Shown here piece after piece: positions 1-50,468 of a stretch of 50,468 bases of DNA. The translations under genes and the position numbers were made by a program. This DNA is from Blattabacterium cuenoti (GTDB lineage: Bacteria > Bacteroidota > Bacteroidia > Flavobacteriales > Blattabacteriaceae). The notes under the pieces were generated by a model that worked only from the letters and a program-made list of their open reading frames with translations, did no database searches and was not told the origin of the DNA. The stretch's first letter is position 1. The number at the start of each line of letters is the position of its first letter. The DNA lies in NCBI RefSeq assembly GCF_014251955.1, contig NZ_CP059203.1, positions 588,948-639,415 of the forward strand. The letters run 5' to 3'.

Positions 1-142
1 TACAAATTATATGTATAAATATAACCGAAAAAAAAGCTATCAGCTTATAATATTTCTTAATCTTTAAGATCATCATTTGAAAATGAATAAACATAAATAA
101 TAAATAAAATCAATCAAAATAAAAAAATGTTATCCCTTTAAC

Positions 143-1423
143 ATGCAAAATATTATTGATGAACTCTCTTGGAGAGGTTTAATTCAAAATAAAGTCCCTG
201 GGGTAGAAGAACAATTAAAAAAACGTACTATTATATATATTGGATTCGATCCAACATCTGATTCTTTACATTTAGGAAGTTTACTCCCCATTATTATATT
301 GATTCATTTTCAGAAAATGGGGCACAAATCCTTAGTATTAATTGGAGGAGCTACAGGTCTTATAGGAGATCCATCTGATAAATATGATCGTAGAATTTTT
401 TTGAGCAAAAAAACTTTACATAAAAATATAGAATCTATAAAAAATCAACTTTGTAAACTCTTAGAATTTCATTCAGAAAAAGCAGAGCTGTTAAATAATT
501 TTAATTGGATGAAAAATATTTCCTTTTTAAAATTTATACGTGATATAGGAAAACACTTTACTATAAATTATATGATATCTAAAGATTCTGTAAAAAAACG
601 TATTCACAATAAAAATGACGGAATTTCTTTCACTGAATTTTCTTATTCTCTCATACAAGGATATGATTTTTTTTATTTAAATCAAAAAAAAAATTGCTTT
701 CTCCAAGTTGGTGGATCAGATCAATGGGGAAACATTATTACTGGAATAGAACTTATTAGAAAAAAAACTGGGAAAAAAGCATATGGAATCACCTTCCCTT
801 TGATAACAAAGTCTAACGGAAAAAAATTTGGAAAAAGTGAAAAAGAAGAAAATATATGGTTGGATAAAAACCGCACTTCTCCATACAAATTCTATCAATT
901 TTGGATAAATGTATCTGATGTTGAAATTGAAAAATTTATTAAAATTTATACTTTTCTTCCTCAAGAAGAAATTCATTCTTTAATTTTAAAACATAGAAAT
1001 AATCCAGAAAAGAGATTTTTACAAAGAAAATTAGCGTATGAAATGACAAAATGGGTTCATGGAAATGAAGCCTATGAAAAAGTGATAAAAATTTCAAATC
1101 TTTTGTTCGAAAAAAAGTATACAAATACTCTATTACAATCTTTAGATGAAAAAACTTTATTTTCTATATATCAAAATATACCGAATATGCTTTTTTCTAA
1201 AAAAAAGTTTGAAAAAGGGATTTATTTATTAGATTTATTAATATTAAGTAAATTTTTTTCTTCTAAAAGTAAAGCTAATCGTGCTTTAAATGCAAATTCA
1301 ATTTATATCAATAAAATCCCCATCAAAAAAAATATATTACTGAATAAAAAAAATATAATAAAAAAAAGATATATATTACTTCAATTTGGAAAAAAAGAAT
1401 TTTTCATTGTAAAACTTAAATAA
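143..1423 (+). CDS. tyrS: Tyrosyl-tRNA synthetase
   Basis: This class I aminoacyl-tRNA synthetase charges tRNA-Tyr with tyrosine in the cytoplasm. The 426-residue protein has the usual bacterial TyrRS length and order. The N-terminal Rossmann domain starts with GFDPTSDSLHLGS near residues 34-46, where HLGS is the HIGH-type ATP motif. A KFGKS form of the KMSKS loop lies near residue 230. A helical anticodon-binding region follows, and the C-terminal 70 residues look like an S4 RNA-binding domain (SKSKANRALNANS). The ATG gives a full N-terminus, with no strong Shine-Dalgarno sequence upstream, as is common in Bacteroidetes. It converges on era with only 13 bases between the stop codons. No defect is visible. 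Confidence 0.96.
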   Translation: MQNIIDELSWRGLIQNKVPGVEEQLKKRTIIYIGFDPTSDSLHLGSLLPIIILIHFQKMGHKSLVLIGGATGLIGDPSDKYDRRIFLSKKTLHKNIESIKNQLCKLLEFHSEKAELLNNFNWMKNISFLKFIRDIGKHFTINYMISKDSVKKRIHNKNDGISFTEFSYSLIQGYDFFYLNQKKNCFLQVGGSDQWGNIITGIELIRKKTGKKAYGITFPLITKSNGKKFGKSEKEENIWLDKNRTSPYKFYQFWINVSDVEIEKFIKIYTFLPQEEIHSLILKHRNNPEKRFLQRKLAYEMTKWVHGNEAYEKVIKISNLLFEKKYTNTLLQSLDEKTLFSIYQNIPNMLFSKKKFEKGIYLLDLLILSKFFSSKSKANRALNANSIYINKIPIKKNILLNKKNIIKKRYILLQFGKKEFFIVKLK

Positions 1424-1436
1424 AAATAAAGTTGAT

Positions 1437-2336
1437 TTAATATCCAAAATTTTTTAATTTTTTATAATTTGATCTCCAATTTTGACATACCTTTACATTT
1501 AATTTTAGATATACTTTTTTCTTAAAAAAATCCTCCATTCTTTTTACAGAAAAATATCCTAATTTTTTTATAGAATTCCCTTGATTTCCAATTATAATCT
1601 TTTTTTGAGAATCACGCTCTACGTATATAGACGAAAATATATCTATAAAAATTTCATTTTCTTGGAATTGTTCTGTAGAGATTTCAACGGAATAAGGAAT
1701 TTCTTTTTTATAGAAAAAAAATATTTTTTCTCTAATAATTTCATTAACAAAAAATCGTTCCGATTTATCACTTAAAATCCCTTTTGGATAGTAAGGAGGA
1801 TGTTCAGATAACAATCCTAAAATTTTATTCATAAGTAAATCTTGGTTCATTTTTTTTAATGCAGATATAGGAAGTATTTCTGAATGAGGAATAAATTCAT
1901 GCCAATCATCTATTGTATCATAGAATAACTTTTCATTTTTTATCCCCATTTTATCTATTTTATTTATTAAAATAATAACAGGAATATTCTTTTTTTGAAT
2001 AGAATTCAATATAAAAGAAAAATATTTTTTTTTGAAAAAATTCAATTTTCCTATTTCTGTTACCAATAAAACGATATCAGCATCTTCTAAAGATTTTTCT
2101 ACGTATTGCATCATCATTCTTTGCATAAAAGAAATTGGGTTTAGAATAATTCCAGGAGTATCAGAAAAAATAATCTGAAAATCAGATTCATCAATAATTC
2201 CTAATATTCTATGACGAGTTGTTTGTGGTTTATTCGTAATAATAGAAATATTTTCTCTTACAAGAGAATTTATTAATGTGGATTTTCCTACATTTGGAAA
2301 TCCTATAATATTAACAAACCCAGATTTATGAATCAC
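1437..2336 (-). CDS. era: GTPase Era
   Basis: Era is an essential GTPase that binds the 3' end of 16S rRNA and checks small-subunit maturation. The 299 residues show the G1 loop GFPNVGKST (about 12-20), the Era-specific switch region NKPQTTRHRI (about 35-44), the G3 motif DTPGI near 60 and the G4 motif NKID near 126. A C-terminal KH RNA-binding domain covers roughly 200-290, including the stretch IIGNQGNSIKKLG. The length is normal for the family. It lies 23 bases downstream of clpB on the same strand, so read-through from clpB is possible. Its 3' end faces tyrS. Confidence 0.95.
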   Translation of the reverse strand: MIHKSGFVNIIGFPNVGKSTLINSLVRENISIITNKPQTTRHRILGIIDESDFQIIFSDTPGIILNPISFMQRMMMQYVEKSLEDADIVLLVTEIGKLNFFKKKYFSFILNSIQKKNIPVIILINKIDKMGIKNEKLFYDTIDDWHEFIPHSEILPISALKKMNQDLLMNKILGLLSEHPPYYPKGILSDKSERFFVNEIIREKIFFFYKKEIPYSVEISTEQFQENEIFIDIFSSIYVERDSQKKIIIGNQGNSIKKLGYFSVKRMEDFFKKKVYLKLNVKVCQNWRSNYKKLKNFGY

Positions 2337-2359
2337 TACACTACTAAATCAATAGTTAA

Positions 2360-5020
2360 TTAATTTGTTGATTCTTGTATTTTATCCTTCACCGTTTCTG
2401 ATTCTGATTGTTGTCTAAATACAATTCCTTTTTCTTTAAAAAAATCTACTACTATTTTAGTATTATTATGTATTCTTCCTTGAAGAATTTTTTTAGAAAG
2501 ATTATTTAAAATATCATGTTGAATCACTCTTTTTAATGGTCTGGCACCAAAATGAGGATCATACCCTTTTTCAGATAAATATTCTATTGCCTCATTTGTC
2601 GTTTCTATATGAATATTTTTATTTAATAATAATAGTCCTAATTTTTTCATTTGTAATTGAACAATTACTTTAATTTCTTTTCTAGAAAGAGGTTTAAATA
2701 AAATTATTTCGTCAATACGATTAATAAACTCTGGTTTTACTATATTTTTTAATAAATCTATCAAAGATTTTTTTATGAATTCCATTTCATTGGAAAAATA
2801 AATTTCTTGATCTTGATCTAGTTGATCTAATTTTTCTTGAACAAGATCCGCACCTATATTGGAAGTCATGATAATAATTGTATTTGTACAATTAACTGTA
2901 CGCCCCTTATTATCTGTCAATCTTCCATCATCTAATACCTGTAAAAGAATATTAAAGATATCTGAATGAGCTTTTTCTATTTCATCTAACAAAATGACAC
3001 TATAAGGACGAAGACGTATAGCTTCTGTAAGTTGTCCACTTTCATCGTAACCAACATATCCAGGTGGAGCTCCAATCAATCTGCTTACTGAATGACTTTC
3101 TTGATATTCACTCATATCTATACGAACCATATTATTTTCATTATCAAAAAGATATTCTGCTAACGTTTTAGCCAATTCTGTTTTTCCTACTCCTGTACTT
3201 CCCATAAAAAGAAAAGATCCTATAGGTTTTTTCTCATCTTGAAGTCCAGCTCTAGAACGTCGTATCGCATTTGCCACCGATTGAATAGCATTCTCTTGAC
3301 CTATAACTCTTTGATGTAATTTTTTTTCTAAAAATAACAATTTTTCTTTTTCACTTTGTAACATCTTAGTAATTGGAATTCCAGTCCATTTAGAAACAAC
3401 TTGAGCGATATCCTCCCTAGATACTTCTTCTTGTATCATTTTTTTTCCATTTTCATTTTGTTTTTTTAATTGTTTTTCAAATAATTTAACCTTTTTTTCT
3501 TCTTCTTTAATTTTACCATATCTTAATTCAGCTACTTTTCCATAATCTCCTAATCTTTCTGCCTGTTCTGCTTCAAACTTAAAATTTTCTATTTTATCCT
3601 TAGATTTTTGTATTCCTTCTACCAAATCTTTTTCACTTTGCCATTGATCTTGTAATTTTTTTCTTTTTTCATTTAATTTAGCTAATTCTTTTTTTAAAGT
3701 CACTAGTTGTTTTTCATCATTTTCTCTTTTTATAGCTTCTATCTGTATTTCCATTTGCATTATTTTTCTGTGCAAAACATCTAGTTCTTCAGGTTTTGAA
3801 TTAATTTCCATTCTTAGTTTCGATGCGGCCTCATCAATAAGATCAATAGCTTTATCAGGTAAAAATCGTTCATTAATATAACGTTTAGACAATTCTACAG
3901 CAGCAATAATTGATTCATCTTTAATTCTTACTTTATGATGACTTTCATATTTTTCTTTAATTCCACGTAATATAGAGATGGCATCTGTCACAGATGGTTC
4001 ATCAACATAGACTTGTTGAAATCTTCTTTCCAAAGCTTTATCCGATCTAAAATATTTCTGATATTCATTTAAAGTAGTTGCTCCTATAGCACGAAGTTCC
4101 CCTCTTGCTAATGCCGGTTTAAAAATATTTGCAGCATCTATAGAACCTTCTCCTCCTCCTGCATTGACTAAAGTATGTATTTCATCTATGAATAAAATGA
4201 CATCTCCATTTGAAGAAGTAACTTCTTTTATAACTCCTTTAAGACGTTCTTCAAATTCTCCTTTATATTTAGCTCCTGCAATAAGAGATGCCATCTCTAA
4301 AGAATAAACTTGTTTGTTTTTTAAATTCTCTGGAATATCTCCATTAATAATACGATGAGCTAATCCTTCAGCAATAGCTGTTTTTCCAACTCCAGGTTCT
4401 CCAATTAAAATTGGATTATTTTTTGTTCTTCTCGATAATATTTGTAAAACTCTACGTATTTCTTCATCACGTCCAATAACAGGATCTAATTTTCCTTTAT
4501 TTGCCCAATCATTAAGATTTTTTGCATATTTTTCTAAAAAATTATAAGTATTTTCTGCAGTTTGATAGATTACATTTCCACTTTTTTTTCTTATATTTTC
4601 TATGATTTTTTTAATATCATTTTCCGTAATTCCTTGATTTTTTAATACTTGAGAAGTAGAATCGGAACTCATAAAAATAGCGTAAAAAAGATGTTCAATT
4701 GAAATAAATTTATCTTTCAAACTATTAGCATAAATTTCTGCTCTATTTAACATTTGTACGACATGATTACTTAAATGTTGAGTAATTATCCGACTCAATA
4801 CTTTAGGATAAGTAGAGATAATACGATCTACTCCTATCATTATTATTTTATGATTTATATTTAATTTTTCTAAAAAAAAAGGAATAATATTCTCCTCTAT
4901 CTCTAATAAAGATTTTAAAATATGTGCATTTTCAATAGATTGTTGATGATTTTTTAACGCAATTTGTTGCGCTTCTTGTATAACTTCTTGAGATTTTATA
5001 GTAAACTTATTAGAATTCAT
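2360..5020 (-). CDS. clpB: ATP-dependent disaggregase ClpB
   Basis: ClpB is a hexameric AAA+ chaperone that works with DnaK to pull apart aggregated proteins. The 886 residues carry the full layout: an N-terminal Clp_N domain (1-150), a first AAA+ module with Walker A GEPGVGKT near 208, a charged coiled-coil middle domain around 410-540 (this separates ClpB from ClpA/ClpC), and a second AAA+ module with Walker A GSTGVGKT near 607 and sensor/C-terminal ClpB_D2 motifs such as GARPLKR. Reduced symbiont genomes often keep protein-folding genes, and this one shows no truncation. It is divergent from prfB across a spacer of about 260 bases that should hold both promoters. Confidence 0.96.
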
Positions 5021-5204
5021 AAAAAATGAAATTTTTTTTAGGACAAAGTAGTTATCTAGTCTTTATTCTTTTTTATTTAGAATCTTTTTCTTAAGAAGTT
5101 CCATATTTTTTTTATTATTGTGCAGAATAATCATAATATTAGTATGAATAATAATTTATTTTTTATTTATCAAAATTCATAATTTTTATTTTCAAAATGT
5201 ATTT

Positions 5205-5234
5205 TTGACAATCATTATAGCATCAATTTATAAA
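5205..5234 (+). promoter_or_regulatory. Possible promoter for prfB
   Basis: A TTGACA hexamer at 5205-5210 is followed, after 17 to 18 bases, by TTATAA or TATAAA at 5228-5234. It sits about 50 bases upstream of the prfB ATG in the divergent clpB/prfB spacer. The match is to the general sigma-70 pattern, not to the Bacteroidetes TAnnTTTG element. In such A+T-rich DNA a chance match is quite possible. Confidence 0.3.
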
Positions 5235-5283
5235 TTATAAAAATCATTTTTATGATAAATTCGTGTTTTTATTTATTATTATG

Positions 5284-6399
5284 ATGATAAAAAAAGAAGA
5301 AATACAATCTCTTTCAGAAAGAATCAATAGAATTCATGATGTTCTTAACATTAAAGAAATGAAAATATTTCTTGATAAAGAACAAAAAAAATTTTTTGAT
5401 CCTAATTTTTGGAAGAATTATAAAAAATATCAAATTTTCATAAAACGTTTACATGCTATGAAAACATGTATGAAAGATTTTTTTGAATTAAAAAACGCTA
5501 TGGAAGAATTAGAAATTCTTTTTTCTTTTTCTAAAGAAGAAAATATTGAAAAAGAACTTCATATTCAATTTAATAAAACTAAAAAATTACTATCAAATAT
5601 AGAATTAAAAAATCTTTTTTCTAAAGAAGAAGATATTTTAAACGCAGTATTACAAATTTCTTCTGGAGCAGGAGGGACTGAAAGTTGTGATTGGACATCT
5701 ATGTTAATGAGAATGTATATCATGTGGGCAGAAAAAAATAAATATTTTATTAAAAAAATTCATCATCTTCCTGGAGATGTTACAGGAATTAAATCCGTAA
5801 CTTTAGAACTTGATGGATTATATGCTTTTGGATCTCTTAAAGGAGAAAATGGGGTTCATAGATTGATACGAATCTCTCCATTTGATAATAACTCAAAACG
5901 CCATACTTCTTTTTCTTCTGTTTATGTTTATCCTTTAGTTGATAAAGATATAGATATTGAGATCAACCCTTCGGATATACAATGGGAAACTTTTCGTTCT
6001 GGAGGAGCAGGAGGACAAAATGTTAATAAAGTAGAAACAGGAGTTAGATTACGTCATATTCAAACAGGGATTACTATAGAAAATACAGAATATCGTTCAC
6101 AAATACAAAATAGACAAAAAGCTTTACAGCTTTTAAAATCTAGATTATTTGAAATAGAAATCGTTAAAAAAAATGAAAAAAAAAACAAAATAGAATCTGA
6201 AAAAAAAAAAATAGAATGGGGATCTCAAATACGAAATTATATCATGCACCCTTACAAATTGGTAAAAGATTTACGAACAGGTTATGAAACAACCCAAATT
6301 TATTCTGTAATGAATGGAGAAATAGATATTTTTTTAAAAAAATTTTTGGTATACAATAAAAAAATAGAAGAAAAAGAAAACGAAAGAAAAAAACTTTAA
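5284..6399 (+). CDS. prfB: Peptide chain release factor 2, single frame
   Basis: RF2 ends translation at UAA and UGA by triggering peptidyl-tRNA hydrolysis. The stop-recognition tripeptide SPF (in RISPFDNNS, near residue 197) identifies RF2 rather than RF1, and the catalytic GGQ lies in GGAGGQNVNK near 242. I chose the ATG at 5284 because the N-terminus MIKKEEIQ matches the family; the ATG at 5281 and a GTG at 5263 are also in frame. Many bacteria carry an in-frame UGA and a programmed +1 shift near codon 25. Here the equivalent site (codons 20-23, Val-Leu-Asn-Ile at 5341-5352) reads straight through as CTT AAC, so the autoregulatory frameshift is gone. Confidence 0.95.
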   Translation: MIKKEEIQSLSERINRIHDVLNIKEMKIFLDKEQKKFFDPNFWKNYKKYQIFIKRLHAMKTCMKDFFELKNAMEELEILFSFSKEENIEKELHIQFNKTKKLLSNIELKNLFSKEEDILNAVLQISSGAGGTESCDWTSMLMRMYIMWAEKNKYFIKKIHHLPGDVTGIKSVTLELDGLYAFGSLKGENGVHRLIRISPFDNNSKRHTSFSSVYVYPLVDKDIDIEINPSDIQWETFRSGGAGGQNVNKVETGVRLRHIQTGITIENTEYRSQIQNRQKALQLLKSRLFEIEIVKKNEKKNKIESEKKKIEWGSQIRNYIMHPYKLVKDLRTGYETTQIYSVMNGEIDIFLKKFLVYNKKIEEKENERKKL

Positions 6400-6464
6400 A
6401 TTTTTTTTTATTATTATTATTTAGAACATTACATTAAACATTAATTCTTCTATTTTTTCAATCG

Positions 6465-7865
6465 ATGAAAATTCGTTACGCGGATCTTATAGATCAAACT
6501 TTTGATTTTCCTACAGAGGAATTTACTATTAAAAATAATTTATTAGAATTTCATGGAATTCCATTAATGGATCTTATTCAAAAATATGGAACTCCATTAA
6601 AATTTACTTATTTGCCAAAAATATCTCAAAATATACAAAAGGCTAGAAAATGGTTTGAGAAAGCTATTCATTCTAATCAATATAATAACAAATATACTTA
6701 TTGTTATTGTACAAAAAGTTCTCATTTTTCTTTTATCTTAGAAGAAGTATTGAAAAATAATACTATTAGTAGTATTGAAACTTCATATGCTTATGATATA
6801 GAAATCGTTAAAAATCTTTATCAAAGAGGAAAAACAAATAAAAATATTGAAGTGATTTGCAACGGATTTAAAACTCATAACTATATAGAAAATATATCAG
6901 AATTGATTAATAACGGTTTTTATAATACTATTCCCATATTAGACAACTCTGATGAATTAGAGAAATTCAGTTTATTTATCCATAATTATCCATTTAAATT
7001 AGGAATAAGAATTGCTTCCGAAGAAGAACCTAAATTTGAATTTTATACTTCTCGTCTAGGAATTGGATATAAAGATATCATTTTTTTTTACTTAAAAAAA
7101 ATAAAAGATAATCCTAAAGTAAAACTAAAAATGTTACATTTTTTCATCAATACGGGGATTAAAGATACGGCTTATTATTGGAATGAACTCTTTAAATGTT
7201 TGCATATTTATGCTAGACTAAAGAAAATAGCTCCTGAATTAGATATTCTAAATATAGGGGGAGGTTTTCCTATTAAAACATCTATGTCTTTCAAATATGA
7301 TTACGAATATATGACTAATGAAATTATTTATCAAATAAAAAAATTTTGTCAAGAAGAAAATATCTTAGAACCACATATATATACAGAATTTGGTGCCTAT
7401 ACAGTAGGAGAAAGTGGAGGAATTTTATATAAAATTCTTAATCAAAAACGTCAAAATGACAGAGAAAAATGGAACATGATAGATAGTTCATTTATGACTA
7501 CTCTTCCTGATACTTGGGCTATAAGTAGTAGATTTATCATGATGGCTATCAATCGTTGGAATGATTCATATGAAAGAGTTTTTTTAGGAGGATTAACATG
7601 TGATAGTGAGGATTATTATAACTCAGAACAACATATGAACGCCATTTATCTTCCTTGTTTTCGTGAAAACATTCCACTTTATATTGGTTTTTTTAATACT
7701 GGAGCATATCAAGATACAATTAGTGGATATGGAGGGGTTCATCATTGTTTAATACCTCAACCTGTTCATATTTTAATCGATCATGATGATAAAAAAAACT
7801 TTGTATACAGAATATTTCGTCACTCACAAAATTCTGAAGAGATTTTAAAAATATTAGGTTATTAA
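6465..7865 (+). CDS. speA: Biosynthetic arginine decarboxylase (short Bacteroidetes type)
   Basis: This enzyme likely converts arginine to agmatine and CO2 with pyridoxal phosphate. The 466-residue protein has the fold III (alanine racemase-like) decarboxylase pattern. A lysine in the segment YCYCTKSSH near residue 83 fits the PLP Schiff base. NIGGGFP near 264 fits the phosphate-binding glycine loop. TCDSEDYY near 379 fits the CDS-type catalytic loop shared by arginine, ornithine and diaminopimelate decarboxylases. It is much shorter than the E. coli SpeA of about 630 residues but matches the form I know from Flavobacteriia. Linkage to a ureohydrolase gene 13 bases downstream supports the arginine-agmatine-putrescine reading. 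Diaminopimelate decarboxylase is the main alternative, less likely given the neighbour. Confidence 0.85.
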   Translation: MKIRYADLIDQTFDFPTEEFTIKNNLLEFHGIPLMDLIQKYGTPLKFTYLPKISQNIQKARKWFEKAIHSNQYNNKYTYCYCTKSSHFSFILEEVLKNNTISSIETSYAYDIEIVKNLYQRGKTNKNIEVICNGFKTHNYIENISELINNGFYNTIPILDNSDELEKFSLFIHNYPFKLGIRIASEEEPKFEFYTSRLGIGYKDIIFFYLKKIKDNPKVKLKMLHFFINTGIKDTAYYWNELFKCLHIYARLKKIAPELDILNIGGGFPIKTSMSFKYDYEYMTNEIIYQIKKFCQEENILEPHIYTEFGAYTVGESGGILYKILNQKRQNDREKWNMIDSSFMTTLPDTWAISSRFIMMAINRWNDSYERVFLGGLTCDSEDYYNSEQHMNAIYLPCFRENIPLYIGFFNTGAYQDTISGYGGVHHCLIPQPVHILIDHDDKKNFVYRIFRHSQNSEEILKILGY

Positions 7866-7878
7866 AAAAAGGTTCAAG

Positions 7879-8745
7879 ATGAAGGAAAAAAAAACTTTTG
7901 CAGGAATTCCTAAAAAATACGCCTCACTTGAAAAATCTAAAATTGTCCTTATTCCTGTTCCATATGATTATACAGGAACATGGAAAAAAGGATCTAAAAA
8001 AGGTCCAAAAGCTTTCTTATCTGCAGCAGAACATATGGAATTATACGATATTGAAACTAATTCCGAAGTATACAAAAGAGGAATTTTTCTTGTTCCACCT
8101 ATTGTAAATCCTTCAATTTCTTCCAAAAAAATGATAAAAAAAGTATACGAAATAACAAAAAAATACCTTTTAAAAAACAAATTTGTCACTCTCGTAGGAG
8201 GAGAACATTCTATTTCAATAGGGAGTATTCGAGCGTTTGGAGAAACATATACTGATATGAGTATTCTTCATATGGATGCACATACGGATTTACGTCCTAT
8301 ATATAATGGAGATCCTTATAATCACGCTTGTTCTATGCATGAAGCATCCAAAAAATATCCTGTTATACAAATTGGAATTCGCAGTATGGATATACTAGAA
8401 AAACAATATATACAAAACGAAAATGTATTTTATATTCATGATCTTTATCAAGATGATTTATGGATGAAAAAAGCCATTCAAAAATTATCTAACAATGTAT
8501 TTATAAGTATAGATATAGATGTTTTTGATCCAAGTATAGCCCCTTCTACAGGAACACCAGAACCAGGTGGAATGTCTTGGTACAAAACTTTAAATTTTTT
8601 AAAAATGGTATTTGAAAATAAGAAAGTTATAGGGTTTGATCTTGTAGAACTATTGCCAAACGAAAAAGAATCTTCTACAGATTTTTTAGTAGTTAAACTC
8701 TATTACAAATTATTGTCATACAAATATGAATTAATTACAACATAA
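7879..8745 (+). CDS. speB: Ureohydrolase, probable agmatinase
   Basis: This is a binuclear manganese ureohydrolase of the arginase/agmatinase family, releasing urea from agmatine (to give putrescine) or from arginine. All metal-ligand motifs are present in 288 residues: GGEHS near 107, HMDAHTDLR near 131-139, and SIDIDVFDPSIAPSTGTPEP near 208-227, the last including the two metal aspartates. Sequence motifs alone do not separate agmatinase from arginase. The tight linkage to speA (13 bases) favours agmatinase, and the pair looks like one transcription unit. In a symbiont with urease, either activity would feed urea into ammonia recycling. Urease genes are not in this window. Confidence 0.87.
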   Translation: MKEKKTFAGIPKKYASLEKSKIVLIPVPYDYTGTWKKGSKKGPKAFLSAAEHMELYDIETNSEVYKRGIFLVPPIVNPSISSKKMIKKVYEITKKYLLKNKFVTLVGGEHSISIGSIRAFGETYTDMSILHMDAHTDLRPIYNGDPYNHACSMHEASKKYPVIQIGIRSMDILEKQYIQNENVFYIHDLYQDDLWMKKAIQKLSNNVFISIDIDVFDPSIAPSTGTPEPGGMSWYKTLNFLKMVFENKKVIGFDLVELLPNEKESSTDFLVVKLYYKLLSYKYELITT

Positions 8746-8761
8746 TTAATTATTTTTGATA

Positions 8762-9478
8762 ATGAATCAAAATCAAAAAATCATAGTCGCTATAGATGGA
8801 TATTCTTCTTCTGGAAAAAGTACTCTTGCTCAAGAAATATCTAAAAAATTAAAATACATTTATATAGATACTGGAGCAATGTATAGAAGTATCGCTTTAC
8901 TAGCGATTCAAAAAAATGTTTTCAATAGCGATTTGTGGAATATCACTAATTTTATTCCTTTTTTAAGGAATATTGATTTTCAATTTCAATGGAATAAAAC
9001 ATTAAATAAAACAGATTTTTTTTTAAAGAAAAAAAATGTTCAAGATGAAATTCGTTCAAAAGAAGTCACCAATAAAGTAAGTTTAATAGCTAGAATCCCA
9101 GAAATTCGTGATATATTAACAATGAAACAGAGAAATTTTGTAAATAATATTCATAATAAAGGGATTATTATAGATGGAAGAGATATAGGAAATATTATTT
9201 TTCCTCAATCAAAATTAAAAATTTTTATGACAGGATCTATAGAAACTCGTTCTTATAGAAGATATCAAGAAATTCAAAAAAAAGGAGAATTAGATTCTTA
9301 TGAAGAAATAAAAAAAAATATTCTCTATAGAGATATGATAGACATTTCTCGTCAAATTTCTCCACTTAAGAAACCTATTGATTCCATAGAAATCGATAAT
9401 ACATCTCTAAATCCTGAAAAGCAATTAACGCGTGTCCTTCAATTGATAGAAGAAAATATTTCTTCTAAAAAAAAGTAA
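8762..9478 (+). CDS. cmk: Cytidylate kinase
   Basis: Cmk phosphorylates CMP and dCMP and so supplies pyrimidine nucleotides for RNA and DNA. The 238-residue product has the P-loop GYSSSGKST near residues 12-20, the nucleotide-binding segment DTGAMYRSIALLA just after it, and the DGRDIGNIIFP motif in the middle, all diagnostic for the CMP kinase family. I chose the ATG at 8762 because MNQNQKIIVAIDG leads directly into the first beta strand; a TTG at 8756 is also in frame. It follows speB by 16 bases, so it probably belongs to the same transcript. Confidence 0.94.
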   Translation: MNQNQKIIVAIDGYSSSGKSTLAQEISKKLKYIYIDTGAMYRSIALLAIQKNVFNSDLWNITNFIPFLRNIDFQFQWNKTLNKTDFFLKKKNVQDEIRSKEVTNKVSLIARIPEIRDILTMKQRNFVNNIHNKGIIIDGRDIGNIIFPQSKLKIFMTGSIETRSYRRYQEIQKKGELDSYEEIKKNILYRDMIDISRQISPLKKPIDSIEIDNTSLNPEKQLTRVLQLIEENISSKKK

Positions 9479-9510
9479 ATAGGAGGTGGTAAAAATAAAA
9501 GAAATCATAT

Positions 9511-10248
9511 ATGAAACTTTTAAACGGAAAAATAGCAATAGTAACAGGAGGGTCAGGAGATATTGGAAAATCTATTGTGAAAACATTTGTAAAACATGGA
9601 GCTTATGTTATTTTTACATTTTTTTTTTCAAAAAATAATGCTAAAAAATTATCTAATGAATTGGGGAATTCGGTAGAAGCGCATAAAATAGATCTTACAG
9701 ATTTTAATTCTTCACAAAATTTCGTAAAAAAAGTTATGGAAAAATTTGGAGGTATAGATATATTAGTCAACAATGCTGGAATCATAAAAGATAATTTATT
9801 ACTTAGAATGTCTGAAAAGGATTGGGATCAGGTTATCAGAACTAATATTTATTCTATTTTTTATCTCACAAAATATGTCATTAGCTCTTCTATGATAAAA
9901 CAAAAAAATGGAAGCATTATTAATATGAGCTCTGTTATAGGAGTCACAGGAAATTCTGGACAATCTAACTATGCTGCATCTAAAGCGGGAATTATTGGAT
10001 TTACTAAATCAATTGCTAAAGAATTAGGTAAAAAAAATATTCGTTGTAACGTCATAGCTCCTGGATATATTGAGACAAGAATGAATTCTCATTTTCAATC
10101 AAAAATAAAGGAAAATTGGATTAAAAATATTCCGTTAAAAAGACCTGGAATTCCTCAAGATGTAGCCAACTGTAGCCTATTTCTTGCGTCCGATCTTTCT
10201 AATTATATTACTGGAGAAGTATTAAATGTCAACGGAGGATTAATTTGA
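9511..10248 (+). CDS. fabG: 3-oxoacyl-[acyl-carrier-protein] reductase
   Basis: FabG reduces 3-ketoacyl-ACP with NADPH in each round of fatty-acid elongation. This 245-residue short-chain dehydrogenase shows the TGGSGDIG cofactor loop (about 12-19), the NNAG motif near 90, and the catalytic Ser-Tyr-Lys set in NMSS...YAASK (about 140, 154 and 158). The C-terminal part includes APGYIETRM and ends with TGEVLNVNGG, as in true FabG proteins. An AGGAGG at 9481-9486 lies 24 bases before the ATG, too far for normal Shine-Dalgarno use. It sits between cmk and menD on the same strand. Confidence 0.94.
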   Translation: MKLLNGKIAIVTGGSGDIGKSIVKTFVKHGAYVIFTFFFSKNNAKKLSNELGNSVEAHKIDLTDFNSSQNFVKKVMEKFGGIDILVNNAGIIKDNLLLRMSEKDWDQVIRTNIYSIFYLTKYVISSSMIKQKNGSIINMSSVIGVTGNSGQSNYAASKAGIIGFTKSIAKELGKKNIRCNVIAPGYIETRMNSHFQSKIKENWIKNIPLKRPGIPQDVANCSLFLASDLSNYITGEVLNVNGGLI

Positions 10249-10254
10249 ATCATT

Positions 10255-11952
10255 ATGTATTCAAATAAAAAGATTGTGCAAAGTTTAGGAGAAATTCTAA
10301 TAGCAAAATCTATTTTCCACATCATAATATCTCCAGGATCTAGAAATGCTCCTCTCATCATCCATTTTACACAGCATATGTCTTTTAAAACTTATAGTAT
10401 TGTAGATGAACGTTGTGCAGGTTTTTTTGCTATAGGAATTTCACAACAAATAAAAAAACCCGTAGTTCTCAGTTGTACTTCTGGGTCCGCAGTAGTTAAC
10501 TATTATCCTGCAGTTACAGAAGCTTTTTATCAAAACATTCCTCTTATTTTTATCACTGCAGATCGTCCTAAAGAAATTATAGATGTTTTTGAAGGGCAGT
10601 CTATTCATCAAGAAAATATTTTTAAAAATCATGTTGAATCATTCATTCAACTAACAGAAGATGAATCTAAATCAGGATTATGGTATAATGATAGATTAAT
10701 TAATGAATCTATTAATCTATGTATTTTAAAAAAAAAACCTATACATATTAATATTCCTTTTTCAGAACCTCTTTATGAAACAACAAACTGTTTACAAGTA
10801 AAACCTAAAATTATAAAAACGATACCTGTGAATAATTTTATTGAAAAAAATCAATATAAAAAAGAAAAATATATATGGAAAAAATCTAAAAAAAAAATGA
10901 TTTTACTGGGGTTATATTCTCCAGAAAAAAAAATGGAAATGGAAAAAATGTTAAAAAATTTAAGTATGGATCCTTCTATAGTCATTTTCACAGAAACAAC
11001 ATCTCATATTATATCTGAGAAATTTTTTTTTTCATGCATAGATCAGCTTATTTTTGGTATGAAATCTAAAGATTGGATTCAATTAAAACCTAATCTTTTA
11101 TTAACTATTGGAATCAATATTATATCCAAAAAAATTAAATTTTATTTACGAAAATATCCCCCTGTGTATCATTGGCATATAGGAGATCATCAAAATCATT
11201 ATCCAGATACTTATTACAAATTAACAACCTATTGGCCTATCAAACCAGAAGCTTTCTTAAAAATATTTTTTTTTCAGAATAACAACAATAATAATCATTC
11301 ACATTCATTATTAGATTATAGATATAAATGGGAAAAATTAAGAAAATTAAGAAGAAAAAAACAGGATACCTTTTTAAAAAAAGAAAAAAGTTTTTCAGAT
11401 ATTAAAGTTTTATTTTTTATATTCAAATCCATTCCTAACAATTCCATTTTACAATTAGGAAACAGTACCATTATACGATATTATCAACTTTTTAATAAAA
11501 AAAAATATTCTGTTCAATCTTATTGTAATCGTGGAACTTCTGGAATAGATGGGAGTGTTTCTACAGCAATAGGTTCTGCTGTTATCAGCAAAAAAAAAAC
11601 TGTGACACTAATTATTGGAGATATAAGTTTTTTTTACGATAGTAATGCTCTATGGAATAATTATGTACCAAATAATTTTCGAATTATACTTATTAACAAT
11701 GGAGGAGGAAATATTTTTAGATTTATTTCAAAAATACCTAAAAAAAGTTTTAATTTTTTTGAAACAAAACATACTTTTACTGCAGAAAAAATTTGCAAAA
11801 TGCATAATTGGAAATATGAAAGGGTCTCAGATAAATTTTCTTTGAAAAAAAGTTTATATGTTTTCTGGAATCAATATGATATTCCTTGTTTATTAGAAAT
11901 CATCACTCAAAAATACAATAATGCAGAAATCTTGAAAAGATATTTATCTTAA
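10255..11952 (+). CDS. menD: 2-succinyl-5-enolpyruvyl-6-hydroxy-3-cyclohexene-1-carboxylate synthase
   Basis: MenD is a thiamine-diphosphate enzyme that condenses isochorismate with 2-oxoglutarate in menaquinone synthesis. The 565-residue protein has the N-terminal MenD signature SPGSRNAPLIIHF near residue 27 and the activating glutamate in VDERCAGFFAIG near 50. The C-terminal half carries NRGTSGIDGSVSTAIGSA and the cofactor motif GDISFFYDSNALWNN...INNGGGNIF. A middle stretch of asparagines and charged residues (about 340-390) is looser, typical of A+T-driven drift. It starts 6 bases after fabG. Retention implies menaquinone-based respiration. Its 3' end faces the SanA-like gene with 7 bases between the stops. 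Confidence 0.94.
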   Translation: MYSNKKIVQSLGEILIAKSIFHIIISPGSRNAPLIIHFTQHMSFKTYSIVDERCAGFFAIGISQQIKKPVVLSCTSGSAVVNYYPAVTEAFYQNIPLIFITADRPKEIIDVFEGQSIHQENIFKNHVESFIQLTEDESKSGLWYNDRLINESINLCILKKKPIHINIPFSEPLYETTNCLQVKPKIIKTIPVNNFIEKNQYKKEKYIWKKSKKKMILLGLYSPEKKMEMEKMLKNLSMDPSIVIFTETTSHIISEKFFFSCIDQLIFGMKSKDWIQLKPNLLLTIGINIISKKIKFYLRKYPPVYHWHIGDHQNHYPDTYYKLTTYWPIKPEAFLKIFFFQNNNNNNHSHSLLDYRYKWEKLRKLRRKKQDTFLKKEKSFSDIKVLFFIFKSIPNNSILQLGNSTIIRYYQLFNKKKYSVQSYCNRGTSGIDGSVSTAIGSAVISKKKTVTLIIGDISFFYDSNALWNNYVPNNFRIILINNGGGNIFRFISKIPKKSFNFFETKHTFTAEKICKMHNWKYERVSDKFSLKKSLYVFWNQYDIPCLLEIITQKYNNAEILKRYLS

Positions 11953-11959
11953 TAATTTT

Positions 11960-12550
11960 TCATTGTATTTTTTTAGGAATAAAATGAGTAAAAATAATAT
12001 CCCAGATAGCTTTAATCCTTGCAAGGATTTCTCTAAACTGTATTTTGGAATCAAAAGATAAACTTTTTGCATTAAACCCTATGACATCTAATCCTAAACA
12101 ATTACCTATAAAAATAGCTCTTTCATTATGAAATTTTTGAGAGATAATAGTAAATTTTTTTTGATTAAAAATTTTGTGAACTCTTTTTACAGAATGTAAA
12201 GTACTAATTCCTAAAAAATCTTCGTAGATAAAATAAGAAGGAATTCCTTTTTTCATTAATTCTTTTTTCATCATTTTTGGTTCATTATAATTCCTTTCTC
12301 GGTTATCTCCACTAACAATTATATAACGAATTTTCTTATGAAAAAAAAGAAAATAAGCTGCATCTATTCTATACTGAAAATAAGCGTTTATTCCTCCTCC
12401 ATGTAAATATTTAGAAGTCCCTAAAACGACTCCGAATGTATTATATGGAATGTCATCAACATGATCATAACTCTTTCTTATTGACCATAAACTAATTCCA
12501 AAATAACAAAAAACAAAGAATAAAACAATAATAAAAAATATACGTTTTAT
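11960..12550 (-). CDS. sanA: SanA/YdcF-like (DUF218) membrane-anchored protein, no canonical start
   Basis: The protein matches the SanA branch of the DUF218 family, which is linked to cell-envelope barrier function in E. coli. Visible hallmarks in order are a hydrophobic N-terminal helix (FFIIVLFFVFCYFGI), GVVLGTSKYLHGGG, YRIDAAYFLF, IIVSGDN, NEPKMMKKEL and ISQKFHNERAIFI. The frame stays open upstream to a stop at 12557-12559, but the only in-frame ATG codons are the adjacent pair at 12269-12274, which would cut off the whole first half. The codon at 12548-12550, where family members would start with Met-Lys-Arg, is ATA. The gene may use ATA or ATT, or may be decaying. It follows secA on the same strand. 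Confidence 0.75.
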   Translation of the reverse strand: MKRIFFIIVLFFVFCYFGISLWSIRKSYDHVDDIPYNTFGVVLGTSKYLHGGGINAYFQYRIDAAYFLFFHKKIRYIIVSGDNRERNYNEPKMMKKELMKKGIPSYFIYEDFLGISTLHSVKRVHKIFNQKKFTIISQKFHNERAIFIGNCLGLDVIGFNAKSLSFDSKIQFREILARIKAIWDIIFTHFIPKKIQ

Positions 12551-12592
12551 TTCTAATTAAAATACACAATACACAATACAATAATCGCATTC

Positions 12593-15500
12593 TTAAAAAG
12601 AATCATCTTCAATCACCCATTCCCCTTTGTCCAAAAAAAATTCCACTTGTTTAAATTTTATATTTTTAGTTTCTCCAGTAATTAGATGACGGATATTAAT
12701 TCTATTATTTCTTCCTAACTTTTTTCCATCTTTTTTCCCTTTCACTTTCAAAAAAGGATCTATATCTATCATCATCTTATTGTTATTTGGAATACATAAA
12801 ACATCACTTCTCATAATAGTAGATTGAAGCAAAAAAGAAATAACTTTTTTGTTTATTTCATAAACTCTTTCTTGAAATAAATTAAAAGCATTCTTCTTAT
12901 AAACTATTAAAGGATCCTTTTGTTCAAAAACAGCATTCTGCACTGAAGATCGCAAATTATCCATTTCTCGTAAATGTTCTTTCCATTTTTCATCTAGAAA
13001 ACACAATATAGTTTTTTTTTCAAACATAGAGAATAAAGACCTTCCCTCACTATCATAAATTTCTTTCAAACTTGATACGGAACGTATATTAGTTCTTCCA
13101 TCTGTAAAAATAATCTGAACTTGATAAGTTTCATGATTTTTTTCAAAAATATTAGATATATTAGATATAATAGGAAAAAAATTTTCGGAAATCATTTTTT
13201 CTTTTTTCTTTTCATAAAAATCTATAATTTTATCATGAAGAAAATTGATACAATCACGTTCTTTATACGAAAAAAATTCCTTTTCTTGTATAGGAAAACG
13301 AATTCCAAAAGTTTGAAAAAATTCAAACTCCAAATTTTTAAAGTCATTTAAGGATTTTTGTCCCCATAAAATCATAACATCTAATAATAGATACACCATA
13401 TTAGATATATCTAAACTTAATTCATTTTCACAACACAACGCGTTTCTACGTTTTTTATAGATAAATTCTCGTTGTTTATTAATCACATCATCATAATCTA
13501 ATAAACGTTTACGTATGCTAAAATTATTATCTTCTATTTTTTTTTGTGCTCTTTCTATAGACCTTGTTAACAGAGGATGTTGTATAATATCCCCTTCTTT
13601 ATGACCAAAACGATCCATTAGTTTTGACAATCTTTCTGAATCTATAAATAAACGAATTAAATTATCTTCTAGAGAGACATAAAATTGAGAAGTACCTGGA
13701 TCCCCTTGACGTCCAGAACGCCCTCTTAACTGATTATCTACTCTTCTAGAATCATGTCTTTCAGTTCCTAATACAGCTAATCCTCCATATTTAACTACTT
13801 CTTTAGAAAGTTTTATATCCGTTCCTCTACCGGCCATATTGGTTGCTATAGTTACAGCTCCAGGAAGACCTGCTTTTGCTATTATTTCTGCTTCTTTATC
13901 ATGTAATTTAGCATTCAAAACATTATGTGTTATTTTTCTAAATTTCAAAGCTCTGCTAAGAAATTCAGAAACTTCAACAGAAGTTGTTCCAACAAGAACT
14001 GGACGTTTTTCATTTTTAGATAAATGAATAATTTTTTCTATAATATCGTTATATTTTTCACGTTGTGTTTTAAAAACAAGATCTTGCAAATCCTTTCTTT
14101 TTATAGGTTTATGAGTAGGAATCACCACCACATCCAATTTGTATATATGCCAAAATTCTCCAGATTCTGTTTCTGCTGTTCCCGTCATTCCAGATATTTT
14201 TTTATACATCCTAAAATAATTTTGTAAAGTGATTGTTGCAAAAGTTTGACTGGAAGATTCTATTTTTACATGTTCTTTTGCTTCAATAGCCTGATGAAGT
14301 CCATCAGAATAACGTCTTCCTTCCATAATACGACCAGTTTGTTGGTCGACAATTTTCACTTTTCCTTCTAATACGACATAATCAACATCTCTTTCAAAAA
14401 GAGTATAAGCTTTAAGAAGTTGATTGATAGTATGGATACGTTGTGATTTAACAGTAAAGTTTTTTAAAATTTTTTCTTTTTCCTTAATTTCTTTTTCTTT
14501 AGAAAAATTTTTTTTTTCTAGTTCCGTAATTTCTACATTTATATCAGGCAATACAAAAAAACCTATGTCTTCTACATTTTTAGATAAAAACTCAATCCCT
14601 TTATCTGTTAATTCTACAGTATTATTTTTTTCATCTATAACAAAATAAAGATCTTTGTCTACTCTATACATATCCCTACCATTGTCTTGTAATAAATATT
14701 GACTTTCTACCCTTTGTAAAATTAAACGAATATTATCTTCACTTAAAAATTTTATTAAAGACTTTTTTTTTGGTAATCCACGATATGCTTGAAAAAGTTT
14801 AAATCCCCCTAATTTTTTCTCTCCAGACTTTATTAAACTTTTAGCCTCATAGAAAAAATTATTTACTTCTTTATTTTGTTGATTTACAATATCTTCTACT
14901 TTTTTTTTCAAAAATTTAAATTCATCTTTATTATCTTTATCAGGTTGAACAGGACCTGAAATGATTAAAGGAGTACGGGCTTCATCGATTAGAACAGAAT
15001 CAATCTCATCTATAATAGCATAATTTAATTCTCTTTGAACCAATTCTTCTTTAGAACTTGCCATGTTATCACGTAAATAATCAAATCCAAATTCATTATT
15101 AGTTCCATAAGTTATATCAGCTTGATAAGCCTTTTTACGTAAATCTATGTTAGAAGACAGATAGTTATCAATACAGTCCACTTTTAATCCATGAAATTCC
15201 ATTAGAGGAGACATCCAACTCGTATCTCTTTTAGACAAATAATTGTTTACCGTAACAATATGGACCCCTCTTCCAGAGAGAGCATTTAAATAAGCAGACA
15301 AAGTCGCAACAAAAGTTTTTCCTTCTCCTGTAGCCATTTCAGCTATCTTTCCTTGATGAAGAACCACTCCGCCCATTAATTGAACATCATAATGAACCAT
15401 ATCCCAAATAATAGCTTTTCCATGAGCATCCCATTTATTTTTCCAAATGGCCATTTTTTTATGCAATAAAACATAAGGTTTTGTTTTTGAAATTTCTTCA

Positions 15501-15913
15501 TCAAAAAATGTGGATTGAACTATCAGTTCTTTTTTTTCTTTAAATCGTTTTGCCGTTTCCTTAATCACAGCAAAAGCCTGATAGAAAATACTTGTTAATA
15601 CTTTTTGTTCTTCTTTATAACATTCTTCTTTTATTTTTTCTAAATTAGAGTAATTCTCTTCTAGAGAATTTAGAGTACAAGATTTTTCTTGTATTTTTTT
15701 CAGTATCAATTTTTCTTCTTCATAAAATTTTTTTGTACATGTTTTTATGATATTTTTGAATTTTTTAGTTTTATTTCTTAATTCATCATCTGATAATAAC
15801 GATATTTTTTTTTCTTCTTCTTTGATATGAATTAAAATTTTTCTAACCTCTTGAAGGTCTTTTTCATTCTTATTTTCTAAGAACTTTTTTAAAAGATTTC
15901 TAAAAAAATTCAT
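12593..15913 (-). CDS. secA: Protein translocase ATPase SecA
   Basis: SecA is the motor that pushes preproteins through SecYEG. The 1106-residue length is in the usual Bacteroidetes range, which is longer than E. coli. The first nucleotide-binding domain has MATGEGKTFVA near residue 192, followed by the DEAD-like segment AIIDEIDSVLIDEARTP, the preprotein cross-linking domain, and the second domain with TNMAGRGTDIKLS and RGRSGRQGDPG. The C-terminal end lacks the CxCxSGKxxxxCH zinc/SecB-binding motif and stops at VIEDDSF. A DUF2795 gene lies 47 bases upstream and the SanA-like gene follows, so all three may share a transcript. Confidence 0.96.
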   Translation of the reverse strand: MNFFRNLLKKFLENKNEKDLQEVRKILIHIKEEEKKISLLSDDELRNKTKKFKNIIKTCTKKFYEEEKLILKKIQEKSCTLNSLEENYSNLEKIKEECYKEEQKVLTSIFYQAFAVIKETAKRFKEKKELIVQSTFFDEEISKTKPYVLLHKKMAIWKNKWDAHGKAIIWDMVHYDVQLMGGVVLHQGKIAEMATGEGKTFVATLSAYLNALSGRGVHIVTVNNYLSKRDTSWMSPLMEFHGLKVDCIDNYLSSNIDLRKKAYQADITYGTNNEFGFDYLRDNMASSKEELVQRELNYAIIDEIDSVLIDEARTPLIISGPVQPDKDNKDEFKFLKKKVEDIVNQQNKEVNNFFYEAKSLIKSGEKKLGGFKLFQAYRGLPKKKSLIKFLSEDNIRLILQRVESQYLLQDNGRDMYRVDKDLYFVIDEKNNTVELTDKGIEFLSKNVEDIGFFVLPDINVEITELEKKNFSKEKEIKEKEKILKNFTVKSQRIHTINQLLKAYTLFERDVDYVVLEGKVKIVDQQTGRIMEGRRYSDGLHQAIEAKEHVKIESSSQTFATITLQNYFRMYKKISGMTGTAETESGEFWHIYKLDVVVIPTHKPIKRKDLQDLVFKTQREKYNDIIEKIIHLSKNEKRPVLVGTTSVEVSEFLSRALKFRKITHNVLNAKLHDKEAEIIAKAGLPGAVTIATNMAGRGTDIKLSKEVVKYGGLAVLGTERHDSRRVDNQLRGRSGRQGDPGTSQFYVSLEDNLIRLFIDSERLSKLMDRFGHKEGDIIQHPLLTRSIERAQKKIEDNNFSIRKRLLDYDDVINKQREFIYKKRRNALCCENELSLDISNMVYLLLDVMILWGQKSLNDFKNLEFEFFQTFGIRFPIQEKEFFSYKERDCINFLHDKIIDFYEKKKEKMISENFFPIISNISNIFEKNHETYQVQIIFTDGRTNIRSVSSLKEIYDSEGRSLFSMFEKKTILCFLDEKWKEHLREMDNLRSSVQNAVFEQKDPLIVYKKNAFNLFQERVYEINKKVISFLLQSTIMRSDVLCIPNNNKMMIDIDPFLKVKGKKDGKKLGRNNRINIRHLITGETKNIKFKQVEFFLDKGEWVIEDDSF

Positions 15914-15960
15914 TAGTATAAAATGTTATAAAACATATTTTTTAATTTGAATTATAATAA

Positions 15961-16194
15961 TTAAAGTTCATATTCATCTCTATTCCAATAAAAATCTTCA
16001 TCATCACGTGGATAATCTGCCCATATATCTTCTATGGATTCAAAAACTTCTCCTTCCCCGTTTTCTAATTGTTGGAGATTTTCTACCACTTCTAATGGAG
16101 CACCAGTACGAATAGCAAAATCAATTAATTCCTCTTTTGTTGCAGGCCAAGGAGCATCTTCTAAATGAGAAGCTAATTCTAAAGTCCAATACAT
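15961..16194 (-). CDS. Small acidic DUF2795 family protein
   Basis: This 77-residue protein resembles the DUF2795 proteins found across Flavobacteriia and has no established function. It begins MYWTLELASHLEDAPWPATK and continues with a short helical repeat-like region (KEELIDFAIRTGAPLEVVENL). It ends in a strongly acidic tail rich in Asp, Glu and Trp/Tyr (DYPRDDEDFYWNRDEYEL). The composition contrasts with nearly every neighbour: it has very few lysines and few asparagines despite the A+T-rich genome, which suggests strong selection on its sequence. It is 47 bases upstream of secA on the same strand. Confidence 0.82.
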   Translation of the reverse strand: MYWTLELASHLEDAPWPATKEELIDFAIRTGAPLEVVENLQQLENGEGEVFESIEDIWADYPRDDEDFYWNRDEYEL

Positions 16195-16333
16195 ATTATA
16201 TTATTGATATTGATTGTTCTACTGAATTTTATTTGAAAAAAAATGAACTTTTTCATAAAATTACAAGATAAAATTAGTGAATTTAAATTACAAATAATTT
16301 GATATTTAGTTAGTATTTATTTTTTTTTGATCT

Positions 16334-17326
16334 ATGAAAAAATTTCCTAAAATTGTGTTTATAGGAGGAACACATTTTTCTCTTTTTTCTTTAAGAGAAT
16401 TATTTACTCATCAATATAATATTGTAGGAATAATCACAAATCCTGATAAACCTTTTTTTAGTAAAAAAAGAGGAAATGGCCCTCCTATAAATCCTATAAA
16501 AAAATATGCATTAGAAAATCATATTCCTTTTTTACAACCAAAAAATCTTCTTGATTCTTCTTTTTTAAGAAATTTGAAAATTTGGAATGCAGATATACAA
16601 ATAGTTGTTTCATTTCGAATTTTACCTAAAAACATATGGATACATCCAAAAATGGGAACTGTTAATTTACATGCATCTCTTCTTCCCCAATACAGAGGAG
16701 CTGCTCCTATCAATTGGACGATTATAAATGGAGAAAAAAAAACTGGATTAACTACTTTTTTCATTTCTAATCAAATAGATGCTGGAAATATTCTTTTACA
16801 AAAAGAAATAAAAATAGGTAGAAAAGAAACAGCAGGAGAACTAGAAAATAAATTAAAAAAAATAAGTGGATCCATCATCATAGAAACATTAGAAGGAATT
16901 ATTAAAAAGAAAATCAAACCTATTTCACAAAAAGAAACTATTATTACGACGACTAGTCGTCGTAATTTACCATTAAAATATGCTCCAAAAATATCTACTA
17001 AAAATTGTAGAATTCATTGGGAAGAAACTTCCATCGAAGTTATTTACAATAAAATTAGAGGGCTTAGTCCCTATCCAACTGCATGGACCATATTATTTTT
17101 CAATAAAAATAAATTTGTTAGATTCAAAATTTTTGTTGTTGAAACAATACGAAAAAAACACTCTTTTCCAGTTGGACAAGTAATTATTTCATTATACAGA
17201 ATGAAAATTTCTGTAAAAGAAGGGTTTATATCTATTCTTGAAGGACAAATAGAAGGAAAGAGAAAAATGAATATAAAAAATATCATCAATGGAATGAAAA
17301 TAAGAAAAAATATTTTTGTTCAATGA
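16334..17326 (+). CDS. fmt: Methionyl-tRNA formyltransferase
   Basis: Fmt formylates the methionine on initiator tRNA using 10-formyltetrahydrofolate. The 330-residue protein has the catalytic formyltransferase set: the asparagine and histidine in NLHASLLPQYRGAAPINW near residue 112 and the aspartate in IDAGNIL near 150. The C-terminal OB-like tRNA-binding domain is present (KIRGLSPYPTAWTI). A perfect 24-base palindrome lies at codons about 204-211, encoding Thr-Thr-Ser-Arg-Arg, in the linker just before the C-terminal domain (YAPKIS). The ATG at 16334 gives the expected N-terminus KIVFIGGTHFS. Confidence 0.94.
   Translation: MKKFPKIVFIGGTHFSLFSLRELFTHQYNIVGIITNPDKPFFSKKRGNGPPINPIKKYALENHIPFLQPKNLLDSSFLRNLKIWNADIQIVVSFRILPKNIWIHPKMGTVNLHASLLPQYRGAAPINWTIINGEKKTGLTTFFISNQIDAGNILLQKEIKIGRKETAGELENKLKKISGSIIIETLEGIIKKKIKPISQKETIITTTSRRNLPLKYAPKISTKNCRIHWEETSIEVIYNKIRGLSPYPTAWTILFFNKNKFVRFKIFVVETIRKKHSFPVGQVIISLYRMKISVKEGFISILEGQIEGKRKMNIKNIINGMKIRKNIFVQ
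16943..16966. repeat. Perfect 24-base palindrome inside fmt
   Basis: Twelve bases, ATTACGACGACT, are followed immediately by their exact reverse complement. All 12 base pairs match and there is no spacer. The tract is far richer in G+C than its surroundings and sits within the fmt linker codons. It could form a cruciform in DNA or a 12-bp helix in RNA, or it could be the product of a local template-switch mutation. Confidence 0.9.
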
Positions 17327-17374
17327 ACAAAGTCTTTTTTTTTGTTTACATATTTTTATCCATTATAAATCTTT

Positions 17375-17382
17375 TATATTTG
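17375..17382 (+). promoter_or_regulatory. Possible Bacteroidetes -7 element of the HU gene
   Basis: The octamer TATATTTG matches the TAnnTTTG consensus of Bacteroidetes primary-sigma promoters and lies 28 bases before the HU start codon. I see no clear TTG element at the usual distance upstream, so support is partial. Confidence 0.35.
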
Positions 17383-17410
17383 TTTTTTTAAATTAAAAAA
17401 TAAAATTTCC

Positions 17411-17677
17411 ATGAATAAAACAGAATTGGTAAATTCAATAGCTGAAAAAACCGGGATTACAAAAATAAAAGCGAAAAATGTAACAGATGCATTTATTGAT
17501 ACCGTCATTGAATCTCTAAAAAAAGGAGATAAAGTAACATTAGTAGGATTTGGAACTTTTTCTGTTGTCAAAAGACATCCTAGAAATGGAATTAATCCTA
17601 GAACAGGAAAAAAAATTCATATTCCAGGAAAAAAGGTCGCTAAATTTAAAATAGGAGCTGAATTGACAAAATTGTAA
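17411..17677 (+). CDS. hup: HU family DNA-binding protein
   Basis: HU is a small dimeric nucleoid protein that bends and compacts DNA. The 88 residues start with MNKTELVNSIAEKTGITK, carry GDKVTLVGFGTFSV in the central sheet, and include the DNA-binding arm pattern RHPRNGINPRTGKKIHIPGKKVAKFKIG. This fits HU/IHF proteins at normal length. Symbionts with few regulators often rely on HU-type proteins for global organisation. It stands alone, converging on pdxH across a 186-base spacer. Confidence 0.95.
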   Translation: MNKTELVNSIAEKTGITKIKAKNVTDAFIDTVIESLKKGDKVTLVGFGTFSVVKRHPRNGINPRTGKKIHIPGKKVAKFKIGAELTKL

Positions 17678-17863
17678 AAAAAAGGAAACTAGTTAGTTAG
17701 TGTAATTTTTTTGATTGGATTCATCTACTAAAAACTTATTTTTTCTTCTATGTGTATGTGTGTTTGTTGTTGTATATTATTTATAGTTTAGTTTCTGCTT
17801 TCTATTCTAGAAGAAATAGATGTTTCTTTATGTTGTATTATTATTGTTGTATGGATTATGATT
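17678..17863. other. GT-rich spacer between hup and pdxH
   Basis: This convergent spacer has no supported gene. From about 17750 the plus strand is unusually rich in G and T with short TGTG and TTG runs (TATGTGTATGTGTGTTTG, then GTTGTTGTA). The bases AGTTAGTTAGTG followed by a T7 tract occur at its start. Any open frame here is Cys/Tyr/Leu-rich and overlaps pdxH, so it is not convincing as a protein. Confidence 0.5.
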
Positions 17864-18520
17864 TTATGGAGATAATCTATATAATTTCCACTTTTTTTCT
17901 TCTTTATTGTATAAATTGTAAACTAATCTATCATGAAGTCTATTTGGTTGTCCTTTCCAAAATTCCATTTTATATGGTTTTACAAGATATCCTCCCCAAT
18001 AAAAAGGTCGTTTTATCCTGTTTTTTTGAAAAAAATTACTCCATTTTTTATACTGATTTAATAAATGCTCTTTGGAGGGAATGATTGTACTTTGTTTTGA
18101 TGCCCAACATCCTATTTGATTTTCTTTAGGTCTTTTATAAAAATATTCATCTGATTTATTGATTGATAATTTAATAACATTCCCTTTAATAATCACTTGT
18201 CTTTCTGTATTTGGCCAATAAAAAGAAAGACAAATTTTAGGATTTTTTTTTATAGCTATTCCTTTAAAACTTAAATAGTTAGTATAAAAAATAAATCCTT
18301 CTTCAGAATACATTTTTAATAAAACGATTCTCGTTTCGGGAACTCCATCTTCTCCTATAGTTGAGATAGACATAGCATTAGGTTCCTCATTTATTGGATG
18401 AATATTTTTTTCTTCTTGAAACCAAGAATGAAATAATATTAAGGGATCCAAAGGAACATCAGATTCCATTAAAGAATTTTTTTTATAATTCTTTCTATAA
18501 TGACTTAAATCAAAAATCAT
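17864..18520 (-). CDS. pdxH: Pyridoxamine 5'-phosphate oxidase
   Basis: PdxH is an FMN enzyme that oxidises pyridoxine or pyridoxamine phosphate to pyridoxal 5'-phosphate, the last step of B6 synthesis. The 218-residue protein shows the family signature in order: an N-terminal substrate-clamp region (LSHYRKNYKKNSL), PNAMSISTIGEDGVPETRIVLLK, the FMN-binding FYTNYLSFKG segment, NTERQVIIKGNV, and the C-terminal WGGYLVKPYKMEFWKGQPNRLHDR where the active-site Arg-x-His lies. Length is normal. pdxJ is also present in this window (about 48 kb), so B6 synthesis is probably retained. Confidence 0.94.
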   Translation of the reverse strand: MIFDLSHYRKNYKKNSLMESDVPLDPLILFHSWFQEEKNIHPINEEPNAMSISTIGEDGVPETRIVLLKMYSEEGFIFYTNYLSFKGIAIKKNPKICLSFYWPNTERQVIIKGNVIKLSINKSDEYFYKRPKENQIGCWASKQSTIIPSKEHLLNQYKKWSNFFQKNRIKRPFYWGGYLVKPYKMEFWKGQPNRLHDRLVYNLYNKEEKKWKLYRLSP

Positions 18521-18646
18521 AATATTTCTTTTCTAAAAGATAATTAAAAATATACTACCTTTATTTTTTTTTTATTCTATTCTCACGTAACAAATTTTTT
18601 GATACTATACTTGGATTAGTTAGATAGATAAATAAATATTTTATAA

Positions 18647-18720
18647 GGCGTGATAGCTCAGACGGTTAGAGCGTTGGATTCATAACCCAGAGGTCGGGGG
18701 TTCAATTCCCCCTCACGCTA
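18647..18720 (+). tRNA. tRNA-Met (anticodon CAT, elongator type)
   Basis: The 74-base cloverleaf has acceptor GGCGTGA pairing with TCACGCT (one G-T end pair), a D arm GCTC/GAGC, anticodon loop TTCATAA and a GGGGG/CCCCC T arm with loop TTCAATT. The discriminator is A and CCA is not encoded. The first acceptor pair is not the C-A mismatch of an initiator, and the anticodon arm resembles Bacteroidetes elongator tRNA-Met. It lies 24 bases upstream of dnaN on the same strand. Confidence 0.92.
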
Positions 18721-18744
18721 TTTATTATATAAAAAAAGTAAAAC

Positions 18745-19917
18745 ATGCATTTTTCTGTTTCTAGATTTTCTTTTTTACAAAAATTATATGCTTTACATAA
18801 AATCATTACCCCTCCTAGGAATTCAGAATATTTTCTTCTTGAAATTTTTGGAGAAAAATTAATGATCATGTTATCAGATTCAGAAAATCTCATTACTACA
18901 GAAATACAAGTATATGTGAAAAAGTATTCAAAAGAAAAAGTAGCTGTACATCCCCAATTGATAATAGATATTTTAAGGACATTTTCAGATGAAACTCTTC
19001 TTATTAAGTTCAAAAAAGAAAAAAAAATACTGAATATTGGTTCAAAACAAGGGGATTACAACATTCCTATTATTTTTAAATCTCATTTGACGTATTTTAA
19101 CAAAAAAAAACTATCACACATATTACATCCTAAAAAAAAAATTACCTTATTTTCAAACATGCTTTTGAATATTTTAAATAAAACTTTGTTTGTTATTGAA
19201 AATAATAAAGAAGAATTAAGACCTATTATGAACGGAGTTTTTTTTCAATTTTCTTCATATGGATCGACTTTTGTCGCTACAGATACTTACAAATTAGTCA
19301 AATACACTATAGATCATATTAAATTAGACCAATTTATTGAATTTACTATTCCCAAAAAATCTCTTAATATCCTTAAGAAAATTTTAATTAATGAAACCAA
19401 TGAAAAGAGCAAAGTTACTATTGAGTATCATAATAAAATGGATCTAAAATTTTATTTAGAAAATGAAACTTTTTCCTGCTTATTAATAAACGAAAAATAT
19501 CCGAATTATAACTCGTTTATTCCTAATAAATATGATGTCTCATTTATTATAAATCGCATTTCATTTCTAAATTCCATCAAAAGAATATCTATTTTAAATA
19601 AAAAAAAAACAAGTTTTATTCGTTTTTATTTTTTAAATGATAACAGATTAAAAATTTATGAAGAAAATGCTAGAATTTCTAGTTTTTTAACAATCATTCA
19701 ATATGAATCTGAATCTATTGATAATAGTTTCCAAAAAAAAGAAATAAAAATAGGATTTAATTCCCAATTTTTAATTGAAATATTATCTTCTTTTAATGAA
19801 GATTTTGTTAGATTTGAATTGTATTCTACTTTCAACAAAGTAGGTATTTTGAGACCAATTAATAATAAAAAAGAAGAATCTATTTTAATATTGATTATGT
19901 CTGTTATAATATTATGA
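18745..19917 (+). CDS. dnaN: DNA polymerase III beta subunit (sliding clamp)
   Basis: DnaN forms the ring clamp that holds DNA polymerase III on its template. The 390-residue protein fits the three-domain clamp: an N-terminal FSVSRFSFLQKLYALHKII, a middle domain with RPIMNGVFFQFSSYGSTFVATDTYKLVKY near 153, and a C-terminal domain closing with RPINNKKEESILILIMSVIIL. The C-terminal stretch corresponds to the conserved IMPMRL-type end. Its stop overlaps the pheT start by 4 bases (ATGA), which suggests translational coupling. It follows a tRNA-Met gene. No dnaA is seen nearby, so this is not evidence for an origin. Confidence 0.93.
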   Translation: MHFSVSRFSFLQKLYALHKIITPPRNSEYFLLEIFGEKLMIMLSDSENLITTEIQVYVKKYSKEKVAVHPQLIIDILRTFSDETLLIKFKKEKKILNIGSKQGDYNIPIIFKSHLTYFNKKKLSHILHPKKKITLFSNMLLNILNKTLFVIENNKEELRPIMNGVFFQFSSYGSTFVATDTYKLVKYTIDHIKLDQFIEFTIPKKSLNILKKILINETNEKSKVTIEYHNKMDLKFYLENETFSCLLINEKYPNYNSFIPNKYDVSFIINRISFLNSIKRISILNKKKTSFIRFYFLNDNRLKIYEENARISSFLTIIQYESESIDNSFQKKEIKIGFNSQFLIEILSSFNEDFVRFELYSTFNKVGILRPINNKKEESILILIMSVIIL

Positions 19918-22013
19918 GAATATCATATAATTGGATAAAAAAATATATTTCTACTGATCTTAGTATAGAAAAAATATCTAATATTCTTACTGAAATTGGA
20001 TTGCCAGTAAAAAACATAAAAAAAACATTCATAGAAAACCATATAGAAGATAATATATTGGATATAGAAATAACCCCTAACCGTGCTGATGCTATGAGTC
20101 ATTACGGAATCGCCAGGGATTTATACGCTGTTTTAACATTTCGTGGATACAAAGAAGTGCGTTTATCAAAACCAATAGTAAGTAATTATAAAAGAGATAT
20201 CTATAATAATAATAAATATTGTTTTCAAATTTTTCTTGAAGAAAAGAAAAAATGTATCAGATATTCTGGAGTTGTTCTTTCTGAAATAAAAATAGATACA
20301 TCTCCAATATGGTTAAGGTTTCGATTAAAATCAATTGGAATACAACCTATTAATAATATAATAGATGTTACAAATTTTGTAATGTATGAATTAGGACAAC
20401 CTATCCATATTTTTGATATGGATCAAATTGAGGGAAAAAAAATTATAATAAAAAACGCGAAAAATCATACAATATTTAAATCTATTGATAATGTCACAAG
20501 AAAACTAAACGAAAAAGATTTAATTATCTATGATACAATAAAACCTTTATCAATAGCTGGGATTATAAATAGCAAAAATTCAAATATTAATAGAACAACT
20601 AAAAATATTTTTTTAGGAAGTGCTTATTTTGATCCAATTACTGTTCGTTCCATTGGAAAAAGACATCTGATAAAAACAGATGCAAAATTTAGATTTGAAA
20701 GAGGAGTAGATCCGAATCAAACTGTATATGCATTACAAAGAACCGCCATTCTCATAAAAGAAATTGCAAAAGGAAAAATTTGTTCCGATATCATCGATAT
20801 TTATTCTCATCCTAGATTTCCTTTTAAAATAAAACTTCGTTATAAAAAAATTAGAGAGACTATAGGAAAATATATTTCAAATAATAAAATTAAAAAAATT
20901 TTATTATTACTTGAAATCGTTATTCTTTCTGAAAGTGAAAAATCGTTATTAGTTCTTGTACCACCTTATAGAATTGATGTCCAAAGAGAAATAGATTTAA
21001 TCGAAGAAATATTACGTATTTATGGAATAAATAAGATAAAAACATCTAATACTAATATAAAAATATCTCCATATCCTAATTTTTCAAAAACAAAAGAAGA
21101 AATACAGAAAATTATTTCCAAACAATTGGTTGGTTATGGATTTCAAGAAATTGTAAATTATTCTATGAACAATAAAAACGAATATTCTTATTTATTAAAT
21201 TCTTTTTTTAATAGAAAAGAGATTAATATAATGAATCCTACAAATAAATTTTATAATTCAATGCGTTCCAGCTTGCTATTTGGAATGATCAATTGTATAA
21301 AATCTAATCATAATAGGGGAAATAGAAAAACAAAATTTTTTGAAATTGGGAAAATATATTTTCAAAAAAATAATAAATTTTTAGAAAAAACCTTTCTAAG
21401 TATTTCTATATCAGAAATAGAAAAAAAAATTATAGATCCAAGAAATTCTTCTTCTTCCTTTTTTTCTTTAAAAGGAATCATAGAACAAATTTTTCAATTA
21501 AGTGGAATTAACAATTATTCACAAGTTTTATTTACACATCCTCTTTTGGAAAAAAGTATATCAATTCAATATAAAAACAAAAATCTTGTTGTATTAGGAA
21601 AAATAAAAGAAGAATTTTTTCTTCAACTTCAAAAAAAAGAAATATTCTATGCAGAAATTGATTGGGAATATTTGATATCTATCATTCAAGAAGAAAAAGT
21701 TACTTATGTTCCATATTCTAAATATCCTACTTCAAAACGAGATTTATCATTATTAATAGATAAAACTATTTCTTTTGAAAAAATTTATCAATTGATTAAA
21801 GAAAAAGAAAAAGGGTTAATAAAAAAAATTAAAATATACGATTTCTATGAAGGAAAAAATTTTCCAAAATCAAAAAAATCTTATACCATAAGTTTTTTCT
21901 TTGAAAGCAAAAATGAAACATTAACCGATGTTATTATTAATGAAATCATGAAAAAAATAGAAAAATTTCTAAAAAACAAATTAGGAGCAAAAATCAGAGA
22001 ATTAGATCAATAA
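19914..22013 (+). CDS. pheT: Phenylalanyl-tRNA synthetase beta chain lacking the tRNA-binding OB domain
   Basis: PheT pairs with PheS to charge tRNA-Phe. Most of the beta chain is recognisable: the B1 start MRISYNWIKKYI, the core motif ITPNRADAMSHYGIARDLYAVL, the B3/B4 editing region (IIDVTNFVMYELGQPIHIFD), B5 (LRYKKIRETIG...VPPYRIDVQREIDLIEEILRIYG) and the C-terminal FDX-ACB domain (SKYPTSKRDLSLLIDKTI). It has 699 residues, whereas the family usually has about 790-810. The missing part is the roughly 110-residue Trbp111-like OB domain: residue 36 leads almost directly into DIEITPNRADA at 50-60. The 3' end overlaps glyS by 12 bases on the opposite strand. Confidence 0.93.
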   Translation: MRISYNWIKKYISTDLSIEKISNILTEIGLPVKNIKKTFIENHIEDNILDIEITPNRADAMSHYGIARDLYAVLTFRGYKEVRLSKPIVSNYKRDIYNNNKYCFQIFLEEKKKCIRYSGVVLSEIKIDTSPIWLRFRLKSIGIQPINNIIDVTNFVMYELGQPIHIFDMDQIEGKKIIIKNAKNHTIFKSIDNVTRKLNEKDLIIYDTIKPLSIAGIINSKNSNINRTTKNIFLGSAYFDPITVRSIGKRHLIKTDAKFRFERGVDPNQTVYALQRTAILIKEIAKGKICSDIIDIYSHPRFPFKIKLRYKKIRETIGKYISNNKIKKILLLLEIVILSESEKSLLVLVPPYRIDVQREIDLIEEILRIYGINKIKTSNTNIKISPYPNFSKTKEEIQKIISKQLVGYGFQEIVNYSMNNKNEYSYLLNSFFNRKEINIMNPTNKFYNSMRSSLLFGMINCIKSNHNRGNRKTKFFEIGKIYFQKNNKFLEKTFLSISISEIEKKIIDPRNSSSSFFSLKGIIEQIFQLSGINNYSQVLFTHPLLEKSISIQYKNKNLVVLGKIKEEFFLQLQKKEIFYAEIDWEYLISIIQEEKVTYVPYSKYPTSKRDLSLLIDKTISFEKIYQLIKEKEKGLIKKIKIYDFYEGKNFPKSKKSYTISFFFESKNETLTDVIINEIMKKIEKFLKNKLGAKIRELDQ

Positions 22014-23426
22014 TTTTTTCAAAATATTTCTCAAGCCAGTTTCATTTTCTATAATTTTAGAAATTTTATTGATATGAACTCTTTTTTGTAACATAGTATC
22101 TCTATATCTCATTGTCACTGTATTAGTTTTTACAGTATCATAGTCTATAGTAAAACAAAGAGGAGTCCCAATAGCATCTTGTCTACGATAAAGTTTTCCA
22201 ATAGATTTTTTTTGGTCATAAATCAATCTATGATCTATTTTTAGATCATTGAATATTTTTTTTGCAATTTCTGGTAATCCATCTTTTTGAACCAATGGAA
22301 ATATAGCAGCTTTTACAGGAGATAAATAAGGTGGTATTTTTAAAACTATACGTTGATTTCCATTTAATTTTTCTTCTTTAAGAGAAGAAGAAAATATAGC
22401 TAAAAAAAGACGATCTAATCCTAAAGAAGTTTCTATAACATAGGGAATAGAATTTTCTATTCTTAGTTTTTTTTTTGAAAAAATTTCATGATTTCTTAAA
22501 TCAAAATCTCTACGGGAATGAATTCCCTCCATCTCTCTAAATCCAAAAGGAAAATTAAATTCTATATCGGAACCAATACTCGCATAATGAGCTAATTTAT
22601 CATGATCTCGTAATTTATATTTTTCATTTCCTAAATTTAACTCTAAATGCCATTTTAAACGAATTTTTTTCCAATATTCATACCATTTCATTTCTTCTTC
22701 AGGAAGAATAAAAAATTGCATCTCCATTTGCTCAAATTCACGCATACGAAAAATAAACTGTCTTGCAATAATTTCATTACGAAATGATTTTCCTATTTGA
22801 GCAATTCCAAATGGAATTTTCATTCTATTAGATTTTTTAACATTGAAAAAATTAGAAAATATTCCTTGAGCAGTTTCTGGACGAAGAAATAAATCTCCTT
22901 TTTCTTCTTGAACTTTAAACATCATATTAAAAGGACGAATGTTTGTCCAATTTTTAGATCCACAGATGGGATCAGAAATGTTTAATTCTTCAATCAAAAC
23001 ACGAATATCTAAAAAATCATTTTTTTTTAAAGATTGATCTAAACGAGATAGTATTTCGTTGATTTTATGATTATTTTTATAACCTTTTTTTTTCCTAAAG
23101 TCCACATATTCTCTAATTAATACTTCAGGTTTGTATCTTTTTTTAGAATCCTTGTTATCAATGAAAAATTCATTAAATTTATCAACATGTCCAGAAGCTT
23201 TCCAAACATTAGAATGCATAAGAACAGAAGAATCCAATCCTACTATATTTTCATGGATTTGAGTCATAGACTTCCACCAATATTCTTTAATATTATTTTT
23301 TAATTCTACTCCATATTGACCATAATCATAAACGGCATTTAACCCTCCATAAATTTCACTAGACGGAAAAACGAATCCATAAGTTTTGGCGTGAGAAATC
23401 AAAAAATGAAAAAAATGACTATCCAT
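22002..23426 (-). CDS. glyS: Glycyl-tRNA synthetase (dimeric, single-chain type)
   Basis: This class II enzyme charges tRNA-Gly as a homodimer, unlike the two-subunit E. coli form. The 474-residue protein begins HFFHFLISHAKTYGFVFPSSEIYGGLNAVYDYGQYG and carries the motif 2 region GIAQIGKSFRNEI...MREFEQMEMQFF. Motif 3 (ETSLGLDRLFLAIF) precedes the C-terminal anticodon-binding domain (LKIPPYLSPVKAAIFPLVQKDGLP). It is a little shorter than the roughly 510 residues of free-living relatives, without a clear domain loss. The gene lies 19 bases upstream of trxB's opposite end and shares 12 terminal bases with pheT. Confidence 0.94.
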   Translation of the reverse strand: MDSHFFHFLISHAKTYGFVFPSSEIYGGLNAVYDYGQYGVELKNNIKEYWWKSMTQIHENIVGLDSSVLMHSNVWKASGHVDKFNEFFIDNKDSKKRYKPEVLIREYVDFRKKKGYKNNHKINEILSRLDQSLKKNDFLDIRVLIEELNISDPICGSKNWTNIRPFNMMFKVQEEKGDLFLRPETAQGIFSNFFNVKKSNRMKIPFGIAQIGKSFRNEIIARQFIFRMREFEQMEMQFFILPEEEMKWYEYWKKIRLKWHLELNLGNEKYKLRDHDKLAHYASIGSDIEFNFPFGFREMEGIHSRRDFDLRNHEIFSKKKLRIENSIPYVIETSLGLDRLFLAIFSSSLKEEKLNGNQRIVLKIPPYLSPVKAAIFPLVQKDGLPEIAKKIFNDLKIDHRLIYDQKKSIGKLYRRQDAIGTPLCFTIDYDTVKTNTVTMRYRDTMLQKRVHINKISKIIENETGLRNILKKLLI

Positions 23427-23445
23427 GAAAAAAATTTTTTTAAGA

Positions 23446-24384
23446 TTAAGAGAGATACCTTTCTAAATCCAAAGCCGCCATACAACCACTTCCAGCAGAA
23501 GTGATAGCTTGCCGGTAGATTGGATCTTGGACATCCCCAGCAGCAAAGACACCTGGCTTATTAGTACGAGTGCTTCCTTTTTCTACAAGAATATATCCTC
23601 TTTCATCCAAAGAAAGTTTTTTTTGAAAAATATCCGTATTAGGAAAATGACCTATAGCTATAAATAACCCACTAATAAAAAGAATCTTACTATTAGATTG
23701 GTTATTATTATTCATTATTTTAATTCCTTCTAAAAAATTATCTCCAATAATTTCTATAATTCTGTGACCAAATAATATGTTTATATTTTTCTTTTTTAAA
23801 AGACTATTTTGTAACGACTTAGAAGCTCTAAAATAATTTTTTCTGACTAATAAATATACATTTCTACAAATTTTTGATAAATAACTAGCTTCTTCCAAAG
23901 CTGTATCCCCTCCTCCTACAACAGCCACATCTTTTCCTTTATGAAAAAATCCATCACAAGTAGCGCAAAAAGAAACTCCTAATCCCATCAATTTTTTTTC
24001 TTTTTCTATTTCCAAAAATTTAGGACGAGAACCTGTAGCGATGATAATTCCTTTACTTTTTATACTTTCTTTATTTTCCACATTAATACTATGTATTCCT
24101 CCTTTTTGATTAGAAAAATGAACTTCACTCACATTTTTATGTATAATTTCAACATTGAAACGTTCTGCTTGTTTCTTACAATTTTCCATGAGTTCCTTTC
24201 CACTAATTCCTACAGGAAATCCTAGATAATTATCAACATTTGTTGTAGATATTAATTGACCTCCAGGTTGTAATCCAGAAAATAGAATAGGATTTAAATC
24301 TGCACGTGCAGCATATATAGCGGCAGAATATCCAGCGGGTCCAGATCCTATAATTACGCAATCTACTATTTTTTCTTTTGACAT
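23446..24384 (-). CDS. trxB: Thioredoxin-disulfide reductase
   Basis: TrxB moves electrons from NADPH through FAD to thioredoxin. The 312 residues show the FAD-binding GSGPAGYSAAIYAAR near residue 13, the redox-active CATC in GVSFCATCDGFF near 138, the NADPH-binding GGGDTALEEA near 157, and the C-terminal FAD motif GVFAAGDVQDPIYRQAITSAGSG. Length and order are normal for low-molecular-weight thioredoxin reductases. It is in the same direction as glyS, 19 bases upstream, and divergent from the HsdR_N-like gene. Confidence 0.96.
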   Translation of the reverse strand: MSKEKIVDCVIIGSGPAGYSAAIYAARADLNPILFSGLQPGGQLISTTNVDNYLGFPVGISGKELMENCKKQAERFNVEIIHKNVSEVHFSNQKGGIHSINVENKESIKSKGIIIATGSRPKFLEIEKEKKLMGLGVSFCATCDGFFHKGKDVAVVGGGDTALEEASYLSKICRNVYLLVRKNYFRASKSLQNSLLKKKNINILFGHRIIEIIGDNFLEGIKIMNNNNQSNSKILFISGLFIAIGHFPNTDIFQKKLSLDERGYILVEKGSTRTNKPGVFAAGDVQDPIYRQAITSAGSGCMAALDLERYLS

Positions 24385-24477
24385 AATAAAAATTCTTACG
24401 AAGTCGTTTTAATATTATTAAAAAAAACTAAATATTTCTATAAAAAAACTTATAATAGAGATTATAAAAATTATTTT

Positions 24478-24906
24478 ATGTCATTTTTCCACTTTTTTCT
24501 CAATTATTTACATTTAAAAAAAATAAAAAAGAAAACTTATATATTTTGTACAATTAGAAAAAAATTTCTTTCTTTTACTAAAGAAGAAGTGATACGACAA
24601 TATATAATTTTTTTACTAAAAAAAGTAAAGAATTACAAAAGTTCAAACATATGGGTAGAAGTTCCTTTTCAAATAAATAAACTAAATAAACGATTAGATC
24701 TTTTAGTACACTTAGAAAAACCCTATCTTCTCATAGAATGTAAAGCCCCAAATGTTTCACTCACACAAAAAACCTTCAATCAAATTTTTCATTATAATAA
24801 AAAAATAAAAGCTCCCTACTTAATGGTAAGTAATGGAATTAAAAGCTTTATTTTTCAAAAAAATAAATACAATAAAAAATTTTTATTTTTAAATCATATT
24901 CCATAA
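24478..24906 (+). CDS. Orphan HsdR_N-like PD-(D/E)XK nuclease-fold protein
   Basis: The 142-residue protein resembles the stand-alone proteins with a type I restriction R-subunit N-terminal domain that are common in Bacteroidetes. The nuclease-type core is visible: a helix with TKEEVIRQ (34-41), then RLDLLV with Asp74, then LLIECKAP with Glu87 and Lys89, then a conserved Gln/Tyr helix (FNQIFHYNKKIKAPYLMVSNG). This is the D-x(n)-ExK arrangement of PD-(D/E)XK enzymes. No helicase, methylase or specificity gene is nearby, so a restriction role is unlikely. Function is unknown; a housekeeping DNA or RNA role is inference. Its 3' end lies 9 bases from gapA. Confidence 0.8.
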   Translation: MSFFHFFLNYLHLKKIKKKTYIFCTIRKKFLSFTKEEVIRQYIIFLLKKVKNYKSSNIWVEVPFQINKLNKRLDLLVHLEKPYLLIECKAPNVSLTQKTFNQIFHYNKKIKAPYLMVSNGIKSFIFQKNKYNKKFLFLNHIP

Positions 24907-24915
24907 ATATCATGA

Positions 24916-25929
24916 TTATAACGAATAATGCATATAATCAATGAGATCTACCAACTTAGTTGAATAAGCAACTTCATTATCATACCATGATACTATTTTG
25001 ATAAAAGTAGGACTTAACATGATACTAGAATTTGCGTCAAAAATAGAAATTCTTTGATCTCCTATAAAATCAGTAGAAACAACAGCTTCTTCTGTATACC
25101 CTAGAATTCCTTTTAATGTCGTTTCAGATGCATTTTTCATACAATATTTAACCTGATTATAATCAGTACTATTTTTTAAACAAACAGTTAAATCTAATAC
25201 AGAAACATCAGAAATTGGAACTCTAAAAGCCATTCCAGTCAACTTTCCATTTAAACTTGGAATAATTTTTCCAACTGCTTTTGCAGCACCTGTAGATGAA
25301 GGAATAATATTAGTTAATGAAGACCTTCCAGCTCTCCAATCTCTATCAGAGACAGAATCAACTATTTTTTGAGTAGAAGTAGCAGCATGTATCGTAGTCA
25401 TCAAACCTTCTAATACTCCAAAATTATCATTTAATACTTTAACTATTGGGGCCATACAATTTGTGGTACATGAAGCATTGGATACAATCATTTGATGAGA
25501 TTTCATAGTTCTATGATTGACACCCATAACATACATTGGAATATTGTTATCTTTTGGAGGTGCAGATAAAATAACTTTTTTACCCCCTGATTGTAAATGA
25601 CCTCCCGCTAAATCCCTAGTTAAAAAAAGACCGGTAGATTCAACAACATAATTAACATTTAAACTTCCCCATTCTAAATTTTTAGGATCTTTTTCATTAC
25701 TTACTTTTATGCGTTTTCCATTCAAAACTAAATAATTATCTTCTTCTATGTGAAGATCTCCTTTAAAAGTACCATGGACAGAATCATATTTTAGTATATA
25801 TGCTAAATACTCTGTATTGGCTAAATCATTTACAGATACAACTTCAATATTATTTCTTTTTAAAGCAGACATTAAAACTAATTTTCCTATCCTTCCAAGA
25901 CCATTTATTCCTATTTTAATTATTGACAT
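24916..25929 (-). CDS. gapA: Glyceraldehyde-3-phosphate dehydrogenase, type I
   Basis: GapA oxidises glyceraldehyde 3-phosphate to 1,3-bisphosphoglycerate with NAD or NADP, in glycolysis or gluconeogenesis. The 337-residue protein has the cofactor fold start [15 protein letters not shown], the catalytic cysteine in [12 protein letters not shown] near 153, the partner histidine in [10 protein letters not shown], the phosphate-binding [10 protein letters not shown], and the C-terminal [17 protein letters not shown]. Length is normal. It lies 37 bases after lepA on the same strand, at the end of the sucD-pth-tRNA-lepA run. Confidence 0.96.
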
Positions 25930-25966
25930 ATTATTTTATTGAACAATTTTTTTCTATCTATCTAAA

Positions 25967-27775
25967 TTAATTATTAACTTTCAAAAAAGTTATAAAAGCA
26001 GATGAAGGAATTTCAACTTTCCCTATTTGACGCATTTTTTTCTTTCCTTTTTTTTGTTTTTCCAAAAGTTTTCGTTTTCTAGAAACATCTCCCCCATAAC
26101 ATTTTTCCGTAACATTTTTTCTTAAAGCTTTAATTGTTTCTCTTGCAACAATTTTTCCAGAAATGGAAACTTGAATAGGAATACTAAATTGATGTTTTGG
26201 AATTAAAACAGACAACTTTTTACATATTTTTCTTGCCATAAAAAAAGCTTCATTTTTATGAACTAAAAGGGATAAGGGGTCTATTTTTTTATGATTAATT
26301 AATACAGTTATTTTTTTTAAATTTGAATTTCTATAACCTAAAAAATTATAATCAAAAGAAGCATATCCACTAGATATTGTTTTTAATTTATCATAAAAAT
26401 CAAATATGATTTCAGACAAAGGCATTTCAAACATAATTTGAACTCTTCCTGAAGTTAAATAACGTTGATTCTCAATTATTTTTCCACGTTTTCCTATACA
26501 TAAAGAGATCACATTTCCTAAATATTCTTCTTTTGTAAGAATAGAAACAAAAACATAAGGTTCTTCTATTTTTTGTATTTTTTCTGTTTCTGGAAAATCT
26601 GAAGGATTATTTACTTCTATGACTTCTTGATTCAATGTTTTTTTCATAAAAATTCTATAAGAAACATTAGGAATAGTAATAATAACAGAAACTCCATATT
26701 CACGTTTAAGACGTTCTCTCACTATTTCCATGTGAAGTAATCCTAAAAAACCACAATGAAACCCAAATCCCAAAGCAGGAGAAGATTCCGTTTTAAAAGT
26801 AAAAGCAGCATCATTCAATTGTAATTTTCCCATAGAAGAACGTAATTCTTCATATTGATCAGAATTTACTGGATAAATGCTTGCAAAAACCATAGGTTTA
26901 GATTCTTCAAATCCACTGATTGCTTTTAAAGCTGGATTTTTTGCATCAGTAATAGTATCTCCTACTTTAACTTCATAAGTATTTTTTATCCCAGAAACAA
27001 CATATCCTACATCTCCGGTTTCAATTTTACTTTTAGAAATATGTTTTAATTTTAAAGTCCCTATTTCATAAGCACAATAAATTTTTCCTGTAGACATAAA
27101 TTGCAATTTTTGTCCTTTTTGGACACATCCATTTTTTACTATAAAATATGCTTCTACTCCTGTAAATGGATTATACAAAGAATCAAAAATCAATGCTTGA
27201 AGAGGAGATTTTGGATCTCCATTTGGATGAGGAATTTGTGTCACAATTTTATCTAATACTTTTTTAATTCCTAATCCATTTTTTGCGCTAACAGAAATAA
27301 TATCTTCAGGAGCACATCCCATCAATTCTACCATTTCTTCTATTACATATTCTGATCTTGAATCAGACAAATCTATTTTATTTAAAATAGGAATAACTAC
27401 AAGATTTTTTTTTAATGCTAAATAAAGATTGGATACAGTTTGCGCTTGCACGCTTTTGGTACAATCAACAACAAGCAAAGCACCTTCGCATGCAGAAATA
27501 GAACGAGACACTTCATAAGAAAAATCAACATGTCCTGGAGTATCAATTAGATTTAATCTATATATTTGATTGTTGTATTTATATTCCATTTGAACTGCAT
27601 GACTCTTAATAGTAATTCCACGTTCTCTTTCTAAATCCATATTATCAAGCAACTGATGTTTATTTTTTTCCTCAGAAACCGTTTTTGTAAATTCTAATAA
27701 ACGATCTGCTAAAGTACTTTTTCCATGATCTATATGTGCAATGATACAAAAATTACGAATATAATGAATTATCAT
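25967..27775 (-). CDS. lepA: Elongation factor 4 (LepA)
   Basis: LepA is a ribosomal GTPase that can back-translocate stalled ribosomes. I chose the ATG at 27775, giving 602 residues starting MIIHYIRNFCIIAHIDHGKST, which is the normal LepA start. The frame stays open for 22 codons further upstream, but that stretch runs into the tRNA-Arg gene and cannot be coding in the usual sense. G1 AHIDHGKST, G3 DTPGHVDF and G4 NKID are all present, followed by the EF-G-like domains and the LepA-specific C-terminal region rich in Lys and Arg (GGDVSRKRKLLEKQKKGKKK). It lies 36 bases downstream of tRNA-Arg(CCG). Confidence 0.95.
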   Translation of the reverse strand: MIIHYIRNFCIIAHIDHGKSTLADRLLEFTKTVSEEKNKHQLLDNMDLERERGITIKSHAVQMEYKYNNQIYRLNLIDTPGHVDFSYEVSRSISACEGALLVVDCTKSVQAQTVSNLYLALKKNLVVIPILNKIDLSDSRSEYVIEEMVELMGCAPEDIISVSAKNGLGIKKVLDKIVTQIPHPNGDPKSPLQALIFDSLYNPFTGVEAYFIVKNGCVQKGQKLQFMSTGKIYCAYEIGTLKLKHISKSKIETGDVGYVVSGIKNTYEVKVGDTITDAKNPALKAISGFEESKPMVFASIYPVNSDQYEELRSSMGKLQLNDAAFTFKTESSPALGFGFHCGFLGLLHMEIVRERLKREYGVSVIITIPNVSYRIFMKKTLNQEVIEVNNPSDFPETEKIQKIEEPYVFVSILTKEEYLGNVISLCIGKRGKIIENQRYLTSGRVQIMFEMPLSEIIFDFYDKLKTISSGYASFDYNFLGYRNSNLKKITVLINHKKIDPLSLLVHKNEAFFMARKICKKLSVLIPKHQFSIPIQVSISGKIVARETIKALRKNVTEKCYGGDVSRKRKLLEKQKKGKKKMRQIGKVEIPSSAFITFLKVNN

Positions 27776-27811
27776 ACCTGCATAATAATAATTTTTATTG
27801 AACAAAACAAA

Positions 27812-27884
27812 TGACCTTGAAGGGATTTGAACCCCTGCCATAGGAATCGGAATCCTATATTCTATCCAATTAAACTACAAGGTC
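27812..27884 (-). tRNA. tRNA-Arg (anticodon CCG)
   Basis: On the minus strand a 73-base cloverleaf has acceptor GACCTTG pairing fully with CAAGGTC, anticodon loop TTCCGAT (anticodon CCG, reading CGG codons) and a T arm GGGG/CCCT-type with loop TTCAAAT. The discriminator is A and CCA is not encoded. It sits between pth and lepA on the same strand and is probably part of their transcript. Confidence 0.92.
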
Positions 27885-27896
27885 TTATTCTTTGTA

Positions 27897-28477
27897 TTAA
27901 TTTTTATTATTGAATAAATTCATAGTTTTTTGTAATCCATTTAAAATAAATGAAAATATTATATCAATCCCTATTTCTAATTTAGAAAATAATTTTTGGT
28001 ATTCTTCTTCATTCCAATTATCTAATACATAATTCATTTTGTTTTTTTGATAAAAAGAAAAATTATTGCGACTTTTAATGCCAAAACGAAGACGAGCATA
28101 ATGAAATGTTCTTAATTCCTCTTCAATATTTTTTAATCCGTTATGTCCTCCATTTCCTCCTTTTTCTTTTAAACGAAAATTACCAAAATGAAGATAAAGA
28201 TCATCAGATATAATAAGAATATTTTTTAAGGGAATATTTTCCTTATTCATCCAATATTTAACGGATATTCCAGAACCATTCACATAAGTTGAAGGTTTTA
28301 AAAAAAAAATTTTTTTTTTTTCAAATTCAAGACTGAAACAAAACCTAATTTTTTTTCTGAAAAAGAAAAAAAATACTTTTTTGAAATTTGATCTAAAATT
28401 AAAAATCCTAAATTATGTCTTGTTTTTTTGTATAATATCCCTGGATTTCCTAATCCAGTGATTAAAAATTTTTCCAT
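27897..28477 (-). pseudogene. pth: Peptidyl-tRNA hydrolase, split by one base at a poly-A/poly-T tract
   Basis: Pth frees tRNA from peptidyl-tRNAs that drop off ribosomes and is normally essential. From the ATG at 28477 the first frame gives the family start [13 protein letters not shown] and [12 protein letters not shown] (the catalytic His is in RHN). It ends at a stop just past a tract of 12 A and 10 T on the coding strand. The second frame resumes as [13 protein letters not shown] and carries IISDDLYLHFG, KGGNGGHNGLK and the C-terminus. One added base, or two removed, in the tract would restore about 193 residues. Both halves look well conserved, so transcriptional slippage could rescue it. 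Sequencing error is the other explanation. It lies 3 bases after sucD. Confidence 0.85.
28300..28321. repeat. A10/T12 homopolymer pair at the pth frameshift
   Basis: On the plus strand ten A are followed directly by twelve T, read on the coding (minus) strand as A12 then T10. The frame of pth changes across this tract. Such runs are prone to polymerase slippage in replication, transcription and sequencing. Confidence 0.95.
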
Positions 28478-28480
28478 ATT

Positions 28481-29365
28481 TTATGAATATAAATGAATAA
28501 CTTCATCTACCTTCATTCCTATATATGCAGGAGATTTTACTATATGTATTCCACATTTTTCCATAATATTCATTTTTACTTGTGCCGTTTCTCCTTCTTT
28601 TCCTATAATAGCTCCAGCATGTCCCATAGTCCGTCCTTTAGGTGCAGTTTGACCTGCAATAAAACCTATTATCGGTTTTTTATTTTTTAATTTTTTGATC
28701 CATTTTGCAGCTTCAATCTCTAATTGACCCCCTATTTCTCCAATCATAACAATGCATTCTGTTTCAGAATCTTTCAAAAAAAGTTCTACAATTTCTTTTA
28801 TATTCATTCCAATAATACTATCTCCTCCTATCCCAATAGCGGTAGAAATCCCATATCCTTTTTTTACTATCTGATCTGCTGCTTCATAAGTAAGTGTTCC
28901 AGATCGAGAAACAATTCCTACTTTTCCTTTTTTATTAAAAACTAGATTAGGCATAATTCCTACTTTTGCTTTTTCTGAAGAAATAATTCCAGGACAATTA
29001 GGTCCAATTAAACGTGATTTTTTTCCTTTTAAAAAATGTTTTACTAAAACCATGTCTGAAACAGGAATCCCTTCAGTGATACATACAATTATTTCAATAT
29101 TTATGCTAATTGCTTCTAAAATAGCATCTGAAGCAAATAAAGAAGGAACAAAAATAACACTTACATTTCCTCCTGTATTACGAACTGCCTCATCCATAGT
29201 ATTAAAAATAGGAATCCCTAAACAAATTTTTCCTCCTTTACCTGGGGTGACTCCTCCCACTATAGAAGTTCCATAATTCATCATTTGTTCAGTATGAAAT
29301 AAACCTTCTCTCCCCGTTAACCCTTGAACAATGACTTTAATATTTTCATCTATTAAAATACTCAT
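28481..29365 (-). CDS. sucD: Succinyl-CoA synthetase alpha subunit
   Basis: SucD forms, with SucC, the TCA-cycle enzyme that links succinyl-CoA cleavage to nucleotide triphosphate synthesis. The 294-residue protein has the CoA-binding N-terminal domain ([41 protein letters not shown]) and the ligase domain with the phosphohistidine loop GHAGAIIG near 249. Length is normal. sucC is not in this window. It heads a minus-strand run in which pth follows after 3 bases, then tRNA-Arg, lepA and gapA. Confidence 0.95.
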
Positions 29366-29501
29366 AATTTTTTATCTAAGATAGAATTTTTATTTTTCGT
29401 ACGTTCTTTCTCTATAAGTCAATTTCATTCCTTTTTCTCTTTTCTTTTCTATATTATATATCTATATTTCATTATGTTAGAAATAAAATTCAATATTCTT
29501 T

Positions 29502-30830
29502 TTAGATAAATTCATTCACTTTAACAAGTTTTGCCATAACTTCTGCTTCCATAACTAATTTCTTATTGACAAAACCTTTTCCTTTCATATGAACGATTCC
29601 TCTTTTTATAGGCTCTAATAAATCTACTTGAAAAACTAATAAATCCCCAGGAACTACTTTTTTTTTAAATTTAACTTTGTCTATTTTTAAAAAGTATGTC
29701 GAATAAGATTCGGGATCTTTCATTTTATTTAATGCTAAAATACCACCTACTTGTGCTATTGCTTCTATTTGTAAGACTCCAGGCATAATTGGTTCTTTAG
29801 GAAAGTGTCCCATAAAAAAAGGCTCATTCATAGTAACATTTTTTACTCCAATGACTCTATTTTCTGTTAAATCGATGATTTTATCTACCAGCAAAAATGG
29901 AGGTTTGTGTGGCAAAATACTCATAATCCTATTGATGTCAAAAACCGGTTCTTTTGTTAAATCAAATTCAGGGATATTCTTTTTTAATGTTTGTGTTTGA
30001 ATGTTTTTCATTAATCTTTTTGCAAACTGTATATTTGCATGATGACACGGTTTGTAAGCAATTATTTTTCCTTTTAATTTAATTCCTATTAGAGTTAAAT
30101 ATCCCATAATATCTAAAAGATAATGTTCGGCAACTTCATTGTTATTCTTATAAAAAGAAGAATTTTTCTTATAATAAGAAGAAATAGAGGAAAAAAATGA
30201 AACCACATTTTTATGATTTTTTATACTTTTTCTTTCATCATAAAAAAGAGAACAAAAAATCCTTGAGTTTGCTATTTCTTTCTTAAATTGATCTAAATGT
30301 TTTAGAACAGCATTTTGTGTATGAATAAATTTTGAATCAAAATCAACCATAATGGCGATTTCAAATTTTTTAGCAGGGAAAGCTAAAATTTCTCCTCCTG
30401 TTTTTGGATCTGAATATGAAAGTATTTTTTTTACTGTAAAATATTCTCTTTCCGCATTTTGTTCTACAATTCCTACTTTTTCAATAGCTTCTACAAAATA
30501 TCTGGAAGAGCCATCCATCATAGGAAATTCTATGTTATCTAACTCTACAATTACGTTATCTAAATCCATTCCTGTAAGAGCGGCGAGGACATGCTCACTA
30601 GTACAAATTTTTAACCTATTATTTTCTAAAATAATCCCTCTCTCTGTTTTTTCATTGATCAATGAAATATCTGCCTTTATCCAAGGATTTCCTTTTATAT
30701 CTGTTCTTACAAAAAGAAATCCCGTATGTACTGGAGCTGGTTTAAAAGTAATAGTAACATTTTTTTTAGTATATAATCCAATTCCTCTCAAGGAGATTTG
30801 CGTTGCAATGGTTTTTTGCTTTTCAAGCAT
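29502..30830 (-). CDS. lpxC-fabZ: LpxC-FabZ fusion with a diverged LpxC half
   Basis: Bacteroidetes fuse LpxC (zinc deacetylase of lipid A synthesis) to FabZ (3-hydroxyacyl-ACP dehydratase). In this 442-residue protein the FabZ half (about 298-442) looks intact: ILPHKPPFLLVDKI, then GHFPKEPIMPG with the catalytic His, and LQIEAIAQ with the catalytic Glu. The LpxC half keeps the likely zinc ligands His80, His236 and Asp240, and the catalytic Glu79 and His263. However, the conserved SRTF reads SRIF (191), the basic residue after the second zinc His is Tyr, and the GLxxGG segment between 191 and 236 is replaced by a Ser/Tyr/Asn-rich stretch. FabZ activity seems likely; LpxC activity is doubtful. 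Confidence 0.9.
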   Translation of the reverse strand: MLEKQKTIATQISLRGIGLYTKKNVTITFKPAPVHTGFLFVRTDIKGNPWIKADISLINEKTERGIILENNRLKICTSEHVLAALTGMDLDNVIVELDNIEFPMMDGSSRYFVEAIEKVGIVEQNAEREYFTVKKILSYSDPKTGGEILAFPAKKFEIAIMVDFDSKFIHTQNAVLKHLDQFKKEIANSRIFCSLFYDERKSIKNHKNVVSFFSSISSYYKKNSSFYKNNNEVAEHYLLDIMGYLTLIGIKLKGKIIAYKPCHHANIQFAKRLMKNIQTQTLKKNIPEFDLTKEPVFDINRIMSILPHKPPFLLVDKIIDLTENRVIGVKNVTMNEPFFMGHFPKEPIMPGVLQIEAIAQVGGILALNKMKDPESYSTYFLKIDKVKFKKKVVPGDLLVFQVDLLEPIKRGIVHMKGKGFVNKKLVMEAEVMAKLVKVNEFI

Positions 30831-31012
30831 AAATCTTTATGTTATTTTTTTTAGAACATTCAAAAAAAAATTATTTGAACCCATTAGAGATATAAATACG
30901 TTATTTTTATATTCAAAAATATGATAAATCGTTAGATAAAGAAATAAAAAACTTTATGTAATTTAGGTTAGTCTTTTTTGATTATTTAGTTAGTATTGAT
31001 TATAATTAATAT

Positions 31013-31090
31013 ATGAGTTTTTATAGACGTTTTATTTTTTTTTTAACAGGTTTTATTATTGGAGTTATAATTCTGTTATTTTGTTTTTAG
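31013..31090 (+). CDS. Possible micro-protein with one membrane helix
   Basis: An ATG opens a 25-codon frame whose product begins MSFYRRFIFFLTG and continues as a hydrophobic helix ending FCF. Two arginines precede about 18 apolar residues, the pattern of a tiny single-pass membrane protein with its N-terminus inside. It may instead be the eroded first part of a longer membrane protein, or chance in A+T-rich DNA, where Phe and Ile codons are common. I recognise no family. Confidence 0.25.
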   Translation: MSFYRRFIFFLTGFIIGVIILLFCF

Positions 31091-31127
31091 TTATGCGACT
31101 ATGACTATATTATCTACATAATACTAC

Positions 31128-31135
31128 TATTTTTG
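31128..31135 (+). promoter_or_regulatory. Possible -7 element for rpmH
   Basis: TATTTTTG fits the Bacteroidetes TAnnTTTG consensus and lies about 130 bases before the rpmH ATG, within a spacer that must hold the rpmH promoter. No clear TTG element is seen at the right distance. Chance occurrence is likely in this base composition. Confidence 0.25.
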
Positions 31136-31268
31136 CAGTATTTTCACATAATAAATAAAATAAATAATAGAAAAAAATTGATTTTATTTCTATTTCTTCT
31201 TCTTTGAGAAAAAGATAAAAAAAACGAATAAATAAAAATTAAAATTCAAACAAAAATTTTGAAATATA

Positions 31269-31418
31269 ATGAAAAGAACTTATCAACCTTCTAATAGAAA
31301 AAAAGTAAATGTTCATGGATTTCTAAAACGGATGAAAACAAAAAACGGAAGAAGGATTATATCCAAAAGAAGAAAAAAAGGAAGAAAAAAATTAACAGTT
31401 TCTAATTTCAAGAAATAA
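31269..31418 (+). CDS. rpmH: 50S ribosomal protein L34
   Basis: L34 is a small, highly basic large-subunit protein. The 49 residues start [20 protein letters not shown], continue [20 protein letters not shown], and end KLTVSNFKK. This matches the L34 family from end to end, including the invariant KRTYQPS start and the MxTxxGRxxxxxRRxKGR core. The ATG at 31269 is the only reasonable start. Its stop is 2 bases from the stop of the convergent M14-like gene. I see no dnaA or rnpA next to it, unlike the classical rpmH neighbourhood. Confidence 0.96.
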
Positions 31419-31420
31419 AA

Positions 31421-32593
31421 TTAAAAAATTTGAAAGAATTCTCTATCTCCAATTTTTGGAAAATTTCTACCTTCTTGACCATGAAACCTTTTTCCATGAG
31501 ACATAATATCTTCATACGCAAAAAAATGAGACAAATCTCCTATATCAACTATTTCTGAAATAAAATTAATATTTCTTTTTACAGGATCAAATTCTTCATA
31601 TTTCATAATTCCTATATCAACTAAAAACTTTTTTTTTTCTTTCTGTATTTGAACTTTTCTATAAATTTTATCAAATAAATTTTTTTTATTTTCAGGAATG
31701 TAAAAATAAGATTTATAATTTTTTTCAAGATATTTTTCTTTAGTAGAAAGAAAATAAAATCCTGTAAGAATAGATAAAGCATTATATTTTATAATAATTT
31801 CTTTTTGATTATCTTTAGGATAAAAACCCGCTTCAAAAAGAACACAAGGATAACCTTTATTTTGAAAAAAATCTCCAGTAGCTGTAGGAAATAATTCATC
31901 AGAATATCTTCCTATTGATCCTATTTTTGGTAACACTTTTTTCATATTTTTTGCAATAGAAGAGATCAAACCCATCGCTTTTTTTCTTTCTTTAGTTATT
32001 TTGATAGGGCCTTTTACAGAAGGAGCTAAAAAAGATAAAATAGCTGGGTTGAAAAATTGATCTCCAATATTATAAATACTTCTTTGATCATGTAAATTAA
32101 ATAAAACATGAGGATGATTTTTTTCTATTTCATAGAATAAAATTCTAATTTCTGGAGATTGTAAACGAAGAACATCTCTATTCAAATCAATATTCACAGA
32201 ATTCCGTCTTTGAAATTTTTCAGATCCATCAGGATTTAACATAGGAATAAATAAAATGGTTAAATTTTTTTTCAAAAATTGAACTAAATCGTGTTTTTCT
32301 TGATTTAAAAAAAAATGAAAAATATCAAACATAGCTTTTGTTCCTGTAGTTTCATTTCCATGCATTTGAGACCAAATAAAAACTTTTATATTTCCTGTTC
32401 CCCATTGAAATTTAAATATTTTCCTTCCTTCTATAGAAAATCCTACAGGAATAATAGAACATATATTTTGGTATTTTTTTATCATTTTTAATAATTTAGA
32501 ATATCTGAAAATTCTAGAATTATTTTTTCTACTTTTATCCTTAAAAAATGGATCATAATTTTTAAAAAAAAAATGGATATCAAAATTTAACAT
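31421..32593 (-). CDS. M14-family zinc carboxypeptidase-like protein
   Basis: The 390-residue protein has the M14 metallopeptidase pattern. HGNETT gives the His78 and Glu81 zinc ligands, DLNRD (135-139) fits the substrate-binding Asn-Arg, FNLHDQR gives the third zinc ligand His167, and FEAGFYP near 254 provides the catalytic Glu. The C-terminal 110 residues (from about 280) are Lys-rich and not recognisable. I see no signal peptide, so it may act in the cytoplasm, perhaps on peptides or peptidoglycan fragments; the substrate is unknown. Its retention with all catalytic residues in a reduced genome suggests it is functional. Its promoter would lie in the long spacer upstream. Confidence 0.83.
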   Translation of the reverse strand: MLNFDIHFFFKNYDPFFKDKSRKNNSRIFRYSKLLKMIKKYQNICSIIPVGFSIEGRKIFKFQWGTGNIKVFIWSQMHGNETTGTKAMFDIFHFFLNQEKHDLVQFLKKNLTILFIPMLNPDGSEKFQRRNSVNIDLNRDVLRLQSPEIRILFYEIEKNHPHVLFNLHDQRSIYNIGDQFFNPAILSFLAPSVKGPIKITKERKKAMGLISSIAKNMKKVLPKIGSIGRYSDELFPTATGDFFQNKGYPCVLFEAGFYPKDNQKEIIIKYNALSILTGFYFLSTKEKYLEKNYKSYFYIPENKKNLFDKIYRKVQIQKEKKKFLVDIGIMKYEEFDPVKRNINFISEIVDIGDLSHFFAYEDIMSHGKRFHGQEGRNFPKIGDREFFQIF

Positions 32594-33190
32594 TTTTATT
32601 ATAATTCACGAATAAAATAATTTTTTAAAAAAATTGTTTTATATTTCACTCATACATTTCACAAAAATACAAGTGAAAAATGATTAACATAAAAACATAA
32701 AAAAAATTTTTTAGAAAAAAAACTTTGAAAATAATAATAAATAATAAAAACAAGGGGATCTTAATTTTTTATTAAATTTATTTTATTTATATTGTAGTGA
32801 ATTTTTTCTTTGCATCAAAGATGATTTCAATCATTGATTAAATGAAATAGTGTGAATCTTCATTCTACGTAAAACAACAATTCTAAAGAAATTTGACTAT
32901 CATTTTTTGAACTCTGTTTTATCGATTCAGAATAGAATCGTGATACGTGATCAATTTTTATTGAAAAAAATAGAAAAAAAATATTGGAATTCTATTTTTT
33001 TAGAATTGTTAAATAAATTTTATTCATAGTTATGATGATAATATTAGGATTCAATTAGAGTAAAGCAGAGTAAGGAGGAGGTTCGTTCTAAATATAGAAC
33101 GTCAATAAAATTTGAAAAAAAACTAAAATAATATATAAGATCAAAAAAGATCTAAAATAATTTTAATATATAACGAATTTTTATTTTTTT
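32594..33190. other. Long divergent spacer with two perfect hairpins
   Basis: This 597-base stretch lies between two genes that point away from each other. I find no protein frame or recognisable RNA. It contains a 6-bp inverted repeat (CGATTC at 32923-32928, GAATCG at 32935-32940), an AGGAGGAGG run at 33073-33081, and a 7-bp hairpin just after it. It could hold two promoters, a small RNA, or the remains of a lost gene. Confidence 0.6.
33084..33101 (+). other. Perfect 7-bp hairpin after an AGGAGGAGG run
   Basis: CGTTCTA, a four-base loop AATA, then TAGAACG form a perfect stem-loop about 90 bases upstream of the CPBP protease start. It directly follows GTAAGGAGGAGGTT. No T-run follows, so it is not a normal terminator. 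A role in the leader of the downstream gene is possible but unproven. Confidence 0.5.
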
Positions 33191-33985
33191 ATGAATAATT
33201 ATTTTAAAATCAATTATCTTGAATCATTACTATTAATTTTAGCTTTTATTGCTTTAAATTTTTTCAATCTAATATTGAGAAAATTATTGATTGCTATAAA
33301 TTTACCAGAAAGTATGATATTTTCTATATCATATGCATTTCCTTTTATTTTTTTATTTCTCTTCATTTCTCATCAAGCTCAAAAAAAAAATCTTATCATT
33401 GAATTATCATTTAAAGTTTCTCCATGGTATATCTACCTTATAACTTTTTGTATGATGTTTTGTATGATTATTCTGAATGACTGCATTACTTCATTTGTTC
33501 CAAAAGAAGGTCCATTATTGGGAAATATGTATAAAGAAATAGAAGATTTTTTGAAAGAAGAATCTAAAAATCCAATTCCATTTTTTTCTACTACCGTTTT
33601 ATTGGCTCCTATATGTGAAGAAGTTCTTTTTAGAGGAATTATTTTAAATGGAATGTTAAAAAATAAGATACATCCAGCGAAAGCTATTCTTTTTTCCTCT
33701 TTTTTATTTGGATTAACTCACATGAATCCTTGGCAATTTGTAGGAGGTTTTCTTATTGGAAGTTTCATAGGATTTATTTATTTTACAACTAACTCTATAA
33801 TAGATTGCATTTTATTACACGTTTTTAATAATGCTTTTGCTATTTTTGCTATGTTTTTTTTCATGAAAAATGAAGAAGTTTTTTCAGAACAATTTAATTT
33901 TTGGTTAATTTTAATTTTAATAATTAGTTGTTTAATTATTCCCGTTGGTTCTGTTTTTCTTTTAAAGGAAAGAAAAAAAATATGA
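33191..33985 (+). CDS. CPBP-family intramembrane metalloprotease
   Basis: The 264-residue protein is strongly hydrophobic, with about seven or eight membrane segments. It carries the three CPBP (Rce1/Abi) motifs: the EExxxR motif in APICEEVLFRG near 141-146, FGLTHMNPW with His near 176, and HVFNN near 213. These form the intramembrane glutamate-histidine metal site. Bacterial family members serve in protein maturation or peptide immunity, and the substrate here is unknown. It is flanked on both sides by unusually long spacers (597 and 520 bases) and is not in an operon. All key residues are intact, so it is likely active. Confidence 0.88.
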   Translation: MNNYFKINYLESLLLILAFIALNFFNLILRKLLIAINLPESMIFSISYAFPFIFLFLFISHQAQKKNLIIELSFKVSPWYIYLITFCMMFCMIILNDCITSFVPKEGPLLGNMYKEIEDFLKEESKNPIPFFSTTVLLAPICEEVLFRGIILNGMLKNKIHPAKAILFSSFLFGLTHMNPWQFVGGFLIGSFIGFIYFTTNSIIDCILLHVFNNAFAIFAMFFFMKNEEVFSEQFNFWLILILIISCLIIPVGSVFLLKERKKI

Positions 33986-34343
33986 AAAAAATTGTTTTTC
34001 TACTGAAGTGAAGATTCTTTCTTACAAGAAAAAAAAATACATTTTGTTTATAATAGATAATAGCATCAGCATATACTGGAATCTATTCGTTAAGAACTAA
34101 AAATATTCTTCTTCTATCTAATTTAGAATTCTAAAAAAAACAGAAACAGTGATAATAAACTTTTGAAATAATAGGAATAAGTAGTAAAAAAACAGAACTT
34201 TTTCTTTCTTTGCTTAAAAGAAAAATTCAAGGGTTATATAAAAATTTTATGGATTGATCAATATCAATGGCCTTCTTTTCTCTCTATTCTCAATTATCTC
34301 AAATGAATAAAAATAATATGTTACATAAAATAATCAGTAGTCA

Positions 34344-34364
34344 ACTAGCTAGTACGTACGTACT
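34344..34364. repeat. Overlapping perfect palindromes
   Basis: A 10-base palindrome (ACTAGCTAGT) overlaps by three bases a 14-base palindrome (AGTACGTACGTACT). Both are exact. They lie about 145-160 bases before the rnz start and are followed by short trinucleotide and TA repeats. They may bind a dimeric protein or reflect slippage. Confidence 0.8.
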
Positions 34365-34440
34365 CGTATAGTAGTAGTATTATATATATAATAAATAGTT
34401 ATAGTAAATAGGAGAATAAAATAAAAAGAATACACAACAC

Positions 34441-34457
34441 AAGCTTTTAGAAAGCTT
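34441..34457. repeat. 7-bp stem-loop upstream of rnz
   Basis: AAGCTTT and AAAGCTT form a perfect stem around the three-base loop TAG, 49 bases before the rnz ATG. No T-run follows, so a terminator is unlikely. It may lie in the rnz leader. Confidence 0.5.
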
Positions 34458-34505
34458 CATCAAATTTATTTTTATCATTAATCACAAAAATTAATCTTTT
34501 CTTAA

Positions 34506-35429
34506 ATGAGAAAACCTTCATTAACTATATTGGGTTGTCATTCGTCAATTCCAACAGATAAATTTTATCCTACAGCTCAAATATTGGATATGAAAGGTTA
34601 TTCTTTTCTTATTGATTGTGGGGAAGGGACTCAAGTTCAATTAAGAAAGGCAAAAATAAAATTTAATAGAATAGTACATATATTTATATCTCATTTACAT
34701 GGAGACCACTTTTTTGGTCTTATAGGACTTCTATCTACTTTTCATTTATTAGGAAGAGAAAAATCAGTAAGCATTTACGCTCCAAAAGGGTTAAAAGAAA
34801 TTATTAATACTCATTTTAAATGGTCTTATACAAAACTTCAATATTGTATTGATCATATAGAATTATCTTCTGATAGATTAGAAAAAATTATGGAAAATGA
34901 AAAAATCAAAGTTTATACTATTCCATTGAAACATAGGATTTATGCAAATGGATTTCTTTTCAAAGAAAAACCAAGTAATAATAGGAAATTAAATATGAAA
35001 GAAATTAAAAAAATTCCTGATATTAAAATTGTAGATTATAAAAATTTGAAACTTGGAAAAGATTTTATGACAAATGAAGGACAAATTATTCCTAATTATC
35101 AACTTACATTTGATCCTCCTAAAATATTATCTTATGCTTTTTGTTCAGACACTTCTTATTATTTACCTATTATAGAACAAATAAAATGCGTAGATTTATT
35201 ATATCATGAATCTACTTTTTTAAAAAAAGAAGAAAATAGAGCAATTAATACAGGACATTCTACAGCAAACCAAGCTGCTTGGATAGCAAAGAAAGCTCAA
35301 GTTAAAAAATTATTACTAGGACATTATTCTAATAGATTTCCAAATATTAAAAAATTTGAAGAAGAAGCAAAAGAAATTTTTTCTAATGTGGAAGCATCAG
35401 AACCTTTAAAAACATATTATTTAGATTGA
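34506..35429 (+). CDS. rnz: Ribonuclease Z
   Basis: RNase Z is a zinc phosphodiesterase that trims tRNA 3' ends. This matters here because the four tRNA genes in the window do not encode CCA. The 307-residue protein has the metallo-beta-lactamase zinc motif SHLHGDHFFG (His63, His65, Asp67, His68), the N-terminal LTILGCHSSIPT, a flexible-arm segment rich in Lys around 155-190, CSDTSYY near 217, YHESTF, and the closing HSTANQAAWIA and LLGHYSNRF. Length is normal for the short form. Its stop codon directly abuts the stop of the convergent permease gene. Confidence 0.95.
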   Translation: MRKPSLTILGCHSSIPTDKFYPTAQILDMKGYSFLIDCGEGTQVQLRKAKIKFNRIVHIFISHLHGDHFFGLIGLLSTFHLLGREKSVSIYAPKGLKEIINTHFKWSYTKLQYCIDHIELSSDRLEKIMENEKIKVYTIPLKHRIYANGFLFKEKPSNNRKLNMKEIKKIPDIKIVDYKNLKLGKDFMTNEGQIIPNYQLTFDPPKILSYAFCSDTSYYLPIIEQIKCVDLLYHESTFLKKEENRAINTGHSTANQAAWIAKKAQVKKLLLGHYSNRFPNIKKFEEEAKEIFSNVEASEPLKTYYLD

Positions 35430-36619
35430 TTAAAAGTTAGGATATTTTCTATTACTCCTAGAATAATAAAAAAAAATAGATATAATAATCCCAACCATAA
35501 AAATCACACATGTTATTAGAAAAAAATTTTTTATTGTAAATTTTACTGGAAAAGGAATTTTATCTATCATTTTAAAAAAATGATATGTTCTCTGTAACAA
35601 AGAGACAATATAGGATACAAATATCCCAGTAGACCATCCAAAAAAAGTAATAAGAATTCCTATGTAAAAAAAAATTTTTTGTATTTCAGATAAAGAATAA
35701 CCAAAACTCCACAATACAAAAAGTTGGTTTTTTTTATCTAATTGTAATATATAAATTGCACTCATTAAGTTGAATCCAGTAATTAATGTAATTAAACTGA
35801 ATAAAAAATAAATGAACATTTTTTCCGTATTAACAATTTTATAAAAATATTTTTCCTCTTCTATCCGTGTTTTTATCATAAATCCGGATCCAAATTTTTT
35901 TTTCAAAATTTTTTTTATTTCATAAATATTTTCATTTTTATCAATTTTTATTTCCAATGTCTGAAAAACATTTTTCTTGATTAAATTCTGAATCTCGGAA
36001 AGATCACAAAATAAATATTTTTTATCAGTATTTGGACTAAATTGAAAAAATCCTTTTATTTTCGCCTCTTTTTTTATAAAAAACGGAACTAAAGATTTTT
36101 TTTTTTAAAAAAATAAAAAAGTTTAATTTTTATAGGAAAAAATAATGTAAAATAATAAATCATGGGGTAAGATAGACTTACATATATATTAATTTTATTA
36201 TTTTTTGTATTTTTTTTTGTAAGAATAACTTTTTTAAAATTTTTCATAACTTTTTGATATTCTGAATCAACTCCTTTTAAATGAAATAAATAGACAGTAT
36301 TTTTGTAATAAAAAAATACTTTTTTTTCCATAGTTTTAGAAAAAGCCATAATTCCTTTTGCAGATTTCATTTTTTTCATTAGAATTTTATCGCTTATATT
36401 AAATTCTTTTCCATTTAAAGAAGAAATAACAATATCAGGATAATGAATTTGATAAAATTTTAAATTTAAATCCTCTAAACCAGAAAAAACAGATAGAATT
36501 ATAGATAAAGAAAATGTAGATATACTAAGAGATACAGTAGATAAAAAAAGAATAATGTTAACAATATTCGTTCTCTTTTTAGAGAAGAAATATCGTATCG
36601 CTATATAATAAGTTTTCAA
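35430..36619 (-). pseudogene. LolC/E (FtsX-like) ABC permease, frameshifted at a poly-A tract
   Basis: Two adjacent reading frames together make a protein of about 396 residues that looks like a LolC/LolE-type permease, the membrane part of a lipoprotein or export ABC transporter. The first frame starts MKTYYIAIRYFFSKKRTNIVNIILF (membrane helix 1, then a periplasmic part) and stops at 36089. The second frame is open from there (KSLVPFFIKKEAKIKGFFQF) and carries the three C-terminal membrane helices to 35432. The shift is at an A11 run on the coding strand, where one added or two removed bases would rejoin the frames. It may be rescued by slippage, be truly broken, or reflect a sequencing error. 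It overlaps rbfA by 4 bases. Confidence 0.8.
36096..36106. repeat. T11 homopolymer (A11 on the coding strand) at the permease frameshift
   Basis: Eleven T on the plus strand, followed by seven A, mark the point where the Lol-type permease changes frame. This parallels the pth lesion: both need +1 or -2 bases to be restored. Confidence 0.93.
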
Positions 36620-36984
36620 AACTTAGATAAAAATTTTTTTTCTTTTTTCTCCATTTCCATAAGTTCTAAAGATCTATCCAAACGAAAATCCAGTTTTGGA
36701 ATTTTTTTGACACGATATCTAAGTCTTTTGGAGAGTAATTTTCTGTAAAATCCAGATTTTAAACGAATTTTTCTTAAAATATTCCTATCTAGAAAAGGAT
36801 AGATAGCAATATATCCCATTATTAAATTCATTTCGTAAAAAATACAAACTTTAATTAAAGTAACTAAAAATCCTTCTTTATTTTTTTTTACATCATTATA
36901 ATTTTTATTAAATTCTTTATGTAAAATTTCTGCTATTTCTATATAAAATATTGAAGATAGTTTTTTATTTTTAATAGAATTCAT
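36616..36984 (-). CDS. rbfA: Ribosome-binding factor A
   Basis: RbfA is a KH-like protein that helps 16S rRNA 5' end maturation and cold adaptation. From the ATG at 36984 the product is 122 residues and begins MNSIKNKKLSSIFYIEIAEIL; an ATG at 36993 adds three residues. The small basic protein shows the RbfA order of an N-terminal helix, a beta-strand block (FLVTLIKVCIFYEMNLIMGYIAIYPF) and the C-terminal helix ending KKIPKLDFRLDRSLELMEMEKKE, close to the family pattern P-x-L-x-F-x-x-D-x-S. The following permease starts inside its last codons, a linkage that is common in Bacteroidetes. Confidence 0.88.
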   Translation of the reverse strand: MNSIKNKKLSSIFYIEIAEILHKEFNKNYNDVKKNKEGFLVTLIKVCIFYEMNLIMGYIAIYPFLDRNILRKIRLKSGFYRKLLSKRLRYRVKKIPKLDFRLDRSLELMEMEKKEKKFLSKF

Positions 36985-37086
36985 GCCTATCATGATTTTT
37001 TAAATATTCAATTAAAAATAAAAAAAAATTTGTAATAGGTTAAATATTGTTGTAACATTGCATTTATATTTATCATCATCATTATG

Positions 37087-37160
37087 GGTCCCATAGCTCA
37101 GTTGGTTAGAGCACCTGACTCATAATCAGGGCGTCGCTGGTTCAAATCCAGCTGGGACCA
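37087..37160 (+). tRNA. tRNA with anticodon CAT, probable tRNA-Ile2
   Basis: The 74-base cloverleaf has a perfect GGTCCCA/TGGGACC acceptor, anticodon stem CCTGA/TCAGG with loop CTCATAA, and T arm GCTGG/CCAGC. The discriminator is A and CCA is not encoded. The T arm and anticodon arm resemble bacterial tRNA-Ile2 (C34 changed to lysidine by TilS to read AUA) more than the elongator tRNA-Met at 18.6 kb. A second elongator tRNA-Met cannot be excluded. Confidence 0.85.
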
Positions 37161-37178
37161 TATAGTATCAAAAAGTGG

Positions 37179-37252
37179 TGACTGGAGAGGGATTCGAACC
37201 CACAACTTACAGTTTAGGAAACTGTTGCTCTATCCTATTGAACTACCCAGTC
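37179..37252 (-). tRNA. tRNA-Arg (anticodon CCT)
   Basis: On the minus strand, 74 bases form acceptor GACTGGG/TCCAGTC (ending in a G-T pair), anticodon stem ACAGT/ACTGT with loop TTCCTAA (anticodon CCT, reading AGG) and T arm GTGGG with loop TTCGAAT. The discriminator is A. It converges on the CAT tRNA with 18 bases between, and lies just beyond the 3' end of rpmA. Confidence 0.93.
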
Positions 37253-37266
37253 CTCATTAATAAAAA

Positions 37267-37521
37267 TTATTTTTCTATAACAGATACGAATGATTTGTTT
37301 TTTTTCTTTCTCTTGAAAAGAACAAAACCATTTTTCACAGCATATAAAGTGTGATCTTTACCCATTTCTACATTTTTTCCAGGATGATGTTTTGTTCCTC
37401 GCTGACGGAGTATTATTCCTCCAGACTTAACATATTGGTTCCCATATATTTTCACTCCTAATCTTCTTCCTTCTGAATCTCTTCCATTTCTAGAACTTCC
37501 TGAACCTTTTTTATGAGCCAT
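37267..37521 (-). CDS. rpmA: 50S ribosomal protein L27
   Basis: L27 reaches the peptidyl transferase centre of the large subunit. The 84 residues begin [20 protein letters not shown], carry [22 protein letters not shown] and [22 protein letters not shown], and end in a basic tail. This matches L27 throughout, with the N-terminus right at the initiator Met (no Firmicutes-type cleaved leader). Its start lies inside the last codons of rplU (11-base overlap), a tighter arrangement than the usual short spacer, and suggests translational coupling. Confidence 0.96.
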
Positions 37522-37885
37522 TTAATGATAATTTATTTTCTATTTTTTCTTGTTTTTGATCATTCAATTTTTGTTCCAAAAAAGAAATTACTTTAATTTT
37601 TGTAAAAAAAGGTCTGAACCCATTTTTTACTTTATATCCTTTTCTTCTTTTTTTTTTAAAAATAATTATTTTATCTCCTTTTAAATGCTGTAAAATTTCT
37701 ACTTGAACATTTATATTCCTTAAAAAAGGAGTTCCTATTTTAGAATAACCATTTTGATAAAAAAAAAGAATTTTGTTCAAAAAAATCTTTTTTCCTAAAT
37801 CTATTTGAATGTGAGGCACATAAACATACTTATTTTCAATCAATTTAAATTGTTTTCCCAAAAAATCAACAATAGCATATATCAT
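37511..37885 (-). CDS. rplU: 50S ribosomal protein L21
   Basis: L21 binds 23S rRNA with L20. The 124-residue product starts [23 protein letters not shown] and carries the L21 signature near residues 80-100 ([15 protein letters not shown]). The last 20 residues ([19 protein letters not shown]) extend beyond the usual L21 length of about 103, as in other Bacteroidetes. It is joined at both ends: the start overlaps the sufS stop by 4 bases and the end overlaps rpmA by 11. This makes it part of the Suf transcript. Confidence 0.92.
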
Positions 37886-39129
37886 AAAAAATTTCTTTTT
37901 TTTAACAAAAATTTTTTTGCTTTCAAAAGACTCTCAAACAAATAATCTATTTCCTTAAAAGTATTATATATAGAAAAACTAGCACGAATCATTCCTGTTA
38001 CATTAAAAAAATTCATTAGAGGATGAGCACAAAGATGACCCGTTCTAACAGCAATTCCCAAACGATCTAAAATACTTCCTACATCAAAACAATGCAATTT
38101 ACTTAAATTAAATGAGATAATACTAGACCTTTTTTTCGGATCATTCTTTCCATATAATTGAATTCCATCAATATCACTTAATCGCTTTATAGCATAAATA
38201 AAAAGCTTTTCTTTATAAGATTCTATATTTTTTATTCCTATTTTTTCTACAAAATCTATAGCGGCTCCCCATACTATAATTCCTTCTATATTTGGAGTTC
38301 CAGCTTCAAATTTGAATGGCAAATCTGAATAAGTAGTTTTTTCAAAACTTACTTCCTTAATCATTTCTCCGCCTACTTGATAAGGGGAAAAATTTTCTAA
38401 TATTTTTTTCTTACCATATAAAACTCCAATTCCAGTAGGTCCATACATTTTATGTGCAGAAAAAACATAAAAATCAGTATTTATATCTTGTACATTTAAA
38501 CATAAATTAGATATAGCTTGTGCTCCATCAATCAAAACTAAAGCTCCATATTCATGAGATATATCAATAATTTTTTTAATAGGATTAATTATTCCTAAAA
38601 CATTAGATATATGATTAATGGCTACAATTTTTGTTTTTTCTGAAATTAAAAATTCAAAATCTTCCAATTGTAAAATTCCATCTTTATCAATAGGAATAAT
38701 TTTTAATAATGCTTCTCTTTTCTCACAAAGAATTTGCCAAGGAACAATATTTGAATGGTGTTCAAGATAAGAAATAATTATTTCATCTCCTTTTTTTATG
38801 AAAGAAGTAATACTAGATGCTACCAAATTGATAGCTTCTGTAGCTCCTTTTGTAAATATGATTTCATAGGGATATTTTGCATGAATAAATTTTTGAATTT
38901 TTTTTCTTACTTTCTCTACATGAAGAGTAGCTTTTTGACTAAAAAAATGAAGTCCACGGTGAATATTAGAATTCATTGTAGAATAATAATTTTTAGAAGC
39001 CTGAATTACTTGCAAAGGTTTTTGAGTCGTTGCCGCATTATCTATATAAACTAAAGGATTTGAATAAACTTTTTGATTCAAAATTGGAAATTGATTTCTA
39101 ATTTTTTTAATTGTTTCTTGTGAAAACAT
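37882..39129 (-). CDS. sufS: Cysteine desulfurase SufS
   Basis: SufS takes sulfur from cysteine for Fe-S cluster assembly. The 415-residue PLP enzyme has the N-terminal FPILNQKVYSNPLVYIDNAATTQKP, the histidine/aspartate PLP region (EHHSNIVPW, LIDGAQAIS), the Schiff-base lysine in FSAHKMYGPTGIGVLYG near 228, and the active cysteine in VRTGHLCAHPLM near 366, as in group II desulfurases. SufS usually needs SufE as a sulfur acceptor; no sufE is in this window. It lies 15 bases downstream of sufD. Confidence 0.96.
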   Translation of the reverse strand: MFSQETIKKIRNQFPILNQKVYSNPLVYIDNAATTQKPLQVIQASKNYYSTMNSNIHRGLHFFSQKATLHVEKVRKKIQKFIHAKYPYEIIFTKGATEAINLVASSITSFIKKGDEIIISYLEHHSNIVPWQILCEKREALLKIIPIDKDGILQLEDFEFLISEKTKIVAINHISNVLGIINPIKKIIDISHEYGALVLIDGAQAISNLCLNVQDINTDFYVFSAHKMYGPTGIGVLYGKKKILENFSPYQVGGEMIKEVSFEKTTYSDLPFKFEAGTPNIEGIIVWGAAIDFVEKIGIKNIESYKEKLFIYAIKRLSDIDGIQLYGKNDPKKRSSIISFNLSKLHCFDVGSILDRLGIAVRTGHLCAHPLMNFFNVTGMIRASFSIYNTFKEIDYLFESLLKAKKFLLKKRNFL

Positions 39130-39144
39130 ATATTAGTTTTATAA

Positions 39145-40464
39145 CTATATATCTAATTTTTTCTTCATTTTTTTTAAAAGTAAATTTTTTAATTTAAAAA
39201 TATTAATAGGTTTCAATACTTCTTCTAAAAAAGAAAGTAATAATAAAATTTTACTTTCTGTTTCTGGAATTCCTCTGGATTGAAAATAAAATAAATCAGA
39301 TTCATGAATATTTCCAACAGTACAACCATGTGAACATTTTACATCATCAGAAAAAATTTCCAATTGAGGATTAGTGTATATGCAAGCTTCATCGGATAAA
39401 AGAATATTATTATTTTTTTGGAATGCATTGATTCCTTTTATCCATTTATTCACAATAATTTTACCATTAAAAATTCCTTTAGATTTTTCCCATAAAATAT
39501 TTTTGTATAACTGGAAACTAATAGAATCAGAATATAAATGATCTACTAAAGTATGATGGTCTACCAATTGTTTTCCTGATAAGAGAGAAATTCCGTATAA
39601 ATAAGAAGAAGCGGATTTTCCATGAGAATAAATATTCAGGTTATTCCTAATCCATTTTCCTTGAAAAGAAAAAGTATGAACGGAACATTTACTATAAAGG
39701 CTCTGTTTAAAAAAAGTATTATCTATCATAGAAGATTCTTCCAAATCATCTTGAATTTTATAATATTCTATTTTGCTATTATAAAAAGCATAAATTTCAC
39801 TAACTGAATTGATCAATCCTAAATGTTTTTTTAAACATTTATGGTGTTCAACTATTCTAACAAAAGAAGATTTTCCTACTATAATTAAATTTCTTGGATG
39901 AAACAAAACTTTGGATTCTGTAGAAATATGTAATATTTCTATTGGTTTTTTTAAAAAAACATTATCAGGAATATAAATATAGACCCCATCTTTTGAAAAG
40001 ATAGTATTCAAAGCATTAAAAGAATCATATTTATATGATAATTTTCCATAAAAATTCCTAATTTTTTCTTCTTTTTGTGAAGCAATATTTGATAAGATAA
40101 TATTATTATTATCTGTAGTCTTAGAAGAAAAATTGGATGTAGAAAGAAATGAATTATATTTTCCATTAACAAAAATAATAAGAAAAGAATCCTTTTGACT
40201 CAAAAAAAGAGATTCCTTAATATTTTTTATATTTATATTTAGAGATTCTAAATTTTTTTTTGATCTCAAAAAATTATCTTCTTGATTAAGAATTGAATGA
40301 ATATTCGTATTTCTCCATTCTTCATCTGTATATAATGGGAACCCTTTTTTTCTAAATAAATCAATTGATTCACGTTGCAACATGGACATGTATGATGGAT
40401 TTTCTCCATTCAAACTTTTTTCTGAATCTGATAAATAGGAAAAAATTCTATCTTTTAACACCAT
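39145..40464 (-). CDS. sufD: Fe-S assembly scaffold protein SufD
   Basis: SufD forms the SufBC2D scaffold complex and is a paralogue of SufB. The 439-residue product shows the SufBD beta-helix core with VEHHKCLKKHLGLINSVSEIYAFYNSKIEYYKIQ and the closing part KCSHGCTVGNIHESDLFYFQSRGIPETESKILLLLSFLEEVL, including the conserved CSHG..G motif and the RGI(P/D) turn. The N-terminal third is more diverged. Order sufB-sufC-sufD-sufS with short gaps matches other Flavobacteriales. Confidence 0.94.
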   Translation of the reverse strand: MVLKDRIFSYLSDSEKSLNGENPSYMSMLQRESIDLFRKKGFPLYTDEEWRNTNIHSILNQEDNFLRSKKNLESLNINIKNIKESLFLSQKDSFLIIFVNGKYNSFLSTSNFSSKTTDNNNIILSNIASQKEEKIRNFYGKLSYKYDSFNALNTIFSKDGVYIYIPDNVFLKKPIEILHISTESKVLFHPRNLIIVGKSSFVRIVEHHKCLKKHLGLINSVSEIYAFYNSKIEYYKIQDDLEESSMIDNTFFKQSLYSKCSVHTFSFQGKWIRNNLNIYSHGKSASSYLYGISLLSGKQLVDHHTLVDHLYSDSISFQLYKNILWEKSKGIFNGKIIVNKWIKGINAFQKNNNILLSDEACIYTNPQLEIFSDDVKCSHGCTVGNIHESDLFYFQSRGIPETESKILLLLSFLEEVLKPINIFKLKNLLLKKMKKKLDI

Positions 40465-40483
40465 ATAACATAATTAATTTTTT

Positions 40484-41230
40484 TTACTTTTTTTTTATCC
40501 AGTCATATCCTTCTTTTTCCAATTTTTCCGCTAATTCTTTATTTCCTGATTGAACGATTTTTCCATCGTATAAAATATGCAGAATATAATCTGAAAACAA
40601 ATAATCTAACATCCTTTTATAATGAGTAATTATTAAAATAGAATTTTTATCGTTTTTTAACGAATTAATTCCTTTTGCCACAATTCTCAATGCATCTATA
40701 TCCAAACCAGAATCTACTTCATCCAAAATGGATAATAAAGGATCTAACATAGACATTTGAAATATTTCATTACGTTTTTTTTCTCCTCCTGAAAATCCTT
40801 CGTTTAAAGAACGATAAAAAAAATCTTTTTCTATCTTTAAAAGAGAAGATTTTTCTTTACTTTTAATCAGTATTTCCTTCGCAGATATTTTATTCATTCC
40901 TTTAGCTTTACGAGATTCATTTATTGCCGTTTTAATAAAATTTATCACGGAAATTCCAGGAATTTCTACCGGATGTTGAAAAGAGAGAAAAATCCCTAAA
41001 TGTGCACGTTCTTCTGGAGAAAGATTTTTTAAATTTTTGTTCATAAAAAAAATGTTGCCTTTAGTAACATTGTATTCTTTTTTTCCGGCAATTACAGAAG
41101 CAAGTGTACTTTTTCCAGATCCATTTGGCCCCATAATAACATGAGTTTCTCCTGTAGTTACTTCTAAATTTATTCCTTGAAGAATTTTTTTCCCCTCTAT
41201 AGAAACATGCAAATTTTTTATACTCAACAT
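40484..41230 (-). CDS. sufC: Fe-S assembly ATPase SufC
   Basis: SufC is the ABC-type ATPase that drives shape change in SufBC2D. The 248 residues show Walker A GPNGSGKST near 36-44, the Q-loop FLSFQHPVEIPG, the signature FSGGEKKRNE near 148, Walker B with the glutamate in LLSILDEVDSGLD, and the switch histidine in ILIITHYKRML. There is no membrane partner, as expected for SufC. The gene sits between sufD and sufB with gaps of 19 and 47 bases. Confidence 0.96.
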   Translation of the reverse strand: MLSIKNLHVSIEGKKILQGINLEVTTGETHVIMGPNGSGKSTLASVIAGKKEYNVTKGNIFFMNKNLKNLSPEERAHLGIFLSFQHPVEIPGISVINFIKTAINESRKAKGMNKISAKEILIKSKEKSSLLKIEKDFFYRSLNEGFSGGEKKRNEIFQMSMLDPLLSILDEVDSGLDIDALRIVAKGINSLKNDKNSILIITHYKRMLDYLFSDYILHILYDGKIVQSGNKELAEKLEKEGYDWIKKK

Positions 41231-41277
41231 AATTAGTTAAGAATATATAGGAATCTATAATATTAGATAATTTTTAT

Positions 41278-42714
41278 CTATCCAACAGATCCTTCTAAAG
41301 ATATTTCCAAAAGTTTTTGAGCTTCTACCGCAAATTCCATTGGTAATTTTTTCAATATTTCTCTACTAAATCCATTGATAATAAGAGAGATTGCTTTTTC
41401 TGTATCAATTCCACGTTGATTACAATAAAAAATTTGATCTTTTCCAATTTTTGAAGTAGTTGCTTCATGTTCCACTTGAGAATTAGAATTGGATACATTT
41501 ATATAAGGAAAAGTATGAGCCCCACACTGATTTCCTATTAATAATGAATCACATTGAGAAAAATTACGAGATTTGATAGCTTTGGGTAAAATTTTCACTA
41601 ATCCTCTATAATTATTTTGAGCTTTTCCAGCAGATATTCCTTTTGAAATAATTACACTTTTAGTTTCTTTTCCCATATGAATCATCTTAGTTCCTGTATC
41701 CGATTGTTGAAAATCCTTAGTTAAGGCTAAGGAATAAAATTCTCCTATAGAAAAATCTCCTTTTAAAATACAAGATGGATATTTCCAAGTAATTGATGAA
41801 CCCGTTTCTACTTGAATCCAAGATATTTTAGCATTTTTTTCACATAATCCACGTTTTGTAACAAAATTAAAAATCCCTCCTTTTCCTTCTTTGTTTCCAG
41901 GATACCAATTTTGAACTGTAGAATATTTTATTTCAGAATTTTCCAAAGCCACAATTTCTACTACCGCAGCATGTAGTTGATTTTCTTTTCTCTTTGGTGC
42001 GGTACACCCTTCCAGATAACTAACATAAGATCCTTTATCTGCAATAATTAAAGTTCTCTCGAACTGTCCTGTTCCACTTTCGTTAATACGAAAATATGTT
42101 GATAATTCCATAGGACATCTAGTTCCTTTTGGAACATAACAAAATGAACCATCTGAAAATACAGCGGAATTTAAAGCTGCATAAAAATTATCATTTTTTG
42201 AAACAACGGAACCTAAGTATCTTTTCACAAGATCTGGATATTGTTTTAAAGCATCATTCATAGAACAAAATAGAATCCCCTTCTCTTTTAATTTTTTATG
42301 AAATGTAGTTACTAAAGAAACAGAATCTAAAACAATATCTGTTGCAATTCCAGAAAAAGATTTTTTTTCTTCCATAGAAATGCCTAATTTGTTAAATGTA
42401 TTTAACAATTCTGTATCTTTTTCATTAAAATCAAATTTTTTTTTCGGAGCAGAATAATAGCTAATTTTTTGAAAATTAGGAATTCTCAATTTTATATTCG
42501 CCCATTTTGGGGGAGTCATTTTTTTCCATAGAGCATATGATTCCAATCTCCAATTTAACATCCATATCGGTTCTTTTTTTTTTTCTGATATTTCTTGAAT
42601 CACTTTTTCATTTAATCCAACTGGAATTTTATCCGATTCTATTGGGGTGTAAAACCCATATTTATATTCAGAATTAGTAAAATTTTCTAATATTTTATTA
42701 TTATCTTTTTTCAT
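41278..42714 (-). CDS. sufB: Fe-S assembly scaffold protein SufB
   Basis: SufB is the main scaffold on which Fe-S clusters are built with SufC and SufD. The 478-residue protein carries the SufB N-terminal part ([20 protein letters not shown]), the signature [35 protein letters not shown], the cysteine segment [21 protein letters not shown], and the C-terminal [18 protein letters not shown], which includes the conserved Cys for cluster formation. Length is normal. It starts 9 bases after the sufA-type gene, so the order of transcription is sufA-B-C-D-S-rplU-rpmA. Confidence 0.95.
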
Positions 42715-42723
42715 TCAGTCTTC

Positions 42724-43053
42724 TTATGAAGAAAAACTCTTTCCACATCCACAAGTGTGTTTAGCATTAGGATTTTTAAAATAAAATCCTTTTCCATTGA
42801 GCCCTCCTGAATATTCTAACGTTGTCCCTGATAAATAAGGAATACTATTTTTATCCACCAATATTTTCATATTTTCATATTGAAAAAGTTGATCTTCTTT
42901 TTTTTTTTCTTTATCAAAAGTCAGTTCATAGGACAACCCAGAGCATCCTCCACTTTTGACTTCAAATCTAACAAAAGAAACATTATTAGAAAAACCTTCT
43001 TCTTCCATAAGAGAAATCAGTTTTTTTTTAGCTTGATCAGATATAAAAACCAT
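42724..43053 (-). CDS. sufA: A-type Fe-S carrier (SufA/IscA/HesB family)
   Basis: A-type carriers pass Fe-S clusters from the scaffold to target proteins. The 109-residue protein has the family's three cysteines: one in VKSGGCSGLSYEL near residue 38 and two in the C-terminal CGCG of KHTCGCGKSF near 102-104. The flanking segment YLSGTTLEYSGGLNGKGFYFKNPNA is characteristic. Its place at the head of the suf cluster supports the SufA role; ErpA- or IscA-like function cannot be excluded. A spacer of 126 bases separates it from the DUF192 gene upstream. Confidence 0.92.
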   Translation of the reverse strand: MVFISDQAKKKLISLMEEEGFSNNVSFVRFEVKSGGCSGLSYELTFDKEKKKEDQLFQYENMKILVDKNSIPYLSGTTLEYSGGLNGKGFYFKNPNAKHTCGCGKSFSS

Positions 43054-43179
43054 AATACTTATAATTTTTGTAATTAAAATTTTAAATTTAAAGTTATATC
43101 AAAATATAAATATATTTAAATATTTTTCTTCTTCATTACAATTACATTAACTAAATAAACCATTAACATAACAATTAAA

Positions 43180-43713
43180 TTATATATCCTTTTTTTTTAA
43201 TGAAAAAATGATTTTCGTTATTCCTTTTTTGACTCCCCATTTATCTGACATTCCAGAATTGATTTCCAAAATATATTTAACATTGGAATAATAATCCCTT
43301 CCCTCTATTTCCATCAAATAATCCATCATAGGATAAACGTATTTATTAATAAAAATAACAGTATTATTATTATCAATATAAAGAATATCTAAAGGAATTC
43401 TCATATCTTTCATATTGATTATTTGTTGAGCTTCTTCTTTATTTTTTAAAAAAAACAACATCCCACTGTTTTCTTTTAAAAAAGATCTATACGTCAATCC
43501 GTTTTTTTTCTCTATATCATTATTTGCAAATTCTATGTCAATTTTTTGAATAATCAAATTTTCATTCTTCATATATAATTCTCCATGTTTAATAAATTCA
43601 ATTTCCAATTGATCTCCTATATCTGAAAATAACAAAAAATCATTCTTACTTCTTTCAGAAGAGAGAAAAAATAAAATCATTATCAATGATAAAAAAACTT
43701 TTTTCTTTATCAT
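43180..43713 (-). CDS. Exported DUF192 family protein
   Basis: The 177-residue protein has a hydrophobic N-terminal signal (KKKVFLSLIMILFFLSS) and a DUF192 domain: IDIEFANNDIEKKNGLTYRSFLKENSGMLFFL, then MRIPLDILYIDNNNTVIFI and YILEINSGMSDKWGVKKG. DUF192 proteins are small barrel-fold proteins of unclear function, usually outside the inner membrane. A lipobox cysteine is not seen near the signal, so it is probably periplasmic or membrane-anchored. Its ATG overlaps the lgt stop by 4 bases, so the two are co-transcribed. Confidence 0.85.
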   Translation of the reverse strand: MIKKKVFLSLIMILFFLSSERSKNDFLLFSDIGDQLEIEFIKHGELYMKNENLIIQKIDIEFANNDIEKKNGLTYRSFLKENSGMLFFLKNKEEAQQIINMKDMRIPLDILYIDNNNTVIFINKYVYPMMDYLMEIEGRDYYSNVKYILEINSGMSDKWGVKKGITKIIFSLKKKDI

Positions 43714-44600
43714 GAGGAAAAATATTTTTTTTTTCTTAAAGAAAAAAGGAGGATAAAAATTCCAAAAAGAATATATGGAATACTAAGCAATTGTCCAGTA
43801 TTCATAGATAATAGATTGATAATTTCATCTCCTTGTGGTTCTTTCATGAATTCTAACAAAAAACGGAAAGACCAAAGAAAAACAAAAAAAATTCCCGATA
43901 TATATCCAGTAAGTTCTTTTCTGTTTTTATTTTTTTTATATAAAAAAAATAAAAACAGAAAAATGAATAAATAACTAATAGATTCATATATTTGTGTAGG
44001 ATGCCTAGGAATTATTTCTCCATATTCTGTATCCATTTGAACAAATTTTACAGCCCAAGGAAGTGTTGTTTGACATGGTTTCCCTACAATTTCAGAATTG
44101 AAAAAATTTCCTATCCTTATAAAAACTGCAGATAATGAGACTACAATACATAATCTATCACATAACCATAAAAAAGGTTTTTTAAGTATTTTTTTACTGT
44201 AAAAAAAACTAGATAAAATAATTCCTATAGTTGCTCCATGACTAGACAATCCTCTATAACCAACAAATTCATAACCTTTTATCATTCCTAATAAAAAATT
44301 TTTTTTAGGATTTTCTTTTATAGGAAAAAGTGCTTCTATCCAATGATTATCTGAATAATATAAAAAATCATAAAAAAAAACTTGTCCTAACCTTGCCCCT
44401 ACAATAGTTCCTAAAACAGTATATATCAATAAAGGGTCCAAATATTTTTGATTGATATTATCAACCCTATAAATATATCTCATAATATACCATCCTGTTA
44501 TAAAAGAGAGAACAAACATTAGACTATAAACATGAATAGAAATACCTTCTTTCCAAAAAGAAAATTTAGTTATTGGATCCCAATTGATATATTCTAACAT
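43710..44600 (-). CDS. lgt: Prolipoprotein diacylglyceryl transferase
   Basis: Lgt attaches diacylglycerol to the lipobox cysteine of prelipoproteins in the inner membrane. The 296-residue protein is mostly membrane helices and has the signature region with RIGNFFNSEIVGKPCQTTLPWAV (the Lgt Arg-x-Gly-Asn-Phe-x-Asn-x-Glu motif), plus YRGLSSHGATIGI and RHPTQIYESISY. Length is normal. It lies 12 bases downstream of yidD and overlaps the DUF192 gene. Retention implies that lipoproteins are still made, which gives context for the Lol-type permease at 36 kb. Confidence 0.95.
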   Translation of the reverse strand: MLEYINWDPITKFSFWKEGISIHVYSLMFVLSFITGWYIMRYIYRVDNINQKYLDPLLIYTVLGTIVGARLGQVFFYDFLYYSDNHWIEALFPIKENPKKNFLLGMIKGYEFVGYRGLSSHGATIGIILSSFFYSKKILKKPFLWLCDRLCIVVSLSAVFIRIGNFFNSEIVGKPCQTTLPWAVKFVQMDTEYGEIIPRHPTQIYESISYLFIFLFLFFLYKKNKNRKELTGYISGIFFVFLWSFRFLLEFMKEPQGDEIINLLSMNTGQLLSIPYILFGIFILLFSLRKKKYFSS

Positions 44601-44612
44601 TTTTTTAATTTA

Positions 44613-44852
44613 TTATTTAACAGGATCGAATCCTGATTTTCCCCATGGATGACATCGAATAATTCTTTTTAAACCAATAAAAAAAGCTTGAAAAATATTA
44701 TTATTGTCTCTTTTCAAAGATTGAATCATATAATCTGAACAAGTAGGGATATATCTACAATTTTTTCCTATCCATGGAGAGATTCCTATTTGATAAAATT
44801 TAATACTCTTTAAAAGAAAAATATAAATGATTCTTCTCATAATATCAATCAT
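44613..44852 (-). CDS. yidD: Membrane protein insertion efficiency factor YidD
   Basis: YidD is a small membrane-associated protein that assists YidC-dependent insertion. The 79-residue product has the family pattern in order: an N-terminal amphipathic helix (IFLLKSIKFYQIGISPWIGKNCRY), the cysteine motif PTCSDYMIQSL, FFIGLKRIIRCHPWGKSGFDPV. A second ATG lies four codons in, and the true start may be there. It is 24 bases downstream of aconitase and 12 bases before lgt. Its usual neighbour yidC is not here. Confidence 0.93.
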   Translation of the reverse strand: MIDIMRRIIYIFLLKSIKFYQIGISPWIGKNCRYIPTCSDYMIQSLKRDNNNIFQAFFIGLKRIIRCHPWGKSGFDPVK

Positions 44853-44876
44853 AATAAATAATAAATATAAAATCTA

Positions 44877-47162
44877 TTATGATGATTCTCTTTTTCTAAT
44901 GAAATTTAAAAAAGAACCCGCCATAAACCATTGAATTTGTCTTTCATTATAAGAATGTTGAACGATTATGTTCTTTTGATCCCCATTTTTATGAATCAAT
45001 TTTACATTAATATTTTTTTTCGGAAAAAAATTTTTTATATAAAAATGAAAAGTATCCTCTTCTTGAATTTTATAATAATCTAAAGGATCCAGGAAAGTTA
45101 AAGCTAAAATACCTTGTTTTTTTAAGTTTGTTTCATGTATTCTAGAAAAAGATTTTGCAAGAATCACACGAACTCCTAAAAAACGAGGCTCCATAGCGGC
45201 ATGTTCTCTTGAAGATCCTTCTCCATAATTTTCATCTCCTACAATTACAGTGGAAATATTTTTGAATTTATAAAATTTTGCTGTATCAGGTATATATCCA
45301 TAGTTTCCTGTTATAATATTTTTTATTTTATTGGTTTTTCCATTAAAAGCATTAACAGCTCCAATTAACAAATTTTCTGAAATTTTTTCAAGATGTCCTC
45401 TATATTTTAACCATCTTCCAGCCATGGAAATATGATCTGTGGTGCATTTTCCTTTTATTTTTATTAAAAGCTTCACATTTAATAAATCTTCTCCATTCCA
45501 AGAAAGAAATGGAAATAAAACTTGCAAACGTTCTGAATTGGAGTCAATTTTTATGATCTCTTTTCCACTATTTTCAGGGGCCTCATATCCTAATTCCATC
45601 AAATTAAAATTTCTAAAAAAAATGGGCATATCCATAGATATTGGTTCTTCAAATTTAACAGATTCTCCTATTTCATTTTTTATAAAATCCTTTCTAGGAT
45701 CAAAGGTTAAATCTCCTGAAAAAATTAAAGCAGTCACAATTTCAGGAGAAGCGATAAAAGCGTGTGTTTTAGGATTTCCATCATTACGAGATGAAAAATT
45801 CCTATTAAAAGAGTGAATGATTGTATTTTTTTTTTTGTTGTTCCTTCCTTTTCTTTTCCATTGTCCAATGCAAGGCCCACAAGCATTAGAGAAAATCTTA
45901 GCTCCAATACTTTGAAAAATAGAAATAAATCCTTGTTTTTTAATGATTTGATACACTCTATTGGATCCTGGTGTTACTAACAATTCAGAAGAAATCTTTA
46001 ATTTTTTTTTTTTTGCTTGTTTAATTATAGATATCACTTTTGACATATCTTCATAGGAAGAATTTGTACAAGATCCAATTAATCCGACTTCTATGTTAGT
46101 CGGCCAATCATTTTTTTTAGCCTCTTCTTTCATCTTAGAAATTGGAATAGCACGATCTGGAGTAAAAGGGCCATTAATATATGGTTCTAATAAATTGAGA
46201 TCTATTTTTATTACTTGATCATAATAAACATATGGATTCTGATAAACTTCTATATCTGCCTTCAAAAAATCTTTTACTTTATCAGCCATATCAGATATCT
46301 CTTTTCTTCCACTTTTATCTAAAAAATCTTTCATTTTTGTATCATAAGGGAATAAAGAAGATGTAGCCCCTATTTCTGCTCCCATATTACATATAGTTGC
46401 CTTACCGGTACAAGTAAGGCATTCTGTTCCTTCTCCAAAATATTCAATAATAAAACCTGTTGCTCCTGTCGTTCCAAGGATTCCAGATAATTTTAAGATA
46501 ATATCTTTAGGGGAAGACCATCCATTTAATCTTCCTTTTAAATAGACTCCAATAATTTTAGGAAGTTTTAATTCTAAAAAATCCCCAGACATAACTTCTA
46601 CTGCATCTGCACCTCCTATTCCTACTCCTAACATTCCTAGACCACCAGAATTAGGAGTATGAGAATCTGTTCCAATTATCATTCCTCCAGGAAATGCATA
46701 ATTTTCCAAAAGAACTTGATGAATAATCCCTGATCCAGGTGTCCAAAATCCAATTCCATATTTATTAGATGCAGATTTCAAAAAATTATAAATTTCTTGG
46801 TTTTCTTTAATAGATTTTTTTAAGTCTATATCAGATCCATATTGAGCTTTTATTAAATGATCACAATGAACCGTTGTAGGAATTTTTGTTTTCTGTTTTC
46901 CAGTTTGCATAAACTGAAGCAATGCCATTTGAGCTGTTGCATCTTGCATTGCAATACGATCCGGTAAAAAATTCAGATAAGATTCATTACGAATATAATG
47001 ATTATTCAATTGATTGTTTTTCTCATCTGTTTTTTTGATTAAATGAGAATACAATATTTTTTCAGAATAGGTCATTGGGGAAGCTATTCTATTTCTAACT
47101 TCACTGATTCGAAATTTTAAATTTGAATAAAAATTTCGAATCATGTCAAAATCAAAAATCAT
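44877..47162 (-). CDS. acnA: Aconitate hydratase (mitochondrial-type)
   Basis: Aconitase isomerises citrate to isocitrate in the TCA cycle and holds a 4Fe-4S cluster. The 761-residue protein matches the mitochondrial-like aconitase of Bacteroidetes. It has TTVHCDHLIKAQYG, the N-terminal domain IGTDSHTPNSGGLGMLGVGIGG, cluster cysteines in LIGSCTNSSYEDM near 365 and ACGPCIGQW near 430, and the swivelling domain with GDENYGEGSSREHAAMEPRFLG. All three cluster cysteines are seen. It is likely a client of the downstream Suf genes, on the same strand. Confidence 0.94.
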   Translation of the reverse strand: MIFDFDMIRNFYSNLKFRISEVRNRIASPMTYSEKILYSHLIKKTDEKNNQLNNHYIRNESYLNFLPDRIAMQDATAQMALLQFMQTGKQKTKIPTTVHCDHLIKAQYGSDIDLKKSIKENQEIYNFLKSASNKYGIGFWTPGSGIIHQVLLENYAFPGGMIIGTDSHTPNSGGLGMLGVGIGGADAVEVMSGDFLELKLPKIIGVYLKGRLNGWSSPKDIILKLSGILGTTGATGFIIEYFGEGTECLTCTGKATICNMGAEIGATSSLFPYDTKMKDFLDKSGRKEISDMADKVKDFLKADIEVYQNPYVYYDQVIKIDLNLLEPYINGPFTPDRAIPISKMKEEAKKNDWPTNIEVGLIGSCTNSSYEDMSKVISIIKQAKKKKLKISSELLVTPGSNRVYQIIKKQGFISIFQSIGAKIFSNACGPCIGQWKRKGRNNKKKNTIIHSFNRNFSSRNDGNPKTHAFIASPEIVTALIFSGDLTFDPRKDFIKNEIGESVKFEEPISMDMPIFFRNFNLMELGYEAPENSGKEIIKIDSNSERLQVLFPFLSWNGEDLLNVKLLIKIKGKCTTDHISMAGRWLKYRGHLEKISENLLIGAVNAFNGKTNKIKNIITGNYGYIPDTAKFYKFKNISTVIVGDENYGEGSSREHAAMEPRFLGVRVILAKSFSRIHETNLKKQGILALTFLDPLDYYKIQEEDTFHFYIKNFFPKKNINVKLIHKNGDQKNIIVQHSYNERQIQWFMAGSFLNFIRKRESS

Positions 47163-47422
47163 AAATTTTTTTTCTGTAAAGTTAGAAATTATATGATTTT
47201 TAAAAAAATTTCAATAACATTATTTGTCTGCATTTTTATTTTATGTTGTGTATTTAATTTCTTATAGTTCGTTAGTTATGTTATATGTTTGTTGTTATGT
47301 TATGTGTAGAGTATTTTTGAATTATTATTCTTGTTTATATTATTGTATTGTGAGGACATGCAAAAAAATAATACATTTAATACTACTACTACAACACACT
47401 ACACACACACACATACATACAT
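47163..47422. other. Strand-asymmetric GT/CA-rich spacer upstream of aconitase
   Basis: The plus strand is rich in G and T to about 47360 (TTATGTTGTG, TGTTTGTTGTTATGTTATGTG), then switches to CA-rich (ACTACTACTACAACACACTA, then ACACACACACATACATAC). A 67-residue Cys/Tyr-rich frame here looks like chance. It probably holds the aconitase promoter on the minus strand; no clear elements are visible. Confidence 0.5.
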
Positions 47423-48211
47423 TCATTGAATAGTGGAGTATAATAGAAAAAAATCAGAAACTTCTTTATAAAAATCTACTGGATTATCTATATGAATCCA
47501 ATGTTTTGCTTTTTTAATAGTAATAATTTTTGAATTTGGAAATAATTTCTGTATAGAAAAATAATCTTTAGGAAGAATATAATCAGAATATTCTCCACGT
47601 AAGAAAAGTGTAGGCCCATTATAAAAACCATTTCTTATCTCCTCACAAATTAAAGAGTCATAATTTTTTTCAATTCCAAATAAAAAAAAACGAAATGCTA
47701 ATTTACCATCTTTTTTCCTGTAAGTACATTTAGAAAAAAACACTCTTTTTTCTGTATTTCTAATCAATGGTTTTAGAAAAACATCAAGATCTTTTCTTGT
47801 TTTAAGAATATCAAAATTAACGTTTTTTAATATTTGAATAATATTTTTGTGAGTAGTTGTATCAGAAAAATATGCTCTAGGAGTTATATCCACAATGACA
47901 ATTTTTTTAGGAATTAATGGGTATTTCATGGAAAATTTCATAACAGCTCTTCCTCCCATGGAATGACCAATTAATATTGGCCGTGATAAATTATAATACT
48001 TGATATATTCAAATATATCCTCTGATATGAGGTCATAATCCATTTCTTTTGAAGAAAAACTTCTTCCATGATTTCTAATATCTATCAAATGAATTTGAAA
48101 ATTTTTTGAAAAAAAATTTGCAAAAGATATCCAATTATCTCCATTTCCAAATAAACCATGAAAAACTAAAATAGGAAATCCATGTCCTAAAATTCTAGAA
48201 TGCAAAATCAT
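47423..48211 (-). CDS. Alpha/beta hydrolase (YbfF-like)
   Basis: The 262-residue protein is an alpha/beta hydrolase of unknown substrate. It starts with HSRILGHGFPILVFHGLFGNGDNW, which contains the HGLFG oxyanion segment, and continues with IDIRNHGRS. The nucleophile Ser84 is in the elbow GHSMGG. An acid is likely in RGEYSDYI near 213 and the catalytic His is in KAKHWIHID near 240. The pattern resembles E. coli YbfF-type esterases. It starts within the last codons of pdxJ (4-base overlap), so the two are translated together. Confidence 0.87.
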   Translation of the reverse strand: MILHSRILGHGFPILVFHGLFGNGDNWISFANFFSKNFQIHLIDIRNHGRSFSSKEMDYDLISEDIFEYIKYYNLSRPILIGHSMGGRAVMKFSMKYPLIPKKIVIVDITPRAYFSDTTTHKNIIQILKNVNFDILKTRKDLDVFLKPLIRNTEKRVFFSKCTYRKKDGKLAFRFFLFGIEKNYDSLICEEIRNGFYNGPTLFLRGEYSDYILPKDYFSIQKLFPNSKIITIKKAKHWIHIDNPVDFYKEVSDFFLLYSTIQ

Positions 48212-48957
48212 AATCCTTTATTTTCATCATATTCATAATATGATGATTCAATTTTTTTTAAATAAGTTTGAATTGCATTTTCTAATCCCATATACAAAGA
48301 ATCACTTATCAAAGAATGTCCTATAGAAACTTCCACAAGATTGGGGATTTTTTTAATTAAAAAAGAAATGTTTTCTAAATTTAAATCATGACCCGCATTA
48401 ACTAATAGATGATTCTTGATAGCCTCTCTTGCTGTTAAAACATAAGGATTAATACAATCCCATTTTTTGTTAGCGTATCCTATAGCAAAGTTTCCAGTAT
48501 ATAATTCTATCCTATCAGCACCTGTTTTTGCTACATATGGAACAAATTTTGGATTTGGATCTAAAAAAATAGAAGTTCTAATTCCATGATCTTTTAATTT
48601 AGAAATTGTTTCAGTTAATAAATTCTGATAAAGAATTGGATTCCATCCTGAATTAGAAGTAATAACATGGTCATAATCAGGGACTAAAGTAACTTGATCA
48701 GGAAGAATATCTAATACTAATTTCATAAACTTTTTAATAGGTCTTCCTTCAATATTAAATTCTTTTGTAAGAATAGAATTTAAATCATAAACATCTTTAT
48801 AAGTAATGTGTCTTTCATCAGGACGTGGATGAACAGTAATTCCTTGTGCGCCAAATTTTTGAACATCTATTGCTACCTGTAAAAGATTTGGAATCTCTCC
48901 TCCTCTTGCATTTCTTAATGTAGCTATTTTATTTAAATTAACGCTTAATTGTATCAT
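48208..48957 (-). CDS. pdxJ: Pyridoxine 5'-phosphate synthase
   Basis: PdxJ condenses 1-deoxy-xylulose 5-phosphate with 3-amino-1-hydroxyacetone phosphate to make pyridoxine phosphate. I chose the ATG at 48957, giving 249 residues starting MIQLSVNLNKIATLRNARGG, the standard PdxJ start; a frame 11 codons longer (ATG at 48990) overlaps the mscS-like gene by 4 bases and is less likely. The barrel motifs are present: GITVHPRPDERHIT, VTLVPD, TSIFLDPNP, RIELYTG, and the closing NAGHDLNLENI and EVSIGHSLISDSL. With pdxH present, B6 synthesis seems retained. Confidence 0.95.
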   Translation of the reverse strand: MIQLSVNLNKIATLRNARGGEIPNLLQVAIDVQKFGAQGITVHPRPDERHITYKDVYDLNSILTKEFNIEGRPIKKFMKLVLDILPDQVTLVPDYDHVITSNSGWNPILYQNLLTETISKLKDHGIRTSIFLDPNPKFVPYVAKTGADRIELYTGNFAIGYANKKWDCINPYVLTAREAIKNHLLVNAGHDLNLENISFLIKKIPNLVEVSIGHSLISDSLYMGLENAIQTYLKKIESSYYEYDENKGL

Positions 48958-48986
48958 TATTTTTTTTTGAATAAAAATTGAAATTT

Positions 48987-50273
48987 TCAATGAGAAACAT
49001 TTGTAGTCACTTGTGTTACTTTTAAGTTAAATTCCTTAGCTGCTGTTAATAAATGATCAAAAACACTAGCTTGTATTTGTTCATATTGTACAGATACAGA
49101 AGTATTTGTAAAACAGTACAATTCTATAGGAAGTCCATAAGGAGTAGGTTCTAAGTGTCTAACCATCAAAGTTTCTGATTGTGATATTTTAGGATGTTGA
49201 TGTAAATACTCTAATGCATATTGACGAAATAGACCAATATTAGTTAATCTTCTTCCATTAATATCCATACTAACATCTATATTTTTCTTTTTATTAAAAA
49301 TATCTATCTCTTTTTGTTTTTTTTGAATATAATTTTTTATTAAATAAAAATGTTGAAATTTTTCTAATGTAGAAGAATTACAAAAATGAAAAGATTGAAT
49401 ATTAAATAAAATAGATCTTTTTATTCTACGTATATTTTTTTGACGCATCACTTCAAAATTTGTAACAGCAGTGGAAATTAAATCATAAGTAGGGATACTT
49501 GTAATAGTCTTATCAAAATTTTCTATTTTTGCAGAAATTAGATTAATTTCAATAACAGTTCCTTCTATACTGTATTTCGGAATTCCTATCCAATCTCCTA
49601 CTTTTATCATTTTTGTAGAAGCCATTTGAACTCCAGATACAAAACCTAAAATTGTATCTCTAAAAACTAGGATCACAATAGCAGTAATAGCTCCTAAACT
49701 AGTAAGAACAGAAAGAAGATCACTTTTTGTTAAAATAGAAATAATAATTAAAACACAAAAGATAATAGAAATAATTTTTAATAGTTGAGAAAAAGAACGA
49801 ACTGCAATTGTTTGATGATTATTTTCACTAGTAGCAATTCTCATAATTGAATTAATAACTCTGATTAAAAATTGTAAAACAATCAGAACAAATAAAATAT
49901 TAAATATTTTTTCCAAATAGACAATAGTTGTATGATGGTCTTTAAAAAAAGGTTTAATCAAAAAAAATCCAATTGATAATGGAAAAAAATGAGCTAAACT
50001 ATCAAAAACTTTATTTTCATATAATATATTATCCCAAATAAAATGAGTAGAACTCACTATTCTCCTTCCTATAAAACGAACTCCTTTATTGAAAATTAAT
50101 TCTAAAACAATCAGTAAAATTGTAAACAAAAAAAATTTACTAATTATAATAATCGTTATACTTCCCCAATTTTTTAACTCCAAATTATTATGAGTGAATA
50201 ATAATTCATCATAATAAATCCATTCATAATATTGAATCTTATTTAATTCTAATATTTTTTTTACAAAAGACAT
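48987..50273 (-). CDS. MscS-family mechanosensitive ion channel
   Basis: The 428-residue protein has four or five N-terminal membrane helices (about 40-200) followed by the MscS beta and alpha/beta domains. The pore-lining helix is recognisable in the Gly/Ala/Leu-rich stretch SVLTSLGAITAIVILVFRDTILGFVSG near 190-215. Next comes KVGDWIGIPKYSIEGTVIEINLISAKIENFDKTITSIPT, the MscS domain signature. It resembles the larger YbdG/YnaI-type channels. It would release osmolytes on osmotic shock. It sits 29 bases upstream of the pdxJ start and is probably co-transcribed. Confidence 0.92.
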   Translation of the reverse strand: MSFVKKILELNKIQYYEWIYYDELLFTHNNLELKNWGSITIIIISKFFLFTILLIVLELIFNKGVRFIGRRIVSSTHFIWDNILYENKVFDSLAHFFPLSIGFFLIKPFFKDHHTTIVYLEKIFNILFVLIVLQFLIRVINSIMRIATSENNHQTIAVRSFSQLLKIISIIFCVLIIISILTKSDLLSVLTSLGAITAIVILVFRDTILGFVSGVQMASTKMIKVGDWIGIPKYSIEGTVIEINLISAKIENFDKTITSIPTYDLISTAVTNFEVMRQKNIRRIKRSILFNIQSFHFCNSSTLEKFQHFYLIKNYIQKKQKEIDIFNKKKNIDVSMDINGRRLTNIGLFRQYALEYLHQHPKISQSETLMVRHLEPTPYGLPIELYCFTNTSVSVQYEQIQASVFDHLLTAAKEFNLKVTQVTTNVSH

Positions 50274-50468
50274 AAATCAAACTCTTGATCCTTTTTTTTT
50301 ATTTATATAGTATAATATCTAAGTTATTTCCTAAATTTTATTTTTTCAGTATTTCGTATTATTTTTTTTAATTTTTTTTAGTAGATTGGATAATCTAATA
50401 GATATTGAATTTTTTTTATGATTATGAAAAATCAAAAAAAAATAATTCAACTTTAAAATTGAAAAATT

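Follow-up and report, generated by a model that had tools for sequence, protein, structure and literature searches.

A frameshift at an A11 run in a LolC/E-type permease gene of Blattabacterium and the concentration of homopolymer-associated shifts among the Lol genes of the genus

A permease gene open as two frames

Blattabacterium is the fat-body symbiont of cockroaches. The window, by which we mean the whole stretch of 50,468 nucleotides that was analysed, occupies positions 588948–639415 at the end of a 639415-base Blattabacterium contig and has a GC content of ∼25%. On its minus strand (36619..35430), a gene for a LolC/LolE-type permease adjoins rbfA and is open as two frames (Table 1). 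The rbfA stop and the TTG start of the permease overlap by 4 nt, and many relatives likewise have TTG at the corresponding position of the alignment.

Table 1. Features of the permease locus and of pth in the window
Feature	Position	Strand	Remarks
rbfA, upstream neighbour of the permease gene	36616..36993	-	PF02033 match slightly below cut-off
Permease, N-terminal half: TM1 and first part of the periplasmic domain	36092..36619	-	TTG start; ORF 36619..36089 including TAG at 36091-36089
Permease, C-terminal half: rest of the periplasmic domain, TM2-4, FtsX domain PF02687	35430..36104	-	Shifted frame, open to the natural stop
A11 run, site of frame loss (-1)	36096..36106	-	T7 directly before the run
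Sole interval where the two permease frames can join, 19 nt	36089..36107	-	Bounded by TAA (downstream frame) and TAG (upstream frame)
pth (peptidyl-tRNA hydrolase), frameshifted	27900..28477	-	A12 at 28310-28321; A12/T10 region

The downstream frame has its last stop, and the upstream frame its first, inside a 19-nt interval (TAAAAAAAAAAATCTTTAG, 36107..36089). Eleven of these nucleotides are the A11 run, so the switch of frame must occur at the A run. Neither half holds a further stop. A first-pass annotation had described the gene as two frames that meet at A11 and that need +1 or −2 bases to be joined; both points hold, since the join interval contains the run and the phase of the lesion is −1. 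The downstream ORF that it had listed (35957..35430) begins at an internal TTG, and the frame is actually open from 36104. The pairing of the two halves is not a product of chance, because both match one intact ORF of ∼390–420 aa in 33 other Blattabacterium genomes, the nearest intact orthologue showing 75% identity.

The proposed identity, a Lol/FtsX-like permease, was likewise borne out by a Pfam FtsX domain in the C-terminal half and by matches of the NCBIfam lolCE profile to both halves and to nearly the full length of the intact orthologue, all under the equivalog cut-off. Like the LolCDE and LolDF lipoprotein exporters, the permease matches LolF (E 1.3e-20), LolE (E 2.4e-12), and LolC in a PDB profile search, and a fold search with a model of the orthologue from the sister genome G037 ranks LolE of LolCDE first. 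That model is weak (mean pLDDT 57), with four long helices in the order TM1, periplasmic domain, and TM2–4 with the FtsX domain, and it only supports a Lol-like fold, nothing further. Unlike the characterized exporters, the Blattabacterium permease falls far short of the NCBIfam equivalog cut-off (121 vs 362 bits), and for this reason “LolC/E-type” is the safe name.

The permease and its Lol partners across the genus

We compared 49 species-level Blattabacterium genomes, in which G000 denotes the genome of the window. The permease was found in 36 of the 49 and is missing from 13. The comparison of frames in related symbionts that the first-pass annotation had called for found it intact in 33 of the 36 carriers, among them the two closest relatives, G037 and G026. 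Besides G000, the frame is broken in G021, at the homologous tract, and in G007, at an A9 run near the N-terminus; the lesion of G000 is unique among its close relatives. At the homologous site, the sister G037 carries an A-rich, in-frame stretch of 12 nt (A8 T A3), and in G045 the tract is shifted but compensated. In most relatives the tract is not a conserved long run.

The other two Lol genes are intact in G000. They encode a LolD-like ATPase (G000:C1:58822-59484), which is the best LolD-like match and lies below the LolD equivalog cut-off, and a second LolC/E-type permease (G000:C1:487807-488934). LolD and the two LolC/E-type permeases co-occur perfectly, with 36 of the 49 genomes holding all three and 13 holding none, and because of this they make one system. 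Genomes without it are mostly the smallest (511–595 kb where size was seen), and it was lost several times, the pth tree needing at least four changes. With 13 genomes lacking the system, it is dispensable in Blattabacterium.

Homopolymer frameshifts cluster in the Lol genes

A single homopolymer-associated frameshift is present in 13 of 108 Lol gene copies, distributed over 12 of the 36 genomes. It affects the first permease in G000, G021, and G007, the second permease in G048 and G024, and lolD in eight genomes (G018, G021, G047, G001, G025, G035, G019, and G040). For comparison, the homologous region in five of the genomes holds ∼232 copies of non-Lol genes, of which 2 are shifted (∼1% or less), a difference with a Fisher p of ∼1e-5 in what is an exploratory, post hoc comparison. 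In the literature searched this genus-wide clustering is new, and subscription papers on gene loss may already contain it. The lolD of Blattabacterium from Periplaneta fuliginosa and P. japonica, a case from the same genus and the same system, is listed as a pseudogene (PMC6039017); unlike here, the accessible text of that report names it so with neither a homopolymer nor a slippage reading.

Beyond the shifts, lolD retains its Walker B and signature motifs. One A9 run in lolD is common to a well supported clade of six genomes (G041, G001, G047, G018, G045, and G021), other genomes having one base more, and it puts lolD out of frame in G018, G021, and G047. Downstream of this shared −1 shift, dN/dS between G047 and G018 is 0.13 (CI 0.05–0.24); downstream of another shared −1 shift, in G019 and G040, it is 0.23 (0.14–0.41). 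The shifted lolD frame is therefore under purifying selection, provided that the shifts were inherited and are not recent repeats. Since the shifted lolD of related species is still selected, such lesions need not kill the gene.

The other broken gene of the window, pth, has lost its frame in G000, G037, and G026, with G000 and G026 in the same phase and G037 in the other. Beyond the tract, the three sister species show dN/dS of 0.32–0.35, that is, purifying selection. Persistence of a lesion across species is thus observed for pth and lolD, whereas for the permease the closest relatives are intact. The pth gene is also split at A/T runs in G022, G027, G014, G011, and G048.

Taking the lesions in Lol genes and pth together, 18 of 21 are −1; counting shared lesions once leaves ∼13 of 15 (p ∼0.007, with a grouping of our own). 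Replication slippage biased towards deletion would produce this excess, and so would the survival of only those lesions that an added A in the RNA or a −1 ribosomal slip can correct; both accounts fit these counts.

In G021, −1 shifts at A9 runs affect both the permease and lolD, and among the genomes its Lol system is the strongest candidate for one that is dying. Compensated indels occur in G045 (Blatta orientalis) and G041 (Cryptocercus punctulatus), and G001 shares the insertion of G041. In G045, lolD and the permease each contain several one-base deletions that jointly restore the frame and are possibly sequencing errors. As proof of selection on shifted alleles, these indels were given little weight, both genomes being 454 assemblies.

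Tests of assembly error and gene decay

For the two same-sign lesions of the window, the first-pass annotation had proposed either a systematic undercount of homopolymers in the assembly or a slippage-tolerant expression system. We sampled 250 kb of G000 (the window and ten 20-kb stretches), in which 22 of 24 coding A/T runs of at least 11 bases and 216 of 218 of at least 9 are in frame. Among the compared G000 genes, the frame is lost in pth and the permease and in no others. Of 198 genes with an intact G037 orthologue, one is clearly broken in G000, namely the permease; a short gene of 126 aa shows a local frame difference between the two genomes, with both ORFs open. The run counts, the single broken gene in 198, and a pth whose frame is also lost in the two closest relatives leave a systematic undercount without support. 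The other proposal gains indirect support from selection on shifted lolD, from a permease without decay, and from published precedent (PMC3017870, PMC5009743).

Extra stops or lost residues, which had been named as marks of true decay, were looked for in the permease and did not appear. The 663-nt downstream half contains no stop, against ∼9.6 expected under neutrality over the whole G000 branch (∼0.21 synonymous changes per site; P ∼7e-5), and zero stops are compatible at 95% with a neutral phase of at most ∼31% of that branch. Relative to G037, permease dN/dS is 0.35 before the tract and 0.33 after it, resembling the intact pair G037–G026, and in the permease tree the G000 branch (0.106, vs 0.166 for the intact sister) shows no acceleration. 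The permease was functional for most of the G000 branch; a rescued gene and a recently lost one are not distinguishable by these measures.

Slippage and competing explanations

We lean, with slightly better than even confidence, towards a real contraction of the run, either young or tolerated, in a gene that is not visibly decaying and from which a minority of full-length permease would still be made by slippage. This reading draws on a lesion confined to the run, intact relatives, the lack of decay, intact partner genes, numerous comparable lesions elsewhere in the Lol genes, and selection beyond the shared ones. A T-to-A change in a G037-like A8 T A3 stretch may have created a run of 12 bases that became A11 by the loss of one base, replication slippage in the A-rich stretch contracting the run and putting the permease −1 out of frame. 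RNA polymerase could then add one A, or drop two, within A11 and so produce in-frame transcripts. Alternatively, ribosomes might slip by −1 on A AAA AAA, which A11 contains in the right register for such a slip; a search downstream of A11 for an RNA structure that could stimulate ribosomal slippage found none (z = 0.01).

Slippage by RNA polymerase is favoured over ribosomal slippage, on precedent only. Runs of 9 A or T yield RNA products with extra bases, and in Buchnera and Blochmannia, endosymbionts of aphids and ants, such runs give 12–50% corrected transcripts (review PMC5009743). By this measure, A11 is long enough for RNA polymerase to slip.

The permease could instead be a recent pseudogene, killed by the contraction a short time ago and now entering a course of loss that is already complete in 13 other species. 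The joint loss of the Lol genes in 13/49 genomes, for which the pth tree requires four or more changes, makes this plausible, as does a lesion seen in G000 alone among its close relatives, which could be too young for decay. The far higher frequency of shifts in Lol genes than in others (13/108 vs 2/232) points to weak constraint; G021 has both the permease and lolD broken, and the frameshifted permease of G007 sits on a long branch (0.24). However, decay of the G000 permease is not yet visible, both of its Lol partners are intact, and the shared frameshifted lolD stays under purifying selection, so we regard recent death of the gene as a serious but distinctly less probable account. Less probable again, and in our judgement unlikely, is that the assembly miscounted this one tract, or that the tract varies in length within the symbiont population and the consensus took up the minor form. 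The homologous stretch of the sister, at 12 nt, is one base longer than the G000 tract, runs of 11 identical bases are prone to error, and 454 assemblies are among the published Blattabacterium genomes in several cases (PMC4567559); yet 22 of 24 runs of at least 11 are in frame, 197 of the 198 genes whose sister orthologue is intact show no clear break, and comparable lesions recur in other Blattabacterium genomes.

Phase variation, in which the tract would serve as a regulated and selected on/off switch operated by replication slippage, we hold to be very improbable. The homologous tract is indeed off frame in both G000 and G021, and shifted and compensated in G045, but most relatives do not conserve a long run there, lesions in different species lie at different tracts, the gene product is a lipoprotein exporter of the inner membrane, and the symbiont lives sheltered. 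Returning to slippage at a contracted run, a wider version of this explanation can be offered tentatively, as doubtful rather than probable: slippage at A/T runs may be a standing mode of expression for LolC/E, LolD, and pth across Blattabacterium, the shifted genes being long-lived, reduced-dose alleles in a half-way state before loss of the Lol system.

Relation to known slippage systems

The permease case is a new instance of an already known phenomenon, the poly(A)-tract frameshifts of Buchnera and Blochmannia, for which transcriptional slippage is reported (Tamas et al. 2008, Wernegreen et al. 2010). As in the genes described by Williams and Wernegreen 2010 (PMC3017870), a single indel lies in an A/T run of at least 9 bases in an AT-rich insect endosymbiont, and the gene is otherwise open and conserved; some of those lesions are likewise common to several species, and pth is affected in Blochmannia vafer. 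Those hosts of the phenomenon are Gammaproteobacteria with transcript data, whereas Blattabacterium belongs to the Bacteroidota and its case is built on comparative sequence evidence. The Blattabacterium lesions also differ in clustering in the Lol system, itself lost in 13 species. A comparable case is Walczuchella, likewise a flavobacterial endosymbiont, of scale insects, with homopolymer frameshifts, for which the authors state that the pseudogenes may still work (PMC3971599); going by the accessible portion of that paper, a comparative test of selection belongs to the Blattabacterium case.

If real, slippage-tolerated frameshifts would extend to a third old insect symbiosis, in another phylum. 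The 36 species with three co-lost genes would then form a test set in which a homopolymer lesion as the first step of loss can be set against a stable low-dose state. Metabolic reconstructions would then do well not to score such genes as pseudogenes.

Two further frameshifts at homopolymers were observed outside the Lol system and pth. In G037, a gene of 328 aa (L125 3530-4518) whose G000 counterpart is intact loses its frame at an A12 run, and in G047 an alpha/beta-hydrolase-like gene (G047:C1:19732-20498) does so close to the C-terminus, at a T9 run.
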